This document shows positions 1 to 64,000 of a stretch of 64,000 nt of DNA, piece after piece; the stretch's first letter is position 1; each line of letters begins with the position of its first letter. The notes under the pieces were generated by a model. It was not told the DNA's origin, ran no database searches, and was given only the letters and a program-made list of their open reading frames with translations. The position numbers and the translations under genes are program-made. Source of the DNA: Natrialbaceae archaeon AArc-T1-2 (GTDB lineage: Archaea; Halobacteriota; Halobacteria; Halobacteriales; Natrialbaceae); NCBI RefSeq assembly GCF_030273315.1, contig NZ_CP127174.1, positions 1-64,000 of the forward strand, read 5' to 3'.

Positions 1-26
1 CCGTCTTCTTTCGTTTACGTACTTCT

Positions 27-40
27 GTCCGACAGTATCA
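27..40. repeat. Right arm of a palindromic intergenic element, cut by the window edge
   Basis: Reads GTCCGACAGTATCA. The 22-nt stretch around it (from 21) matches the right arm of the element at 12504-12583 at 18 of 22 positions, including the preceding ACTTC. The matching left arm would lie before base 1, so only half the element can be seen. No gene overlaps it here. Confidence 0.5.
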
Positions 41-161
41 AGGAGACACATCCACAGCTCTGTAATCGATTGTTGAGACTGCTGTGCTGGCGCTGTCGGA
101 TCGACGAGAGCGACGAAATCGATCCAGAAGGTCCATTTGAAGCGAGACCACACGACGGGAT

Positions 162-1667
162 ATGGAGCCATTCGACGGGTTCGATCCGGCAGAACGGGCG
201 GTCCTTGAGCGGGGCCGGGCGTGGATCCGCGAACACGAATCCGAGTTGCTCGAGTTCCTCACCGACCTCGTTTCCCGTCCGAGCGTGACTGGCCGGGAAG
301 GGATACACGACGATCCCGAGTCGGTCGTCGGCTCCCTCTATGCCACCCTCGCCGAGCGGACGGACCGGGCGATTCTCGACGTCCAGCGCGTGCCCGACGA
401 CGACCGAGGGCCACGAGAGAACTGTTATGCGGTTCTCGAGGGCGCGACCGACGAGGTGTTCGTCTGTACGAGCCACACCGACACGGTCGCGCCCGGGGAC
501 GAAACGGACTGGCCAGGGAACGACCCCTACGACGCATCCCCGGGTACGGTTCGCCGGATAGAGCCGGGAACGATCGAGCTCTCCGTCGACGGCCGCGTCG
601 AACGACGGTCCATTCGCGACGCGTACGATCGTGTCTGGGATCGTCGCGACGCCACCGAACGCGACGTGCTCGTCGGTCGTGGGACCTACGACAACAAGGC
701 GTCGGTCGCGTGTCTCGTCGGAGCGTTGCTGGGGCTCGAGTACGCCCTCGAGCAGGAGGACCGACGGCTCGGTGGGACGCTCGTCCACGGCCACCTCGTC
801 GGCGAAGAGATCGCCCAGGTCGGCGCGAAGGCGATGGTCGGTCGGGGCGACCGGGCCGGCTGGTTCCCAGAACGGTTCCCCGACCCGGAGGGTGCGGCGG
901 TCGTCATGGACGGCTCCTACGGGTTCGTGCCGGCGGTCGGCCACCGCGGACTCGCATGGGTCACCCTCCGAGCCGAGGGCGAGTCGACCCACGCCTCGAC
1001 GCCGCATCTCGGGACGAACGCGGTGCTCGAGACGGCAAAGGGGTTGGCTGCGGTCGAGGACGCGTCGTTTCGCGAGGCGATTGCGTCGCCGTTTGTCGAC
1101 GACACGCTGCTTGGTGAACTCACGGTGGCCGCCGGAACGACGATCGTCGGCGGCGACGTCAGACGAGACCGGAACGGAACGCTCGCGCGTGCCGGCGTCA
1201 ACGCAGTCCCCGACTGGTGTGAGACGACCTTCGACGTGCGGTTTCCCCGATGGGAAACGTATCCGGACGACCCCGACGCGATCCGGACCCACTTCGAGGA
1301 GACGATCGAGGCCCACGTCGAAGCGCAGACCGGCGACGTCGCCGTGACCGCGACCGTCGACCCCGACGAGTACTTTCCGCCGGTCGCCCTGGCGGGGTCC
1401 CGCGAGGCAGCGCGGGAGCACCCGCTCGTCGAACGGGCGATCGACGCGGCACGGTCGACCGTCGGCTACGACCCTGGTGTGGCGGTCGCCCCCGGTGTAA
1501 CCGACGCGGCCTCGATCTACTCGGCCACGCGATTGCCGACGATCGTCGAGTACGGTCCGGCCGGGGCGTTCTCGCACGAACCGCTCGAGTTCGTCGAACG
1601 CGAGTCCGTTCTCGACGGCGCGGCCGCCATGCTCGAGCTGACGATTCGACAGCTCGGAGTTGCTTGA
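162..1667 (+). CDS. M20-family metallopeptidase / amidohydrolase (ArgE-DapE-like)
   Basis: A 501-aa cytoplasmic zinc hydrolase of the ArgE/DapE/carboxypeptidase M20 family, which cleaves N-acyl amino acids or small peptides; the substrate cannot be read from sequence. Metal-site motifs are in the usual order: SHTDTV (His105, Asp107), GRGTYDNK (Asp177), GEE (Glu215-Glu216, catalytic base and metal ligand) and a C-terminal SHEP His (His472). A stretch of about 50 residues between the first two motifs is longer than in small family members. The ATG at 162 follows shortly after an in-frame-free purine-rich region and precedes the first conserved helix. No operon partner: the next gene is on the opposite strand 230 bp away. 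DapE or ArgE proper are less likely because no lysine or arginine genes are nearby. Confidence 0.85.
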   Translation: MEPFDGFDPAERAVLERGRAWIREHESELLEFLTDLVSRPSVTGREGIHDDPESVVGSLYATLAERTDRAILDVQRVPDDDRGPRENCYAVLEGATDEVFVCTSHTDTVAPGDETDWPGNDPYDASPGTVRRIEPGTIELSVDGRVERRSIRDAYDRVWDRRDATERDVLVGRGTYDNKASVACLVGALLGLEYALEQEDRRLGGTLVHGHLVGEEIAQVGAKAMVGRGDRAGWFPERFPDPEGAAVVMDGSYGFVPAVGHRGLAWVTLRAEGESTHASTPHLGTNAVLETAKGLAAVEDASFREAIASPFVDDTLLGELTVAAGTTIVGGDVRRDRNGTLARAGVNAVPDWCETTFDVRFPRWETYPDDPDAIRTHFEETIEAHVEAQTGDVAVTATVDPDEYFPPVALAGSREAAREHPLVERAIDAARSTVGYDPGVAVAPGVTDAASIYSATRLPTIVEYGPAGAFSHEPLEFVERESVLDGAAAMLELTIRQLGVA

Positions 1668-1900
1668 TACACACGTCGACCCGTGGACGCCGTCTCGAAC
1701 AGGACCGCTGTTCGACGTTGAGATCGGCGACGATCGGGTCGTCGATTTCGTCGCGACTGTCGACATGCAAGCGCGTACGACGGTCGGAACGCTCGTCGTT
1801 CGTCCGGACGAACCGCTGTAACCGCTTTTTCTGCGATCCAGCTCGGGTCGAGCGACGGCTGTGTCTCGACGCCGAGGGTGGTCGACGAAACGACAGCCTT

Positions 1901-2875
1901 CTAGTAGAACGCTTCAGCAACGAGCAGCGGCAACACGAGCGTGGCCTCCGCTTCGACCTGCGTAAAGTTGGTCTCGGTATCGTCTTTGACCTTTCCCCAC
2001 GAAACGGCTTCGTTCGGTGGGGCGCCCGAGAGCGAGCCGTCGCCTTCCATTCCCGTCGAAATGTACACCGCATACTCCGCACCGCCGCGGAACAGGTTCG
2101 TCATGATCGCGTGATGTTTCGGTACGCCGGCACCCACTGCGATGAGGCCGGTCTTCTCCGCGAGCATACCGTCTTCGATGAGCGACGTGTAATCGTCGAG
2201 AATCTCGATACCCACATCTGCATCCTGTCCGCGGCTGTAGTAATACAGGAAATTCCCGACTTCCGCGTCGGTCAGTGCCGGACAGTAGATGGGGACGTCG
2301 TTGTCCGCCGCCTGTTTCAGCACCGAATCCTCATCGTCCAGCGTCTCGCCGAGTTCTCGAGCGAACGCGGTCGGCGTTCGGACCTTCTCTTCGGCGAAGA
2401 ACTCGTCGAAGAAGTCATAGAGGTACTCCTCGAGCCAGACGTAACGATCGGACGGGACGAAGATGTTCCCGAGGCGGTTGATTCCGCGTTCGCGGAGGGC
2501 GGCTTCGTCGGCGTCCCACTCTCCCAGTTTGAACGGCTTGGCTGTCTTGATGACGTCTTCCGTGAGCGAGCCGGAAGTGGTGATAATGACGTCGACGTGA
2601 CCGTCGCGAACGAGTGCTGCGATGACCTCACGCAGCCCCGACGAGATGATGTTCGACGTCAAGGTGAGATAGATCGTCGCATCTTCGTCTTGCATTCGCT
2701 TCGTGATGTCGATCGCTTCGGCGAGGTGCGTTGCCTGAAAGCCCGTGGTTTCGTAGGTCGCGAGCAGGTCCGAGAGCGTCGTTTCACCGCGGAAATCGTG
2801 TCCGCGGATGTCGGCCGTCTCAAGCGTTTCGTCGCTGCCGGGTACGACGTGGTCCCGGGTCGAATCGTCGTCCAT
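1901..2875 (-). CDS. dys: Deoxyhypusine synthase
   Basis: A 324-aa enzyme that transfers the aminobutyl group of spermidine (agmatine-derived in haloarchaea) to a lysine of aIF5A, the first step of hypusine formation. The motif SWGKV near the C-terminus carries the lysine that forms the enzyme-imine intermediate (Lys295). The upstream GSLSGAPPNEA segment and the NAD-binding TLTSNIISSG segment fit the family. The ATG at 2875 gives MDDDSTRDHVVPG; an in-frame start 11 codons upstream would lie inside the neighbouring transposase remnant, so the internal ATG was preferred. The promoter must lie in or beside that remnant, which is unusual for a gene essential in archaea. Confidence 0.93.
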   Translation of the reverse strand: MDDDSTRDHVVPGSDETLETADIRGHDFRGETTLSDLLATYETTGFQATHLAEAIDITKRMQDEDATIYLTLTSNIISSGLREVIAALVRDGHVDVIITTSGSLTEDVIKTAKPFKLGEWDADEAALRERGINRLGNIFVPSDRYVWLEEYLYDFFDEFFAEEKVRTPTAFARELGETLDDEDSVLKQAADNDVPIYCPALTDAEVGNFLYYYSRGQDADVGIEILDDYTSLIEDGMLAEKTGLIAVGAGVPKHHAIMTNLFRGGAEYAVYISTGMEGDGSLSGAPPNEAVSWGKVKDDTETNFTQVEAEATLVLPLLVAEAFY

Positions 2876-2883
2876 ATCGGACC

Positions 2884-3636
2884 AAGTGGCTAGTCGCGTT
2901 TGAATCACTCGAGATGGACCGCGAACCGCCCGAACCGCCCGAGAATCCTGAGAAGTGCGTCGGAATCGATGTGGGGATTCTCAAGTACGCCCATGATACG
3001 GACGGCACGGCGGTCGGGTCGCTCGACCTTTCGAACGAACGTGAACGCTTGGAGCGCGAGCAACGGAAGCTCTCGCGGAAGCAACACGGCTCGAACAACT
3101 GGGAGAAACAACATCAGCGCGTCGCGGAGTGTCACGCCAACCTCCGACGGAAGCGCCGCGACTTCTTGCACAAACTCTCGAACTACTACGCTCGGGAGTA
3201 CGACCTCGTGGCGGTCGAAGACCTGAACGTGAAGGGGATGATGGAATCGCCGTCGAACAGCCGCAACACCGCATCAGCGGCGTGGCGGACGTTCCTCTCG
3301 TTGTTTGAATACAAGTGTGAGCGGGAGGGGACACACTTTGTGGCGGTCAACCCGAGAGGGACGACCAAGGAGTGTGCGTCGTGTGGCGTTTCGACGGAGA
3401 AGCCGTTGTGGGTCCGTGAACATTCCTGTCTTGCCTGCGGGTTTGAGGCGGACAGGGATGCGAACGCGGCGTGGAACATTCTTTCTCGCGGCCTCGAAGA
3501 TGTAGGAGTGGGATACTCCGAATCAACGCCTGTGGAGACTGCGCTCGCTGTGGACACCGTCGTGTCTGCAAAGCGCGTCGTGGAAGCAGGAAGCCCTACC
3601 CTCAAGGAGCGAACGGCGTCAGCCGTGAACGAATAG
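2884..3636 (+). pseudogene. tnpB: Truncated IS200/IS605-family TnpB (OrfB)
   Basis: The C-terminal 250 or so residues of a TnpB RNA-guided nuclease; intact haloarchaeal copies are about 400-430 aa. The RuvC elements remain: GIDVGI (Asp codon 2968-2970), VEDLNVKGM (Glu codon 3217-3219), DRDANAAWNI (from 3451), and the C4 zinc finger CASC...CLAC between the last two. Missing are the N-terminal wedge and REC-like region and any tnpA. Similarity starts at about KWLVAF (2884), only nine bases from the dys start codon. The reading frame is open upstream to 2731, but that part is the reverse of dys and not TnpB-like. All three acidic residues survive, so the catalytic half may have decayed little, but guide-RNA-dependent function is unlikely without the N-terminus. 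Confidence 0.88.
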
Positions 3637-3651
3637 GGTAGGGTAGGGTAG
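3613..3651 (+). other. IS605-type right-end hairpin and GGGTA tandem repeat
   Basis: The last codons of the tnpB remnant form a hairpin ACGGC-GTCA-GCCGT (3613-3626). Three AGGGT units then run from 3635 to 3651 around the stop codon. In IS200/IS605 elements the right end carries a subterminal hairpin, and the TnpB guide RNA overlaps the 3' end of the gene. This site could be the 3' part of such an RNA. The left end and full element are absent. Confidence 0.45.
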
Positions 3652-3652
3652 T

Positions 3653-4231
3653 TCACTCGCTGATGAACTTGTTGTCCCGCCAGTTAACCCCACCTTCGGA
3701 GTCATTGCGATCGCGCGGTCCCTCGACGACCTCGACGTCCGCCGGCCGAGGCTCGCCGTCGACGATGCGAGTCGCCTCGAGTTCGCCGTCCCGTTCTGAG
3801 ATCGCTGTGAGGGTTCCCTTCTCGGTCTGTTCGGCGATCCCACACAGTACGAGGAACATTTCGTACTGGAGCAGGGAGTTCTGCAGGACGGTCTCGCGGT
3901 CGCCTTTGAACGCGGCGAACTCGATAAGTTCCGATTCGATCTCCTCTTCTTCCTCTTCGTCCCAGCGGAAGGAGTTGCGTCGCTCGTCCGGATCCTCTTC
4001 GTAGACCCGGTTTTCGGTGACGCTCGCTTTCAACTGTGCCGTCGGCGTGTACTTGCTTACGTCCTCGTCCTCGGCGACGGCTTTAAGGATGAGCGTGTTG
4101 TTTCGTCGTGTGATCTCGACGTCGTCGATCCCGTCCGGGAACGTCATCGCCTCGATGTGGTCGTGGAGGTCATCGAGTGGCAGTTCGAGCGTCGAGTGGA
4201 GCCGATATACGTGTCTGGATTCCTCTGACAT
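3653..4231 (-). CDS. Conserved-looking acidic haloarchaeal protein of unknown function
   Basis: A 192-aa soluble protein with no signal peptide or membrane segment. It has a Glu-rich run (WDEEEEEEIESE) in the middle and several predicted beta strands at the N-terminus (HVYRLHSTLELPL). I do not recognise a family whose function is known. The start at 4231 is an ATG giving MSEESRHVYRLH, with a TATA-like stretch (TATAAG read on the minus strand, near 4276-4283) upstream. It converges on the tnpB remnant, 16 bp apart. Codon use and acidity match its neighbours, so it looks native and not transferred. Confidence 0.7.
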   Translation of the reverse strand: MSEESRHVYRLHSTLELPLDDLHDHIEAMTFPDGIDDVEITRRNNTLILKAVAEDEDVSKYTPTAQLKASVTENRVYEEDPDERRNSFRWDEEEEEEIESELIEFAAFKGDRETVLQNSLLQYEMFLVLCGIAEQTEKGTLTAISERDGELEATRIVDGEPRPADVEVVEGPRDRNDSEGGVNWRDNKFISE

Positions 4232-4359
4232 GGATGGAAAGGGGAGTTCTCTCAGGTGCTAGTACGCGGGCGTGGCTTATATGACCTGCTATTATATTCC
4301 GTCTGAAACTGACAATAAATAACGGTCGCAGGAGTGTGTCGTTCGGAAAACGCGGCCGA

Positions 4360-5340
4360 TCATCTCTCCCACGGCTCGGCCGTCGTCTCGCCGAACAGCT
4401 CGCGCATCAGGATCACGATGCTCTCTGGTGGGAACTGTCCGTGTTCGGTGACGATCGCGTCGACGTGACGTGGCGGGGTGACGTCGAACGCGGGGTTTTC
4501 GACGGCGGGTCCCGGATCGTCCGGCCGGCCGTCGGTGATCGCCTCGCGTTCGGCTGTCGACAGCACCTCGGTCTCCGCACGGCGTTCGATCTCGACGGTG
4601 TGACCGGTCAACGTGTCCGGATGGAGCTTGATCGTTTGAGCGGCGACCACAACCGGAACGCCCCGCTCGCGCGCGCTGACTGCAAGCCCGCTCGTGCCGA
4701 TCTTGTTGATGACACTGCCGTCGGCCGCGATGCTGTCGGCTCCGACGAGCACGTGATCCGCCGCGTCCAGGTACCGGTGGGCCGCATTGTCGACGATCAG
4801 CGTCACGGGAACGTCCCACCCCCGCAACTCACCGGCCGTGATATGGCCCTGCTTTCGCGGCCGCGTCTCTTTGACGATCGCCTCGAGATCTTTCCCCGAC
4901 TCGACTGCCGCCTTCACGCACGCGAGCGCGTCCGTGGAATGACAGTGAGTCATCACGACGTCGCCGTCTTTCAGCCGGTTTGCTCCCACCTGGCCGAGTC
5001 GATCCTGTGCCTGCTCGAGGTCGCCGCGAAATTGCTCGGCGCGGTCGATCGTCGCCGTCCGGAGTTCGGCGACGGTCTCGCCCTCGAGGCCACGAAAGAC
5101 GTACCGGAGCGCGTTCGGCAGGCTGACTGCAGTCGGGCGCGTCTCGTACAGCTCCCGCGCAGCGGCCTGCAACTCCGCGCGAAATGCCTCCGGCGTCGTC
5201 GCGTCCGACTCCTCGGCCTGGGCTGCGAGTGCCGCCGCGGTAGCGTCTGCGATGGCTGCAGCGCCCCGTGTCTCCATCGACTCGATGGCGGTCGCGGTCT
5301 CGAGGACGGCCGGGGCGACGGCCGGGCGGTCCGCTGTCAT
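4360..5340 (-). CDS. Ribose-1,5-bisphosphate isomerase (eIF2B-family sugar isomerase)
   Basis: A 326-aa cytoplasmic isomerase converting ribose 1,5-bisphosphate to ribulose 1,5-bisphosphate, the Rubisco substrate, in archaeal nucleoside/AMP degradation. The active-site Cys is seen in VMTHCHSTDA and the Asp in VGADSIAADG; INKIGT follows, as in the aIF2B/MtnA/R15P-isomerase superfamily. The N-terminal helix bundle is complete. The ATG at 5340 was chosen because the upstream extension (to 5652) overlaps the divergent aldolase gene. It is divergent from deoC with 111 bp between the starts, which suggests a shared role in pentose phosphate salvage. An aIF2B regulatory subunit or methylthioribose-1-phosphate isomerase is the alternative; length and motifs favour R15P isomerase. 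Confidence 0.85.
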   Translation of the reverse strand: MTADRPAVAPAVLETATAIESMETRGAAAIADATAAALAAQAEESDATTPEAFRAELQAAARELYETRPTAVSLPNALRYVFRGLEGETVAELRTATIDRAEQFRGDLEQAQDRLGQVGANRLKDGDVVMTHCHSTDALACVKAAVESGKDLEAIVKETRPRKQGHITAGELRGWDVPVTLIVDNAAHRYLDAADHVLVGADSIAADGSVINKIGTSGLAVSARERGVPVVVAAQTIKLHPDTLTGHTVEIERRAETEVLSTAEREAITDGRPDDPGPAVENPAFDVTPPRHVDAIVTEHGQFPPESIVILMRELFGETTAEPWER

Positions 5341-5451
5341 GGGTAGTGGTTGGTCCCCGCAGACCAAAAGGAACGTGGGCGGTCGTACCCCGGCGCGACG
5401 TTGCCGACCGACGACGGGCGGCTTTTTGATGGTTCGCCGATTCGAGTACCC

Positions 5452-6138
5452 ATGGACCGCACCGAACTCGCGCCCATGATCGACCACACCGTGCTCGGTC
5501 CCGAGACGACTCCCAGCGACGTCGACCGGGTCCTCGAGGAAGCGGCCGAGTACGGCACGAACGCCTGCATTCCGCCGTGTTACCTCGAGCACGTCCCCGA
5601 CGAGGGAGACGTCACAGTCGCGACAGTGATCGGCTTTCCCCACGGTCAACACGCCACCAAGGCGAAGCTCCAGGAGGCCGTCCTCGCCTGGCAGGCCGGC
5701 GCGGACGAACTCGACGCCGTCTGCAACGTCGGCCGACTGAAAGCCGGCGAGGATGAGGCCGTCGCCGACGAACTGAGCGAACTCGTCGCCGCCGTCCCGA
5801 TCCCGGTGAAGGTCATCCTCGAGACGCCGCTGCTTTCCGACGCGGAGATTCGGCGGGCCTGCGAGACAGCTCTTGAGGCCGACGCCGCGATGGTCAAGAC
5901 CGCGACGGGGTTTGCCGACGGCGTCGGTTCGGAGAAACGACGTGCAAACGACAGCGCCGCAAGCGGCGGCGCGACCGTCTCGGACGTCGAACTGATGAGC
6001 GAGTACCTGCCCGTGAAAGCAAGCGGCGGCATCGGCACGTACGAGGAGGCGATGGCGATGATCGACGCCGGAGCCGAGCGGATCGGCGCTTCCAGCGGGA
6101 CCGAGATTCTCGAGGGGGCACCCGAGAGCGACCCCTGA
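5452..6138 (+). CDS. deoC: Deoxyribose-phosphate aldolase
   Basis: A 228-aa class I aldolase that cleaves 2-deoxyribose 5-phosphate to acetaldehyde and glyceraldehyde 3-phosphate. The Schiff-base lysine is Lys149 in MVKTATGF, and the phosphate-binding [13 protein letters not shown] follows. Between them sits a short insertion rich in Ala, Ser and Gly (about residues 155-175), longer than in bacterial DeoC. The ATG at 5452 gives [13 protein letters not shown], the family's normal N-terminus. A T-rich box (GGCTTTTTGATGG, around 5420-5432) lies about 27 nt upstream, fitting a leaderless mRNA. Divergent from the R15P isomerase gene. Confidence 0.93.
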
Positions 6139-6152
6139 TCACGCTCGAACCG

Positions 6153-7331
6153 TCACTCCTGTCCGAGCAACTGGTCGACGACCGGGGACTCGTCCTCGCC
6201 GAGTGCCGAGCGCACGAGCAGGTGGCCGCCGAGTTCGGACAGCGCGATGACGTCGTCAGCGCCGGCGCGTCTGAGCTTCGGGGTGTTTTCCCGGTCGTTC
6301 GCGACGGTCGCGATCCGGGCGTCGGGCCGGAGTTCCCGGGCGGTCAGCACGGCGAGTGCGTCCTGTGCGTCGTCGTCCGTGGCCACGAGGATCGCCCGTG
6401 CGTTCGCGATCTTCGCCCGCCGGAGCGGCTCCTCGTCGCTCGGGTCGGCGGTGAGAACGCGGACGTCCTGTTCGGAGAGCTGTGTGGCCGCCCGCTCGTC
6501 GTCGGTGACGACGAGAAACTGGACGTCGGCGGCGTCGAGTGCGTTCACGATCGGTTCGGTCAGGTTCCCGTGGCCGAGCACGAGGACGTGGTCGTCTAGG
6601 AGTTCGAGTTCTGATTCGGTCATGATTCCGAGCGTCTTCGAGAGCCGGGCCTGGATCGCCGGCCCGACGAGTGCCCCGATGGCGATACCGAAGCTGGCCA
6701 CCCCGAGGACGACGACCGACATCGTAAACAGCATCGCTTCCTCGCTGCCCGGCGTCACGTCGCCGTAGCCGACGGTACTCGAGGTGATCAGCGTGAAGTA
6801 GAAGGCATCGAGCAGCGTATCGATCCCCTCGAAGTCCTCGCGGAGGGCGAACGCGCCGAACGTGCCGTAGGCCTGGACGCCCACGAGGGCAGCCCCTGCC
6901 GCGAGCTGTGTCGTCGTAAGCGACAGCGACCGATCGAACCGGCCGCGGGTGAGAAACAACGAGGGGATAGCAAGCACCGAGAGGACGACCAGCGGCAGGG
7001 CGTAGATGCTCGCCTGCAACAGCCCCTGCAAGGCGGTGATCGGCAACAGGACGAGCGTCGCCCACCAGCCGACCCGGAGTCCACGCCGGAGCGCGAGCGC
7101 GCTCGCGACCATCAGAAAGCCCGTGAACGCGCCGGTAAAGCCAGCCGTGTTCTGGACCGGCTCCGGCACGTGTGGCGCGAGCGGGCCGTAGACGGCGTCG
7201 ACGTCGAGGTTGACGATCCCGGTCACGACCGACAGCAAGGCGACGGAAAGTGCCAGCGCGACGGTCGCCCGCGTCGTCAGGACGCGTCGCCAGTTCGTCG
7301 CGAGCTCTTCGCCCGGCTGCTCGTCGGCCAT
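6153..7331 (-). CDS. Two-pore-type potassium channel with TrkA-N (RCK) domain
   Basis: A 392-aa membrane protein. The N-terminal half has several hydrophobic segments (first at about residues 20-40, then 60-150), followed by a pore loop with the selectivity filter TVGYGD and a final helix. The C-terminal half is a Rossmann TrkA-N/RCK domain starting at HVLVLGHGNLTEPIV, with a nucleotide-binding glycine motif and acidic strand end VVTDDE. It probably carries K+ across the cytoplasmic membrane, gated by a cytoplasmic ligand; K+ handling is central to salt-in halophiles. The ATG at 7331 gives MADEQPGEE; a longer frame would run into the divergent samp1 promoter. A separate TrkA-C domain is not obvious. 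Confidence 0.88.
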   Translation of the reverse strand: MADEQPGEELATNWRRVLTTRATVALALSVALLSVVTGIVNLDVDAVYGPLAPHVPEPVQNTAGFTGAFTGFLMVASALALRRGLRVGWWATLVLLPITALQGLLQASIYALPLVVLSVLAIPSLFLTRGRFDRSLSLTTTQLAAGAALVGVQAYGTFGAFALREDFEGIDTLLDAFYFTLITSSTVGYGDVTPGSEEAMLFTMSVVVLGVASFGIAIGALVGPAIQARLSKTLGIMTESELELLDDHVLVLGHGNLTEPIVNALDAADVQFLVVTDDERAATQLSEQDVRVLTADPSDEEPLRRAKIANARAILVATDDDAQDALAVLTARELRPDARIATVANDRENTPKLRRAGADDVIALSELGGHLLVRSALGEDESPVVDQLLGQE

Positions 7332-7445
7332 ACTGGCTGGTGTGTGGCCGTGATGATAAACGTCTCGAGCGACCACGAACGGAGACCTCCGGAGAGACGG
7401 GCCCGTGGCGGTAGCTACTTGCCGTCGGGACCGAAAGCGCCATAC

Positions 7446-7733
7446 ATGGAGTGGAAGCTGTTCGCCGACCTCGCAGAACACGCGGGAGACCGACACGTGA
7501 CCGTCGACGTCGATTCCGGTGAGACGGTCGGAGACGCCCTCGATGCACTGCTCGAGGACCGTCCGGCGCTCGCAGACCGGGTTCTCGACGACGACGGCGA
7601 GTTACGATCCCAGATCAACGTCCTTCGAAACGGCGCAGACGTCGGAAGCCAGGAAGATGGTCTCGAAACCGAACTCGACGCCGGTGACGAGTTAGCGCTG
7701 TTCCCGCCGGTAAGCGGCGGCGGCAGGCGGTAG
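7446..7733 (+). CDS. samp1: SAMP1/MoaD-like ubiquitin-fold protein with residues after the Gly-Gly
   Basis: A 95-aa beta-grasp protein close to the haloarchaeal SAMP1/MoaD type, which is activated by the E1-like UbaA and either becomes attached to proteins or carries sulfur for molybdopterin. It starts MEWKLFADLAE and ends ALFPPVSGGGRR. Family members normally end in the Gly-Gly that is adenylated. Here three codons (GGC AGG CGG) follow the usual SGG before TAG, so the tail is ...SGG-G-R-R. The C-terminus would need trimming, or this copy works differently. It sits 46 bp before mobA, another molybdenum-cofactor gene, which favours a MoaD role. Confidence 0.88.
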   Translation: MEWKLFADLAEHAGDRHVTVDVDSGETVGDALDALLEDRPALADRVLDDDGELRSQINVLRNGADVGSQEDGLETELDAGDELALFPPVSGGGRR

Positions 7734-7740
7734 TCGCGCT

Positions 7741-7758
7741 CCCAAAACGGCTTTTGGG
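7741..7758. promoter_or_regulatory. 18-bp palindrome at the mobA promoter position
   Basis: CCCAAAA-CGGC-TTTTGGG is a perfect 7-bp inverted repeat with a 4-nt centre. It lies 8 bp after the samp1 stop and 22 bp before the mobA GTG. The T-run followed by GGGTATCC overlaps where a TATA box for a leaderless mobA mRNA would be. It may be an operator or a weak terminator hairpin for samp1. Confidence 0.5.
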
Positions 7759-7779
7759 TATCCGCTCGAATCGTCTCAT

Positions 7780-8391
7780 GTGTCAACCGGTGTCATCCTC
7801 GCTGGCGGTCGGTCGACCCGATTCGGCGAGACGGACAAGGTAGTCGCCGAACTCGCTGGCGTTCCGATGATCCGTCGGGTCGCAAAGCGGCTCGCTGATG
7901 CGGTCGACGCCGTCGTGATCAACTGCCGTCGCGACCAGTGCGAATCGATCGCGGCGGCGATGGACGGATATCCCCACGACGTCGGATTCGCGATCGACGA
8001 AGAGCCCGATCGCGGTCCGATGGCCGGCATCTACGAGGGACTTCGGGCCGTCGACAGCGAGTACGCCGTCGTCGTCGCCTGTGACATGCCGTTTGTCGAT
8101 CCCGCGTTCGTCCAGTACCTCCTCGAGCGCGTCGCCGGCCACGAGGCCGCCGTCCCACGACTCGAAGATCGGTGGTTCCAGACCACCCAGGCGGCCTACC
8201 ACGCCGACGCGATGGCGACCGCCTGCGAGGATGCACTGGACGACGGCGAGCGAAAGATCATCGAGCCGCTGTTCGAACTCGACTACGTCGTCCTCGACGA
8301 ACCCGACGTTCGCGAGCACGCGACTCTGGAGACGTTTCGAAACGTCAACACGCGCGGGGAACTCGAGCGGGCGGCTGCCGATCTCGGATAG
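7780..8391 (+). CDS. mobA: Molybdenum cofactor guanylyltransferase-like nucleotidyltransferase
   Basis: A 203-aa cytoplasmic nucleotidyltransferase. The N-terminus VILAGGRSTRFGETDK is the GTP-binding signature LAGGxSxRxGxDK of MobA, with GPMAGIYEGL and VVACDMPFVDP (metal-binding Asp) following. It would transfer GMP to molybdopterin. The start is GTG at 7780; an ATG two bases earlier is out of frame. It follows the samp1/moaD-like gene, which fits cofactor synthesis. Related archaeal enzymes act on cobinamide phosphate (CobY), so the substrate is inferred from motif and neighbour. Confidence 0.85.
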   Translation: MSTGVILAGGRSTRFGETDKVVAELAGVPMIRRVAKRLADAVDAVVINCRRDQCESIAAAMDGYPHDVGFAIDEEPDRGPMAGIYEGLRAVDSEYAVVVACDMPFVDPAFVQYLLERVAGHEAAVPRLEDRWFQTTQAAYHADAMATACEDALDDGERKIIEPLFELDYVVLDEPDVREHATLETFRNVNTRGELERAAADLG

Positions 8392-8398
8392 GCTGGTA

Positions 8399-9403
8399 TT
8401 AGCCCCGGAGGTCGAGGACCAGTTCCTCGCCGTCGCGTTCGAAGCTCGTCCCGAACGGTTCGGAGAGTTCGCGCATCCGATCGCGCGACCACGACGCCGC
8501 CGGCTCCGTAGCGCGGTAGACGGTACAGCGTTCGATCATCGTCGGGAACAGTCGAAGCGTCTCGATCGATCCCGTCTCCGACTCGAGCGTGGCCGTAAAC
8601 AGAAAACTCCGATCGTTGCGACGTTCGTGGTCGACGGCGTAGTCGTCGACGAAGTCGCCACAGTCGTACAGGACGGGAACGTCGTCGATCACCTCGATCC
8701 CCTGGAAGACGTGTGCGCTGTGGCCGTGGACGAGGTCGACGCCCTCGTCGACGAGAAACCGGGCGAACCGGCGGAACTCGGGTGGTGGCTCGGTAACCAT
8801 GTTCGGTCCCCAGTGTAGCGAGGCGACGAGCAGGTCCGGCTCCGTCGCGTTCGCGTCAGCGATCGCTTCGCCCGCTCGCTCTCTCGCGAGGTCGTCGTCG
8901 TCTCCGATGGGGACGTAGGCGGTCCCCGGCTCGTCGGGCCCGACCGCGTACTCCGGCGTGTTGTCGGTCAGCGAGACGAACGCGATCGTCACCCCATCGA
9001 CCTCGATCGTCGCCGGCGCGAACGCCTCGCCCTCGGTTCGACCCGCACCCGCGTGGGCGATCCCCGCCTCGGACAACTCCTCGAGCGTATCACGCATGGC
9101 GGGTTCCTCGAAATCCAGCACGTGGTTGTTCGCGAGCGCCGCAAACGAGACGCCGGCGTCGGTGAGTGCGGGTACGGCCCACGACGGATCGGCACGGAAA
9201 TGAAAGGGCCGGTGCGTTCGCGACCAGGGCGAGCCCCGCGTCGAGAGAGCACACTCGAGGTTGATCGCCAGCGCGTCGAGCGACCGGAGCCGCTCGCGGA
9301 CGTCGCCCCAGACCTCGCTGACGTCCCGGGTCCGGTACCGTTCGTCGACGAGTCGGCCGAGCATCACGTCGCCCGTCAGACCGAACCGGAGGGTGCCCGT
9401 CAT
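8399..9403 (-). CDS. CapA-family (PgsA-like) metallophosphatase-fold protein
   Basis: A 334-aa protein of the CapA / poly-gamma-glutamate synthesis family with a calcineurin-like fold. Motifs seen: FGLTGDVMLGR, INLECALS, ALANNHVLDF, ASLHWGPN and VHGHSAHVFQGIEV, in family order. In bacteria CapA is membrane-anchored, but here no signal peptide or membrane segment is present, so a cytoplasmic enzyme is likely. The ATG at 9403 gives MTGTLRFGLTGD directly before the first motif. No capsule polymerase (CapB/C) lies nearby, so a capsule role should not be assumed. Confidence 0.85.
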   Translation of the reverse strand: MTGTLRFGLTGDVMLGRLVDERYRTRDVSEVWGDVRERLRSLDALAINLECALSTRGSPWSRTHRPFHFRADPSWAVPALTDAGVSFAALANNHVLDFEEPAMRDTLEELSEAGIAHAGAGRTEGEAFAPATIEVDGVTIAFVSLTDNTPEYAVGPDEPGTAYVPIGDDDDLARERAGEAIADANATEPDLLVASLHWGPNMVTEPPPEFRRFARFLVDEGVDLVHGHSAHVFQGIEVIDDVPVLYDCGDFVDDYAVDHERRNDRSFLFTATLESETGSIETLRLFPTMIERCTVYRATEPAASWSRDRMRELSEPFGTSFERDGEELVLDLRG

Positions 9404-9732
9404 ACTCGCCCATCGTACGACATCCACCGAAATAAAGGGCCGTCCGTACATGCCGCGGCGGCTGTCACAAGTCGCGAGTGACGGTCTCGGGACGAGGGGT
9501 GGTGACCGTCGGCTGATCGCCGGCCGACTCCGGCGTGCGAACCGGACGCGTGGTCTCCGTATGGCTGACCATTCGTCCGCCATGCCCCGACTTTTGTGTA
9601 CACACCAACGATAATGTCTCTTCGGAAGAGCGTAGAAAAGGACATTCGTGTCGATATCGGGTCCAAAAGATCATACTTGCTCTATACACAAACGCTTTAG
9701 TACAGCGTTCGTTTGGGATAGGTGAGTAGAAG
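9404..9732. promoter_or_regulatory. glnA upstream region with three palindromes
   Basis: A 329-bp gap between capA-like and glnA starts. It holds TGTGTACACA (9595-9604), CTCTTC-G-GAAGAG (9618-9630), and AACGCT-7 nt-AGCGTT (9691-9709). The last lies 24-42 bp before the glnA ATG, just after a TATA-like CTATAC (about 9682-9687), so it would cover the transcription start. These are plausible operators for nitrogen control. No gene or RNA is evident in the rest. Confidence 0.5.
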
Positions 9733-11088
9733 ATGACGAACGGAAACCCGACTACGGCAGAACGCGACGTACTCGAAACGATCGAGGCGGAAGACGTCGA
9801 CTTCCTCCGTCTCCAGTTCACGGACATTCTCGGGACGGTCAAGAACGTCTCCGTCCCAGCTCGCCAGGCCGAGAAGGCGTTCACCGAGGGGATCTACTTC
9901 GACGGCTCCTCGATCGAGGGCTTCGTCCGCATCCAGGAGTCGGACATGCGCCTCGTCCCCGACCCGGAGACGTTCGCGGTCTTGCCCTGGCGGGCCAACG
10001 GCGAGAGCGCCGCCGCGCGGATGATCTGTGACGTCTACGACACCTCCACGGACGAACCCTTCGAGGGCGATCCACGCTACGTCCTCAAACAGGCACTCGA
10101 GCGCGCGAAAAAGCTCGGCTACACCGTCAACACCGCGCCCGAACCCGAGTTCTTCCTGTTCGAGGAAGATGAGGACGGTCGGGCGACGACCGAGACCGCA
10201 GACCACGGCGGCTACTTCGACGTTGCACCCAAGGACCTGGCGAGTGACGTCCGCCGGGACATCATCTACGGGCTCGAGGACATGGGCTTCGAGATCGAAG
10301 CCAGCCATCACGAGGTCGCCCGCGGCCAGTACGAGATCAACTTCGAGTACGACGACGCGCTCTCGACGGCGGACAACGTCGCGACCTTCCGGACCGTCGT
10401 TCGTGCGATCGCCGCCGAACACGACCTCCACGCGACGTTCATGCCGAAACCGATCCCGCGGATCAACGGCTCGGGCATGCACACCCACATGTCCCTGCTG
10501 ACCGAAGACGGCGAAAACGCCTTCCACGACGAAGACGACGAGTTCGACCTCTCGGAGACGGCCCACTCGTTTCTCGCGGGGATTCTCGAGCACGCCCCCG
10601 CGATCACGGCGGTCGCAAACCCCACCGTCAACAGCTACAAGCGCCTGGTGCCGGGCTACGAAGCGCCGGTCTACGTCGCCTGGTCCGATCGCAACCGATC
10701 GGCGCTAATCCGCAAACCCGCCGCACGGGTGCCTGCGGCCTCCCGAGTCGAACTGCGTTCGCCCGACCCCTCCTGTAACCCCTACCTCGCCTTCGCCGCC
10801 ATGATCCACGCCGGGCTCGACGGCATCGAGCGCGACCTCGAGGCACCCGAACCTGTCCGGGAGAACATCTACGAGTTCGACGAGGAAAAACGCGAAGAGT
10901 ACGGTATCGACACGCTGCCGGCGAACCTCGGCGACGCCGTCGCCGCCCTCGAGGACGACGACGTGATCTACGGCGCACTCGGCGAGCACGTCGCGCCGAA
11001 GTTCGTCGAAGCAAAGACCCAGGAGTTCGAGGAGTACATCGTCGAGGTCTCCGAGTGGGAACTCGGGCGCTACCTCGAGACGTTCTAA
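9733..11088 (+). CDS. glnA: Glutamine synthetase, type I
   Basis: A 451-aa ATP-dependent enzyme making glutamine from glutamate and ammonia, the main ammonia-assimilation step. The N-terminal beta-grasp domain includes [14 protein letters not shown] and the DGSSIEGF loop; the catalytic domain has [34 protein letters not shown] and [19 protein letters not shown], then [23 protein letters not shown]. Length is normal for the archaeal/GSI-alpha class. I did not see a clear adenylylation-site tyrosine motif. The ATG at 9733 follows a palindrome-rich promoter. The gene stands alone, with no lrp or amtB-glnK neighbour in the window. Confidence 0.97.
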
Positions 11089-11115
11089 CGTCGCTCGTCG
11101 CCAGCTTCCGACGGG

Positions 11116-12144
11116 CTAGTCCCCGACGACCGGATCGCGCTCCCAGAAGTCGCTGTCTTTTTTCAGTTTCGGGACCCAGGTGTCTGTCGTCTTCGAGAGG
11201 AGGGTGACGTGGGAGGCAGGCACCTGTTTGAGTTCGGGGTGGTCGGGCATGTACTCGCCGACGCGTTCGGCAAACTCGACGACCGCCTCGTGGTCGGGCA
11301 TCGACGACCGATCGAGCCGGCCGCGAGAGTGACCGACGTGCATGTACGCCTTGAGTTCGACGAAGTCGGGATCGGCCCGCCGGAAGAGTCCGGCGTACCA
11401 GCCGGGGCTGTGCATGTTCTCGCCGTCGATCAGCGTCGTCCGCAGGACCGTGCGAGTCTCGTCTTTCGCCGCGAGGACGTCGAGCGTCTCGAGCAGTTTC
11501 TCCCAGGCGTCGTCCTCGGTGGCCTTGACGACCTGATCGAAGGTGTGACGCTCGGGAGCGTCGACGCTGACGTAGAGCTGGGTCGGATCACACTCCCGGA
11601 TCACGTCGGGCCGGGTGCCGTTCGAGACGAGGAACGTGGTGACGTCCCGGTCGTGAAACGCCTCGATGAGTTCGGACAGGTAGGGATACAGCGTCGGCTC
11701 GCCGTCGAGACTGATGGCGACGTGGCGTGGCTCCATCGCTTCCTCGAACACCTCACGGGGGACTTTCTCGTTACCGCCGAAGCCCGAGAGTAGCTTCTTC
11801 TGGAGGTCGATCGAGGCGTCGACGACGGCTTCGGGATCGTCCCACTCGACGTCGTCCATCTCGTAGGCGTGACCGCTGTGATCGCGCCAGCAGAAGACAC
11901 AGCGCTCGTTACAGCGGACGACCGGCGTCATCTGGATGCAGCGGTGGGACTCGATGCCGTACCAGATGTTCTTGTAACACTTCCCTTCGCCCCGCAGGGC
12001 GTTTTTCGTCCAGCCGCAGGTCTGGGCCGCCGTGTGGTTCTCGTTGTGGTAGTCCGGGTTCGAGACCTGCATCGGCCCGCCGTCGTCGTCCTCGTCGTCG
12101 GTGTCGACGCCCGCACCGACGCCCGTATCGGCGGAGTCGCTCAT
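11116..12144 (-). CDS. taw1: tRNA 4-demethylwyosine synthase (radical SAM, Taw1/TYW1)
   Basis: A 342-aa radical-SAM enzyme that condenses pyruvate carbon with N1-methylguanosine-37 of tRNA-Phe to make 4-demethylwyosine. The SAM cluster cysteines are in CNERCVFCWRD (C-x3-C-x2-C). A further N-terminal Cys pair (TCGWTKNALRGEGKC) could bind the second 4Fe-4S cluster known in TYW1. ISLDGEPTLYP and LVSNGTRPDV are typical of the family. The start ATG at 12144 precedes an acidic disordered tail of about 25 residues; MQVSNPDYHN is a possible later start. Converges on glnA, 27 bp apart. Confidence 0.93.
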   Translation of the reverse strand: MSDSADTGVGAGVDTDDEDDDGGPMQVSNPDYHNENHTAAQTCGWTKNALRGEGKCYKNIWYGIESHRCIQMTPVVRCNERCVFCWRDHSGHAYEMDDVEWDDPEAVVDASIDLQKKLLSGFGGNEKVPREVFEEAMEPRHVAISLDGEPTLYPYLSELIEAFHDRDVTTFLVSNGTRPDVIRECDPTQLYVSVDAPERHTFDQVVKATEDDAWEKLLETLDVLAAKDETRTVLRTTLIDGENMHSPGWYAGLFRRADPDFVELKAYMHVGHSRGRLDRSSMPDHEAVVEFAERVGEYMPDHPELKQVPASHVTLLSKTTDTWVPKLKKDSDFWERDPVVGD

Positions 12145-12315
12145 GTTGCCCTCGCTTGGACAGGGATCGTCAAAAGGCGTGTGGTGTTGATCGTCGGAAC
12201 TGGATCCGCCCAACGCGGAAAGAATCGACGCCACCCGTCGACGACAGACCCGTAAGCCCCCACATTGATCGATACCACACCATGCAGACGACTCCGGGTC
12301 CGCTGGTAGGTCGCG

Positions 12316-12459
12316 ATGGTCCGGAAAGCTATCACGTTCCGGACCGGCGAGTATCCGACCACGGAAGACGCGATGCTGGCCGCGGGCGCGTACACGCTGG
12401 TGCTTCTCGGACTGGTCACGCTGCTCTGGGTCTACTACTCGAGGGAACGGGTGGACTAG
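12316..12459 (+). CDS. 47-aa single-span membrane protein
   Basis: A short gene encoding MVRKAITFRTGEYPTTED, then a hydrophobic helix (about residues 20-41, AMLAAGAYTLVLLGLVTLLW), then YYSRERVD. It has a charged N-terminus, one membrane span and a short basic/acidic tail. It reads in typical haloarchaeal codons with G or C at third positions. It lies between divergent taw1 and the phosphatase gene. Function unknown. The clear helix boundaries and an in-frame TAG right after the charged tail argue for a real gene over chance. Confidence 0.6.
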   Translation: MVRKAITFRTGEYPTTEDAMLAAGAYTLVLLGLVTLLWVYYSRERVD

Positions 12460-12503
12460 AGACCGGACCGGCGGGCCGCCCGACCGAGACGGGCGACCGC
12501 GTT

Positions 12504-12583
12504 ATACTATCGGACGTAACTGTGTGACGATTCTCGCCACCCCGGTGCGGCGAGAATCTTTCACGACTTCCGTCCGGCAGTAT
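12504..12583. repeat. Palindromic intergenic element, ATACT...CGGACG arm type
   Basis: Outer arms ATACTATCGGACG (12504-12516) and CGTCCGGCAGTAT (12571-12583) pair at 11 of 13 positions. Inside is a perfect 10-bp stem, GATTCTCGCC (12529-12538) with GGCGAGAATC (12549-12558). The right arm runs into the TAA stop codon of the minus-strand phosphatase gene (12583-12585). As RNA it would form a strong hairpin at that gene's 3' end. Related arms occur at 27, 37322 and 58895. Confidence 0.8.
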
Positions 12584-13260
12584 TAGCTACCGTCCCGAAC
12601 GCGCTCGAGCACCGACAGGGTCCCGTCGGCGTGGGCCGTTTCCAGGACCTCGTCGGCCGCTGCCTTCGCTACCTCGTCGGCGTTCGAGACGGCGACGCTG
12701 TGGCCGACGACCTCGAAGGTGGCGGCGTCGTTCTCGGAGTCACCGACGGCGACCGTCTCCGCGAGGTCGAATCCGACCGCGTCGGCGACGGCCTCGACGC
12801 CCGCGCCCTTGTCGACGGCCGGATCCTTGACGTGGTAGGCGTAGCCGGAGTCGATCACCTCGAGGCCGTGTTCGGCCGCAAGTTCTCGCAGCGGCGTCTC
12901 TGGCTGGGAGTGCTCGACGGCGATTTCGGTCTCCCGCCAGCGGTTGACGGTGTCCTCTGGCCCCCACCCGAGCGAGTAGCCGGCGTCTTCGTAGGCTTCG
13001 GCGACCGCTCGGGGCGCGTCGGGATCGGCGGTGAAGTGGACCTCCTCGCCGGTGTAAACGACGCCGCCGTTCTCGGCGACGACGAGTTCGGGGATGCCGG
13101 CGAAGTGACAGAGTGCGACCGGGTACGGAAAGGCCTTCCCGGTGGCGAGAACGACGGGAGCGTCCCACGCACGAAGCGGATCGAAGATGCGCGGGTCGAT
13201 CCCCCATGTGTCGGGGCGGGTGAGCGTGCCGTCGATGTCCAGCACGAGCGGTGGCGTCAT
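12583..13260 (-). CDS. HAD hydrolase, phosphoglycolate phosphatase (archaeal type IIB)
   Basis: A 225-aa cytoplasmic HAD phosphatase. Motif I is LDIDGTLT at the N-terminus; motif II is in VVLATGKAF; motif III Lys is in [10 protein letters not shown]; motif IV is [12 protein letters not shown], with a C2B-type cap between. Archaeal relatives (e.g. TA0175) hydrolyse phosphoglycolate, and haloarchaeal homologues carry this name; substrate is inferred. The ATG at 13260 ([12 protein letters not shown]) is close to motif I as usual. The stop codon lies in the arm of a palindromic repeat. Confidence 0.85.
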
Positions 13261-13356
13261 GCTCGAGGCTCGGGGCGTGGCCATCCTAAATGGGACGGTT
13301 CCGGTGGGTGCGCGATTTCACACCGTTTATGCCGATCCGTCGCCCCTCTCGGAACA

Positions 13357-13884
13357 ATGACGAACCAGAAGCTCATCGACGCCTTGCGTGAGGCAGAGGC
13401 CGTCCAGTTCGGCGAGTTCGAACTCGTCCACGGCGGCACGAGCGAGTACTACGTCGACAAGTACCTCTTCGAGACCGACCCGCGCTGTCTCGAGTTAGTC
13501 GCCGAGGCCTTCGCCGAGCGGGTCGACGACGACGCGAAACTCGCGGGCGTCGCCCTCGGCGCGGTGCCACTCGCAGCTGCGACGAGCGTCGCCGCCGGCG
13601 TCCCCTACGTCATCGCACGCAAACAGCGCAAGGAGTACGGTACCGGGAACCTGATCGAGGGTCGCCTCGAGGAGGGTGAAGAGGTCGTCGTACTCGAGGA
13701 CATCGTCACGACGGGAACGAGCCTGGTCGAGGCCATCGAAGCGCTTCGGGAGGCGGGTGCGACCGTCGACCGCGCGCTCGTGGTCGTCGACCGCGAGGAG
13801 GGCGGTCGCGAGAACGTCGAGGACGCCGACGTCGAGATGGACGCACTCGTGACAGCAAGCGAGTTACTCGCCGACCGCGAGTAG
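13357..13884 (+). CDS. pyrE: Orotate phosphoribosyltransferase
   Basis: A 175-aa enzyme of pyrimidine synthesis joining orotate and PRPP to make OMP. The PRPP-binding motif is [13 protein letters not shown]; the flexible loop is [17 protein letters not shown], with conserved Lys and Arg. The N-terminal [18 protein letters not shown] is typical. This is the genuine OPRTase; the second phosphoribosyltransferase-like gene of the window (gfcR at 19622) has a DNA-binding N-terminus instead. The ATG at 13357 follows TATA-like TTTATGCC 25-30 nt upstream. Confidence 0.95.
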
Positions 13885-13934
13885 CAGTCGAATCCAAAGG
13901 TGTATGTCCGTCTCGCCACCTCGAAGCAAGTAGG

Positions 13935-14708
13935 ATGACAGATGTGAGCGTCATCGGCTGTGGAAACATGGGGAGTGCCCTCCTCGAGGGGCTCTCGGCG
14001 TCGGGTGAGTACACGTTGACGGCGTGTGACCTCGATCCGGACGCCCTCGAGGCGGTGTCCGCATACAGCTCGCGGACGACGTCGAACCTCGAGGAGGCGG
14101 CCGAAGCGGACGTCGTCGTCGTCGCCGTGAAACCCGGCGTCATCGAGAGCGTCCTCGCGGACCTCGAGCTGTCGCCGGAGCAGACGCTCGTCTCGATCGC
14201 GGCGGGCGTCGAAACGGCCACCCTCGAAGCGCACACCGACGCGACGGTCGTGCGCGTGATGCCGAACCTCGCTGCCGAGACGGGAACGATGGCCGCGGCG
14301 GTGACCGAACACAGCGTGACCGACGAGGTCCGGGACCTGCTCGATTCGGTCGGCGAGTACGTCGAGATCCCCGAAGCACAGATGGACATCGCGACCGCCG
14401 TCAACGGCAGCGGGCCGGCGTTCGTCTACCACCTCCTGGGCGCGATGGCCGAGGCCGGCGTCGAGGGCGGTCTCGAGCCCGAACAGGCCCGGGTTCTTGC
14501 CGCACAGACGTTCAAGGGGGCCGCCGAGACGGTCCTGCGCTCCGAGGACGACCTCGAGGCGATGATCGACGCGGTCTGTTCGCCAAACGGGACGACCATC
14601 GAGGGGATGAACGTCCTGTGGGACAGCGACGCGGACCGGGCGGTCACGGACGCAGTGATGGCAGCCGCAGAACGCTCCAGGGAACTCGCGGAGGGAGACG
14701 ATGAGTGA
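13935..14708 (+). CDS. proC: Pyrroline-5-carboxylate reductase
   Basis: A 257-aa NAD(P)H-dependent enzyme for the last step of proline synthesis. The N-terminus [17 protein letters not shown] is the Rossmann dinucleotide-binding motif. [30 protein letters not shown] and the C-terminal helix [13 protein letters not shown]...SPNGTT are family signatures. First gene of a three-gene operon. Its stop codon overlaps the proB start by 8 bases (ATGAGTGA, 14701-14708), so translation is probably coupled. Confidence 0.96.
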
Positions 14709-15534
14709 GACAGTCGCCCCGGACGCGATCGAACGGGCACGTGAGCTCGCGGCCGACGCCGACCGCGTCATCGTCAAGGCCGGCACGAACTCCCTGACCG
14801 ACGAGGACTCGAACTTGGACGACGAGAAACTCGACAAGCTCGTCGACGACCTCGCGGATTTGCTCGCACGGGACACGGAGGTCATCCTCGTCTCCTCGGG
14901 TGCGATCGGGGCCGGCAAGGGACGAGTGGACTACACCGGCGAGACCGTCGAGGAGTCCCAGGCGCTGTCGACCGTCGGACAGAGCCACCTGATGCGTCGC
15001 TATACGGAGAGTTTCGAACGGTACGACCGGAAGGTCGCCCAACTCCTGCTCACCCAGCACGACCTCGAGAACACCGACCGCTTTACGAACTTCCGGAACA
15101 CGATCGAGACGCTGCTGGAATGGGGCGTCGTCCCGATCATCAACGAGAACGACGCGGTCGCGACGAAGGAGATCCGCATCGGCGACAACGACATGCTCTC
15201 CTCGTCGGTCGCCATCGGCGTCGACGTCGACCTGCTTGTCACGCTGACCGACGTCGGCGGCGTCTACACGGGCAACCCCAAGCGGGACCCCGACGCCGAA
15301 CGCATCGAGGCCGTCGGCGACAACTACGACGAGGTCCAGGCCATCATCGACGAGAGCTCGAGTTCGACCTTCGGCGGCATCCAGACCAAGGTCCAGGGCG
15401 CACGCGAGGTCAGCGAACACGGCATCCCGGCGATCATCGCCAGGTCGACCGAGCCGGACGTGCTCGAGCAAATCGCTACTGGCAAGGAGGTCGGGACGCT
15501 ATTCGTCCCCATAAACGGTGTCACCGATGAGTGA
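14701..15534 (+). CDS. proB: Glutamate 5-kinase
   Basis: A 277-aa amino-acid kinase that phosphorylates glutamate for proline synthesis. Motifs: [12 protein letters not shown] near the N-terminus, [37 protein letters not shown] and [18 protein letters not shown]. Bacterial ProB usually carries a C-terminal PUA domain of about 100 residues; this protein stops after the kinase domain, like other short archaeal forms, so proline feedback may differ. Overlaps proC at its start and proA at its end by the same 8-base string. Confidence 0.95.
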
Positions 15535-16858
15535 GAAATCGATCGAAACCAAGGTAGCGGAGGCAGAGAGCGCCGCCTTAGAGCTCGCAACGCTTCCCGA
15601 CGAGAAGCGCCGCGCCGGCCTCGAGGCGGTCGCCGACCTGATCGACGAGCGCCACGAGGAGATCCTCGCGGCAAACGAGAAAGACGTCGCCGAAGGCGAG
15701 CGGATGCTCGAGGAGGGGGAGTACACGCAGGCACTCGTCGACCGCCTGAAACTCTCCGAGTCGAAACTCGAGGACATCTCCGAGATGGTCAGAAGCGTCG
15801 CCGCCCAGGAGGACCCCCTCGAGAAGACCCTGGAGGCGCGACGGCTCGACGAGAACCTGGAACTGTACAAGGTCGCCGTCCCCATCGGCGTCGTCGGGAC
15901 GGTCTTCGAGTCCCGACCCGATGCGCTGGTCCAGATCGCCGCGCTCGGGCTCAAATCCGGCAACGCCGTCATCCTCAAGGGCGGCAGCGAGGCCGCCCAC
16001 TCCAACCGGGTGCTGTTCGAAATCATCGAGGAGGCCACCGCCGACCTGCCGACCGGCTGGGCCCAGCAGATCGAGGCCCGCGAGGACGTCGACGCGATGC
16101 TCGAGATGGACGACGCGATCGACCTGCTGATGCCACGGGGTAGCTCGGCGTTCGTCTCCTACATCCAGGACAACACGAGCATCCCCGTACTCGGCCACAC
16201 CGAGGGGATCTGTCACGTCTTCGTCGACCGCGAGGCCGACCTCGAGATGGCCGAAGACATCGCCTTCGACGCGAAGGTCCAGTATCCGGCGGTCTGTAAC
16301 GCCGTCGAGACGCTACTGGTCCACGAGGACGTCGCCGCAGACTTCCTCCCCGGAATCGTCGAACGCTACGAGGAGGCCGGTGTCGAACTGCGTGGCGACG
16401 AACTGACCCGCGAAGTCGTCGACGTCGACGCGGCGACCGAGGAAGACTGGGACACCGAGTACGGCGACCTCGAGCTCTCGATTGCGGTCGTCGACTCGCT
16501 GTCGGCGGCGATGGACCACATCACGACCCACGGCTCGAAACACACCGAGTCGATCGTCACCGAGGACGACGACCGCGCCGCGACGTTCATGCGCGGGCTC
16601 GACTCCGCGAGCGTCTACCACAACGCCTCGACGCGATTCGCCGACGGCTACCGCTACGGCCTCGGCGCGGAGGTCGGCATCAGCACTGGAAAAATCCACG
16701 CCCGGGGTCCAGTCGGACTGGAGGGACTGACGACGTACAAGTACCACCTCGAGGGCGACGGCCACCTCGTCGCCACCTACGCCGGCGAGGACGCGAAACC
16801 GTACCGCCACGAGGAGTTCGACGGAGAGTGGACGTCCGGGACGCTCTCCGACGAGTAA
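15527..16858 (+). CDS. proA: Glutamate-5-semialdehyde dehydrogenase (gamma-glutamyl phosphate reductase)
   Basis: A 443-aa NADPH-dependent enzyme reducing glutamyl 5-phosphate. Seen: [48 protein letters not shown], and the catalytic Cys in [38 protein letters not shown] is near the C-terminus. The ATG at 15527 was chosen over the frame-open start at 15518 because it gives [10 protein letters not shown] and forms the ATGAGTGA overlap with proB. Last gene of the proCBA operon. Confidence 0.96.
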
Positions 16859-16968
16859 GAGCTCTCGAGTGCGGTCGGTTTGAATCGTTTTTCTCCGACC
16901 TCATACCCGGGGAGCGTCAATTGAGAAACCGAATCGATGTTTGTCGCGTTGCCCACCCTACGAACGGC

Positions 16969-17133
16969 TCACTCGACCGGTTCGACCGCCTCCTCACCGC
17001 AGTGAGGACAGTTCGAATCGTCTTTCGCCACTCGTTCCTCGCAGGCCCGACAGACGTACTCGGCTTCCTTTCCGGCGATGAACGACTGTTTCGTTTCTTC
17101 GAACTTCTCCCCGGCCTTCCTGAATAAACTCAT
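16969..17133 (-). CDS. 54-aa zinc-ribbon protein
   Basis: A small protein, MSLFRKAGEKFEETKQSF, followed by a ribbon with YVCRACEERV and NCPHCGEEAVEPVE (C-x2-C...C-x2-C), predicted to bind one zinc ion. Haloarchaea have many such micro-zinc-finger proteins; their roles are mostly unknown. The ATG at 17133 was preferred over an upstream in-frame ATG at 17160. An A/T-rich stretch (GAATAATATATCG read on the minus strand, about 17173-17186) lies upstream as promoter. Confidence 0.75.
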   Translation of the reverse strand: MSLFRKAGEKFEETKQSFIAGKEAEYVCRACEERVAKDDSNCPHCGEEAVEPVE

Positions 17134-17453
17134 TGTTTGAGGCAGGCTATCGATCCGCATAAGCGTTGGGTCGATATATTATTCGATCTATTGACGACCG
17201 AATAAAGAAAGCAAGAGTCGACGAGTCTGCCTGCTGGCAGACGGGGACGTTCCGATCGGGAACGACAAAACCGTCTCTACGCGTCATCACAACGCTTTTA
17301 TCTCGCTCGAGAGTAGCCGTAGCTACGATGGTAGGTGTCCGCTTTACAGGGGCTTTCGCCCGTTTTTAACCCACACCTACCGCCGGCATCGTCGGTCGCA
17401 ATCGGCGAGTCGGCGGCCCGAGCGGACACGCCACCGGGGTTCTCACTACAGCC
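17134..17453 (+). promoter_or_regulatory. thrS promoter and structured leader (possible attenuator)
   Basis: A TATA-like CTTTTATCT (about 17296-17304) is followed by a hairpin GTAGC-CGTA-GCTAC (17313-17326). Two mutually exclusive 9-bp pairings then share bases 17335-17338: GGTAGGTGT (17330-17338) with ACACCTACC (17373-17381), or GTGTCCGCT (17335-17343) with AGCGGACAC (17421-17429). Inside the first lies GGGC-TTTC-GCCC (17350-17361) followed by GTTTTT (17362-17367), which resembles a terminator. The thrS ATG is at 17454. The bases before 17290 also contain the minus-strand promoter of the zinc-ribbon gene. Confidence 0.6.
17328..17369 (+). CDS. Possible 13-codon leader peptide upstream of thrS
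   Basis: ATG at 17328 sits about 27 nt after the TATA-like box, where a leaderless start would be. It encodes MVGVRFTGAFARF and ends at TAA 17367-17369. Codon 7 is ACA, a Thr codon rarely used in this GC-rich genome. The frame covers the 5' arm of both alternative stems and the whole GGGC/GCCC hairpin. It could be translated to sense threonyl-tRNA supply, but it is short enough to be chance. Confidence 0.3.
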   Translation: MVGVRFTGAFARF

Positions 17454-19406
17454 ATGTCAGAATCAGAATCACAGAAACGGATAGCGGTCGTACTGCCAGA
17501 CGGCTCGGAGCTCGAGGTCGGTGCCGGTGCGACGGTCGAAGACTGCGCCTACGAGATCGGTCCCGGCCTCGGTCGCGACACCGTCGCCGGTCGACTCGAC
17601 GGCGAGCTGGTCGCCAAAGAGGAGCCGGTCTACGACGGAGCCGAACTCGAGATCGTCACCGACGACGGCGGCGAGGACTATCTGCGGGTACTGCGTCACT
17701 CGGCCTCGCACTGTCTCGCCCAGGCCGTCGAACGGCTGTTCGACGCCGAGGAGGTCAAACTCGCGATCGGCCCGCCGACCGACGACGGGTTTTACTACGA
17801 CTTCGACAACTTGGACGTCGACGAGGACGACCTCGCGGAGATCGAAGCCGAGATGGAGGCGATTATCGAGGACGACTACGAGATCGAACGCGAGGAGGTC
17901 CCGATTGCGGAGGCCGAAGAGCGCCTCGCGGACGAACCGTACAAACTCGAGCTCTTAGCGGAGTTCGCCGACGAGAACGATCGGGTCACCTTCTACAGCC
18001 AGGGCGAGTGGGAGGACCTCTGTGCCGGCCCCCACGTCGAGTCGACCGGCGAGATCGGCGCGGTGAAACTGCTCGAGATCGCCGGCGCGTACTGGCGTGG
18101 CGACGAGGAGAATCCGATGCAGACCCGGATCTACGGCACCGCCTTCGAGGACGCGGACGATCTCGAGGACTTCTTAGAGCGACGCCGCGAGGCCGAGAAA
18201 CGGGACCACCGTCGGATCGGATCGGAGATGGATCTGTTCTCGATCCAGGACGTCACCGGTCCCGGCCTCCCGCTGTATCATCCGCCGGGCAAGACCATCC
18301 TGAAGGAACTCGAGGACTTCGTCGAGGAGCTCAACCAGGAGGCCGACTACGACTACGTCGAGACGCCCCACGTCTTCAAGACCGACCTCTGGCGACGGTC
18401 GGGCCACTACGAGAACTACGCCGACGACATGTTTCTCTTCGAAGTTGGCGACGACGAGTTCGGGCTCAAGCCGATGAACTGCCCCGGCCACGCCGCCATC
18501 TTTCAGGACCAGTCCTGGTCGTATCGCGATCTCCCCATCCGCTACGCCGAGAACGGGAAGGTCTACCGCAAGGAACAACGCGGCGAACTCTCCGGGCTCT
18601 CGCGGGTGTGGGCCTTCACGATCGACGACGGCCACCTGTTCGTTCGCCCCGACCAGATCGAACAGGAAGTCGAGGAGATCATGGACATGATCACGGACGT
18701 ACTGGAGACGTTCGACCTCGAGTACGAGATGGCGCTTGCGACCCGTCCCGAGAAAAGCGTCGGCGGCGACGAGATCTGGGAGCGCGCCGAGTCCCAGCTC
18801 GAGTCGGTACTCGAGGCCCGCGAGCACGACTACGTTCTCGAGGAGGGCGACGGCGCATTCTACGGCCCCAAGATCGACTTCGCGTTCGAGGACGCGATCG
18901 GACGATCGTGGGACGGCCCCACCGTCCAGCTGGATTTCAACATGCCCGAGCGGTTCGACCTGAGCTACGTGGGCGAGGACAACGAGGAACACCGCCCCGT
19001 GATGATCCACCGGGCGCTGTACGGCTCCTACGAGCGTTTCTTCATGATGCTCATCGAGCACTTCGAGGGGCGGTTCCCGCTGTGGCTTGCTCCCGAACAG
19101 GTCCGCGTGTTGCCGATCTCCGACGACAACCTCGGCTACGCTTACCAGGTGGCAAACGAGTTCGAGGAGTTCCGCGTCGAGGTCGACGACCGCGATAGCA
19201 CGCTCGAGCGCAAGATCCGCGCGGCCCACGACGACCGGGTCCCCTACCAGATCATCGTCGGCGACGACGAGGAGGAGGCAGGCAACATCTCGGTTCGAGA
19301 CCGCTTCGAGGACCAGGAGTACGACGTCGAGGCCGAAACGTTCCGCGAGCATCTCGCGGCCGAACGCGACGAGCAGCGGACGGAGCCGGACTTCCTGCAG
19401 AGGTGA
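17454..19406 (+). CDS. thrS: Threonyl-tRNA synthetase
   Basis: A 650-aa class II synthetase with the full bacterial-type domain set. A TGS domain occupies about residues 10-75; the editing/N2 domain includes [13 protein letters not shown] and [10 protein letters not shown]; the catalytic core has [17 protein letters not shown] (motif 1), [16 protein letters not shown] (motif 2) and [22 protein letters not shown] (motif 3, split here for reading); the C-terminal anticodon-binding domain starts near [13 protein letters not shown]. Many archaea instead have an archaeal-type ThrRS with a different editing domain, so the bacterial form is of note but known in haloarchaea. The start is the ATG at 17454 after the structured leader. 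Confidence 0.96.
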
Positions 19407-19621
19407 ACGTCGGTCCGTTGGGGAGGCCGAGGTCGGCTATCGGGTCCGTTCGTCGTCGGTCGTTCGTCACTCACACTGTCGATCACACACCAGATAGCTT
19501 TCGGATTCGATCGGACAGGGCAGTCCGAAAACGCGTTGCCACCGATCGATGCACGGGAGTGGATAGGTGCAGTCCGTAGCGCATCGAAATCACCATAGTT
19601 GTGGAACGACGCATCAATGGC

Positions 19622-20332
19622 ATGAACCGAGCCGAGAAGGCCGCCCTCCAGCTCCGGGCCGTCGACGTGCTGTGTATGCTCAAGGAGACGCGCACGTACG
19701 ACGAACTCGAGACGCTCACCGGGCTGCCGGCGGGCGATCTCAACCGCTACGTCAACGGCCACGTCCTCCCAAGTGCCGACCGGGCGCGGGCGGTCGTCGA
19801 GGACGTCGGCCGCGAGGCCCTGGCGGGGGAGCTGGACGCGCGGATCCGGATCGACGACGAGGGCTACGTCGACACCTCCGGCATCGTCTTCGATCAGTCG
19901 TTTCTCGACCTCGTCGCGCCCGTCGTCGCCGAGTCGTTCGACTTCGATCGACCCGACGTGGTGCTCACTGCGGCGACCGACGGCATCACCCTCGCGAGTG
20001 CGCTCGCAGGCTACTACGGGGTCCGCTGTGCCTACGCGAAGAAACGAAAGGAGACCGCTGTCGAGGAGTTCATCGAGGCTCGACAGCGCCTCGAGTCGGG
20101 GATCGAGCTCACCTACTACCTGCCCGCCTCGGCGATCGACGCCGGCGAATCGGTGCTGATCGTCGACGATCTCATCCGTTCGGGCGAGACACAGGAGCTG
20201 TTGCTCGACATCGTCGACTCGGCCGGGGCCGACGTCGCGGGCGTGTTCGCGCTCATCGCCGCGGGAGAGCGCGGGACCGATCGCGCGCGGGAACGTACCG
20301 ACGCGCCGGTGGACGCGTTGACTGCCGTTTGA
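19622..20332 (+). CDS. gfcR: Phosphoribosyltransferase-like transcriptional regulator GfcR
   Basis: A 236-aa protein with an N-terminal helix-turn-helix (about residues 15-55, TYDELETLTGLPAGDLNRYV) and a phosphoribosyltransferase-fold domain ending in the PRPP motif VLIVDDLIRSGETQ. This architecture matches Haloferax GfcR, formerly called pyrE1, an activator of glucose and fructose degradation genes. The metabolite sensed is not evident from sequence. The ATG at 19622 (MNRAEKAAL) was chosen over an upstream in-frame GTG at 19601. Its TGA stop is the first triplet of the 88-bp repeat at 20330. Confidence 0.9.
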   Translation: MNRAEKAALQLRAVDVLCMLKETRTYDELETLTGLPAGDLNRYVNGHVLPSADRARAVVEDVGREALAGELDARIRIDDEGYVDTSGIVFDQSFLDLVAPVVAESFDFDRPDVVLTAATDGITLASALAGYYGVRCAYAKKRKETAVEEFIEARQRLESGIELTYYLPASAIDAGESVLIVDDLIRSGETQELLLDIVDSAGADVAGVFALIAAGERGTDRARERTDAPVDALTAV

Positions 20333-20417
20333 TACGGACCGTTGTCCGTCTGTCCCGGCGCACCCGCGACCGTTCTGCGGTTGCACCGGGACATCGGTAC
20401 AGCAATCCGTATGAGTC
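20330..20417. repeat. 88-bp palindromic element, copy A
   Basis: Begins TGATACGGACC and ends AATCCGTATGAGTC, so the outer ends are imperfect inverted repeats. The centre is a 16-bp stem: GTCCCGGCGCACCCGC (20352-20367) with GCGGTTGCACCGGGAC (20377-20392), two mismatches, loop GACCGTTCT. It is nearly identical to copy B at 49670 and related to copy C at 62006. The first three bases are the gfcR stop codon. Confidence 0.93.
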
Positions 20418-20661
20418 GCAGGCGGTCGTTCCGTTTCGAGAATCGAGCCAGTAAATCCATGACATCCCAGACAGTACGCACCGCCGGCAGGACTCCCGTC
20501 GACGGGTGTCGGACACCGGACACCCACCCTGCCGCTTGACGGAGAGGCCGACGGCCCGCGGTCCCCAGCCGCGTCGGTCTCCCCGTCGAACGCGTGCCAC
20601 CGTCGGTAGCCCCGGTGTTGGAACCGAAAACTAGTTTTCCGACAGCCGGGTACGTCGGAGC
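20418..20661 (+). promoter_or_regulatory. ychF upstream region with a 14-bp perfect palindrome
   Basis: GAAAACTAGTTTTC (20626-20639) is a perfect palindrome centred about 30 bp before the ychF ATG, where the TATA box is expected; no other TATA-like site is obvious. It may be promoter element, operator or both. The preceding 200 bases are GC-rich with no gene that I can support. Confidence 0.45.
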
Positions 20662-21840
20662 ATGCTCTCTATTGCGCTTGCCGGGAAGCCGAACGCCGGC
20701 AAGTCCACGTTCTACACGGCGGCGACGATGGCCGAGGTAGACGTCGCCAACTACCCATTCACCACCATCGACGCCAACCGCGGCGTGAGCCACGTTCGGA
20801 CTGACTGTCCCTGTCTCGAGCGTGACGAACGCTGTAACAGCGACGACTGCCGGGACGGCAAGCGATACGTCCCGATCGAACTGCTCGACGTCGCCGGCTT
20901 AGTGCCGGGTGCACACGAGGGGAAAGGACTCGGCAACCAGTTCCTCGACGAACTCACGAACGCAGACGTCATCGTCAACGTGATCGATGCCTCCGGTGGA
21001 ACCAACGAGAAAGGCGAACCGGTCGAGGTCGGCGAGCACGACCCCTTAGAGGACGTCGACTTCGTCGAGAAGGAGATGGACCTCTGGCTCGCGGACATCG
21101 TCGATCGCAACTGGGAGTCGGTCGAACGCAAGTCCCGCTCGCCCGAGTTCGACATCGACGACGCGCTCGCGGAGATGCTCACCGGCTTCGGCGCGACACC
21201 GGCCGACGTGGCGGCCGTTCTGCGGGGCCTCGAGTACCCCGAGGATCCGATCCAGTGGACCGACGAGGACCGCGAGGCGTTGGCCAGGGACGTCCGCCGA
21301 CGGACGAAGCCGATCGTGATCGCCGCGAACAAGATCGACGTCGCCCCCGACGAACACGTCGAGCGGCTACTCGAGCTCGATAAACCCGTGATCCCCACCA
21401 CCGCAGAGGGCGAACTCGCGCTCCGGCGAGCCGCCGAGAACGCCCTCGTCGAGTACGACCCCGGCGACGAGTCGATCGACATCGGCGGCGACGCAAGCGA
21501 CGCCCAACGGGAGGCGCTCGAGGACCTTGGTGAGACGATGGCCGAGTGGGACGGCACCGGCGTCCAAGACGCACTGGATTACGCCGTCTACGATCTGCTG
21601 GATCACATTACAGCCTACCCTGTCGAGGACGCCTCGAAGTGGTCCGACGGCAGTGGCAACATCCTGCCAGATGCCCACCTGCTGCCCCGGGGCTCGACAC
21701 CCGTCGATCTGGCCTACGCCGTCCACTCAGACATCGGCGACGGCTACCTCCACGCTGTCGACGCGAAATCGAACCGGGAGGTCAGCGAGGAGTACGAACT
21801 CGAGGAAGGAGATGTGATCAAGATCGTGAGCACTAATTGA
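20662..21840 (+). CDS. ychF: Obg-like GTPase/ATPase YchF (OLA1 family)
   Basis: A 392-aa P-loop NTPase of the TRAFAC class. Walker A is LAGKPNAGKST at the N-terminus; switch II lies in LLDVAGLVPGAHEGKGLGNQF; the NKxD-type base-recognition site is in VIAANKIDVAP. A C-terminal TGS domain holds LPRGSTPVDLAYAVHSDIG. YchF proteins bind ribosomes and often prefer ATP. The CPCLERDERCNSDDC segment gives four cysteines, probably zinc-binding, as in other archaeal members. Stands alone, reading away from gfcR. Confidence 0.94.
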   Translation: MLSIALAGKPNAGKSTFYTAATMAEVDVANYPFTTIDANRGVSHVRTDCPCLERDERCNSDDCRDGKRYVPIELLDVAGLVPGAHEGKGLGNQFLDELTNADVIVNVIDASGGTNEKGEPVEVGEHDPLEDVDFVEKEMDLWLADIVDRNWESVERKSRSPEFDIDDALAEMLTGFGATPADVAAVLRGLEYPEDPIQWTDEDREALARDVRRRTKPIVIAANKIDVAPDEHVERLLELDKPVIPTTAEGELALRRAAENALVEYDPGDESIDIGGDASDAQREALEDLGETMAEWDGTGVQDALDYAVYDLLDHITAYPVEDASKWSDGSGNILPDAHLLPRGSTPVDLAYAVHSDIGDGYLHAVDAKSNREVSEEYELEEGDVIKIVSTN

Positions 21841-21918
21841 TCAGACAGCGGTAATGCCTGACCAGGTCCGGGAGTCGTGACGAACCGGATCGCGGACGAC
21901 TCGACGCATCCCGTGGCG

Positions 21919-22683
21919 CTACTCGTCGTACAGCGGGGCGTGCTCGTCACAAAATGCCGGCTCGCGTAGCTGTGCCTCGAGCAGGTCCTCGTGGTAGTGG
22001 GCGTTGAACAGCCGACATCCCTCGTTCTCACAGAACGCCTCGCCGGTCTCGAGGTAGTGATACGCCTGGAGGACGTACCCCTTCAGCGCGTCGGTCGTCC
22101 TGGGATCGTTCTCGATCAGGAACTCGCCGTCGACCTGGTTCTCTAGTACCTCCCGTGGCGGTGCATCGCCCGACAGCAGGGCGTGTTTCTGTTTTTCCTG
22201 GTAGTACTCCTCGGGCTTGGCCGGGGCCTCGTACAGTCCTGGAACGGAGACAATCGCAGGCTGACCGAGCACGTTCACCCGTTTGTGCCAGCGTCCGTCG
22301 TGGTCGCCCCACGTCCCGATCGCCCGGTCGAGAACAGCGATGTGGGCCGTCTCGAGGCCGCGTTCGTCGTCCGGCAACGCGGCGTTCAGCGCCCGCTGGA
22401 CGTGTACGCCGTCGTAGAGGACCCCACCCTCGCGTTCGGGATGCTCAAGGGCACGCTCTTCGTACCGAACGATACCTACCATCGTGTTGCCGGTCTCTCG
22501 CTCGTACGGCGACACGACTCGGGATTCGGCGAACCGCTCGGGGAGTTCGTCGGTGCGGTGGGTCTCGAGAAAGCGGTCTCTAATCGAGACGGTCGCGTCG
22601 ACGCGGTCGCGAAGCCACTCGACGACGGCGTCGACGTCGGCGACGGTGGTCGGCGCTCGATAGCAGACGATTCGATCGACCAT
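21919..22683 (-). CDS. Archaeal protein of unknown function, possibly metallopeptidase-like
   Basis: A 254-aa soluble protein starting MVDRIVCYRAPT. The C-terminus has clustered Cys and His: CENEGCRLFNAHYHEDLL followed by AFCDEHAPLY, a likely metal site. The first 200 residues look alpha/beta, with ETAHIAVLDRAIGTWGD in the middle. The pattern reminds me of haloarchaeal and methanogen proteins annotated as putative archaemetzincin-like peptidases, but no HExxH motif is present, so catalysis is not claimed. Converges on ychF. Confidence 0.65.
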   Translation of the reverse strand: MVDRIVCYRAPTTVADVDAVVEWLRDRVDATVSIRDRFLETHRTDELPERFAESRVVSPYERETGNTMVGIVRYEERALEHPEREGGVLYDGVHVQRALNAALPDDERGLETAHIAVLDRAIGTWGDHDGRWHKRVNVLGQPAIVSVPGLYEAPAKPEEYYQEKQKHALLSGDAPPREVLENQVDGEFLIENDPRTTDALKGYVLQAYHYLETGEAFCENEGCRLFNAHYHEDLLEAQLREPAFCDEHAPLYDE

Positions 22684-22962
22684 GCACCACGTAGTCGTAC
22701 CACCCGGTACATAGTTGTGATCGAACCGGAAAGCAGTAGGACGTCTGCGTCACCGTGACCGACGCGTCCCGGTCGCGACCGGCCGAACCCGCGTTCGGGC
22801 TCCGGTCGTTCGATGTGACAGTCTGGCGAACTGGCCGATGCTCGAGTGGAAAAGTAGATGTGGACGACGAGCCAGCACGGAAACGACGTGTCCCCGACCG
22901 CCTCCCATCCTGTCGTCGGCTCTCCAGCAGTCTCAAGGCCCGTCGGACCGAACCGTCGGCGT

Positions 22963-23343
22963 ATGTACCGTCGCGGGTTCCTCGTCGCCGTCGTCGCGAC
23001 GACGGGCTGTCTCGAAGCCGCCGGAGACAACGGCGAGGAGGTCACCGATCCGACGGATATCGTCATCGTCTCCGACGGACTCGGTCGGGAGGACACCGGA
23101 ACGGAAGACGAACGCGTCTACGTCTGGGGCGTCGCCAGAAACGAGGACGACCGAGACCTGAGCTACGTCGAGATCCGGGCTACCTTCCTCGATGCGGACG
23201 GCAAAGAACTCGACAGCGTCATCGAACACGTCGAGGACGTCACGTCGGGTCAGGAGTGGGCGTTCGAGATCGAGTACCCACACTTCGGTGAAGACGCCGC
23301 CGACGTCGACGACTACGAACTCGAGCCGACGACAGGTCTGTAG
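22963..23343 (+). CDS. Secreted lipoprotein with a beta-sandwich (FxLYD-like) domain
   Basis: A 126-aa protein. The N-terminus MYRRGFLVAVVATTGCLEAAGD is a short signal with a twin arginine and a lipobox ending at Cys16, so it should be lipid-anchored outside the cell. The mature part, VYVWGVARNEDDRDLSYVEI and ATFLDADGKELDS, is the strand pattern of FxLYD-type domains common in haloarchaeal exported proteins. The start ATG at 22963 places the arginines at positions 3-4. Role unknown; the flippase gene follows 89 bp later on the same strand. Confidence 0.72.
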   Translation: MYRRGFLVAVVATTGCLEAAGDNGEEVTDPTDIVIVSDGLGREDTGTEDERVYVWGVARNEDDRDLSYVEIRATFLDADGKELDSVIEHVEDVTSGQEWAFEIEYPHFGEDAADVDDYELEPTTGL

Positions 23344-23432
23344 GCGCTCGCGGGGCGGGTGACGACCGAAGCCTCGAGGACGAGGGGCTCCAGCCCGGCC
23401 TCGAGTGGACACGACGCGTCCGACATCGAACT

Positions 23433-24953
23433 ATGACCGACCACGACGACGGCATCGCCGTACTCGCAAAGCAGGGAAGCATCACGTTCGTCGGGAACGT
23501 CGTCAACGGCGTACTCGGCTTCGCCATCGTGATGCTGATGACCCGCTTCGTCAGCCCGTCGGTGTACGGTCTGTTCGTGCTCGCGACGTCCGTGGTGCTT
23601 TTCATGCAGGTGTTCGCGAACCTCGGTCTGCCGCTTGCGATCGATTACTTCGTTCCGCAGTATCTCGACGACGACGAACCCGGCAAAGCGAAAGGCGTCA
23701 TCGTCCAGGTTACGACGGCAGTACTGGTCTCCGCGACCGTCGTTTCAATCGCGCTGACCGTCGGCGCCTCGACCGTTAGCGGACTCTTTCGGGAACCCTC
23801 GTTGGCCGTCGCACTGGTACTGCTAAGCGTCGCGATCCCGATGCTTGCGATCTACAACGTGTTACTCACCTCCTACTACAGCATCAAGAAGCTCCAGTAC
23901 CGGGTGCTGGTTCGCGACCTCGTCCGTCCGGTCGTCCGGTTCGTCGCCACGCTCGGGTTGTTACTCGCCGGCTTCGGCCTGCTCGGACTCGTCGGGGGAT
24001 ACGTCGTCGGCCTGCTCGTCGCGATCACCGTCGGCGCGATCGTGTTTCTCTATCGAGCCTGGTCGATCGTCTCGGCAGATCTCGAGTTCGTCCCCTCGCG
24101 GCCGCTTTTCACCTACTCGGTGCCGCTTGCGATGACGAGCGTCGTCTACGTCCTGATGGGCCACGTCGATTACTTCGTGCTCGGATTTTTCCTCAACTCG
24201 GGCGACGTCGGCATCTATCGCGTCGGCTACATGGTCGGCTCGGCGCTGGTAATCATCTTCAGCTCGCTCGCACCCGTGTTCAAGCCCCTGATCGCCGAGA
24301 CGAGAGAGGACACCGACCTCGTCGAACAGCGGTTTCGCGTCGCCGCCCGCTGGATCGCCGGCTTTACGATCCCGATCGCGATCACGCTCTCACTCGGCGC
24401 GAGTTCGTACCTCGCAGTGTTGTACACGCCTCAGTACGCCGAGGCCAGCGCCGTCGTCGCCTTGCTCTGTGTGGCATTTCTGTTCAACGTCACGTTCGGC
24501 GGTCCCGACGGGACGCTGTTACAGGGGATGGGCTACTCGCGGGTCGTCTTTCTCAACACGTCGGTGTTGTTCGGCGCGAACTTCGTCGTCTCGATAGCGC
24601 TCGTTCCGATTTTCGGCATCGAGGGTGCAGCAATCGGCTCCGCAACCGCGCTCGTGCTCGTGGGCGTACTCACCATCGGCGAGCTGTACTATCTCGACGG
24701 CGTCCACACCTTCACCCGCGACTTCGCCAAGGTCGTTCTCGCGGGCGCCCCGGCGACGATCGCCGGCCTCCCAGTCGTCGCGTTCGTCGCGTCGGACGTG
24801 GTCGTCGTCGTCGTTCTCCCGATCATCGTCACCCTCGTATATCTCCTCTCGCTCGTCGTCACCGACGCGTTCACCGATGCGGACGCGCGGATGATCTCGG
24901 CGTTCGCTCCGAACGTCCGAACGTGGCTCCCGGCAGGGCTCCTGGGTCGGTGA
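23433..24953 (+). CDS. Polysaccharide/oligosaccharide flippase (Wzx/MATE-fold)
   Basis: A 506-aa protein with about 12-14 hydrophobic segments along its whole length. It starts LAKQGSITFVGNVVNGVLGF, typical of the MOP-superfamily polysaccharide flippases. Such proteins move lipid-linked sugars across the membrane for S-layer glycosylation or exopolysaccharide. The motif GRRKxF-like loop is not clear, but SPSVYGLFVLATSV and GIEGAAIGSATALV are usual. Its neighbour glmS on the opposite strand makes the amino-sugar precursor of UDP-GlcNAc, which supports a surface-glycan role. Substrate unknown. Confidence 0.88.
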   Translation: MTDHDDGIAVLAKQGSITFVGNVVNGVLGFAIVMLMTRFVSPSVYGLFVLATSVVLFMQVFANLGLPLAIDYFVPQYLDDDEPGKAKGVIVQVTTAVLVSATVVSIALTVGASTVSGLFREPSLAVALVLLSVAIPMLAIYNVLLTSYYSIKKLQYRVLVRDLVRPVVRFVATLGLLLAGFGLLGLVGGYVVGLLVAITVGAIVFLYRAWSIVSADLEFVPSRPLFTYSVPLAMTSVVYVLMGHVDYFVLGFFLNSGDVGIYRVGYMVGSALVIIFSSLAPVFKPLIAETREDTDLVEQRFRVAARWIAGFTIPIAITLSLGASSYLAVLYTPQYAEASAVVALLCVAFLFNVTFGGPDGTLLQGMGYSRVVFLNTSVLFGANFVVSIALVPIFGIEGAAIGSATALVLVGVLTIGELYYLDGVHTFTRDFAKVVLAGAPATIAGLPVVAFVASDVVVVVVLPIIVTLVYLLSLVVTDAFTDADARMISAFAPNVRTWLPAGLLGR

Positions 24954-24972
24954 TCGAGAACGCGGCGACGGA

Positions 24973-26787
24973 TTATTCGACGGTGACGCTTTTCGCGAGG
25001 TTACGCGGCTTGTCGATCGGCCGATCCAGCAGGTCGGCCGCATGATAGGAGACGAGCTGGAGCTGGACGTTCGCGAGCAGAGCCGCGAGCGAGGGCTCCG
25101 TCTCGGGGATCTCGAGGTGGGCGTCCGCGAGTTCGGTCGCCCGGTGATCGTCCGGACAGACGGCGACGACGGGTGCACCTCGGGTCGCGGCCTCCTCCGT
25201 ATTTTTTAGCGTCTTTTCGTCTTCCTCGCCGGTAAAGACCGGAAACACCGGCGTCTCCGGCGTCACGAGCGCGAGCGGTCCGTGTTTGAGCTCGCCCGAG
25301 GCGAACCCTTCGGCGTGTTCGTACGTGATCTCTTTGAACTTCAACGCCCCCTCGAGGGCAACCGGGAAGCCGAGCCCCCGGCCGATGAAGAAGTACGACT
25401 CGGCATCTACGTACCGGCGAGCGATCCGGTCGGCGTTGGACGACGCGAGCAGACCGTCGATCCGATCGGGAAGCGCGGCGAGGCCGGGGAGAAACGACTC
25501 GATGTCGAACGGGGTCCCGTCGCTGGCGTCTGCCGCGAGCCGGTGGGCGAGCAACGCGAGAATGACCGCCTGTGAAGAGAAGGTCTTGGTCGCGGCGACG
25601 CCGATCTCGGGACCGGCACGGATACAGATCGACTCGTCGGCAACGCGAGCGGCCGTCGATCCGACGACGTTGGTGACGGTCAGCGTCCGTGCACCCTCGG
25701 CGTCTGCGGCTCGCAGTGCCGAGAGGGTGTCTGCCGTCTCGCCGCTTTGACTGACCGCGACGACCAGCGTTCCGTCCCGAACTGGCGGCGAACAGACGCT
25801 GTACTCGTTGGCCAAGAGCGCACGGGCCGGAATGCCGGCCCGGTTCAACGCGAGTGACCCGAAAAGTGCCGCGTGATAGGAGGTGCCACAGGCGACGAGC
25901 TGGACGGTATCGATCCCGTCGAACGAGCCCGGTTCGAATCCCTCGAGGTCAATCGACGCGTTGTCGGGCTGGATGCGCCCCTCGATCGTCTGGGCCAGCG
26001 AAGTCGGCTGCTCGTGGATCTCCTTGAGCATGAAGTGATCGTACTCGCCTTTCCCCGTCTGTTCGGGATCCCAGTCGACGGTCTCGGGTGGCCGCGATAC
26101 CGGCCTCCCATCGAGGTTGGTGAACTCGACGCCGTCGGGACGAACGATCGCGACGTCGCCGTCCTCGAGGTAGACGACAGTGTCCGTGTACTCGAGGAAC
26201 GCGGGGACGTCGCTGGCGAGGAAGTACTCGCCGTCGTCGATCCCGACGACGAGCGGCGACCCCTGCCGGGCGGCGTAAATTGCGTGTTCGCCCGACAGCA
26301 TGGCGGCGACGGCGTAGCTTCCCTCGAGGGCGTCGATCGCGTGCCGGAAAGCGGACTCGTTTCCGTAGCCCTCCTCGAGATAGTGCTGGATGAGGTGTGG
26401 GATAACCTCGGTGTCGGTGTCGCTCGTGAACTCGTGGCCGCGTTCGGAGAGTCGGGACTTGAGGTCGGCGTAGTTCTCGATGATCCCGTTGTGGACGACC
26501 GCGACGTCCGTCGTCGAATCCGTATGCGGGTGGGCGTTCTCGTCGGTCGGCGGTCCGTGCGTGCTCCAGCGGGTGTGACCGATGCCGATCCGCCCCTCGA
26601 GCCCAGGGTTCCCGACCGACGCCTTCAGTTCGGAGACCTTCCCGGAGCGTTTGCGGACCTCGATCCCCGCCCCGTTCTGAACCGCGACGCCAGCGGAGTC
26701 GTAGCCACGGTACTCGAGGTTCTCGAGACCGGACAACAGCGTCTCGATCGCATCGCCGGTCCCGACGTGTCCGATGATTCCACACAT
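24973..26787 (-). CDS. glmS: Glutamine-fructose-6-phosphate aminotransferase (isomerizing)
   Basis: A 604-aa enzyme making glucosamine 6-phosphate from fructose 6-phosphate and glutamine. Cys2 of MCGIIGHVG is the N-terminal glutaminase nucleophile once Met is removed; HTRWSTHGPP and VVHNGIIENYADLK follow. Two SIS sugar-isomerase domains fill the second half (VACGTSYHAALFGSL; YFFIGRGLGFPVALEGALKFKE split), ending in KPRNLAKSVTVE with the usual C-terminal loop. With the GlmU-like enzyme at 32452 and glmM at 34322 the window encodes a UDP-GlcNAc pathway. No glmS ribozyme is expected or seen; see the hairpin at 26883. Confidence 0.96.
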   Translation of the reverse strand: MCGIIGHVGTGDAIETLLSGLENLEYRGYDSAGVAVQNGAGIEVRKRSGKVSELKASVGNPGLEGRIGIGHTRWSTHGPPTDENAHPHTDSTTDVAVVHNGIIENYADLKSRLSERGHEFTSDTDTEVIPHLIQHYLEEGYGNESAFRHAIDALEGSYAVAAMLSGEHAIYAARQGSPLVVGIDDGEYFLASDVPAFLEYTDTVVYLEDGDVAIVRPDGVEFTNLDGRPVSRPPETVDWDPEQTGKGEYDHFMLKEIHEQPTSLAQTIEGRIQPDNASIDLEGFEPGSFDGIDTVQLVACGTSYHAALFGSLALNRAGIPARALLANEYSVCSPPVRDGTLVVAVSQSGETADTLSALRAADAEGARTLTVTNVVGSTAARVADESICIRAGPEIGVAATKTFSSQAVILALLAHRLAADASDGTPFDIESFLPGLAALPDRIDGLLASSNADRIARRYVDAESYFFIGRGLGFPVALEGALKFKEITYEHAEGFASGELKHGPLALVTPETPVFPVFTGEEDEKTLKNTEEAATRGAPVVAVCPDDHRATELADAHLEIPETEPSLAALLANVQLQLVSYHAADLLDRPIDKPRNLAKSVTVE

Positions 26788-27180
26788 CAGCGACCCACCT
26801 CGAGTTGCCCCGACGCAGATCGGTACCCGTCCACGGAGACTAATGACACACGGTGTCCGAACATAACCACACCCAGACTCGCCCGGCCCATTACTATAGA
26901 CGGACTACGAGGGGCTGTAGTGCAGGAGTAATAGGGCCGGGGCCACCGGATTGGCCGCTTCGAATGTGCGGGCCGGTGTCGGGTCATCCCCGGACCGTCC
27001 ATCGCGACCGCTCGGGTGTCACACGGCGGGGCCGGTGCGACGCGATGACGTTCACGACGGACGACAGTACGTCGATCAAACTGCCGACGATCGAGTGTGT
27101 ACGCTCTGGTGAACGATCGGAAACGACCGACATACTGGCTGGTAGCTTTAAGCAACGGCCGGTAGAACGAAGCTACGGAC
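26788..27180. other. Intergenic region between divergent glmS and MBL-hydrolase genes
   Basis: The 393 bp hold a long hairpin (26883-26940, listed separately), a small hairpin GACAC-ACG-GTGTC (26845-26857), and at the right end the TATA box GCTTTAAGC (27145-27153) about 28 nt before the hydrolase ATG at 27181. A TATA-like GGTTATG on the minus strand (about 26860) may serve glmS. No convincing open frame was found in between. Confidence 0.5.
26883..26940. repeat. 58-bp long-stem palindrome upstream of glmS
   Basis: CCGGCCC-ATTACT (26883-26895) pairs with AGTAAT-A-GGGCCGG (26927-26940): 13 bp with one bulged base. Inside is a second stem, ACTAC (26904-26908) with GTAGT (26917-26921), loop of 8 nt. 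The left arm also contains TTACTATAG, a TATA-like sequence for the plus strand. Could be a structured RNA, a protein-binding site or a small mobile palindrome. Confidence 0.6.
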
Positions 27181-27906
27181 ATGGAACTCACCTGGCACGG
27201 TCACTCGACGTGGCACGTTACCGTCGACGAGACGAAGCTGTTGATCGATCCGTTCTTCGACAACCCGAAGACCGATCTCGAGCCGGCAGACGTCGACACC
27301 CCCGACTACGTATTGTTGACCCACGGCCACGCCGACCACATCGCGGATGCGGACGCGTTCGCGGACGCGACGCTCGTGGCGACACCCGAGCTCGCGAGCT
27401 ACGTGGAGTCCGAGTTCGGCTACGACGACACCGTCGGGATGAACATCGGCGGCACCCTCGAGTGCGACGACGCGTTCGTGACGATGCACCGGGCCGACCA
27501 CACCAACGGCATTATGACCGAGTACGACGTCGACGCTGGGATGCCGACCGGCTTCGTCGTCTCCGATACGATGCCGACGAAAGAGGCAGACGGCGAGAGC
27601 CGGACCTTCTATCACGCCGGCGACACCGGCCTCATGACCGAGATGCGCGACGTCATCGCTCCCTTCCTCGAACCCGACGCCGTCGCCGTTCCGATCGGCG
27701 ATCACTTCACGATGGGGCCGTGGCAGGCCGGCGTCGCCGTCGACTGGCTCGACGCCGATCACGCTCTGGCGATGCACTACGATACGTTCCCGCCGATCGA
27801 ACAGGACCCCGAAGACTTCGAGCGGGAAGTGCGTGCGACCGGCAGCGACGCCGACGTCCACGTCCTCGAGGGCGACGAGACGTTCACGCTCGAGGATCCG
27901 GTGTAG
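27181..27906 (+). CDS. Metal-dependent hydrolase, metallo-beta-lactamase fold (UPF0173 type)
   Basis: A 241-aa cytoplasmic MBL-fold protein. Metal motifs are WHGHSTWHV at the N-terminus, [13 protein letters not shown] (the H-x-H-x-D-H signature), MHRADHTNG, and [13 protein letters not shown] with the bridging Asp; [10 protein letters not shown] contains the last His. This matches the UPF0173/YtkL group, whose substrates are unknown. A TATA box 28 nt upstream of the ATG at 27181 supports the start. The gene after it is on the same strand but 105 bp away with its own promoter. Confidence 0.88.
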
Positions 27907-28011
27907 CGTCCGAACGGCTGGCGAGAACCCGCCCTCGAGTGGACGCCCCGGCGGTCGCCGCCGGACGAGATACAGGGTGATTTATATCGTCGCAGCCGTC
28001 CCCTTCTACCA

Positions 28012-28833
28012 GTGAAGTGGCGATGTGCGTGGTGTGGGAAGCCACACGAGGAGAACGACCCACCCTGTGACACCTGCGGACACAACAGCTTCGAGGAGGC
28101 GGTCGTCCGCGAACGGCAGCTCGAGACCGTCGACACCGGCCCGGAGTACGTCTGGCGGTGTCCAAGCTGCGGTCGCGACCACGTCAAGAACACCCCGCCG
28201 TGTTCGCGCTGTGGCAACCCCGAGCTCGAACAGACCGAACAGACCTACGAGGACGTCGAGCGCGACCTCGAGACGCCGAGCTGGTTCGAGGTCGCGAAGC
28301 CGTATACGCCGGTCATCGCCGTGTTGGTTCTCGTCGTCGGCCTCTTCGCGACGGGAATCGTTCCGCTCTCGATACTGCCGGGCGTCGGAACGCCGACGCC
28401 GCCCGACGCGCCGGGTGACGGCGAGACGGCGGCCGGACTCGACCTCGAAGAGACCGAAGGCGAGATCCACGACCGTCTCGAGGCCGAACGGGAAAGCGAG
28501 GGCTACGAGAGTCGGACGACCGATGCCGGACTCGGGGCGCTCGCGGAGTACCTGAACCGCCAGTACGTCGTCGCGGAGTACACCGACGACGATCCGGGTG
28601 AGACGCCACCGCCGAGTGAGTTCGATCCGTCCTGTACCGGTGAGGAGATCGTCTCCGGATCGGTGGTGCTCGAGGATACGGTCGACGACTACAACGACGA
28701 GACGGCGCTGGCCGACGACGTCGCTGACGCGTTACTCGAGGCGGACGCGGACGTCAGATCGGGGTACGAAGCCGAGGAGATCGACGTCCACGTCGTCGAG
28801 GGTGACGTCGTCGTCCGTTACGCTGCGTGCTAG
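28012..28833 (+). CDS. Membrane protein: two zinc ribbons, one TM segment, CAP-like outer domain
   Basis: A 273-aa protein. The first 75 residues hold two zinc ribbons (CAWCG...CDTCG and CPSCG...CSRCG, each C-x2-C pairs). One hydrophobic helix follows at about residues 100-125 (VIAVLVLVVGLFATGI). The outer part starts EIHDRLEAERESEGYES and LGALAEYLNRQYV, which resembles the first helices of CAP/SCP domains, but the rest is too divergent to be sure. Likely topology: ribbons in the cytoplasm, CAP-like part outside. The start is GTG at 28012, with TATA box TTTATATCG (27980-27988) 24-32 nt before it. Function unknown. Confidence 0.68.
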   Translation: MKWRCAWCGKPHEENDPPCDTCGHNSFEEAVVRERQLETVDTGPEYVWRCPSCGRDHVKNTPPCSRCGNPELEQTEQTYEDVERDLETPSWFEVAKPYTPVIAVLVLVVGLFATGIVPLSILPGVGTPTPPDAPGDGETAAGLDLEETEGEIHDRLEAERESEGYESRTTDAGLGALAEYLNRQYVVAEYTDDDPGETPPPSEFDPSCTGEEIVSGSVVLEDTVDDYNDETALADDVADALLEADADVRSGYEAEEIDVHVVEGDVVVRYAAC

Positions 28834-28879
28834 TCTCCGGTGGACGCTGACGTGTTATCCGAAAACAGATGCCGCGGTA

Positions 28880-29164
28880 TCAGGCCGCCGCCTCGAAGGC
28901 GTCCCGGAACGCCTGTGATTTCTCCTGGACGGTCACGGCGGCGTCCTCGAGCGCGTCGAGAGGGTCGACGCCGGATTCCGTCTTGATCGTCAGAATGGGT
29001 TCGGTCTGACCGCCCGACTGTTCTGGGTTCACGTCGTAAGTCGCGGCGGCGACGTCGTCGTGTTCGAGCAGAGCCCCTTTGAGGACGTTCATGAACGTGT
29101 GGTCCTCGCCGGCGATCTCGATCGAAAGCTCGTTCTCGCTGCTTTCGGTGACCCGCAGTTCCAT
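28880..29164 (-). CDS. rpoL: DNA-directed RNA polymerase subunit L (Rpb11 homologue)
   Basis: A 94-aa protein that pairs with RpoD (Rpb3) in the assembly platform of archaeal RNA polymerase. [20 protein letters not shown] and [18 protein letters not shown] are the conserved Rpb11/alpha-like strands and helix (HTxxN-L motif). Length is normal for the archaeal subunit. The ATG at 29164 was chosen because it begins the conserved strand; upstream in-frame sequence is not conserved in character and overlaps the next gene's promoter. Divergent from the rhomboid gene. Confidence 0.95.
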
Positions 29165-29275
29165 GTCCCTCGTTCCGACCGTCGGCCGCTTGTACCTTTC
29201 GAAGGGACGGGTTCGGACGGTGACGTCGCCGTTGGGACGTAAACCACTATACGGATCCGGGCGAACGCTTGAGAC

Positions 29276-31093
29276 ATGGTATCGCTCGGAGGCGTGCTCG
29301 CGATGATCGTCGCCGTCGCACTCGTCGCCTCGCTGTGGACTATCCACCGACTCGAGTGTCCCGATCGTCGATGGCACGAACGGCTCCGAACGCGGCTGGT
29401 GGGCGGCGTTCCGTGGGGGACGCTCGTAGTGATGACGGTCGTCCTCGCGGTGTACCTGTTCGTCCAGGACGGGATCACGGACTTCGAGAACCCGGTCGTG
29501 TTACCCTACCGGGCGTGGTCGTACTTCTATCCGCTCGGGATGGCGACGGCCCCGTTCTCACACGCCAGTTCGGGACACCTGATCGGGAACCTCGTCGGGA
29601 CGCTGGTCGTGGCACCCATCGCGGAGTACGCCTGGGGACACTACCCGCCGTCGGGTGACGATCGCTCTGACCGAAAGCGGTCGTGGCGGACGAACCCGTG
29701 GGTGCGGGCGTTCGTGGTCTTCCCCACCGTCATCGTCGCGATCGGACTCGTAAGCAGCGTCTTTGCGCTCGGGCCTGTGATCGGGTTCTCTGGGGTCGTC
29801 TACGCCTTCGTCGGCTTCGCGATCGTTCGGTATCCGATCACGACGCTCGTCGCGACGCTTGGCGTCCAGGGGGCGGCGATTACGACCTACAACGCGCTTC
29901 GGTCGCCGATTTACGTCCACGAGGTGTCGGCGAGTCCCCCGTCCGCGCCGGGATGGGCGACGACGGCCATCCAGGGTCACGCGCTGGGCTTTCTTCTCGG
30001 ATTCTTGCTCGCTGTCGCCGTCTTCACCCGACGCGGCTATCGGCCCAGTCCGTTTCGACTGTGGATCGCCGTTCTCCTGTATGCGTTCTCGAGTTCGTTG
30101 TGGGCGATCTACTGGTTCCGCGACGACGCCTACGTCCTGTTCCAAGGACCCGGCGTCGCCATCGTCGCGATCCTCGCACTCGTCGTCACGCTGTCGGTGA
30201 CCGCTTCGGATCGGCCGATCGTTCCCGATCGCGCCCGCGAGGTCGTTCCGGGACGCTCGCGACACGACGAAAACGGCGTCGAACGAATTCTCGCGATCGG
30301 GTTCGCTGATACGGGCTCGGACTCGAGGTCGAGTCCGGGAACGAGCGTCGACCGCGTCCGCGAACTCGCACTCGCGGCCCGACCGCGGGTCGAATCGCGC
30401 CTCTCCGATCTGAGCCGGCGACAGGCCGCCGTGGGTGCCGTCGTCCTCGTGCTCGCACTCGTCGCCGGACCGGCGGTCGCGGCGAACGCCTTCATCGTCG
30501 ACGGCGGTCACGGGGACGAGAGCGAAAACGCGGTGGTCGTCGAGGATTACACCGTCACGTACGTCGAGAACGTCGAAAACGAGATGGTCTCGATCGTCGA
30601 CGTCGAGGTCTTCGGCGAGGAGTCGACCGTCGAGGCAAGTGGCGTCGTCGTCTCGAGTTCGGACCGGAACGTCTGGATGGAGACGGTCTCGACGCAACGC
30701 CTCGCCTTCGACGGCGGGGCGACCATCGAGGTCGGCGGCCCGGGCTGGCGCGAGACGATCCACGTCGACCGCCGGGGCTGGTCCGCCGTCGGCAACGATA
30801 CCGCCTACCAGGTCCGACTGTGGACCGACGGCGAGGATCCCCAGCTCGTGTACGCCTCCGATCCCGTCCGGGCCGACGTCCGCATCGACGGCCGGACCGT
30901 GACGGTCGTGCCTGACGGCGACGAGTTCGTCCTCGAGGTCACCGAACCGAACGAAACGACCTCGAGCGTCGTCGTTCCCGACGAGAACGAGACGGTGACG
31001 GCGGGTGGGCTCACCTTCGAGCGCGACGACGAGGGAGTCTACGCGCGTTCGGATGGCACCGAGGTGCAGGTCGCGAGCAGGGAGACGTACTAG
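29276..31093 (+). CDS. Rhomboid-family intramembrane protease with a C-terminal outer domain
   Basis: A 605-aa protein. The first 330 residues have multiple hydrophobic helices. The catalytic Ser172 lies in [10 protein letters not shown] (GxSG motif) and the His235 partner in [23 protein letters not shown] upstream is the rhomboid oxyanion-region motif. A cytoplasmic linker (about 330-400, charged) precedes another hydrophobic helix (about 398-415, [19 protein letters not shown]) and a beta-rich domain of about 190 residues, probably outside the cell. Rhomboids cleave substrates within the membrane; the extra domain is not part of minimal rhomboids. Its stop overlaps the convergent methyltransferase gene by 4 bp. 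Confidence 0.87.
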
Positions 31094-31710
31094 CGCCACT
31101 CGATGCGAAAGACCTCCGCCTCGAGCTCTCGGCTCGCGTGTTCGTGAAACGGGAACCGGCGGGCGAGTTCGAACGTCGCCTGGAACGCGTGGGTGACGGT
31201 GCCGCCGTTGTCGGCGGCGAACGACTCCACGAACGCCTGGCTCCCCTCGTTGTGGATAGTGTACGAGACGGACGCGAGCTCACGAGCCGACTCGAGAAAC
31301 GGGCGGTCGGCGTGGCGGTTCTGAGCGCCAAACGGCGGGTTCGAGACGACGGTCGCCTCCGAGATCGCAAGCGGCGGCCGGGTCGCATCGGCGCGGACCC
31401 AGTCGACCGCGACCGCCGACTCGAGGTCGACGCGGCGCTCGTTCTCGCGGGCGAGTACAATCGCGTCCGGGTCGAGTTCGAGCCCGACGACGCGGGTCGG
31501 CGAGAACGCGGTCGCACCGATGGCGAGCATCCCCGTCCCGGCACCGAGGTCGACGACGGACCGGCCGGTCAGATCGTCCTGTAACGATGCGAACTGGAGC
31601 AGGTGGGCGGCGATCTCCGGCGGCGTGAGATACTGCTCGAGGTCGGCCGACGGGGCCTCGAAGTCCGTGACTGACTCGAGGCGACGGGCGAGTTCGCGCC
31701 GAGAGACCAT
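31090..31710 (-). CDS. METTL5-family RNA methyltransferase
   Basis: A 206-aa SAM-dependent methyltransferase. SAM motif I is VVDLGAGTGMLAIGA, motif II ends in VVGLELD, and the catalytic NPPF tetrapeptide is in VVSNPPFGAQNRHADRPF. NPPF indicates N6-adenine or similar exocyclic-amine methylation, and METTL5 acts on small-subunit rRNA in eukaryotes; the archaeal target is inferred. Start at the ATG 31710 (MVSRRELARRLES) is usual for the family. It is followed 10 bp upstream by the hypothetical gene at 31721 on the same strand, probably one operon. Confidence 0.88.
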   Translation of the reverse strand: MVSRRELARRLESVTDFEAPSADLEQYLTPPEIAAHLLQFASLQDDLTGRSVVDLGAGTGMLAIGATAFSPTRVVGLELDPDAIVLARENERRVDLESAVAVDWVRADATRPPLAISEATVVSNPPFGAQNRHADRPFLESARELASVSYTIHNEGSQAFVESFAADNGGTVTHAFQATFELARRFPFHEHASRELEAEVFRIEWR

Positions 31711-31720
31711 CGTCTGGCGG

Positions 31721-32122
31721 TCAGTCCGCGATCGTAATGGGCGCGTCGAGCTCGAATCTCAGTCCCTCGCGCTCGGCGCGTTCGGCACACGCTGCGAGCG
31801 CCGGGCGGACCTTCTGCGGGTTGGCGATCGTCTCGCAGTCGACGGTCACCGTCCCGGCTCCGAGAACCGAGGCCGCACGGACGTAGTCACGGATCCGGTT
31901 CGCTTCCGCCTGCGTGCGAAGCGAGCAGTCTGCGTCGAAGCAGGCGTTTACGACCAGCCGCGCCGGAACCAGCCCCTCGCGATTCAACTCACGTCCGAGG
32001 GCGCGCAGGTGGTCGGGTGCCGTCGATTCCAGGGCCGATGCTTCGAGTCGGATCGGAGTGAGGTCTTCCGGCCGACACCGTTCGATCGTCCGTTCGACGT
32101 CGACTGACGAGGTGGCGCTCAT
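31721..32122 (-). CDS. Haloarchaeal protein of unknown function
   Basis: A 133-aa soluble protein beginning MSATSSVDVERTIERC. It has two Cys-containing stretches (NACFDADCSLRTQAEANRIRD split) and the strand TVTVDCETIANPQKVRPAL. I do not recognise a functional family. The ATG at 32122 is preceded by GTATTCTAT (minus strand, near 32141-32149), a fair TATA box for a leaderless mRNA. It probably forms an operon with the METTL5-like gene 10 bp downstream. Confidence 0.65.
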   Translation of the reverse strand: MSATSSVDVERTIERCRPEDLTPIRLEASALESTAPDHLRALGRELNREGLVPARLVVNACFDADCSLRTQAEANRIRDYVRAASVLGAGTVTVDCETIANPQKVRPALAACAERAEREGLRFELDAPITIAD

Positions 32123-32451
32123 GGCTCGTCATACGCGAATAGAATACAAAAGGCTTTGTGAATGCACAGTAGTAATAAGCCAGGCAAGGGAATCGGGCAG
32201 CAGTCGAACGTGCGTAGAACGTCGGACGCGTGAGAAACCGGGAGACGGCGTTCGGATCGGCTACCCCCGTGGCCGGATCCGGATGGCCGAACACCGGTTT
32301 CGGAATCGAACACGCACGGAGGGTGGAACGGTGGTCGGGTGGTGGATCAGGACGTCGTCACCCTCCGTATCAGTTTCGGCAGCCAACCAACATAAACCTT
32401 TGACCTGACAGTCACGGGTTCGAAGACGTCTCGAGGTATTGGCCTCCGTGT
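32123..32451. other. Intergenic region, no gene recognised
   Basis: Its left end holds the minus-strand promoter of the hypothetical gene. Near 32388, ACATAAACCTTTG looks like a plus-strand TATA box, but it would drive transcription into the 3' end of the GlmU-like gene on the opposite strand. No open frame, hairpin or RNA gene stands out. Confidence 0.35.
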
Positions 32452-33633
32452 TCAGCGATCTCGCTCGACCGTCTCGTCAGGACGGGTCGTAGCGCCTGAC
32501 TCGAGTTTGAGGCCTTGAGTCAGGCTGGTGTTGATCCCCGTCTTGACGCCGTCGCCGGCGACGACGCCGAACTTGCGCCGGCCGGTCGAGACGCGCTCGC
32601 CCTTGACAGAAAAGCGGACGTCCGCATCGTCGTGACGGAGGTTCGCCACCGTCGTTCCCGCCCCGAAGTTGACGTCCCGGCCGAGCACGCTGTCGCCGAC
32701 GTACGAGAGATGGCCGACGGTCGCACCCGCCGAGAGGACGCTGTTTTTCACCTCGACGGCGTGACCGACTTTCGCACCCTCGCCTATCAGGGTCGCTCCC
32801 CGAACGTAGGCGTTCGGTCCGACGGTCGCACCCGTCCGGACCAACGCCGGTCCCTCGATCACGACGCCCGAACGGACAGTCGCACCCTCCTCGACGACGA
32901 CGTCTCCGTCGAGAACCGTGTCCGCGGCCACGTCGCCGTCGACCCGTCCTTCGAGATCGGCGAGTTTCCACTCGTTCGCCTCGAGCAGTTCCCACGGGCG
33001 GCCGACGTCCATCCAGCGCTCGAGCGTGACCGGCGTGACGGCGTACTCCTCGATTACCCGTGCGAGCACGTCGGTGATCTCGTGTTCGCCGCGTTCACTC
33101 GGCGGAACCTCGAGCCACTCGCGGGCCTCGGCGGGGAAGGCGTAGGCCCCGGCGTTGGCGAGGTTCGTCGGCGGATCGGACGGCTTTTCGACGATGTCGG
33201 TGACCGTCTCGTCGGCCGTGCTGAGGACCCCGTAGTTGCGTGGCTCGTCGACGGGGATGGCGCAGACGGCCGGTCCCGACTCGAACAGGCGAGCGACCGC
33301 GTCGGGATCGTACAGATTGTCGCCGTTGAGCACCGCAAACGGCCCGTCGAGACGGTCGCGAGCAGCATTTACCGCGTGAGCAGTTCCCGCCTGTTCTCCC
33401 TGGACTGCGTAGCTGATCGGGACGTCACGATACCCGTCGCCGAAGTACTCCCGGACGGCAGCTGCCTCGTAGCCGACCACGAGCACGACCTCGTCGGCAC
33501 CGGCCTCGATCGCCGCGTCGACGGTGTGGGCAACGAGCGGGCGGTCGGCGACGGGAAGCATCGGCTTCGGGAGCGAGGCTGACAGCGGTCGAATGCGCGT
33601 CCCTTCGCCTGCTGCGAGAACGACGGCTTTCAT
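32452..33633 (-). CDS. Bifunctional sugar-1-phosphate nucleotidylyltransferase / acetyltransferase (GlmU-like)
   Basis: A 393-aa two-domain enzyme. The N-terminal nucleotidyltransferase starts VVLAAGEGTRIRPLSASLPKP (signature GxGTRxxPLT-type) with VLNGDNLYDPDAV for the metal Asp. From about residue 240 come left-handed beta-helix hexapeptide repeats (GATVRSGVVIEG, GATVGPNAYVRG, GAKVGHAVEVKNS), the acyltransferase domain. Archaeal homologues make UDP-GlcNAc from GlcN-1-P, working after GlmM, whose gene is 0.7 kb away on the same strand. dTDP-sugar synthesis is an alternative. TATA ATATTTATCC (minus strand, about 33660-33670) lies 27 nt before the ATG. Confidence 0.88.
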   Translation of the reverse strand: MKAVVLAAGEGTRIRPLSASLPKPMLPVADRPLVAHTVDAAIEAGADEVVLVVGYEAAAVREYFGDGYRDVPISYAVQGEQAGTAHAVNAARDRLDGPFAVLNGDNLYDPDAVARLFESGPAVCAIPVDEPRNYGVLSTADETVTDIVEKPSDPPTNLANAGAYAFPAEAREWLEVPPSERGEHEITDVLARVIEEYAVTPVTLERWMDVGRPWELLEANEWKLADLEGRVDGDVAADTVLDGDVVVEEGATVRSGVVIEGPALVRTGATVGPNAYVRGATLIGEGAKVGHAVEVKNSVLSAGATVGHLSYVGDSVLGRDVNFGAGTTVANLRHDDADVRFSVKGERVSTGRRKFGVVAGDGVKTGINTSLTQGLKLESGATTRPDETVERDR

Positions 33634-34041
33634 CGATGGCTCGAGGTATTCCGACGGGACGGATAAATATGTCCACTATACACCGCGACCAGCGTGTGTC
33701 CGACCGTCGGTTTCGTCGCTCGGACGCGGAGCCGCGACCGTGATACCGATAGCTGTGACGGTGTCCCAGTGGGACCGCGAGACGGGTCGTGGTCGCGCCG
33801 GTACCGACTCGCAGCCGTCGGTAGAGCCGACGCCCCATTCGTCTCGCATGTCGACAGCGTAGCGTCCTCGTAGCCACCCGAAAATCACTCGTTACGATAT
33901 GGAAATATTGAATTTCTCCCGGACGTAGCGGTCGTTCGCCCGAATCTCGGAGCGGCCACTCGGGACGTGAATCGAACGGCGGTGCGCTCGACGGCGACGT
34001 TATGCGGCCCATAGTAAATAGTGTACTGTCGGAACCAGTGG
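33634..34041. other. Intergenic region with a degenerate half copy of the 88-bp repeat
   Basis: Within these 408 bp, 33741-33768 reads TGATACCGATAGCTGTGACG and on to GTGTCCCAG. It matches the left part of repeat copy C (TGATACGGATTGCTGTAAC, then ..GTACC) at nearly every position of the first 19. The rest of the element has decayed. The left end carries the GlmU-like promoter; the right end carries CATAGTAAATAG (34010-34021), TATA box for the next gene. An AT-rich GAAAT-N5-ATTTC lies at 33902-33916. Confidence 0.45.
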
Positions 34042-34254
34042 ATGATGTCGACGGATCCATCCGACGCGAAGTGGACTCCGCTGGAATCGGATCGCCAGAC
34101 TGCCTCTCCCCGCTGTGTAACCTGTGGAAACCAGGTCACACGCCAGTTTGCCCGGGTCTTTGGGGACAACCGCGACGTCGTCCACGCCTGTCCCGACTGC
34201 TCGACGTACCGCGAGATGAAGACGTCGGACTTTATCCCCGAGGAACGCCGCTAA
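34042..34254 (+). CDS. 70-aa haloarchaeal zinc-binding protein
   Basis: A small protein with RCVTCGNQVTRQFARVFGDN and DVVHACPDCSTYREMKTSDF: two C-x2-C pairs about 22 residues apart, so one zinc site. This FARVFGDN-...-HACPxC form is common in short haloarchaeal proteins of unknown role. ATG 34042 (or 34045) was chosen because the TATA box lies about 27 nt upstream; a longer GTG start at 34021 would overlap it. It converges on glmM. Confidence 0.75.
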   Translation: MMSTDPSDAKWTPLESDRQTASPRCVTCGNQVTRQFARVFGDNRDVVHACPDCSTYREMKTSDFIPEERR

Positions 34255-34321
34255 TCGGACCTCGTTTCTCGTTTCACCAGCGCCTTTCTGTTCTTCCGGT
34301 CGCCGGAACGCTCGATCACGA

Positions 34322-35644
34322 TCAGGACCGCGCTGTGTCGACGACTCCCGTCGCCTCCTCGTAGAGTTCGTCGGCCCGATCGCCTTCGCGTGCCTCCGCC
34401 GTGACGCGTACGAGCGGTTCGGTGCCGCTGGCTCGAAGCAGGAACCAGCCGTCGCCGGCGTCGACCCGGACGCCGTCTAAGCCGTCGACCTCGTCGTACC
34501 GGTCGGCGACGCGCTCGCGAACGCGGTCCATAACGGTGTCTTTGTCGGCGACTTCGATCGATGTCCGTCGGATCGGATACGTCTCGACGGTGTCTACGAG
34601 CTCTGACAGCGGTCCACGCTCGGCGACGCGCTCGACGAGCTTGCATGCGGCAAGCGGTCCGTCCGGGCACAGCGTCTCCGACGGCCAGATCCAGGCGCCG
34701 CTTGGCTCACCACCGAAGACGACGTCGTCGTCGGTGGCCCGTTCGGCGACGTAGACGTCCCCGACTCGAGTCCGGACCAGGGACGCACCGACCGAAGCTA
34801 CCGCGTCGTCGACGGCGAGACTCGTGTCGACCGGGGCAGCTACCCGGTCACCCTCACCCTCGCGTGCAGCCTCGCGAGCGAACAGCGCGAGCAGAACGTC
34901 TTTCGGCACGAAGGTACCGGTGTCGTCGACGGCCATCATCCGGTCCGCGTCGCCGTCGTGGGCAACGCCGAGGTCGGCTCCCGTGTTCGCGACGACAGCC
35001 GCGAGCGTCCCGAGCGTCTCCCGGGTGGGCTCGCTCGGCCGGCCGGGGAACGCACCGTCTTCCTGTCCGTTCAGCGTCCGAACGTCACAGCCCAGTTCCG
35101 AGAGCGCGCGTGCGGTGATTCCGCCTGCGCCGTTGCCGACGTCGACGACGACGCTCGGCGGATCGTCGATCGATACCGCCTTCCGGAGCGACCGGACGTG
35201 ACGGTCGAGCACACCGCTTTCACGACGACGCCAACCCAGCCCGTCCCAGGGCTGCAAGTCGTAGTCGGCCGTCTCGACTCGCCGAGCGATCGATTCCCGT
35301 CGCTTCGGTCCGAACGCCTTTCCCGACGGCGTCCAGAGCTTGACGCCGTTGTCCGTCGCCGGGTTGTGCGACGCCGTGATCACGACGCCGGCGTCAGCCT
35401 CGAGGGGCTCGATCGAACGCGCGATCGTCGGCGTCGACGCGACGCCGACCTCGAGGACGTCCGTTCCACACTCCCGCAAGCCCGCAGTGAGGGCGTCACA
35501 CAAGAGCGCACCGCTTTCGCGGACGTCGCGACCGACGACGACGCGTTCGTAGCCGTCGCTTCCGACGGCACGACCGATCGACAGGGCGAGTTCCGCTGTC
35601 ACGTCGTCGCCGACGGTGCCACGGACGCCGCTCGTTCCGAACAT
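34322..35644 (-). CDS. glmM: Phosphoglucosamine mutase / phosphohexomutase
   Basis: A 440-aa alpha-D-phosphohexomutase. The phosphoserine loop is VVITASHNPATDNGVK; the metal loop is VAHDGDADRMMAVDDTG; sugar recognition is VFGGEPSGAWIWPS; the phosphate loop at the end is LLRASGTEPLVRVTAEA. The N-terminus MFGTSGVRGTVG is typical of archaeal GlmM/ManB. It would convert glucosamine 6-phosphate (from GlmS) to the 1-phosphate used by the GlmU-like enzyme nearby. Phosphomannomutase activity cannot be excluded. Confidence 0.92.
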   Translation of the reverse strand: MFGTSGVRGTVGDDVTAELALSIGRAVGSDGYERVVVGRDVRESGALLCDALTAGLRECGTDVLEVGVASTPTIARSIEPLEADAGVVITASHNPATDNGVKLWTPSGKAFGPKRRESIARRVETADYDLQPWDGLGWRRRESGVLDRHVRSLRKAVSIDDPPSVVVDVGNGAGGITARALSELGCDVRTLNGQEDGAFPGRPSEPTRETLGTLAAVVANTGADLGVAHDGDADRMMAVDDTGTFVPKDVLLALFAREAAREGEGDRVAAPVDTSLAVDDAVASVGASLVRTRVGDVYVAERATDDDVVFGGEPSGAWIWPSETLCPDGPLAACKLVERVAERGPLSELVDTVETYPIRRTSIEVADKDTVMDRVRERVADRYDEVDGLDGVRVDAGDGWFLLRASGTEPLVRVTAEAREGDRADELYEEATGVVDTARS

Positions 35645-35778
35645 ATCCGGGACTCACGCCGGGGGACAGTTAGTATGTGTTGGCTATCGTCGTCCGGTTG
35701 CGACGCTCCCGGCGATCTCAATTGCGGGGTAGCGATCGCCTACGGCGTTGAACGGTAGACAACGTACTTACGTGACTC

Positions 35779-35810
35779 TCGTGATCGCGAACATGTGGTG
35801 ACGATCACGA
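35779..35810. promoter_or_regulatory. Inverted repeat between glmM and a small regulator
   Basis: TCGTGATC (35779-35786) and GATCACGA (35803-35810) form a perfect 8-bp inverted repeat with a 16-bp spacer. It lies 70-100 bp before the small wHTH regulator and about 135 bp before glmM, which is divergent. It is a candidate operator, perhaps for the regulator itself. Confidence 0.4.
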
Positions 35811-35880
35811 CTCCACCCGAACGCGACGGCGGAACGGTCCCCGGAATCGCGCCGTAAGTACCGACCGAATCTACCCTCTC

Positions 35881-36132
35881 ATGCAGACGTCCGATCAGAA
35901 ACCCGATACGACCGCCGACGCGAGCGTCGACGACCTCCCACCGAGCGCGAAACTCGTCTACAAAGTCCTCGAGTACGAGGGCGCGATGACCCAAGACGAG
36001 ATCACGACCGAGTCGCGACTCTGTGCGCGGACCGTCCGGTACGCGCTCGGCCAGCTCGAGCGAAACGACCTCGTAGAGAGTCGCGTCAGCCTCGAAGACG
36101 CTCGCCAGTCGGTGTATCGACTCCCAAAGTGA
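35881..36132 (+). CDS. Small winged-helix (MarR/TrmB-like) transcription regulator
   Basis: An 83-aa protein that is mostly one winged helix: LPPSAKLVYKVLEYEGAMTQ, then the recognition helix ESRLCARTVRYALGQLERND, then the wing LVESRVSLEDARQSVYRLPK. No effector domain is present. Similar short haloarchaeal regulators are common; targets are unknown. ATG at 35881 gives MQTSDQKPDT, a short disordered tail. The following gene is on the opposite strand. Confidence 0.82.
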   Translation: MQTSDQKPDTTADASVDDLPPSAKLVYKVLEYEGAMTQDEITTESRLCARTVRYALGQLERNDLVESRVSLEDARQSVYRLPK

Positions 36133-36177
36133 CCGAAACGAGAGGCGACTCTCCTGGTCACGTCCGGCAACGACTTC

Positions 36178-37272
36178 TCAGCTGTGAGTTAATACCATCA
36201 CGTACCGCGTCAGCGACCGGTGGACCCGTCGCTCGAACGTCGCCTCGAGTTCCCACCCCGCAGTTTCCGCCGCGTCGGCCCACGTCCGATCGGCGACGAC
36301 GACGGCGCGAGAGGCAACCCGTCGTGTCTCGCCGAGTGCACCGGCGACGAGGTCCTCGAGTCGGTGTTGCTCGATCTTCGACTGGCGTCCGTAGGGTGCA
36401 TCGAAGACGACTGCGTCGACCGCGTCGTCAGCGAGCGGCAACCGGGTGGCGTCGCCGCGACCGACGTGCCACTCGCCGGTCGGGAGGCCGACGGGCGAGT
36501 CGCCCTCGAGGTAGTGTCCGAGGTTCTCGCAGGCACCGTCGACCATCTTTTCCTGGGCGTCGATTCCGACGACGTCCGCACCGACGAGCCCCGCCTCGAC
36601 GAGGACGCCGCCGGTGCCACACATCGGATCGAGGATCGTCCGGCCGGGACCCGCACCGGCGACGTTCGCGACGGCTCGCGCGAGCAGCGGATCCATGCTG
36701 CCGGGCTGGAAGAAGGGCTTGTCCGTCGGGCTGCGCGTTCCGAAATCTCTGACGCTTTCGACCTCGAGCCAGCCGAGCGCACAGACCGAGACGCGTTCGT
36801 CCGTCGGCTCGTCTCCCTCGGTCGTCGACCGCGGCCCGGTTTCGCTTACTTTCCCTTCCGAAAAGGCAGCCCGGAGGACGTGATCGGGCTCCTCGAGGTC
36901 GACTTCGAATCCCCGTTCGACCAGGACGCGTCCCAGGACGCGCTCTGCCCGCTGGGTATCGACGCCGCTCGAGCCGTGGACGTCGGTCGCACGCACCGCG
37001 ACCGATCCCTCGCGGTCGGTCTCGACCGTCGCGGCCTCGAGCGTCGCCCGGGCACGCTCGACGTCGGCGTCGGTCCGACCGACGAGTTCGCTCACGCGGT
37101 GGGTGTACGCCAGTCCGCGAGCACGACCGGGAACGACGGCTCGTGCAACTGCCAGCCCCGGTGCGATCAGGGAGCAGCCAGTCACAGCGTTGCGAGCCTC
37201 GAAGGCCGCGAACGCGTCGTCGTCACCACCGAGTTCGAGCAGGTACACGTACGTTCGGTCGTGGCCGTCCAC
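36178..37272 (-). CDS. trmG10: tRNA (guanine-10-N2) dimethyltransferase (THUMP-type)
   Basis: A 364-aa tRNA methyltransferase. A THUMP domain fills about the first 160 residues; the Rossmann part starts with ILDPMCGTGGVLVEAGLVGA and VVGIDAQEKMV. The catalytic tetrapeptide reads DAPY (VVFDAPYGRQS); DPPY or NPPY is usual in this family, and D-x-PY is kept. It forms N2-methyl- or N2,N2-dimethyl-G10 in tRNA. ATG 37272 gives MDGHDRTYVYLLELGGDD. The palindromic repeat and tbp promoter lie upstream in the divergent gap. Confidence 0.88.
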   Translation of the reverse strand: MDGHDRTYVYLLELGGDDDAFAAFEARNAVTGCSLIAPGLAVARAVVPGRARGLAYTHRVSELVGRTDADVERARATLEAATVETDREGSVAVRATDVHGSSGVDTQRAERVLGRVLVERGFEVDLEEPDHVLRAAFSEGKVSETGPRSTTEGDEPTDERVSVCALGWLEVESVRDFGTRSPTDKPFFQPGSMDPLLARAVANVAGAGPGRTILDPMCGTGGVLVEAGLVGADVVGIDAQEKMVDGACENLGHYLEGDSPVGLPTGEWHVGRGDATRLPLADDAVDAVVFDAPYGRQSKIEQHRLEDLVAGALGETRRVASRAVVVADRTWADAAETAGWELEATFERRVHRSLTRYVMVLTHS

Positions 37273-37321
37273 GCGTCAAGAGCGTACCGGTCGGCGTTCG
37301 ATACCGTCCGTGACGTCTCAC

Positions 37322-37434
37322 TGATACTGTCGGTCATACCGACGTGAACACGGCTGGTGACAGCACGGCCAGACACACGTTCAACGGCCGGATCACCCAG
37401 ACACCAGCTCACCGGTCCATGACCGACAGTATGA
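37322..37434. repeat. Palindromic intergenic element, ATACTGTCGGTCAT arm type
   Basis: ATACTGTCGGTCAT (37324-37337) and ATGACCGACAGTAT (37419-37432) are a perfect 14-bp inverted repeat 81 bp apart; the left arm is preceded by TG and the right is followed by GA. The interior has weaker pairing (GGTGA with TCACC, GGCC with GGCC). It lies between the starts of trmG10 and tbp, unlike most copies, which touch a stop codon. Confidence 0.75.
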
Positions 37435-37482
37435 CTACGCTAACCACTACACAAACCGGACAGATCAGGTGGCGGCACCAAC

Positions 37483-37492
37483 CTTTATAAAC
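37483..37492 (+). promoter_or_regulatory. tbp promoter (TATA box)
   Basis: CTTTATAAAC is a strong archaeal TATA box, with an A-rich ACCAA just upstream in the BRE position. Transcription would start near 37515, four or so bases before the tbp ATG at 37519, giving a nearly leaderless mRNA. Confidence 0.65.
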
Positions 37493-37518
37493 CTTAAATA
37501 CGTCTTTTTAAGCGACGA

Positions 37519-38079
37519 ATGACGGACCCGAAGGAGACTATCAACATCGAAAACGTGGTGGCGTCGACCGGCATCGGACAAGAACTCGACCTTCAAAGCG
37601 TCGCGATGGACCTAGAGGGCGCAGATTACGATCCCGAGCAGTTCCCCGGGCTCGTCTATCGAACCCAGAACCCCAAATCGGCCGCGCTCATCTTCCGGTC
37701 GGGCAAGATCGTCTGTACCGGCGCGAAAAGCACCGACGACGTCCACGAGAGTCTACGCATCGTCTTCGACAAACTCCGCGAACTCGAGATTCAGGTCAAC
37801 GAAGATCCCGAGATCGTCGTCCAGAACATCGTGACCTCGGCCGACCTGGGCCGCAATCTCAACCTGAACGCGATCGCCATTGGACTGGGACTCGAAAACA
37901 TCGAGTACGAGCCAGAGCAGTTCCCCGGACTCGTCTACCGGCTCGACGAACCCGAAGTCGTCGCCCTGTTGTTCGGCTCCGGCAAGCTCGTTATCACCGG
38001 CGGCAAGAAACCCGAAGACGCCGAACACGCCGTCGACAAGATCGTCTCGCGACTCGAGGATCTGGGCCTGCTCGAGTAA
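37519..38079 (+). CDS. tbp: TATA-box-binding protein
   Basis: A 186-aa general transcription factor. Two direct repeats of about 90 residues each are plain: INIENVVASTGIGQELDL...YDPEQFPGLVYRTQNPKSAALIF and VQNIVTSADLGRNLNL...YEPEQFPGLVYRLDEPEVVALLF (each quoted in parts), ending KIVCTGAKS and KLVITGGKK. The C-terminal acidic tail is short. Haloarchaea often have several TBPs; this full-length, canonical copy next to tRNA-modification and hisG genes looks like the main chromosomal one, but that is inferred. Confidence 0.97.
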   Translation: MTDPKETINIENVVASTGIGQELDLQSVAMDLEGADYDPEQFPGLVYRTQNPKSAALIFRSGKIVCTGAKSTDDVHESLRIVFDKLRELEIQVNEDPEIVVQNIVTSADLGRNLNLNAIAIGLGLENIEYEPEQFPGLVYRLDEPEVVALLFGSGKLVITGGKKPEDAEHAVDKIVSRLEDLGLLE

Positions 38080-38315
38080 CGCCGTTTCCCGTTCGTCGGC
38101 ACGACGCCACCCGATTCGACGCGCGTTCGTTCACTACAGCCGAGAACTGCTGGCGTTTCCTCGCCTCGCCTCAGGTCACCCTTCCAGTCGTCCGGTCAGA
38201 CTCTCTGATCGTCCGACCACGCTCCGTGCGGTCTCTCTCCGCCCGTCGAAGCGGACGAACGCCGCCTCGGCGGCGTCGAGCCACGGTGGTGACTAACGCC
38301 GCTTCGGTGGCATCG

Positions 38316-39170
38316 TCACTCGACGAGCCGTTCGATCTCGGTCACCAAAATCCCGCTCGCGCCGCGGTCTTTGACCTCGGTGATCGTCTCGAAGACGTCG
38401 CGTTCGTCGACGACTGCGTGGACGGCGACCGTTCCGTCGTCCCCGTTGGCGATGTCCATCACCGTCGGCCCGCCGAGCCCGGGGATGACGTCGCGGACGT
38501 CCTCGAGTCGTTCTTCCGGAACGTTCATCATCAGATACCGTTTCCCGTCAGCGGCGACGACCGACGACAGCGCCGTCCGTACCTCCTCGACTTTTGGCTC
38601 TCCCGTGACCTCCTCGCGGGCGAACAGCCGGACCGAACTCGAGAGCACCTCCTCGACGATCGCCAGCCGGTTGACCGCGAGCGTCGTCCCCGTCGAGGTG
38701 ATGTCGACGATGGCGTCGGCCATCTCGACGTGGGGCGTGAGTTCGGTCGCCCCAGTGACCTCGACGACGTCGGGCTCGACGCCTCGCTCGTCGAAGAACT
38801 CGCGGGTGATCGTCGGAAACTCCGTCGCGACGGTGCCGCCCTCGAGGTCGTCGACGGAGTCGATCATGCCGTCTTCGGGCGCAGCGAGGACGAGTCGGCA
38901 GCGACCGAACGCGAGGTCGAGTAACTCGGCGACGTCGTCGACGGCGGCTTCCCTGACCTGGTCGTAGCCCGTGATCCCCATCTCGGCTGCGCCGTCGGCG
39001 ACGTACTCGGGGATGTCAGCCGCACGGGCGAAGAGAACGGTGACCTCGGGATCGACCGTCTCCGCGTAGAGCTTGCGGTCGGCACCGTTCTCGAGATGGA
39101 GTCCCGCCCGCTCTAAGAGGTCGATCGTCGGCTCGTGCAGGCGGCCCTTGTTAGGAACGGCGATTCGCAT
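38316..39170 (-). CDS. hisG: ATP phosphoribosyltransferase, long form
   Basis: A 284-aa enzyme for the first step of histidine synthesis (ATP + PRPP). [19 protein letters not shown] is the family N-terminus; [21 protein letters not shown] forms the substrate-binding region; [15 protein letters not shown] is the PRPP loop. The last 75 residues are the ACT-like regulatory domain that marks the long form, which does not need HisZ. Histidine feedback is therefore likely. Stands alone, convergent with tbp. Confidence 0.95.
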
Positions 39171-39278
39171 GTCCGGTCCCTTCGAGGTGGGATCTCAACT
39201 GTCTTTCCATCCCCGGGGAGGATATTTGTGCGATGTGAGACAGACTATGTCGGTTCTTGAGAGCTAATCACAAAGCTC

Positions 39279-41264
39279 ATGTCGATGGATGGACCAGTAC
39301 CTGATTACCATCGAATGGCCATCGACGAGGGACCCGCACGGTCGAGCGAGGGCCGATACCGGCCACCGTCCTCGTTCGTCCGTGACGCGAACGTGACCGA
39401 TCGGACCGTCTACGACCGCTTCGAGCGGAAGTGGCCGGCCTGCTGGGAGGACGCTGCGTCGTTGCTCGATTGGAGCGAACCGTACGATACTGTCCTCGAG
39501 GACGACGACGCACCGTTCTTCCGGTGGTTCGCCGGCGGAAAGATAAACGCCGCGACGAACTGTGTCGATCGCCACTGCGCGGCGGGACGAAAGAACCAGC
39601 TCGCGATCAGGTGGGTCGGCAAGCGCGGCGAGTGTCGGACATACACCTACCGCGACCTGCAACGAGAGGTAACGGCGTTCGCCGCAGCGCTCCGGGAATT
39701 AGGCGTCGAAGAGAACGACGTCGTGACGATCTATCTGCCGACGATCCCGGAGCTGCCGATCGCGATGCTCGCGTGTGCACGCATCGGTGCTCGCCACAAC
39801 GTCGTCTTCGCCGGGTTCGCACCGGACGCGCTCGTCGCCCGGATGAACGGGACCGACTCGAGCGCGCTCGTGACCTGTGACGGCTTCTACCGCGAGGAGA
39901 CGGCGATCGACCAGAAGCGCAAGGCCGACGCCGCGATGCACTCGCTCGGTGAGTCGATCCCGACCGTGATCGTCGACCGGCTGGGGGACGCTCACGCCCT
40001 CTCGCTCGATTCGAATCAGTACGTCTACGCTGATCTCGTCGAACGTCACGAGGGCGAGTCGGTACCGCCGGTACCCCGCGAGGCCACCGACGGGCTCTTC
40101 GTCATCCACACCTCGGGCACGACCGGCGAGCCGAAGAAACTCACCCACGCCACCGGCGGCTACCTCGCCGGAACGGCCTGGACGAGTCGGACCGTCTTCG
40201 ACCTCGAGCCCGGCGACACCTACCTGTGTACCGCCGACGCTGGCTGGATTACGGGCCACTCCTACATGGTCTACGGGCCGCTCGCGCTCGGGACGACGGT
40301 GTTGTTGTACGAGGGGACGCTCCGGTATCCGGACCGACACCGCCCGTGGGAACTGATCGAGCGCCACGCCGTCGACGTCTTCTACACCAGTCCGGGAACG
40401 ATCCGGACGTTCATGAAGTGGGGCAAAGAGTACCCCAAAGAACACGACCTCTCCTCGCTACGACTGCTCGGAACCGTCGGCGAACCGATCGGCCCGGATA
40501 CCTGGGAGTGGTTCTACACCCACGTCGGCAACGAAGCGTGTCCGATCGTCGATACGTGGTGGCAAACCGAAACCGGCAGCGTCTTGCTCTCGACGCTGCC
40601 CGCCGTCTCGGCGATGGAGCCCGGCTCGGTCGGACAGCCGTTGCCCGGGATCGACGCCCGCGTCGTCGACGACGACGGCGATCCGGTCGACCCCGGCGAG
40701 ACGGGGTATCTGACCATCTCGCGGCCCTGGCCGTCGATGGCTCGCTCCGACGACGCCGAGACGTTTCGCGAGGAGTACTTCGCGCAGTTTTCCGATCCCG
40801 ACGACGGCGACTGGGTGTACTTTACGGGTGATCTGGCCAGACTCGACGAGAACGGCTACGTCTCGATCGTCGGTCGGGTCGACGACGTCCTCACGGGTGG
40901 GGAGTATCGCCTCGGCCGGGCGGAACTCGAGGCTGCGGTGATGGCCGTCGACGGAATCACCGAAGCCGCCGTCGTCGACGGTCCCGACGACCGGGGCGGG
41001 CTCTCGGTGTTCGTCACCGCCGAACAGGGTCGGGAAGACCCCGACGCGCTCCGGGAGGCGGTTGATACGGCCATCGAACGCCGCGTCGGCCGGTTCGCCT
41101 GTCCGTCGGAAGTCTTTTTCACGCCCGAGCTACCCGAGACTCACTCCGGCAAGACGATGTATCGCGTCCTCGAGTCCGTCGTCGCCGACGAACGCCTCGA
41201 GGGCACCGAGATCCTTCGCAATCCCGAGATCGTCGGCGAGCTAGCGACCGCTCAGCAGAAGTGA
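39279..41264 (+). CDS. Acetyl-CoA synthetase-like acyl-CoA ligase
   Basis: A 661-aa AMP-forming ligase of the ANL superfamily. The P-loop is VIHTSGTTGEPKKLTHATGG; DTWWQTETGS is the ACS signature motif; YFTGDLARLDENGYVSIVGR precedes the hinge; the catalytic Lys is in PETHSGKTMYRVL. In ordinary acetyl-CoA synthetase the hinge loop reads about GRxDDVINVSGHRLGT; here it reads GRVDDVLTGGEYRLGR, so this is a divergent subgroup that may take another short acid. ATG 39279 starts MSMDGPVPDYHRM. No operon partner. Confidence 0.85.
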   Translation: MSMDGPVPDYHRMAIDEGPARSSEGRYRPPSSFVRDANVTDRTVYDRFERKWPACWEDAASLLDWSEPYDTVLEDDDAPFFRWFAGGKINAATNCVDRHCAAGRKNQLAIRWVGKRGECRTYTYRDLQREVTAFAAALRELGVEENDVVTIYLPTIPELPIAMLACARIGARHNVVFAGFAPDALVARMNGTDSSALVTCDGFYREETAIDQKRKADAAMHSLGESIPTVIVDRLGDAHALSLDSNQYVYADLVERHEGESVPPVPREATDGLFVIHTSGTTGEPKKLTHATGGYLAGTAWTSRTVFDLEPGDTYLCTADAGWITGHSYMVYGPLALGTTVLLYEGTLRYPDRHRPWELIERHAVDVFYTSPGTIRTFMKWGKEYPKEHDLSSLRLLGTVGEPIGPDTWEWFYTHVGNEACPIVDTWWQTETGSVLLSTLPAVSAMEPGSVGQPLPGIDARVVDDDGDPVDPGETGYLTISRPWPSMARSDDAETFREEYFAQFSDPDDGDWVYFTGDLARLDENGYVSIVGRVDDVLTGGEYRLGRAELEAAVMAVDGITEAAVVDGPDDRGGLSVFVTAEQGREDPDALREAVDTAIERRVGRFACPSEVFFTPELPETHSGKTMYRVLESVVADERLEGTEILRNPEIVGELATAQQK

Positions 41265-41346
41265 GGACGTAGTTTCGATGCCCCGTCACAATGGCGGTTC
41301 TCACTTTCTCTCTCTGCCTGAATCCTCTCCAGACCTTTATTTTCGA

Positions 41347-41371
41347 ACCTGAACAGAGAATAGTTCTAGGT
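41347..41371. promoter_or_regulatory. Imperfect inverted repeat in the copA promoter
   Basis: ACCTGAAC (41347-41354) and GTTCTAGGT (41363-41371) pair except for one extra base. They lie just after the TATA-like CTTTATTTT (41335-41343) and 47-71 bp before the copA ATG, so a bound regulator would cover the transcription start. Could be a copper-responsive operator. Confidence 0.4.
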
Positions 41372-41417
41372 ATCGAAGTCACAAGTCGCTTGAACGAGGA
41401 CCCCCTTTCTCCTAGTA

Positions 41418-44027
41418 ATGGGAACCAGACGGGCGCACGTCGAGATCACGGGGATGTCGTGTTCGACCTGCTCGGGGGCCGTCGAGGACGCGGTAGAAGA
41501 ACTCGAGGGCGTCACGGAAGCGAACGCGAACTACGCGACCGACGAGGGAACCGTCGCGTACGACCCTGGGGAGACGTCACTGCTCGACATCTACGAAGCG
41601 ATCGAGAGCGCAGGCTACGAGGCGGTCGCGGAGACGCGGACCGTTGCCGTGATGGGAATGTCGTGTGCGACCTGTTCGGAGGCGGTCGGAGACGCCGTCG
41701 AGGACGTCCCCGGCGTCGTCAGTGCGGACGTAAACTTCGCCTCGGACGACGCACGGATCACGTACAACCCGGTCGATGCCTCGATCTCTGAGATCTACGA
41801 CGCGATCGAGGCAGCTGGCTACGAGCCCGTCCGCGAGGAAAGCGAGGACGGCGGCGAAAGCGAGCGTGAACGGGCGATCGAGGCCGAACTCGCCCGCCAG
41901 CGCCGACTGGTGATCGTCGGCGGCCTCCTGACGCTGCCGTTCGCCCCGATCATGTTCGCGATGTTCGATCTCGTCACGTTGCCCGCGTCCGTCTTCGGAA
42001 TCGGACTCGGCTGGATCGAGTTCGTCCTCGCGACGGCCCTGATGGCGACGCTCGGCAAGGAGTTTATCGTCGGCGCTTACCGTGCGTTCGTCCACGATCG
42101 ACGGGCGAACATGGATACGCTCGTCGCGATGGGCACGTCGGCAGGCTACGTCTACAGTACCGCGGTACTCGGCGGGCTGATCGCGAGCGAGGGGCTGTAC
42201 TTCGAGGCCGTCGCGTTCATCCTCTGGTTTATCACGCTCGGCAACTGGCTCGAGGTCCGCTCGAAGGCTCGGGCCGGCGACGCCCTGCGGGAGTTGCTCC
42301 GGATGGAGGCAGACGAGGCGACGGTCGTCCGCGACGGCGAAGAACAGCAGGTGCCACTCGAGGACGTCCAGGTCGGCGACGTGCTCAAGGTGCGGCCGGG
42401 TGAGAAGATCCCAACCGACGGGATCGTCCGCGAGGGCCAGAGCGCGGTCGACGAGTCGATGCTGACCGGCGAATCCGTTCCCGTCGAGAAAGGAGAGGGC
42501 GACGAGGTCGTCGGCTCGACGATCAACGAGAACGGCGTCTTGCTCGTCGAAGCAACGAAAGTGGGCTCGGAGACGGCGATTCAACAGATCGTCGAACGCG
42601 TCAAGGAAGCCCAGTCGCGCCAGCCCGAGATCCAGCGGCTGGTCGACAAGGTGAGCGCCTACTTCGTCCCCGCGGTGATCGCAAACGCCGTCTTCTGGGC
42701 GCTCGTGTGGCTCGCGTTCCCCGCACAGCTCGCCGGCTTCGTCGACGCGCTTCCGCACTGGGGGATGGTCGGTGGCGGCCCCGAGGTTGCCCACCCGGTT
42801 GGCGACGCGGGCGTTCCGGTCGTCGAGTTCTCGGTCGTCGTCCTCGCTTCCGCGTTGTTGATCGCCTGTCCCTGTGCGCTCGGACTCGCGACGCCGGCGG
42901 CGACGATGGTCGGTTCGACGCTCAGCGCCACGAACGGCGTCCTCTTCAAGGGCGGCGACGTCTTAGAGCAGGTTCGGGGTATCGACACCGTCGTCTTCGA
43001 CAAGACCGGGACGTTGACCCACGGCGAGATGACCCTGACCGACGTCGTCACCCTCGAGCCGACGGCAGACGGCGGCGTCGTACCGGACGGCGGAATACTC
43101 ACGGAGCGAGCAGAGTCACTCGAAGAGTTCGTCATCGGGGCGGCCGCGACAGCCGAATCCGGCTCCGAACACCCGATCGCACAGGCGATCGTCGAGGGGG
43201 CAACCGAGCGCGGCGTCGAGCTGGGTGAGGTCCGGGAGTTCGAGAACGTTCCCGGTCACGGCATCCGTGCCGAGACCGACCGCGGGACGGTCGTGATCGG
43301 TCGCCGGAAACTGCTCGCCGAGGAGGGAATCGACCCCGAACCGGCCGAGGAGCCGCTGGAACGGTTAGAGCGCGAGGGGAAGACGGCGATGCCGGTCGCG
43401 GTCGACGGTACACTCGTCGGCGTGCTCGCGGTCGCCGACGAGGTCCGCGAGAGCGCCACAGAGACCGTCTCGGCGCTTCGCGAGCGCGACGTCGAGGTCG
43501 TGATGCTCACCGGCGACAACGAGCGCACCGCCCGCGCGGTCGCCCGCGAGGTCGGTATCGACGTCGGGAACGTCCGCGCCGAAGTGTTGCCCGAGGACAA
43601 GGCCGATCACGTCGACGCCCTGCAGGAAGACGGAAGCCGGGTGATGATGGTTGGCGACGGCGTCAATGACGCGCCCGCGCTAACGGCCGCCCAGGTCGGC
43701 GTCGCCATTGGCTCGGGCACCGACGTCGCCTTAGAGTCCGCCGACGTGACCCTGATGCGTGACGATCCGGCCGACGTGCTCAAGGCCGTCCGCATCTCGG
43801 AGGCGACCATCTCGAAGGTGCGCCAGAATCTGTTCTGGGCCTTTATCTACAACGCGACGCTGATCCCCATCGCCTCGCTCGGCCTGCTCAACCCGGCGCT
43901 CGCTGGCCTGGCGATGGCGACCTCGAGCGTGAGCGTGATGACGAACAGTCTGGTGTTCGCGAAGTACGACCCCCACGAGGACTACCGGCTGGCGGTTCTG
44001 AAACCGCTGTCCTGGCTCCGGTCGTGA
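41418..44027 (+). CDS. copA: Copper-exporting P-type ATPase with two heavy-metal-binding domains
   Basis: An 869-aa P1B-type ATPase. Two N-terminal HMA domains carry [11 protein letters not shown] (about residue 13) and [11 protein letters not shown] (about 78). After several membrane helices come the TGES phosphatase loop ([14 protein letters not shown]), the intramembrane [12 protein letters not shown] (Cys484-Pro-Cys486), the phosphorylation site [11 protein letters not shown] (Asp about 527), the SEHP nucleotide-binding motif, and [13 protein letters not shown]. The CPC with downstream N, Y and MxxS-type helices indicates Cu+ over Zn2+. Start is the ATG at 41418. No copper chaperone gene adjoins it. 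Confidence 0.95.
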
Positions 44028-44040
44028 TCATCGCGCCGTG

Positions 44041-44736
44041 TCACCCCGCTCCGTTCTCGAGTTGGTCGGGGAACAACGCCTCGGCAATCGGCAGCGTCAG
44101 GTAGGCCTCGATGAACGCCGCGAGCACGAGCACGAGCCAGGCGACGACGACGAGCAGGCCGGTCCGGTAGAGATACGCCCGCGTAAACAACGCCTCGCGC
44201 GAACCGAGGATCCGCTGGATGGCCCGGTGGAGCAGCCGAAAGCCCACGCCGGCGGCGACGAACAGCGCCGGCAGTTCGAAGATGCCGTGGGGCGCAAGCA
44301 ACGCGATCGTGGGGCCATAGCCCAGGTCGGAGCCAACCGCGGCCGCGAGGTTCCCCACGAGAATGCCGTTTACGATCATGATAAGCGCCGTCACCGTTCC
44401 CAGGGTAACCGCCCCGACGATCGCCATCAGAAACGGCGGCGTGTTCTGGACGATGAAAAACGTCGCCGTGAAGTCGGGTTCCTCCGTAGCGAGGTCTTCC
44501 TCGGCGAACTCCTCCGAGAACTCCTCGGCGAGCATCTCAGCGAACAGCTCCGTCAGGTCGATGCCGGCGGCGAGCATCGCGGCACCGATGGCGACGCCGA
44601 CAGCGAACAGCCCGCCAGCAAAGTAGACGTAGAGGCGGTGTTCGTCCCACGCCGCGCCGAGCGCTCCGGTTGCCGAGCCACGTCGAGCGCGTTCGCCCGG
44701 CGGTCGCCGATCGTCGCCGGAAAACGTATCGTCCAT
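44041..44736 (-). CDS. SpoIIM/DUF95-family membrane protein
   Basis: A 231-aa protein with about five membrane helices (first at residues 35-58, then 100-125, 128-150, 155-175, 195-215). TATFFIVQNTPPFLMAIVGA, IMIVNGILVGNLAAAVGSD and LLAPHGIFELPALFVAAGVG are the conserved stage-II-sporulation-M family motifs; the APHGIFELPA stretch is diagnostic. Archaeal members have no sporulation role and function is unknown. A TATA-like TTTATCGG on the minus strand (44759-44766) is 27 nt before the ATG at 44736. Converges on copA. Confidence 0.88.
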   Translation of the reverse strand: MDDTFSGDDRRPPGERARRGSATGALGAAWDEHRLYVYFAGGLFAVGVAIGAAMLAAGIDLTELFAEMLAEEFSEEFAEEDLATEEPDFTATFFIVQNTPPFLMAIVGAVTLGTVTALIMIVNGILVGNLAAAVGSDLGYGPTIALLAPHGIFELPALFVAAGVGFRLLHRAIQRILGSREALFTRAYLYRTGLLVVVAWLVLVLAAFIEAYLTLPIAEALFPDQLENGAG

Positions 44737-45111
44737 ACAGACGATTCGGCTGACCGGCCGATAAATCCGCCGACTCCGCGCGTGTTCTCGAGGCGACCGG
44801 TCGTCTCGTCCGGCGATCTCGACTCGTCCCAACTCGCCCCGACGACACGTCGAGAGCCGCGAGGTGGTTATACGACCCCGATGAAACGGCGTAAGCTGGC
44901 GATACAACGCTGTTCGGGCTCCATACCGCTGTATCCAACGCGAGAACCCACGCGAGCGACCTCGAACGGCGAGATGAGCCCGGTTCGCTCACGCACGGAG
45001 CCGTCAGTCGTCTAGGTGTCGACTACGGCTTGTCGGCCGAGGGTAATCTCAATTCAATCAGTCGTACTTACTACGCCCTATTTTTCGGTCCTTCTCGAGC
45101 CTGCACGTGCA
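44737..45111. other. Intergenic region, no firm gene
   Basis: The left end holds the SpoIIM-like promoter. GATACA (44901-44906) and TGTATC (44930-44935) form a small inverted repeat in the centre. A 44-codon frame starts at 44881 after a TATA-like GGTTATACG, but its product is basic and shows no recognisable feature. CTATTTTTCGG near 45078 is T-rich and may be the promoter of the DUF4397 gene. Confidence 0.35.
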
Positions 45112-45897
45112 ATGTCTCCGACCAGACGGACGACGATCAAAAGCGTCGGTGTCGCAGGCGGTCTCGCGGCAATCCCTGGAACGGTGTACGCACGCGGCGA
45201 ACACAAAGACGACGAACGCGAGAAGAAACGGGATAAGGAACCGGACGAGAAGAAGAAAAACGACGAGCCGCCGGTGGAACCGCCCACGGGCGGGGTCCGC
45301 GTCGCCCACCTCTCGCCGGACGCGCCGAACGTGGACATTGTCGTCGACGGCGAGCGGGTACTCGCGGGCGTCCCTTACGGCGAGATTTCGCCGTATCTCG
45401 AGCTCGAACCGGGCACCTACCGCGTCCAGATCACCGCGGCGAGCGACCCAGACGCGGTCGTCTACGACGAGCGGGTGACCGTCGAGAACGCCTTCTACAC
45501 GCTCGCCGCCATCGGTGAACTCGAGGCCAACACGTTCGACGTCCTCGTGTTGACCGACGCCGGCTCCGCGGTGGTTCGGCTCGTCCACGCGTCGCCGGAC
45601 GCTCCGCCAGTCGACGTCAGCGCTGCCGGCCAGCCACTGTTCGAGAACGTCGCCTTCGGCGAGGCGTCTGACTACATCGCCGTTCCCGCCGGCGACTACA
45701 CGCTCGAGATCTCCCCGGCGGACGATCCGGAGACGGTCGTCGCCGCCGTCGACGTCACCCTCGAGCTCGCGACGCCGTACACGGCGTTTGCGACCGGCTA
45801 TCTCGAGCCGCCGGCGGATCTCGCGGATCGGGAGTTCGAGGTGTTGCTTACGCCGGACGGTCCGGCGGCCATCGAAGCGCAGGCACAAGCGAACTGA
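45112..45897 (+). CDS. Exported protein with two DUF4397 domains
   Basis: A 261-aa protein. MSPTRRTTIKSVGVAGGLAA is a twin-arginine-like signal (Arg5-Arg6) with cleavage likely after TVYARG. A charged Lys/Glu/Asp linker (about 28-62) leads to two tandem DUF4397 domains: VRVAHLSPDAPNVDIVVDG and VRLVHASPDAPPVDVSAAG mark their starts, about 87 residues apart. DUF4397 proteins are extracellular beta-sandwiches of unknown role. The ATG at 45112 was chosen for the signal; an upstream in-frame start at 45016 would add non-signal sequence. Confidence 0.85.
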   Translation: MSPTRRTTIKSVGVAGGLAAIPGTVYARGEHKDDEREKKRDKEPDEKKKNDEPPVEPPTGGVRVAHLSPDAPNVDIVVDGERVLAGVPYGEISPYLELEPGTYRVQITAASDPDAVVYDERVTVENAFYTLAAIGELEANTFDVLVLTDAGSAVVRLVHASPDAPPVDVSAAGQPLFENVAFGEASDYIAVPAGDYTLEISPADDPETVVAAVDVTLELATPYTAFATGYLEPPADLADREFEVLLTPDGPAAIEAQAQAN

Positions 45898-45982
45898 GCC
45901 AGCCCGAAGCGCCAGCGGCTCACGAGCGTACCGGCCGACGCTGTTTCTCGAGGCTCACGACGACTGGTTCGACGACCCCCGA

Positions 45983-46663
45983 TTACGGTGCGACGCCGAC
46001 AGTGAGCAACGTTCCGTACTCGCGGTAGCGTTCGACCATCGCCTCGCGAGTCTCCCACTCCTCGAGCGGGAACTCGGCTTCCGCTGGTATCGGGATCTCG
46101 CGGTCGGGGATGTTGTCCTGCCCGGCGACGTGGAGGCCGACCTCGCGAAACGCCTCGCGGTACTCGTGGCGGTCCCAGCGGGTCATCTCGACGGCGATCG
46201 ACTTCTGCCACTCGTGGGAGTGGACGTTCTCTTCGTAGTAGTTGACCGCACAGAAGAACGTGCCGCCGGGACGGAGCACGCGGGCGATCTCCCGAAGCGT
46301 CTCGAGCGGGTCGGCGGCGTAGTAAAAGGCCTCCATCGACCAGATGTGGTCGATCGAGCCGGCAGCGAACGGCAACGCGTCGAAGTCGCCAACGACGTAG
46401 CCGACCTGCGGATCGTCGGTGTAACGGTTGGCGTTGCGGGCCATCTCGGGGGCTCCGTCGAGGCCGTACACTCGTTCCGCGTCGTAGGTGTCCCGCAGCG
46501 CCCGGCCAGCGTAGCCGCTGCCACAGCCCAGATCGAGCACGACGTCGCCGGACTCGACGGGCATCCGCGCGAGGGCGTGTTTGGCAGTGTGCCAGTGACG
46601 TTCTTCCATCCCCTTGTCTCGCCCCTCTTCGGCCCAGGCGTCGAACTCCTCACGAACGCTCAT
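45983..46663 (-). CDS. Class I SAM-dependent methyltransferase
   Basis: A 226-aa cytoplasmic methyltransferase. Motif I is VVLDLGCGSGYAGRALRD, followed by VYGLDGAPEM, VVGDFDALPFAAGSIDHIWSM (motif II region, in parts) and REIARVLRPGGTFFCAVNYY. This is the UbiE/Methyltransf_11 pattern acting on small molecules. The substrate is unknown. Divergent from the iron ABC genes; two iron-box-like operators lie 88-137 bp before its start, so it may share their control. Confidence 0.83.
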   Translation of the reverse strand: MSVREEFDAWAEEGRDKGMEERHWHTAKHALARMPVESGDVVLDLGCGSGYAGRALRDTYDAERVYGLDGAPEMARNANRYTDDPQVGYVVGDFDALPFAAGSIDHIWSMEAFYYAADPLETLREIARVLRPGGTFFCAVNYYEENVHSHEWQKSIAVEMTRWDRHEYREAFREVGLHVAGQDNIPDREIPIPAEAEFPLEEWETREAMVERYREYGTLLTVGVAP

Positions 46664-46751
46664 ATCGAGTGCTTCGTTCGCGCATGACTAAACGGATCGG
46701 ATTCGCTGGCTGGGGATCAAACACGTCGGTGGACCGACCAGCGACAGTTTC

Positions 46752-46767
46752 TTTAGGATGGTCTAAA
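46752..46767. promoter_or_regulatory. DtxR/Idr-like iron-box, site 1
   Basis: TTTAGG-ATGG-TCTAAA, 11 of 12 arm positions symmetrical. Same pattern as the sites at 46785, 46891 and 47983. Known haloarchaeal iron regulators of the DtxR family (SirR/Idr) bind TTAGG-N-CCTAA-type sequences. Lies between the methyltransferase and ABC genes. Confidence 0.6.
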
Positions 46768-46784
46768 ATTTGTGTGCTGAAGGG

Positions 46785-46800
46785 TTTAGGGCGGCCGAAA
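46785..46800. promoter_or_regulatory. DtxR/Idr-like iron-box, site 2
   Basis: TTTAGG-GCGG-CCGAAA, 10 of 12 arm bases symmetrical, 17 bp after site 1. It overlaps the start of a 7-bp hairpin (AACCCCG...CGGGGTT, 46799-46821). Weaker match than the other three sites. Confidence 0.45.
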
Positions 46801-46890
46801 CCCCGTGAGCATCCGGGGTTCGTCGACCGGCAGCTCCTGCTTTCTTCGACCTTCACCCGCTGAACCGTTGAATTTCGGAAGGTATTTATG

Positions 46891-46908
46891 TTTTAGGTCG
46901 ACCTAAAA
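46891..46908. promoter_or_regulatory. DtxR/Idr-like iron-box, site 3 (perfect palindrome)
   Basis: TTTTAGGTCGACCTAAAA is an 18-bp perfect palindrome. It directly follows the TATA-like GTATTTATG (46882-46890) and ends 6 bp before the ATG of the binding-protein gene. A repressor bound here would block start of a leaderless transcript, so this is probably the main iron operator. Confidence 0.75.
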
Positions 46909-46914
46909 CTAGAC

Positions 46915-47961
46915 ATGCCAGAACGCGACGACACCACATCGCAAACGAGTTCGGCGATCGGTCGCCGGCGCTTTCTCGCCGTCACGGGAGCCTCCGTGGC
47001 TGGGATCACCGGACTCGCGGGCTGTCTCGGGAACGATGCGGATCTCGTCGTCTACTCGGGCCGGACCGAAGACCAGATCGAACCGATCTTCCGGGAACTC
47101 GAAGATCGCCTCGACATCACGATCGGCGATCGGTACGGCGACTCGGCGGGAATGGTCGGACAGATCGTCGAGGAAGGAGACGCGAGCGAGGCGGACCTGT
47201 TTTACACCCAGGACTCGGGAACGCTCGGCGCGCTCAAGAACGAGGGTCGGACTGCCGACCTGAGCGAGACAGTCCTCGAGTCGGTTCCCGAGGCCTACCG
47301 CGACCCCGATGGCACCTGGACCGGCGTCTCCGGCCGGACGCGCTCGATCGCGTACAACACCGACGAGTGGGACGCCGACGAGCTTCCGGACGACATCTTC
47401 GCCTACGCCGAGGAGGAGGCGTTCGACGACGAACTCGGCTGGCGCGTCGACTCCGGCTCGTTCCTCTCGTTTATCCGTGCAATGATGATCGAGTACGGCG
47501 AGGACGATACCAGAGGGTGGATCGAGGGTCTCCAGGACCTCGGTATCGAGAACTACGAGGGCGGCATGACGACCCCGCAAGCGATCGCAGACGGCGAAGT
47601 CTCGGTCGGGTTCGTCAACCACTACTACGTCGGTCGACTGCTCGAGGACGACGAGGACGCGCCGATCAACGTCACGTTCACCGACGGCGACGTCGGCGCG
47701 CTGTTCAACGTCTCCGGGGTCGCCCTCGTCGACACGGCCGACGACCCCGACCTCGCCCGCGAGGTCGTCGAGGAGCTACTGGTCGAGGACGTCCAGGAGC
47801 TGTTCGTCGACCTCAACGCCGAGTATCCCGTCGTCGACGGCGTCGAGTACACCGGCGAGATGCCCGGCCCCGAGGCGGTCAACTCGCCGACGTTCGACCT
47901 GAACGAACTGGCCGACGTCGAACCCGCCCAGGACCTCCTCCGCGAGGTCGAGATCCTCTAG
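46915..47961 (+). CDS. Iron(III) ABC transporter substrate-binding protein
   Basis: A 348-aa exported protein. GRRRFLAVTGASVAGITGLAGC holds a twin arginine and a lipobox ending at Cys, so it is probably Tat-exported and lipid-anchored. The mature part (LVVYSGRTEDQIEPIF, ADLFYTQDSGTLGALKNEGR, GRTRSIAYNTDEW, VGFVNHYYVGRLL) matches FbpA/FutA ferric-binding proteins, with the Tyr pair in NHYYVG as likely iron ligands. The upstream iron-box (46891) supports iron. Next gene is the permease, 61 bp later behind a fourth iron-box. Confidence 0.92.
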   Translation: MPERDDTTSQTSSAIGRRRFLAVTGASVAGITGLAGCLGNDADLVVYSGRTEDQIEPIFRELEDRLDITIGDRYGDSAGMVGQIVEEGDASEADLFYTQDSGTLGALKNEGRTADLSETVLESVPEAYRDPDGTWTGVSGRTRSIAYNTDEWDADELPDDIFAYAEEEAFDDELGWRVDSGSFLSFIRAMMIEYGEDDTRGWIEGLQDLGIENYEGGMTTPQAIADGEVSVGFVNHYYVGRLLEDDEDAPINVTFTDGDVGALFNVSGVALVDTADDPDLAREVVEELLVEDVQELFVDLNAEYPVVDGVEYTGEMPGPEAVNSPTFDLNELADVEPAQDLLREVEIL

Positions 47962-47982
47962 CCCACGTCGAGCCGGGACCGA

Positions 47983-47998
47983 TTTAGGAAGGCCTAAA
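47983..47998. promoter_or_regulatory. DtxR/Idr-like iron-box, site 4
   Basis: TTTAGG-AAGG-CCTAAA, perfectly symmetrical arms. It lies between the binding-protein stop (47961) and the permease GTG (48023), suggesting that the permease has its own iron-controlled promoter or that the operon is repressed at two points. Confidence 0.65.
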
Positions 47999-48022
47999 CC
48001 GACGCGTTCGAAACGCCCACCC

Positions 48023-49633
48023 GTGAGCGACAGCCGGTCGACCTCCGAACGGACGCCGACGATCCTCGGCCAGTCCGACCACGCACTCGGGCTGACGCTG
48101 CTTAGCGGTGCCGTCGCCACGTTGATGGTGACGCCGCTTCTGTGGATCGGGTTGCGCGCCGCGGCGGTCGACCCCTCCCGTGCCGCCGCGATCCTGTTCC
48201 GGTCGCGGTCGCTCGAGATCGCCGCCAACAGCCTCCTGCTCATGGCCGGGGTGACGGTCCTGTCGGTGATTATTGGCGTTCCGCTGGCCTGGCTGACCGT
48301 CCGCAGCGACCTCCCGTTCGCTCGCTTCTGGACGGTCGTCGTCGCCTTGCCGCTTGCGATCCCGAGTTACCTGGGGGCGCTGGCGTACATCGACGCCTTC
48401 GGGCCGCGAGGTCGACTCCAGTCGCTGCTCGCCCCGCTGGGAGTCGACTCGCTGCCCGAGATCTACGGTCTCGGCGGCGCCATCCTCGTCATCACGCTCT
48501 ATACGTACCCATACGTCTACCTGACGACGCGTGCCGCGTTGAAGACCTTCGATAAGACGCTCGTCGACGCCGCACGCACGCTCGAGCACGACTACCGGGA
48601 GACGTTCCGTCGGGTCACTTTCCCCCAGATCCGGCCGGCGATCACTGCCGGCGCGTTGCTGGTCGCGCTGTATGCGATCTCGGATTTCGGAACGCCCGCG
48701 TTCATGCGACTCGACGTCTTCACGCGTCAGATCTACGTCGAGTACCGCGGCTGGAACCTCGATTACGCCGCCATGCTGTCGATCCAGCTGATCGCCGTCA
48801 CCGTCTTCATCCTCGCGCTCGAGTCCCGGATCCGGGGCGACGAACGGGTCTACACCGATTCGGGCGGGGGAAGCGGCGGGAACCACGTCGTCGAACTCGG
48901 CCGGTGGCGCTGGCCTGCGACCGGGCTCTGTCTGCTGGTCGCGCTCGCGACGCTTGCCTTGCCCGTGGTCGTCTTCGCCTCGTGGCTCGTCGGCGGCGCG
49001 ACCAGCGACGTCGACGCCTACCGGTTCCAGTTCGAGTACGCGGTAAACTCCGCGGGGGTCTCCACCGCAGCGGCGGTTCTCGCCGCCCTCGCCGCCTTGC
49101 CGGTCGCCTACCTCGCGGCCCGTTACCGGACGCTGCTCGGCCACCTGTTCGAGCGAGCGACTTACGTCGGCTACGCCGTTCCAGGGATCGTCATCGGGCT
49201 CGCGCTCGTGTTCTTCGGTGCGAACTACGCCGGCGTCGTCTACCAGGCGCTTCCGTTGCTCGTGTTCGCCTACGTCGTCCGCTTCATGCCCCAGGCTGTC
49301 GGCAGCACCCGAACTTCGATCCTGCAGGTCGATCCCAAGCTCACCGAGGCCGCTCGCACCCTCGGCCGTGGCGACCTCGAGACGTTCCGGTCGGTGACGC
49401 TTCCGCTTATTGCTCCCGGGATCGTCGCGGGGGCGGCGCTCGTGTTCCTGACGACGATGAAAGAGCTGCCGGCGACGTTGCTGTTGCGCCCGACCGGGTT
49501 CGACACGCTCGTTACTCACATCTGGCGGGCCGAGCAGGCCGCCTACATGAGCCACGCCGCGGTCCCTGCGTTCGTCATCTTGCTCGTCTCCGGTCTCTCG
49601 ATGTGGATCATCCTCCGTCAGGAGGACGTCTAG
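48023..49633 (+). CDS. Iron ABC transporter permease, fused double-domain (FbpB type)
   Basis: A 536-aa inner membrane protein with about 12 helices in two homologous halves. Each half has an EAA-loop: VDAARTLEHDYRETFRRVTFP and LTEAARTLGRGDLETFRSVT (quoted in part), which dock the ATPase. The two-in-one form is usual for ferric permeases. Start is GTG at 48023. The expected ATP-binding protein gene does not follow: the next features are repeat copy B and a TetR gene. The ATPase must be encoded elsewhere or shared. Confidence 0.93.
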   Translation: MSDSRSTSERTPTILGQSDHALGLTLLSGAVATLMVTPLLWIGLRAAAVDPSRAAAILFRSRSLEIAANSLLLMAGVTVLSVIIGVPLAWLTVRSDLPFARFWTVVVALPLAIPSYLGALAYIDAFGPRGRLQSLLAPLGVDSLPEIYGLGGAILVITLYTYPYVYLTTRAALKTFDKTLVDAARTLEHDYRETFRRVTFPQIRPAITAGALLVALYAISDFGTPAFMRLDVFTRQIYVEYRGWNLDYAAMLSIQLIAVTVFILALESRIRGDERVYTDSGGGSGGNHVVELGRWRWPATGLCLLVALATLALPVVVFASWLVGGATSDVDAYRFQFEYAVNSAGVSTAAAVLAALAALPVAYLAARYRTLLGHLFERATYVGYAVPGIVIGLALVFFGANYAGVVYQALPLLVFAYVVRFMPQAVGSTRTSILQVDPKLTEAARTLGRGDLETFRSVTLPLIAPGIVAGAALVFLTTMKELPATLLLRPTGFDTLVTHIWRAEQAAYMSHAAVPAFVILLVSGLSMWIILRQEDV

Positions 49634-49669
49634 TGGTTCGGTAGCCGCCACGGAAACGATTGCACCGCT

Positions 49670-49757
49670 TGATACGGACCGTTGTACGTCTGTCCCGGCG
49701 CAACCGCGACCGTTCTGCGGTTGCACCGGGACATCGGTACAGCAATCCGTATGAGTC
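49670..49757. repeat. 88-bp palindromic element, copy B
   Basis: Starts TGATACGGACC and ends AATCCGTATGAGTC. Central stem GTCCCGGCGCAACCGC (49692-49707) with GCGGTTGCACCGGGAC (49717-49732), one C.A mismatch, loop GACCGTTCT. Differs from copy A at only a few positions over 88 bp. It begins 37 bp after the permease stop codon and ends 27 bp before the tetR operator. Confidence 0.93.
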
Positions 49758-49784
49758 ACGACAACAGCGTTAACCGTGTCCGTG

Positions 49785-49800
49785 TTGAATGAATATTCAA
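49785..49800. promoter_or_regulatory. Operator-like inverted repeat of the tetR-MATE operon
   Basis: TTGAAT-GAAT-ATTCAA is a 6-bp inverted repeat with 4-bp spacer, also containing the overlapping palindrome TGAATATTCA. It lies about 90-104 bp before the tetR ATG, in an otherwise GC-rich region, and is the natural place for autoregulation by the TetR protein. Confidence 0.55.
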
Positions 49801-49888
49801 TCACCATGCAGCCCACCGATCGGCACTGTCGACCGGAACGTCGAACGGGCAGAACGAACGCGATACCCACTTGCCACCCCACCGGTCG

Positions 49889-50509
49889 ATGACGGTCGCC
49901 GAGCGATTCGACGACCCCGACGACACGCGCGAGGCGATCATGAAGGCTACCTACGACGCCCTCTGTACGCACGGATACGCAGACCTCACGATCCAGCGCA
50001 TCGGCGACGAGTTTCCCAAGAGCAAGTCGCTCGTCTACCACCACTACGACACCAAAGACGAACTTCTGCTCGACTTTCTTTCGTTCATGCTCGAGCACTT
50101 CGAGACGAGCGTCCCGCGCCAGGACTACGACGACGCGGCGACACACCTCGAGGCGGTGCTCGATCACGTGGTGCCGGATACGCTCGAGGACGAACGAGCG
50201 GAGTTCATGCGGGCGATGGTCGAACTCCGCGCCCAGGCCGCACACGATCCCGCATACCACGAGCACTTCACCAGGAGCACCCGGTTTTTCCACGACCGGT
50301 TCGTGACGATCATCGAGCGGGGTATCGAGGAGGGCGTGTTCAGGGAGGTCGACCCGGACCGGGTCGCCGCGTACTTGCTCGCGACGGTCACCGGGACGAT
50401 GACACAGCGGACGACGGCCGACGTCGAGGCGTCGATTCCCGCCGTCCGTGAGGAGCTCCGGACGTACGTCGAGACGCGACTGCGGACCGAACCCAGGACA
50501 CCCGAATGA
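49889..50509 (+). CDS. TetR/AcrR-family transcriptional regulator
   Basis: A 206-aa regulator. The N-terminal HTH is DTREAIMKATYDALCTHGYA, then LTIQRIGDEFPKSKSLVYHHYDTKDELL (in parts), the classic TetR recognition helix with YHHY. The rest is an all-helical ligand-binding domain. The ATG at 49889 was chosen over an in-frame TTG at 49871. Its stop overlaps the start of the MATE exporter gene (ATGA, 50506-50509), so it probably controls that exporter in response to a drug or toxic compound. Confidence 0.92.
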   Translation: MTVAERFDDPDDTREAIMKATYDALCTHGYADLTIQRIGDEFPKSKSLVYHHYDTKDELLLDFLSFMLEHFETSVPRQDYDDAATHLEAVLDHVVPDTLEDERAEFMRAMVELRAQAAHDPAYHEHFTRSTRFFHDRFVTIIERGIEEGVFREVDPDRVAAYLLATVTGTMTQRTTADVEASIPAVREELRTYVETRLRTEPRTPE

Positions 50510-52035
50510 GCGAGCGGGCATCCCACGACCGGGCGGTCAACGTCACCGACGGTGCCTTGCTCAAGCCGCTCGTCGTTCTGTCGTTACCGATCGTTCTCAC
50601 GAACGTGTTGCAGGTCGGGTACAACCTGGCCGATACGTTCTGGGTCGGCCGTCTCGGCCAGCCGGCCGTCTCGGCGCTTTCGTTCTCGTGGGCGATCGTC
50701 TTTCTGATCATCAGTCTCTCGCTCGGGTTTTCCGTCGCCGGCACCGTCCTCGTCGCACAGCACAAGGGAGCGGGAAACGTCGACCGCGTCGGTCACGTCG
50801 CCGGCCAGACGATCTCGGTCGTGATCGGCGTATCGATCGTGTTTTCGATCGTCGGCTACCTGCTCGCACCGGACCTGTTAACGCTCGTCGGCGCGGTTCC
50901 CGGCACGGAAGAACACCGCCTGGCCGTCGTCTACACTCGGACGATGTTCGTCGGCATCCCGTTCGTGTTCGGCTTTTTCATCTTCCAGTCGTTGCTCCAG
51001 GGCTGGGGTGATACGCGGACGCCGTTTTACTTGATGGCCTTCGGCGTCGCATTGAACGTGATCGTCGATCCGTTTTTCATCCTCGGCTTCCAGGGCAACG
51101 TTCTCTTCGCGTGGGTCGGACTCGAGGGCCTCGAGACGCTGCTGTACGACGCGACCGGCTTTGCAGGGTTTGGCGTCCAGGGCGCGGCTCTCGCGACGAT
51201 CCTCGCTCGAGGAATCGGTGCGGCGATCGGTATCTGGTTGCTCCTGTCGGGTCGTGTCGGGATCGAACTCGCCCCGGCCGATCTTCGACCGCAGTGGGAG
51301 ACGGTCCGGACGATCGTCCGCATCGGTGCCCCCGCGAGTATCGAGATCAGTACGAAAGCACTTAGCGTGACGATCCTGACCGCACTCGTCGCCATCGCCG
51401 GTGCAGAAGCCGTCGCCGCCTACGGGATCGGAACCCGCGTTACCTCGATGGTCGTGTTACCGGCACTCGGCCTGGCTCGCGGCGTCGAAACCGTCGTCGG
51501 CCAGAACCTCGGTGCCAGACAGGTCGACCGTGCAAAGAGAGGGGTCCTCTCCGCCGTCGGTCTCATCACGGGGTGTCTGCTCGCGTTCACCGTCGGCGTC
51601 TACCTGTTTGCCGAACCGATCGTCGGCGTCTTCATCACGGGCGATGGCGCGGGAGTGGTCACCGCCATCGGTGGCGACTACCTCCGCATCGTCGGCGTGA
51701 CGTACGTCTTCCTCGGCGTGTTCTACGTCATTCAGGGCGGGTTCCGGGGGAGCGGTAGCACCCGACTCGCGATGGCCTTTGCGTTTATCGGCTTCATCGT
51801 GTTCCGGGCCGTCTTCGCGTACGTCCTCGCCGTTCCGGCTGGGCTCGGTGCGACCGGCATCTGGTACGGCGAGGCGATCGCGAACGTGTCGATGGTCGCC
51901 ATCGCCGGGCTGTACTTCCTGCGGGGGACGTGGACCGGACGCGTCATCGACGACGCCGATCGCGGGACCGACAGAAGAGACGTCGGCGAGGAGGGTGATT
52001 CGGCCGTCGCGAGCGGCGGTCTCGAGGATCGGTAA
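50506..52035 (+). CDS. MATE-family multidrug exporter
   Basis: A 509-aa membrane protein with 12 helices in two MatE repeats. LKPLVVLSLPIVLTNVLQVG and ADTFWVGRLGQPAVSALSFSW are the NorM/DinF-type start; RIGAPASIEISTKALSVTIL and ARGVETVVGQNLGARQVDRA begin the second half. It likely exports cationic compounds in exchange for Na+ or H+. Translationally coupled to the tetR gene. The C-terminal tail of about 30 residues is charged and cytoplasmic. Confidence 0.93.
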   Translation: MSERASHDRAVNVTDGALLKPLVVLSLPIVLTNVLQVGYNLADTFWVGRLGQPAVSALSFSWAIVFLIISLSLGFSVAGTVLVAQHKGAGNVDRVGHVAGQTISVVIGVSIVFSIVGYLLAPDLLTLVGAVPGTEEHRLAVVYTRTMFVGIPFVFGFFIFQSLLQGWGDTRTPFYLMAFGVALNVIVDPFFILGFQGNVLFAWVGLEGLETLLYDATGFAGFGVQGAALATILARGIGAAIGIWLLLSGRVGIELAPADLRPQWETVRTIVRIGAPASIEISTKALSVTILTALVAIAGAEAVAAYGIGTRVTSMVVLPALGLARGVETVVGQNLGARQVDRAKRGVLSAVGLITGCLLAFTVGVYLFAEPIVGVFITGDGAGVVTAIGGDYLRIVGVTYVFLGVFYVIQGGFRGSGSTRLAMAFAFIGFIVFRAVFAYVLAVPAGLGATGIWYGEAIANVSMVAIAGLYFLRGTWTGRVIDDADRGTDRRDVGEEGDSAVASGGLEDR

Positions 52036-52116
52036 CTCGAGGCGATTGACGGTGCTGGCGATCTCCTCGCGTCCGAAACCGACACCGACTTACCCGAACG
52101 CGGGCGACGGGCGGGT

Positions 52117-52707
52117 ATGTACGTTGGACGGTTTCTCGTCGTCGGTCCCGACGCCGGCGCGTACCGCGTCTCGTCGCGCTCGTTTCCGAATCGCAAGATC
52201 ACCGCTCGAGACGACGCGCTCACCGTCGGCCCGACCGAGAACGCTCCACCGACGGACAATCCCTACGTCGCCTACAACTGCCTGCGGATCGTCGACGCGC
52301 CGGCCGGCGAGACGGTCGTTTTCGGCAACGGCTCCCACGTCGATCCGATCGCCGAGAAGGTCGAACTTGGCTATCCCGCACGCGACGCCCTCGCGACCGC
52401 CTTGCTCGCACTCGACTACGAGAAAGACGATTACGATACGCCCCGGATCGCCGCGACGATCGACGCCGACGGCGAGGCGCTGATCGCGACCGTCCGAAAA
52501 GACGCCTTGCTCGTCGAGACCGTCGACGAGCCGACGCTCGTCGCGACCTACGAGAAAGACAGCCCCGAGTCGTTCGATTTCGCCGCCCGCGACGCCGAGG
52601 CCGCTGCTCGCGAGGCCTACGACCTCGCGTTCGAACACGCCGTCTGTGCGGCCGGGATCGTCCGGACCGACGACGGGTTCGAGACGGCGATCGAGAACGG
52701 CGAGTAG
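52117..52707 (+). CDS. purO: IMP cyclohydrolase, archaeal type
   Basis: A 196-aa enzyme closing the purine ring (FAICAR to IMP). [21 protein letters not shown], the central [11 protein letters not shown] and [11 protein letters not shown] are PurO features, as is [10 protein letters not shown] near the end. PurO is confined to archaea and replaces the C-terminal half of PurH. ATG 52117 follows the MATE gene by 81 bp on the same strand; no functional link is obvious. Ends 2 bp before the convergent phosphatase gene. Confidence 0.93.
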
Positions 52708-52709
52708 CG

Positions 52710-53657
52710 TCAGGAGAGGACCGAGTCGACGGCCGTCGGCCAGGCGACGATCGTCACACCCATCGCGAACGTCATCGTCACCGATCCGACCGGCCCCGAG
52801 AGAAGCGACCCGACGGTAGCTCCGACCGAGAGAAAGACGACGATCCCGACGACCGCTGTCACGACGCCGACGGGTGTCACGTCGAGTGACCGATCCGGAT
52901 CTACCACGAGGAGCCACGCAGTCAGTATTCCACTCATCGCACCGAGTGCGTACAGCGGTTCGCTGCCGCCGACTCCGACCGCAGCCGGGACCGAAGCACA
53001 GCCGACGGCGGCGGCGAGCGACGCGCGTACCGGACGCTCGAGTCGACGACTGGCGACCTGCCACGCCAGGAGAACGAGCAGTCCAAGCGCCAGCCCGCCG
53101 ATCACGTCGATCAGGTAGTGGACGCCGAGGACGAGCCGAGAGAGCGAAACGAGAAGAACGAGCGTCGCCGCAGTCCCGATCCGGATCCGTCGCGTTCCAG
53201 CTTCCAGCGCCGTCGCGAGCGATCCCCACGCGAGGACGGCACCGGCGACGTGACCGCTCGGGAAGCCGTAGCCGTCGGCGCGTATCGCCCACCTGTACCA
53301 CGGCCGAACGGAGTCGTGTGCCGTCTCCGGGGGTATCATCGCCGCCATCGGCGGTCGCGGCAGTGCAACCGCGGCTTTCAGGACGACGACGAGTGCCAGA
53401 CCGCCAAAGACTACCCCGAAAAGCGGCGCGATCCGCCTCGCGTCGCCAAACCAGAACGCGAGTGCGAAGACGAACACGAAGACCCACACCTCTCCGAGCA
53501 ACGTCGACGCGGCGAACGGATAACTCGTCCACTCCGGAAAGAGCGCGTGGAGCCACTCGATCTCTCGACCGTCGAACGACGGACTCGAGCTGGAGCCGTC
53601 GAGAGGAAGCCGAACCGGGTCGGCGGTGTCCGTTCGGGTCCGTACGTTCGTCGTCAT
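52710..53657 (-). CDS. PAP2-family membrane phosphatase
   Basis: A 315-aa protein with about eight membrane helices. The acid-phosphatase motifs are KAAVALPRPP (a K-x6-RP form), GFPSGHVAGAVLAWG (PSGH) and SRLVLGVHYLIDVIGG (SR-x5-H-x3-D). It would hydrolyse lipid or isoprenyl pyrophosphates, e.g. recycling a glycosyl carrier lipid, outside the membrane. The ATG at 53657 gives MTTNVRTRTDTADP; an upstream in-frame start at 53699 would overlap the divergent TATA box. Confidence 0.9.
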   Translation of the reverse strand: MTTNVRTRTDTADPVRLPLDGSSSSPSFDGREIEWLHALFPEWTSYPFAASTLLGEVWVFVFVFALAFWFGDARRIAPLFGVVFGGLALVVVLKAAVALPRPPMAAMIPPETAHDSVRPWYRWAIRADGYGFPSGHVAGAVLAWGSLATALEAGTRRIRIGTAATLVLLVSLSRLVLGVHYLIDVIGGLALGLLVLLAWQVASRRLERPVRASLAAAVGCASVPAAVGVGGSEPLYALGAMSGILTAWLLVVDPDRSLDVTPVGVVTAVVGIVVFLSVGATVGSLLSGPVGSVTMTFAMGVTIVAWPTAVDSVLS

Positions 53658-53719
53658 ACTTCTCGATAGGTCACACACCGGGTACTGGATATAAAACACA
53701 GACGGGAATACATACGGAT

Positions 53720-54379
53720 ATGCGAGTGGGACTCATCGCCGACGTTCACGCGAACGAGGTCGCACTGGACGCCGTCCTCGAGGACATGCCCGACGTCGAC
53801 GCCGTGGCCTGTGCGGGCGACGTCGTCGGCTACAATCCCTGGCCCGCGGAGTGCGTCGACGTTCTTCGCGAACGGGACGTCCCGACGGTGATGGGAAACC
53901 ACGATCTGGCGGTCGTCGAACGCAGTTCGTTCCGGTTCAACCGGATGGGCCGGGCCGGCATCGAACACGCCCAGCGTCGCCTCGAGCAGCCCCAGCGACG
54001 CTGGCTCGAGTCGCTCCCGACCGAACGCCAGGAGTTCGGCGGGCGGGTGAAGCTCGTCCACGGTCACCCCGACGATCCCACCCGATACACCTACCCCGAG
54101 GAGTTTTCGCCGCGGCTGCTCGGCGACGAGGACGTCCTCGTGCTCGGTCACACCCACGTTCAACACGCCGAAACGTTCACCGAGGGTATCGTCGTCAACC
54201 CCGGCAGCGTCGGCCAGCCACGGGACGGGGATCCGCGAGCAGGCTACGCCGTCGTCGACCTCGAGGCGATGACCGTCGAGACTCGACGCGTCGCCTACGA
54301 CGTCGACGCCGTCCAGCGCGCCGTGAAGGCGGCCGGACTACCCGAACGGATCGGCACCCGACTGGCTCGTGGACAGTAG
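53720..54379 (+). CDS. Metallophosphoesterase (YfcE-like phosphodiesterase)
   Basis: A 219-aa calcineurin-like phosphoesterase. Metal motifs: VGLIADVHANEVAL (D-x-H), AVACAGDVVGYNPWP (GDxx), TVMGNHDLAV (GNHD), KLVHGHP and VLGHTHVQHAETF (GH-x-H). Such YfcE/MJ0936-type enzymes cleave phosphodiesters; physiological substrate unknown. TATA box ATATAAAA (53689-53696) ends 24 nt before the ATG at 53720, supporting the start and a leaderless mRNA. Confidence 0.9.
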   Translation: MRVGLIADVHANEVALDAVLEDMPDVDAVACAGDVVGYNPWPAECVDVLRERDVPTVMGNHDLAVVERSSFRFNRMGRAGIEHAQRRLEQPQRRWLESLPTERQEFGGRVKLVHGHPDDPTRYTYPEEFSPRLLGDEDVLVLGHTHVQHAETFTEGIVVNPGSVGQPRDGDPRAGYAVVDLEAMTVETRRVAYDVDAVQRAVKAAGLPERIGTRLARGQ

Positions 54380-54489
54380 GCAGTCCCTACGGGACGGTTC
54401 GGCGGTCGAGAACGTCATCGGGTGCCATTAAACCCCCCTGAACGTGCAGGCCCTGAAGCAACCCGTCGGTGAGGTGTTCGTTCAGGGAG

Positions 54490-56112
54490 ATGGCTCACAA
54501 CGAGGAGCAGCGACCGTCGGTGAGCGACAGTGATGGGACTGCGGCGGTCGGAGGCGACCCGGGTCCGGCACCGGGGTCGTTGATCGTCGTTTCGAACCGA
54601 CAGCCGTACCGACACGAGTATGCGAGCGACGACGCCGAAAGCGAGACGACGACCGACGGCGGTGCAACGACGGCACCGTCGGCGGACATCGACCAACAGA
54701 TCGAGGTCGACCGACCGACCGGTGGACTGACTGCCGGATTGGATCCCGTTCTCCAGCAAGCGGGTGGGACGTGGATCGCCTGGGGCGACGGCGACGCCGA
54801 CGACGAGGTCGCCGACGACGACGGCTGCGTCAGCGTACCACCCGAGGAGGGGTCGTACACGCTCCAGCGGGTATGGCTCACGGAGACGGAAATCGACGGT
54901 TACTACCGAGGGTTTAGCAACCGGGTGCTGTGGCCGCTGTGTCACGAGTTCCCCGAGCTGGCCGAGCCTCGACCGACGTTTCTCGAGTGGTATCGAGCCG
55001 TCAATCGGACGTTCGCCGAGGCGGTTGCCGACCACGCCGACGAGGACGCGGTCGTCTGGTTGCAGGACTATCACCTCGGACTCGCACCCGCGATGGTTCG
55101 CGAGCGGGTCCCGCAGACGGCGACGATCGCGCAGTTCTGGCACGTTCCCTGGCCGACGCCGGCCGTCTTCGAGCACTGCCCGGCCCGACGGGAGCTGCTC
55201 GAGGGACTGCTCGGCAACGACCTGCTCGGCTTTCACGTCGACCGGTACTGCGAGGCGTTTCTCGACTGCGTCGAACGGTTCTGTCCCGAGACGACGGTCG
55301 ACTGGCACCGACAGGTCGTCCATCATCGGGACGGACAGACGCGGGTGACCGCGACGCCGATGGGTATCGACGCGGAGGATCACGATCGGACGAGTCGATC
55401 GGTCGATCCGGGGGAGTGGCACGACTTTCGCGAGCGACACGACATTCCGCGCGGGAACGCGATCGGACTCGGCGTCGACCGACTCGACTACTCGAAGGGG
55501 ATCCCCGAACGCCTCGACGCGATCGAACGGCTCCTCGAGCGCGAGCCGGGCTGGCGCGGCGAGTTCACGTTCGTCCAGACGGCGACGCCGAGCCGAACCG
55601 AGATCCCGGCCTACGCGCGCCACGGCGAGTACGTCCGCGAGGAGATCGATCGGATCAACGCCCGCTTCGGCGGTCCGGGGTGGCGACCGATCGTCTACAC
55701 CGAGGAGTTCCTCCCACGGGAGACGCTCTGTGCGCTGTATCGCCGGGCCGACGCCATGATCGTCAGTCCGCTGTACGACGGGATGAACCTCGTCGCGAAG
55801 GAGTTCGTCGCCGCGAGCGTCGACGGCGACGGCACGCTGGTGTTGAGCGAGACCGCCGGTGCACACGAGACGCTCGGCGAGTTCGCGTACGCTATCGACC
55901 CGACCTGCCAGGAGGCGTTCGCGGAGACGATCGACGTCGCGCTCACGGCGCCATCTGAGGAACGACGGGGACGGATGAACGGCCTTCGACGTCGGGTCTT
56001 CGGGCGCGACCTCGAGTGGTGGATGCAGGTCCAGTTCGACGAGTTGCGACGGGTACACGAGTCGGCGACGCCCCGGAACGGACGACGGCGCAAGCGGTCC
56101 CGGTCGGTGTAA
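54490..56112 (+). CDS. otsA: Trehalose-6-phosphate synthase
   Basis: A 540-aa GT20 glycosyltransferase joining UDP- or GDP-glucose to glucose 6-phosphate. After a disordered acidic N-terminal tail (about 35 residues) come LIVVSNRQPYRHEY, GGLTAGLDPVLQQAGGTWIAW (in part), VVWLQDYHLGLAPAMVRERV and VDRLDYSKGIPERLDAIERL, the donor/acceptor binding motifs; VSPLYDGMNLVAKEFVAA is near the end. Start ATG 54490 was preferred over an in-frame GTG at 54469. It overlaps otsB by one base (TAATG), so both are translated together. Trehalose here is probably a compatible solute. Confidence 0.94.
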   Translation: MAHNEEQRPSVSDSDGTAAVGGDPGPAPGSLIVVSNRQPYRHEYASDDAESETTTDGGATTAPSADIDQQIEVDRPTGGLTAGLDPVLQQAGGTWIAWGDGDADDEVADDDGCVSVPPEEGSYTLQRVWLTETEIDGYYRGFSNRVLWPLCHEFPELAEPRPTFLEWYRAVNRTFAEAVADHADEDAVVWLQDYHLGLAPAMVRERVPQTATIAQFWHVPWPTPAVFEHCPARRELLEGLLGNDLLGFHVDRYCEAFLDCVERFCPETTVDWHRQVVHHRDGQTRVTATPMGIDAEDHDRTSRSVDPGEWHDFRERHDIPRGNAIGLGVDRLDYSKGIPERLDAIERLLEREPGWRGEFTFVQTATPSRTEIPAYARHGEYVREEIDRINARFGGPGWRPIVYTEEFLPRETLCALYRRADAMIVSPLYDGMNLVAKEFVAASVDGDGTLVLSETAGAHETLGEFAYAIDPTCQEAFAETIDVALTAPSEERRGRMNGLRRRVFGRDLEWWMQVQFDELRRVHESATPRNGRRRKRSRSV

Positions 56113-56969
56113 TGTCCGAGACGCCCCCCCGACCGATCGTGGCGTGTCTCCCCAGGCTGCGGGCAAAACTCCGGGACGCGTCCGCACTGCTCGTCTGTCT
56201 CGACTTCGACGGCACGCTCGCGCCGATCGTCGACGAGCCCGACGCGGCTGCGCCGACGGCCGAAAACGAGGCCGCACTCGAGACGCTCGCCGATACCGAG
56301 CGAATCTCGACGGCGATCGTCAGCGGTCGCGCCCTCGCCGACGTCCGGGCTCGAGTCGGCCCGGCTACCGCCTACGCGGGCAACCACGGCCTCGAGCTCG
56401 ATCGCGACGGCTCGGTGACCGTCCACCCAGCGGCTCGCGAACGGGCGACGCTGGTCGAGACGGTCTGTGGGCTGCTCGAGGTCGCGCTCGATCCGATCCC
56501 GGGCACTCGCGTCGAGAACAAGCGCCTGACCGGAACCGTTCACGTCAGGCAGGTACTACCTGTGACGCGGCCGATCGTTCGAGAACTCACTCGCGACGCC
56601 GTCGATCGGATTGGCGGCGACGATCTCGAACTCTCCTCGGGAAAGTGCGTGCTCGAGATCTCCCCGTCGGTCTCGTGGGGGAAAGGCGATGCCGTCTGTC
56701 GCCTCGAGACGGCCTCTCCCGACGACACGCTCACGATCTACGTCGGCGACGACGTCACCGACGAGTCCGCATTTCGAGCGGTCGAGCCAGACGGCGTCGG
56801 CGTTCGGGTCGGCGACGACAGCCCGTCAGCGGCCTCCTGTCGGGTGCGTTCGCCGGACGACGTTACCTCCTTGCTCGAGTGGCTGGTGACGACTGGCGTC
56901 GACCTGCTCGAGAACGACCGATCCCGTTCACCGTCGACGACCGACACTGATCTCGATCTCGGGAACTGA
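56112..56969 (+). CDS. otsB: Trehalose-6-phosphate phosphatase
   Basis: A 285-aa HAD phosphatase removing phosphate from trehalose 6-phosphate. Motif I is LVCLDFDGTLAPIV; motif II is in AIVSGRALADV; GNHGLELDRDG is the trehalose-recognition loop; motif III/IV are SWGKGDAVCRL and TIYVGDDVTDESAF. Directly coupled to otsA. The last 30 residues are a charged tail. The sequence after its stop is an unusual G-run tract (57001-57070). Confidence 0.94.
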   Translation: MSETPPRPIVACLPRLRAKLRDASALLVCLDFDGTLAPIVDEPDAAAPTAENEAALETLADTERISTAIVSGRALADVRARVGPATAYAGNHGLELDRDGSVTVHPAARERATLVETVCGLLEVALDPIPGTRVENKRLTGTVHVRQVLPVTRPIVRELTRDAVDRIGGDDLELSSGKCVLEISPSVSWGKGDAVCRLETASPDDTLTIYVGDDVTDESAFRAVEPDGVGVRVGDDSPSAASCRVRSPDDVTSLLEWLVTTGVDLLENDRSRSPSTTDTDLDLGN

Positions 56970-57000
56970 TCGATGGCGTGGGTTCCCGGCCACCGAAGAT

Positions 57001-57070
57001 GTGGGGGATGGGTGGGGGGTGGGAGTGGGGGAGATGGGGGGATGAGAGATGGGGGGGATCGGGTGGGAGG
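57001..57070 (+). repeat. G-run tract, possible G-quadruplex
   Basis: About 70 bp almost without pyrimidines except T: nine or so runs of three to seven G separated by AT, T, A, AGAT and similar (e.g. GGGGGATGGGTGGGGGG). It starts 31 bp after the otsB stop and lies on the sense strand, so the RNA could also fold into quadruplexes. Base composition is unlike any other part of the window. Confidence 0.75.
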
Positions 57071-57206
57071 CGAATCGGTTGGAACTGAACGACGATACTC
57101 GATGGGGGTACTCGGTACGCCGGTTCACGTTCCACGGCGGGACCGGTAGCAGTGTCGGTCCACGGTACCGCTCTCCGCACCCAGTAATCGAATTTGTGCC
57201 CGACCA

Positions 57207-57241
57207 CTATAAAATTTCCGTTAGACATATCTGTCGGAAAT
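57207..57241 (+). promoter_or_regulatory. Promoter and operator of the phiH1-like regulator
   Basis: TATA box CTATAAAAT (57207-57215) overlaps the left arm of ATTTCCG-N14-CGGAAAT (57214-57220, 57235-57241). A third CGGAAAT follows at 57275-57281, just before the ATG at 57284. The arms cover TATA and start site, so autorepression is likely. Confidence 0.6.
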
Positions 57242-57283
57242 GGGTCGGCCGAAGTCGAAAGTATTAGTTACCATCGGAAATAT

Positions 57284-57661
57284 ATGTTCGATAGAGAGTG
57301 GATATCTGTGAAACTCAGACAGCCAACTGACTTTCTGATCCTCGAGGCACTCGAGGACAAAGGGCGAAACGTCGCGACGAACCTCGCCTCCCACACGGGA
57401 AAGAGCCGAAAGAACATCAACACGCGGCTGCCGGTGCTCGAAGATTACGGGCTCGTTCGCAAGATCGGTCCGGCAGAGCGCTCGGGGTTGTACGAGATCA
57501 CGCCGCTTGGCAAGGCCGCCTTAGTCTATCGGGACCAGTACGACGAGGTCGACGACTTCGAATCGCTCATCGAGGGCCCGAACGTCAGTGCGGATACCGC
57601 CGAAGAACAGGCGAGTTTTGCCCGCGGCGACGAGGAGTCCGAATCCGGAGACGACGAGTAA
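57284..57661 (+). CDS. Winged-helix regulator of the phiH1-repressor-like family
   Basis: A 125-aa protein: VKLRQPTDFLILEALEDKGR, then NVATNLASHTGKSRKNINTR (recognition helix), LPVLEDYGLVRKIGPAERSG and LYEITPLGKAALVYRDQYDE. This is the pattern of haloarchaeal proteins related to the repressor of virus phiH1. An acidic C-terminal tail follows. Although virus-related, no other viral gene is near, so it is probably a chromosomal regulator. ATG 57284 was chosen; a GTG at 57308 would still keep the whole domain. Confidence 0.82.
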   Translation: MFDREWISVKLRQPTDFLILEALEDKGRNVATNLASHTGKSRKNINTRLPVLEDYGLVRKIGPAERSGLYEITPLGKAALVYRDQYDEVDDFESLIEGPNVSADTAEEQASFARGDEESESGDDE

Positions 57662-57689
57662 TCACCGACGTCTCTCGAGCAGAGCCGCG

Positions 57690-58829
57690 TTACGTTCGTC
57701 CGAGTTCGTCCCCGACGAGGTCGACGGCGTTTCGGATCGCGCCGACCGACGAGAGATAGCCGGCGCCGACGGTCGTCTTCAGCGCCGTCGCGGCCCGACC
57801 GGTGACCACCGTCGGTCCGAGCTGTGCAACGGCATCGTCACCCACGCTCACCAGCCAGCCCGGGGAGTCGAACGTGTACGTCTCGAGTCGGGGTTCGAAG
57901 TCGTCTTTGTCTCCGCCGCGGTCGTATGCGACCAGCCGCGAGACGTTCTCGGCGACGGTTCGTGCCTGCCGGACCGCCGTCTGGGCGCTCGCAGGGACGG
58001 CCTGGCCCTCGGCGTCGACGACGCTTGCAGCGTCTCCGAGCGCGAAGGTGCGATCGGACAGCCGGAGATCCCCTCTGACCGTCGGTCGATCCCCCGAAAG
58101 CGGCGTCGGCCCCCGGATACCGCCCGTCCAGACGAACGCGTCGTATCGGAGCCGATCGTCACCCTCGAGGCCGACGGCGGACGCGTCGGCATCGGTCACG
58201 GTCGCGCCCGTCTTGACTTCGACACCCTGATCCTCGAGCGCCGAGCGGACGGCCCGCTGAAAGTTCGCCGGGAAGGTCGGGGCCACCGTATCGTACTGCT
58301 CGAGAAGCGTGATCGACGCGTCCGTCGCTTCTTCGCGGGCGAGTGCCGCGAGTTCGCCCGCGACCTGGACCCCCGAGAGGCCGCCCCCGCCGACGACCAG
58401 TCGCGGATCCGGCTGTGAGAACGCCCCGAGAGCGGCCGTCCGGATCGCCTTGGCGTCGTCCAGGCTCTTCAGCGGCGTCGCGTGCTCGCGAACGCCCTCG
58501 AGACCGTAGAAGGCCGTCTCCGCGCCGAGACAGATCGCACCGACGTCGTAGGTGAGCGAACCGGACGAAAGCGAGACGGTCCGGGCGTCGGTGTCGACAT
58601 CCTCGACGCGGGCGACGCGGACGGTCGCTCGGTCGACTGCGTCCGTCAGGGAGACGGTAATGTCGGACGCCAGCGCCGGCCGGCGAATCACGCGGTGGAG
58701 TTCGTGTTGGACGAGGTGGTCCGGCGACTGGTCGACGAGCGTGATCTCGACGTCGGCGGGGAACTCTCGCTCGAGCAGGCGGGTCAGCGTCAGGCCGGCG
58801 TAGCCCGCTCCGAGGACGACGACGTGCAT
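57690..58829 (-). CDS. FAD-dependent NADH dehydrogenase-like oxidoreductase (NDH-2 type)
   Basis: A 379-aa flavoprotein. VVLGAGYAGLTLTRLLEREF is the FAD ADP-binding motif; RLVVGGGGLSGVQVAGELA is the second, NAD(P)H-binding motif; FALGDAASVVD is the C-terminal FAD motif. This matches type II NADH:quinone oxidoreductases and sulfide:quinone-like relatives. It lacks an obvious C-terminal membrane helix, though GRAATALKTTVGAGYLSSVG could be amphipathic. The redox partner is therefore inferred as membrane quinone. Confidence 0.87.
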   Translation of the reverse strand: MHVVVLGAGYAGLTLTRLLEREFPADVEITLVDQSPDHLVQHELHRVIRRPALASDITVSLTDAVDRATVRVARVEDVDTDARTVSLSSGSLTYDVGAICLGAETAFYGLEGVREHATPLKSLDDAKAIRTAALGAFSQPDPRLVVGGGGLSGVQVAGELAALAREEATDASITLLEQYDTVAPTFPANFQRAVRSALEDQGVEVKTGATVTDADASAVGLEGDDRLRYDAFVWTGGIRGPTPLSGDRPTVRGDLRLSDRTFALGDAASVVDAEGQAVPASAQTAVRQARTVAENVSRLVAYDRGGDKDDFEPRLETYTFDSPGWLVSVGDDAVAQLGPTVVTGRAATALKTTVGAGYLSSVGAIRNAVDLVGDELGRT

Positions 58830-58894
58830 ATCGAACGTACGGATCGAACGGGTATAGATGTAGCCGAAGCGAAAGCGCCGTGGCAGAAGTTCTG

Positions 58895-59000
58895 CTGTCG
58901 GTCATGGACCTGTGAACTTGCGTGTGCCAGAACCGGCGATACAGCGTGTGTCAGTCCGCTCTCTCACGGGAGGATCACGTACGTATGACCGACAGTATTA
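58895..59000. repeat. Palindromic intergenic element, CTGTCGGTCAT arm type
   Basis: CTGTCGGTCAT (58895-58905) and ATGACCGACAG (58985-58995) are a perfect 11-bp inverted repeat, 79 bp apart. The right arm continues TATTA, whose TTA (58998-59000) is the stop codon of the minus-strand decarboxylase gene. Read on that strand the gene ends ...TAATACTGTCGGTCATACG, nearly the same arm as at 37322. Confidence 0.72.
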
Positions 59001-59981
59001 GAACAGGTGGTCGTCTTCCTCGAGCAGCTTCGCGGGACCGCCGACGCTCCAGATGGTCGTCGAGACGCCACAGTCGGCGACCTCCTCCTCGACGCGGTCG
59101 GCGTACTCCTCCGTGGTGTTGACGTAGACGCTCGCCCCGGTGTCAGTCGAGAAGTAACACGGAATGCCCTCCTCCTCGCGAAGTTCCCGCACCCGGTTGA
59201 AGATGGCGAGCGTCGCGGGCTGCCAGTAGACCCAGCCGGAGGGGCCGGTCATGGTCGTCGCGGCGAGCGAAAGCGAGTCGTGCTCGGCGAGTTCGAACGT
59301 CCGGTCGAAGTCGTTCTCGCGCAAGGCATCGCGCATCTCGGCGATCTGTTCGTGAATGTGGGCGTTGCGGGCCTGGAACATGTGACTGTCCGCGGCCTCG
59401 TCGTGGGCGTCCTCGGTCTCCTTGTGGTAGGGGACGAGCCCGACGACGATCCGGAGGTCCTCGTGGAGGTCGGTCTGGAGCCGCCGGGAGCGACAGTCCG
59501 CGTCGTTGAGCCCGGTGTGTAGCTGGGAGAACGCCCCCGTCACCGCCCGGGACGCCGACGCGGAGCCGACGCGGGCGATCGTCGAGATCTCCTGGCGCGA
59601 GCAGTCGAGTTCGGCGGCCTCGGCGAGTGCCATCGCGGCCGCGGCAAAGCCCGACGACGACGAGCCGAGCCCGACGTTCGAGGGGAAGCTGTTCTCGCTC
59701 TCGAGGCGCACCGGGTAGACGGTGTGGGCGGCGTCGGACAGCGACCGGGCCTTCTCGACGACGGCCTCGACCCGCTCGTAGGCCCGCCCCTCGAGTTCCT
59801 CGCCGTCGACGACGAAGACGTCCTCGTCGTAGTCCATCGAGAACTCGACCGTAGTCCGGGTGTGACTCGGGGCCGTACAGACGCTGATGCTGTCGTGATA
59901 CGGCAGTCGCTCGATGTCGTCGCGCATCCCGTGGTACTTGACTAGCCCCTGGATCGGGTGGGCCATGGCGGTCGCTTTCAT
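58998..59981 (-). CDS. Phosphomevalonate decarboxylase (archaeal mevalonate pathway)
   Basis: A 327-aa GHMP-superfamily enzyme. MKATAMAHPIQGLVKYHGMR is the start of decarboxylase-type GHMP proteins, FPSNVGLGSSSSGFAAAAMA the ATP loop, and SASASRAVTGAFSQLHTGLN and YFSTDTGASVYVNT later conserved parts. The Haloferax homologue decarboxylates mevalonate 5-phosphate to isopentenyl phosphate, the halophile route to archaeal lipids; older annotation is diphosphomevalonate decarboxylase. ATG 59981 begins the conserved N-terminus. Its stop is supplied by a palindromic repeat. Confidence 0.9.
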   Translation of the reverse strand: MKATAMAHPIQGLVKYHGMRDDIERLPYHDSISVCTAPSHTRTTVEFSMDYDEDVFVVDGEELEGRAYERVEAVVEKARSLSDAAHTVYPVRLESENSFPSNVGLGSSSSGFAAAAMALAEAAELDCSRQEISTIARVGSASASRAVTGAFSQLHTGLNDADCRSRRLQTDLHEDLRIVVGLVPYHKETEDAHDEAADSHMFQARNAHIHEQIAEMRDALRENDFDRTFELAEHDSLSLAATTMTGPSGWVYWQPATLAIFNRVRELREEEGIPCYFSTDTGASVYVNTTEEYADRVEEEVADCGVSTTIWSVGGPAKLLEEDDHLF

Positions 59982-60099
59982 ACCCTCACAGGTGGGTGAG
60001 GGCCGCATAAAGGTCACGACTACGAGGAGACGTCGTTTCGATCCGCTCGGCCGACGCGAATCCGAACGCTCAAGCGACCGGCTTCCGCACGAACCCCCT

Positions 60100-60783
60100 A
60101 TGGGAACGCCGCGTGCGGACCGCGCCGAGCAGGCCAGGGAGGTCATCGACCGTCTCGAGGACGAGTATCCGGACTCGACCATCTCGCTTCGGTACTCGGA
60201 CCGACTCGAGCTGTTGATCGCCGTGATCCTCTCGGCACAGTGTACGGACGAACGCGTCAATTCGGAGACCGAACACCTCTTCGAAAAGTACGACGGCCCC
60301 GAAGACTACGCGTCCGTCTCTCAGGAGGAACTCGCCGAGGACCTGAATTCGATCACCTACTACAACAACAAGGCCTCCTACATCCGTGACGCCTGCAAGC
60401 GGATCCTCGAGGAACACGACGGCGCGGTTCCCGACACGATGGACGAACTGACCGACTTACCCGGCGTGGGACGGAAGACGGCGAACGTCGTCCTCCAGCA
60501 CGGCCACGACGTCGTCGAGGGGATCGTCGTCGATACGCACGTACAGCGGCTCTCGCGTCGGCTCGGCCTGACCGAGGAGAGCCGTCCCGAACGCATCGAG
60601 GAGGACCTGATGGAAATCGTTCCCGACGGATACTGGCAGCAGTTTACACACCTCTGTATCGATCACGGACGCGCGGTCTGTACCGCTCGCAGCCCCGATT
60701 GTGAGGGCTGCGTCCTCGCGGACGTCTGCCCGTCTGAACGCGGCGACAACGACGTCGACCTCGCCTCGGGCGAGCCCTGGTGA
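60100..60783 (+). CDS. nth: Endonuclease III (DNA glycosylase/AP lyase)
   Basis: A 227-aa base-excision repair enzyme that removes oxidised pyrimidines. LLIAVILSAQCTDERVN is the N-terminal motif; the helix-hairpin-helix LTDLPGVGRKTANVV carries the catalytic Lys126, and VDTHVQRLSRRLGL the Asp145. The 4Fe-4S cluster cysteines are 194, 201, 204 and 210 (C-x6-C-x2-C-x5-C), complete. ATG 60100 is right before the first helix. Divergent from the decarboxylase gene. Confidence 0.95.
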   Translation: MGTPRADRAEQAREVIDRLEDEYPDSTISLRYSDRLELLIAVILSAQCTDERVNSETEHLFEKYDGPEDYASVSQEELAEDLNSITYYNNKASYIRDACKRILEEHDGAVPDTMDELTDLPGVGRKTANVVLQHGHDVVEGIVVDTHVQRLSRRLGLTEESRPERIEEDLMEIVPDGYWQQFTHLCIDHGRAVCTARSPDCEGCVLADVCPSERGDNDVDLASGEPW

Positions 60784-60891
60784 CGCCGTTTTCCGGTGCC
60801 AGCCAGCGACCTCGAGCGACGTCGACGAACCGTCCGTCGCAAGGCCAACGCCTTTTCGCGCCCTCCCGGTAGGGACGGTCGCGTGAGAGCT

Positions 60892-61137
60892 ATGAGCGAG
60901 GACGAATCCGAGGACCACGGCCGCGACGTCGAGCTCGCGAAGGAAGCCGACGAGGAAGACGAAAGCGACGGCGAAGACGAAGAGGAACTCACGGAGGCCC
61001 AGCGGGAAGCCCGACGGCGACACGAGGAAGAAAAGCGTCGACAGGACATCGAACACAAATCGGGCGAACGGGAAGGCGACGCAGTCGAGAGCGCGAACCC
61101 GGACCATCACCGAGACGAGGAGCCGTACAACAGTTAA
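60892..61137 (+). CDS. Small highly charged protein
   Basis: An 81-aa protein, MSEDESEDHGRDVELAKEAD, a run of Glu/Asp, then a basic-acidic helix ELTEAQREARRRHEEEKRRQ with coiled-coil character. It has no Cys and almost no hydrophobic residues, so it is probably disordered or a helix partner. Function unknown. The ATG at 60892 is chosen because upstream residues are Arg-rich and look untranslated. It overlaps the convergent NAD-kinase-like gene by 4 bp. Confidence 0.55.
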   Translation: MSEDESEDHGRDVELAKEADEEDESDGEDEEELTEAQREARRRHEEEKRRQDIEHKSGEREGDAVESANPDHHRDEEPYNS

Positions 61138-61940
61138 GTCGGATCGTCCGACGCTCCCGAGGCGAAAAACGGCCGACTTTCGGGGCCGACGAGTATCCCG
61201 ACGGTGCCGTCAACGTTGATCGAGACAGGCGAGGTTGGATCGACCGTCTCGACCGTCCGGTCGTCGACACAGAGGTCGACGGGGTCCGTATCGCGTTCGA
61301 CCGAGAGACGGACGTCGTCGTCCGGAAGGACCCACTGTCTCGTTCGGGTGGCGAACGGACCGATGGGGACGACCGCGACACTTCGAACCGCCGGAGAGAG
61401 GACGGGCCCACCGGCAGCTCCGCCGTAGCCGTGACAGCCGGCCGGCGTCGCGACGACGACCCCGTCGGCCCGGAACTGGGCGATCGCCGCCCCCCGACTT
61501 TCGACGCCGTACTCGGAGATGCGTGCGGGTTCGTCCGTCACCAGCGCGACGTCGAACAGCGCCCGGTAACGGTCGCTGGCGTCCGTCTCGACGCCGAGTA
61601 CGGGTCGCTCCCGTCGCACCGCCTCTCCCTCGAGGACGTGCCGGATCGCCGTCGGAAGCCGATCCGTCGGCATCGAGCGAACGCCTCGTCCGGCGTCGAC
61701 GGGGACGATCGGCGCGGCCGGCTTCGCGCGAACGGCAGCGAGCAACGCTGGCTCGCCGACGGTCACGAGCACCGAGAGCTCGCGCTCTATGAGTTGATCG
61801 ACTGTCCCAGTCACGAGATTGCCGCCCGCATCGGCGACAACCGACTCGAGGCTGTCTCGATCGAGGGCGACAGTCCGGTCCGGCGACGCGGCGACGCCGA
61901 CGAGCGGGGCGGCGCCCGGCGTCCACTCGGCGGGTGTCAT
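61134..61940 (-). CDS. NAD-kinase-like protein with a lost GGDGT motif
   Basis: A 268-aa protein aligned with ATP-NAD kinases in its second half: VVVATPAGCHGYGGAAGGPVLSP matches the usual ATPTGSTAYSLSAGGP, and SVAVVPIGPFATR the xxPICPH strand. In the first half the catalytic GGDGTFL is replaced by VTVGEPALLAAV, and the NE/D helix by ISEYGVESRG. The diglycine-Asp needed for phosphoryl transfer is gone, so kinase activity is doubtful; it may bind a dinucleotide as sensor or scaffold. ATG 61940 gives MTPAEWTPGAAP. Confidence 0.72.
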   Translation of the reverse strand: MTPAEWTPGAAPLVGVAASPDRTVALDRDSLESVVADAGGNLVTGTVDQLIERELSVLVTVGEPALLAAVRAKPAAPIVPVDAGRGVRSMPTDRLPTAIRHVLEGEAVRRERPVLGVETDASDRYRALFDVALVTDEPARISEYGVESRGAAIAQFRADGVVVATPAGCHGYGGAAGGPVLSPAVRSVAVVPIGPFATRTRQWVLPDDDVRLSVERDTDPVDLCVDDRTVETVDPTSPVSINVDGTVGILVGPESRPFFASGASDDPT

Positions 61941-62005
61941 GCCAGACCGTTCCAGTGGAGCGGCCAAAAGGATGCGGATTACTCGTCCGACTCGAGCCCG
62001 GCGAG

Positions 62006-62093
62006 TGATACGGATTGCTGTAACTATGTACCGGGGCAACCGCGCCTCGTATTGCGATTGCCCCGGTACGGACGTACAGCAGTCAGTATGACT
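62006..62093. repeat. 88-bp palindromic element, copy C
   Basis: Starts TGATACGGATTGCTGTA and ends TACAGCAGTCAGTATGACT; these ends pair at 14 of 17 positions. Central stem GTACCGGGGCAACCGC (62028-62043) with GCGATTGCCCCGGTAC (62054-62069), one mismatch, loop of 10. Compared with copies A/B, stem pair 3 changed from C-G to A-T and the mismatch at pair 8 became G-C. The right end contains the helicase stop codon (TGA, minus strand, 62083-62085). Confidence 0.92.
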
Positions 62094-64000
62094 CCTCGCC
62101 GATCGCGTCTAAGACGTGTTCGTGAAACGCCTGCAAGGCGGCGCTTTCGTCCTCGGCGAGGACGACGTCGCTCGCCGACAGCGTCGCGAGACCGAACGCC
62201 CGCGGCGTCGGCGAGTCGACGAGCTGGCGACACACCTCGAGGTCGCCACGATCGATCGCGGCGACGATTCCCTCGATCTCGTCGACGGCGAGTTTATCCG
62301 CTACGATCTCCCGATACGTCTCCTCGAGGACGGCGAAGTTCTCGAGGTCCTCGGCGAAGCCGAGCAGCATCTCGCTTGCGACCTGCTGTTCGCTCGCCGA
62401 TTTCTCGTAGCCCTTGTAGCGTTTGAGGATCATCAGCGATCGGGTGGCGTTGATCCGGAAGTATCGCTTCAGGAGGTCAGTGCCGTCGATCGCCCGCCGG
62501 AGGTCCCTGCAGACGGCGTCGGGGTCGAGATCCGCGAGCACCCCTGCGAGGTCGACTTTCCGGTTCAACGGCAACGAGAGCACGAAGCCGTTGTCGGCGA
62601 CGGCAACCCGGACGTTGGCGGTGGCCTCCTGGGCACAGTGATACGCCAGCAGCCGCGAGAGCCCGTCGTTTACCGTGCGGCCGTAGGTGGAGTGGACGTA
62701 GTAGTGGCGGTCGTAGGCCTCACGGTCGCGTTCGACCTCGATCGCCAGCCGGCCGTCGGTACTGACACTCGCTTTCCCTGCGTAGCGCAGCTGGTAGTCG
62801 AACAGCCGTGCGATCGCCCGGACGCTGTCGTCGTCGAGCGGGAACTCACGCAGCCACGCGCGGACGGCGGGTGGGCCACCCTCGTCGTATCGCTCGAGTA
62901 CCTCGCGCTGGAAGGCGAGGATCTCACGGCCGAGGTCGTACGAGAGCGGCAGCCGTTCGGAGTACCACGACGGGACGGTCGGGCGGGCGCTCGTGCGATC
63001 GACGTACACCTTCGAGCCCCGGCGGTAGCGGTACTCGAAGTGATCGCCGCCGAGGACGAAGACGTCGCCTTTCTCTACGGTGTCGAGGTAATCCTCGTCG
63101 AGCTGGCCGACCCACTCGTCGCTCGCGCGGGTGAAGACGTCACACGCGAACGAATCCGGGATCGTTCCGATATTGGTCATGTATATCATCCTGGCGAGCC
63201 GTCCGCGCTTGCCGATCAGGGCCTCGCCGACGGGATACTCCTCGTGGTGGTGCTCGCCGTCGGGCGGGTCGTTCGCGTCGCGCCAGATCTTCGCGTAGAC
63301 GTTTTTCTCCTCGAGGCCGGTGTAGTCGGCGGTGAGATAGCGCGCGAGTGACTCCCACTCGTCGTCGGTGTAGTTGCGGTAGGGGTACGCCCGCCGCAGA
63401 ACGTCGAGTACCTCCCGCTCGGGACGGATCTCGGCGATGGCCATCCCGTAGACGTGCTGGGCGGCGACGTCCTGGGCGTTCTCGGGAATCGACACCGAGT
63501 CGACGAATCCCTCCTCGGCCTTTTTCAACATGACCGCACACTCGAGCAACTCGTCCCGGTCGAGCGCGATCACCCGCCCGGTGACGGTCTGGCCGACGCG
63601 ATGGCCCGCCCGCCCGACCCGCTGGAGCAAGGCGGCGACGCTTTTGGGCGAGCCGACCTGGACCACGAGGTCGACGTGGGGCATGTCGATGCCCAACTCG
63701 AGCGAGGTCGAGGACGTGACGACGTCGAGTTCCCCGTCTTTCAGCCGCTGCTCGATTCCCTGCCGAACGTCCTTCGAGAGGCTGCCGTGGTGACAGCCCG
63801 AGTTCTCCTCGTCGTAGGCCGAAAATCGCTCCCGGAGGTTGTGCAACACCCGTTCGGCTCCCGAACGCGTGTTCGTGAACACGAGCGTGTTGGTGTGGTC
63901 CTGGACGTGCTCGTGGAGCCGTCGATAAAACCGATCCTGGACGACATCTCGCGGCGTATTGATGAGGTCGTCGGTCGGACACTCGAGAGCGAGATCGAAC
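62083..64000 (-). CDS. lhr: Lhr-family ATP-dependent helicase, C-terminal part (cut by window end)
   Basis: At least 638 residues of a superfamily 2 helicase; the N-terminal RecA domain with Walker A and DExH lies beyond base 64000. Visible are TNTLVFTNTRSGAERV (motif IV), SSTSLELGIDMPHVDLVVQ (motif V), SPKSVAALLQRVGRAGHRVG (motif VI, QRxGRAGH), then the winged helix and the large Lhr-specific C-terminal domains. Lhr proteins act in DNA repair or RNA handling in archaea. The last codons (...ESY stop) lie inside repeat copy C. Confidence 0.92.
   Translation of the reverse strand, partial: FDLALECPTDDLINTPRDVVQDRFYRRLHEHVQDHTNTLVFTNTRSGAERVLHNLRERFSAYDEENSGCHHGSLSKDVRQGIEQRLKDGELDVVTSSTSLELGIDMPHVDLVVQVGSPKSVAALLQRVGRAGHRVGQTVTGRVIALDRDELLECAVMLKKAEEGFVDSVSIPENAQDVAAQHVYGMAIAEIRPEREVLDVLRRAYPYRNYTDDEWESLARYLTADYTGLEEKNVYAKIWRDANDPPDGEHHHEEYPVGEALIGKRGRLARMIYMTNIGTIPDSFACDVFTRASDEWVGQLDEDYLDTVEKGDVFVLGGDHFEYRYRRGSKVYVDRTSARPTVPSWYSERLPLSYDLGREILAFQREVLERYDEGGPPAVRAWLREFPLDDDSVRAIARLFDYQLRYAGKASVSTDGRLAIEVERDREAYDRHYYVHSTYGRTVNDGLSRLLAYHCAQEATANVRVAVADNGFVLSLPLNRKVDLAGVLADLDPDAVCRDLRRAIDGTDLLKRYFRINATRSLMILKRYKGYEKSASEQQVASEMLLGFAEDLENFAVLEETYREIVADKLAVDEIEGIVAAIDRGDLEVCRQLVDSPTPRAFGLATLSASDVVLAEDESAALQAFHEHVLDAIGEESY

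Follow-up and report, generated by a model that had tools for sequence, protein, structure and literature searches.

A conserved leader upstream of haloarchaeal thrS as a candidate threonyl-tRNA sensor acting by +1 ribosomal frameshifting

The thrS locus and its upstream mini-ORF

The 64,000-nt stretch of DNA analysed here (the window) comes from a member of the Natrialbaceae, order Halobacteriales, and carries thrS, a gene for threonyl-tRNA synthetase (ThrRS) of the bacterial type (Table 1). Close relatives of this thrS are found in Halobiforma, Natronococcus, Natrinema, Natronorubrum, Natrialba and others. On the 5' side of thrS lie neighbouring genes resembling a proline biosynthesis cluster (proC, proB, proA; 13935-16858) and, divergent from thrS on the minus strand, a zinc-ribbon-like ORF of 63 aa (CRACEERVAKDDSNCPHCGEE; 16969-17160). 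When Rfam 15 covariance models were applied at the gathering score, no family match was found anywhere in the window. A tRNA search of the genome returned 46 tRNA genes, three of them for tRNA-Thr, one each with anticodon GGT, CGT and TGT; the codon ACA should be read by tRNA-Thr(UGT), which has a single gene.

Table 1. Features of the thrS leader and gene in the window
Feature	Position	Strand	Description
TATA-box-like CTTTTAT	17295..17301	+	about 28 nt 5' of the mini-ORF ATG; from sequence
Mini-ORF, frame 0	17328..17369	+	reads MVGVRFTGAFARF, then stop; 13 codons, starts MVGVRF
P1, 5' arm	17330..17338	+	GGTAGGTGT; codons 2-4 of the mini-ORF; covariation
Second pairing, 5' arm	17335..17343	+	GTGTCCGCT; excludes P1; confined to Natrialbaceae
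TTT-ACA, proposed +1 slip site	17343..17348	+	UUU in the P site, hungry ACA in the A site, then CAG in the +1 frame
Open +1 frame	17347..17484	+	TAG at 17482, 28 nt past the thrS ATG; overlaps the thrS start by 31 nt
Predicted trans-frame product			MVGVRF + 45 aa
Small hairpin GGGC-TTTC-GCCC	17350..17361	+	followed by GTTTTT; in most, not all, families
Frame-0 stop TAA	17367..17369	+	ends the mini-ORF seven codons past ACA
P1, 3' arm	17373..17381	+	ACACCTACC; just 3' of the mini-ORF stop; covariation
Second pairing, 3' arm	17421..17429	+	AGCGGACAC
thrS	17454..19406	+	bacterial-type threonyl-tRNA synthetase, 650 aa

An earlier note on this DNA had described a possible attenuator upstream of thrS, built around a leaderless mini-ORF behind a TATA box. 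All coordinates in that note were verified as correct, and the mini-ORF recurs in every leader gathered. Leaders were gathered first from the Natrialbaceae and then from other families by covariance models, giving a total of 169, from which a de-redundant set of 75 representatives (37 from Natrialbaceae and 38 others) was drawn. In all 169 thrS leaders, which come from several Halobacteriales families, an in-frame ATG is followed by TTT ACA and then by a stop. The distance from ATG to TTT is 15, 18 or 66 nt, each a multiple of 3, and the frame-0 stop (TAA, TGA or TAG) lies 15-39 nt past TTT in every case. Changes among the mini-ORFs include synonymous and in-frame ones (CGC/CGT, TTC/TTT, TAA/TGA). 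Measured from its third base, a TATA-like hexamer precedes the ATG by 27-31 nt in 62 of the 75 representatives. In most representatives the predicted TATA box stands about 28-31 nt 5' of the ATG, and the mini-ORF is therefore probably leaderless; the thrS transcript is predicted to start at the mini-ORF ATG or a few nucleotides from it.

The hexanucleotide TTTACA is invariant (169/169 leaders). In six genes of the window, TTT accounts for 8.5% of Phe codons and ACA for 5% of Thr codons, so that the ACA noted earlier as a rare Thr codon is indeed rare, and is also fixed across the leaders. The codon preceding TTTACA always ends in C or T, and TTC was never found at the slip-site position among the leaders. 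Most mini-ORFs have one Thr codon (151/169), while 16 have two and 2 have three. As in an attenuator, the leader thus contains an ORF with cognate codon(s). Since a conserved, probably leaderless mini-ORF with a single rare Thr codon is linked to the ThrRS gene, sensing of Thr-tRNA by the leader is very plausible. Two leaders (L241 and L242, from genomes G077 and G021) carry an in-frame insertion of 51 nt, placed between TTT and codon 3 or 4; it shifts ACA to about codon 24 and keeps the frame and the RFTRA-ARF end before the stop. Two candidates for a stimulatory element near the slip site, P1 and an AGGTG motif, lie 5' of TTT; in these two leaders P1 or part of P1 is kept, and the AGGTG motif is lost.

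Covariance model R1 gave matches in 138 of 392 Halobacteriales genomes and in 43 of 95 genera. The leader is present once per genome in nearly all genomes that have any, and nearly all checked matches lie directly 5' of thrS. Matches away from thrS (L226, L235, L236, L237, L240) were set aside as chance, many of them falling within other genes. Weak second matches occur in three genomes (G034, G096, G309), and two further matches (L350, L351) have no thrS nearby. Because the inspected thrS loci without a match mostly have a promoter of their own, about 25-30 nt before thrS, and no leader, the leader is, on this evidence, either complete or missing. In one genus of family f17 (g45), most species gave no match (16 genomes) and sister genera retain the leader; the single g45 locus inspected (L260, genome G140) has thrS without a TTTACA leader. 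This suggests that the leader was lost recently in g45.

Inspection of the same genome as the window revealed no similar leader 5' of the ile, leu, val, met, ser, pro, gly, his, tyr or trp synthetase genes. At leuS, an upstream ATG falls within a TATA-like GAAAGNTATA motif. Upstream of the glycyl-tRNA synthetase gene glyS, a 34-codon ORF preceded by a TATA-like motif overlaps the gene start (L383; C1 near 1568013). It was rejected as a conserved leader, relatives being arranged otherwise, and appears unconserved.

RNA pairings in the leader

None of 200 dinucleotide shuffles of the leader folds as well as the native sequence (z -3.6). The earlier note had proposed two mutually exclusive 9-bp pairings, of which the first, P1, is conserved across families. 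Five of its 12 model pairs show two-sided changes (18 cells; 0/500 shuffles) in an alignment that was fitted to the model and is therefore biased in favour of P1. In an independent duplex test, P1 reached p<=0.05 against shuffles in 34 of the 37 Natrialbaceae and in 20 of the 38 other representatives. The second pairing did so in 22 of 37 Natrialbaceae, where codon 5 and the distal arm vary in a compensatory manner (CGC/GCGGAC, CGT/ACGGAC, TGC/GCAGAC). Comparison with relatives thus upheld the mini-ORF, its Thr codon and P1, and both pairings are genuine in Natrialbaceae, but the second pairing does not extend beyond that family (3/38).

The note had further pointed to the small hairpin and the T run behind it, which in an attenuator would form a terminator. 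The sequence is there in the window; however, a run of five T after the hairpin occurs in 4 of 169 leaders, and the GGGC/GCCC hairpin itself is missing in part of family f4. The candidate intrinsic terminator at 17363-17367 was therefore rejected, its T5 not being conserved.

These observations bear on ribosome-mediated attenuation along the lines of that note, in which a stall at ACA would select one pairing and so determine either termination or accessibility of the thrS start. The conserved Thr codon would fit this scheme, as would the covariation of both P1 and the exclusive second pairing of Natrialbaceae. However, a conserved intrinsic terminator with a U tract was not found among the leaders, and a ribosome stalled at ACA would occlude both 5' arms (17330-17343) rather than choose between them. 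When folds were computed with a ribosome masking either ACA or the mini-ORF stop, the cost of opening the thrS start showed no consistent difference between the two positions (lower in 13 and higher in 14 of 37 Natrialbaceae; 16 and 17 of 38 others), so that ribosome-governed exclusive pairings did not emerge. Attenuation in this form is distinctly unlikely. A stall-driven structural switch at the thrS start was rejected for the same similarity of the masked folds, and in predicted folds of native leaders the thrS start is no more sequestered than in those of shuffled ones. Because the second pairing is limited to Natrialbaceae and the masked folds are alike, a pairing switch is not the common mechanism; exclusive pairing may matter inside Natrialbaceae. 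P1, together with the alternative pairing in Natrialbaceae, probably tunes mini-ORF initiation or slippage.

The +1 frame between the mini-ORF and thrS

Overlooked in the earlier note is a conserved +1 frame that is open from TTT-A to the thrS start. Attenuation does not predict an open +1 frame ending at thrS, and its presence points to frameshifting rather than to classical attenuation. Although the leaders span 42-231 nt from the mini-ORF stop to the thrS ATG, the first stop in the +1 frame, entered at TTT-A, falls within -16 to +40 of that ATG in 62 of the 75 representatives. Dinucleotide shuffles gave an expectation of 28.7 (z 9.6, a value that is strong and not exact, since the representatives are kin to one another). 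The other two frames share the base composition and served as internal controls: in the same interval, the first stop is found in 6 of 75 for the +2 frame (6.5 expected) and in 2 of 75 for frame 0 past the mini-ORF stop (4.4 expected). Among leaders from outside Natrialbaceae, a single stop occurs in 1195 codons of the +1 frame, whereas the other frames contain 18 in 1190 codons and 11 in 930. Selection has therefore held the shifted frame open to a functional end, as in programmed +1 frameshifting, while the other frames are at expectation.

The junction lies at the thrS start in nearly all cases, and its exact form varies among families. Most f17 leaders have ATGA, part of f7 has GGTGTAACC(A)ATG, and f4 has TGACATG, TGATATG or TGATG; GGTGTAACCATG is also among the forms seen. 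The +1 stop accordingly lies at -5/-6 in f7 and at -4/-2 in f4; in most Natrialbaceae it falls within thrS, 22-37 nt into the gene. In 57 of 75 representatives, the spacer between the end of the mini-ORF and the thrS ATG is divisible by 3. In f4 species whose spacer of 74 or 77 nt is not a multiple of 3, the +1 stop is still at -4 (TGACATG or TGATATG), so that the constraint acts on the end point of the +1 frame and not on spacer length. In five lineages outside Natrialbaceae (L225/L342, L228, L208/L331, L329, L338) the +1 frame extends beyond the range that was tested; a few leaders outside that family show an early end, at -24 to -67. A Shine-Dalgarno motif precedes thrS in 18 of the 38 non-Natrialbaceae representatives.

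One genome (G202; L221 / L308) carries a 69-nt insertion that is missing in its relatives; the frame-0 stop is displaced, and the +1 frame is open to thrS. In two other genomes (G348 and G428; L238 / L346 / L347) the gene downstream of the leader encodes an archaeal-type ThrRS (MKLLFIHSDHLEFE...), whose N terminus is non-homologous to that of the bacterial type, and the +1 frame ends 16 nt 5' of the gene. This suggests that the leader stayed put while the synthetase gene was swapped.

Two other uses of this spacer were considered and rejected. Readthrough of the mini-ORF stop into thrS had come to mind because the spacer is so often a multiple of 3; any of the three stops is used, however, and further frame-0 stops occur in many f17 leaders. 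The +1 ORF was likewise rejected as a conserved small protein, substitutions hardly favouring third positions. The bias across codon positions in the +1 region is small (104:117:136), and it is therefore apparently the openness of the frame, not the peptide, that is selected.

The main rival to frameshifting is that the +1 frame is an ordinary upstream ORF, self-starting at a GTG (17335 in the window) and coupled to thrS, with the frame-0 mini-ORF (ATG 17328) as a decoy and the choice of start, perhaps made through P1, setting the output. A +1-frame GTG does lie 9 nt 5' of TTA in 165 of 169 leaders, both starts are within P1, and openness of the +1 frame as far as thrS is conserved. Against this reading, the GTG is lost in L125/L241, and the +1 frame of L130/L242 contains neither ATG nor GTG nor TTG 5' of TTTA. 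From the position of the promoter, the 5' end of the transcript would coincide with the ATG and not with the GTG, and the frame-0 start and stop survive in-frame indels in several lineages. Nor would an invariant TTA-CA be explained, given how little the +1 ORF is constrained as a peptide. We consider a self-starting +1 ORF unlikely.

A putative frameshift sensor and its relation to known systems

The interpretation we favour is that ribosomes enter the +1 frame from the mini-ORF by slipping at TTT-ACA. UUU is the Phe codon for which a +1 slip, here onto UUA, leaves two pairs intact, and every leader combines a slip-prone sequence with a slow codon in the A site, as in programmed +1 frameshifting. 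The fact that TTC was never seen at this position would be explained because UUC disallows a slip that keeps two of three pairs. A point against frameshifting is that a G-A mismatch remains when tRNA-Phe(GAA) sits on UUA.

We hold, with somewhat better than even confidence, that the thrS leader is a Thr-tRNA sensor acting by +1 ribosomal frameshifting. In its favour are the rare yet invariant TTT-ACA, the end of the +1 frame at thrS and the canonical coupling junctions that differ by family, along with the insertion in L221 that leaves the +1 frame open and the occurrence of the leader before a non-homologous, archaeal-type thrS. Against it stand the predicted folds, which give no sign that thrS is closed by default, the +1 frames that overrun the tested range or end early outside Natrialbaceae, and the GTG start candidate present in nearly all leaders. 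That the leader is a natural hungry-codon switch, in which scarcity of charged Thr-tRNA(UGU) causes a +1 slip at UUU-ACA and thereby coupling to thrS, and that this operates across Halobacteriales, we put only slightly above even.

Such a switch would work as follows. The transcript would begin at the mini-ORF ATG, and ribosomes would translate MVGVRF. With charged Thr-tRNA(UGU) at hand, ACA would be decoded, termination would occur in frame 0 a few codons further on, and thrS translation would stay low. When Thr-tRNA(UGU) is scarce, the A site at ACA would remain empty and tRNA-Phe could move from UUU to UUA, as the invariance of UUUACA suggests, after which reading would go on at CAG/CAC in the +1 frame. 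Shifted ribosomes would bypass the nearby frame-0 stop and traverse the +1 frame, which is free of stops, to the thrS start. There they would terminate on or beside the AUG, with termination-reinitiation or at least opening of the start region. More ThrRS would restore charging and close the loop.

Coupling is the least certain step for the window, because the +1 stop (17482) lies 28 nt beyond the thrS ATG. A stop that overlaps the start or lies a few nucleotides from it is found in f17 (ATGA), f7 and f4, whereas in Natrialbaceae it is mostly 22-37 nt inside. Overlaps of 1-4 nt have been shown to couple well; those of Natrialbaceae are longer. Termination-reinitiation at overlapping genes has been demonstrated experimentally in Haloferax volcanii (PMC6728339, PMC10666635), and in haloarchaea Shine-Dalgarno motifs serve chiefly such reinitiation.

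Two other readings of the same leader deserve mention. In the first, the +1 shift and the coupling are genuine but run at a constant efficiency, setting a ratio without sensing Thr. The sequence evidence for this is identical to that for the Thr sensor; however, the A-site codon is Thr in every leader and the downstream gene is always a threonyl-tRNA synthetase, the unrelated type included, and we regard a set ratio as very unlikely. In the second, the mini-ORF is incidental and the leader is bound directly by ThrRS or by uncharged tRNA, as in a T-box or at the E. coli thrS operator. Linkage of the leader with thrS would agree with this, as would the complementarity between the invariant UUUACA and UGUAA in the anticodon loop of tRNA-Thr(UGU). 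Yet the Rfam search of the window returned no T-box or other family, indels have left the start codon, frame and stop intact, and the +1 frame is left unexplained, so that direct binding has only a very slight probability.

A 2016 review of frameshifting stated that hungry-codon frameshifting had no known products with a starvation-specific function (PMC5009743), and a 2021 review of archaeal recoding gave one demonstrated programmed frameshift, a -1 shift in Saccharolobus (PMC8211752). No description of the thrS leader was found in the open-access papers searched; subscription papers and preprints lay outside the scope of that search. If the proposed sensor is real, it would be a frameshift-based starvation sensor for a cellular gene, an instance of programmed +1 shifting in archaeal cells, and a case of RNA- or ribosome-based control of a synthetase gene in archaea.

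Among known systems, the leader would work most like the ketolide-induced frameshifting of ermC joined to the autoregulatory logic of release factor 2. In bacterial release factor 2 (prfB), +1 frameshifting is autoregulatory. As in the proposed thrS switch, a slow A-site codon signals shortage of the gene's own product and a +1 slip in the P site raises expression. RF2, however, senses release at UGA, and its shift joins two parts of one protein, whereas in the thrS leader a Thr codon would do the sensing and the shift is proposed to bring the ribosome, by coupling, to a distinct gene downstream.

The ermC leader ORF undergoes ketolide-induced frameshifting (PMC5009743, section 28). There too a short leader ORF is the sensor, and shifted ribosomes cross a spacer to switch on the downstream gene. 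The signal in ermC is a drug and is independent of a cognate codon and an evolved slip site; in the thrS leader, by contrast, the codon is cognate to the downstream synthetase, the +1 frame ends at the start codon and the host is archaeal. Known +1 sites include CUU_AGG_C of Ty1 and UCC_UUU_CGU of influenza PA-X (PMC5009743, PMC3498833). Like TTT-ACA, they have a P-site YUU followed by a slowly decoded codon and shift in the +1 direction, and PA-X also has UUU in the P site; they differ in yielding viral or transposon products on eukaryotic ribosomes and are not starvation sensors.

With the bacterial attenuators (trp, his, thr, pheL) the thrS leader shares an ORF containing a codon that matches the function under regulation and, in Natrialbaceae, alternative pairings. 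It differs in its lack of a conserved terminator, in having usually one cognate codon, in being probably leaderless and archaeal, and in its open +1 frame. The overlapping gene pairs of Haloferax volcanii (PMC6728339, PMC10666635) have ATGA or TGATG junctions and Shine-Dalgarno-like motifs near their reinitiation sites, as here. In those pairs no change of frame is needed to read the upstream ORF, whereas the +1 frame before thrS would need to be entered by a shift.
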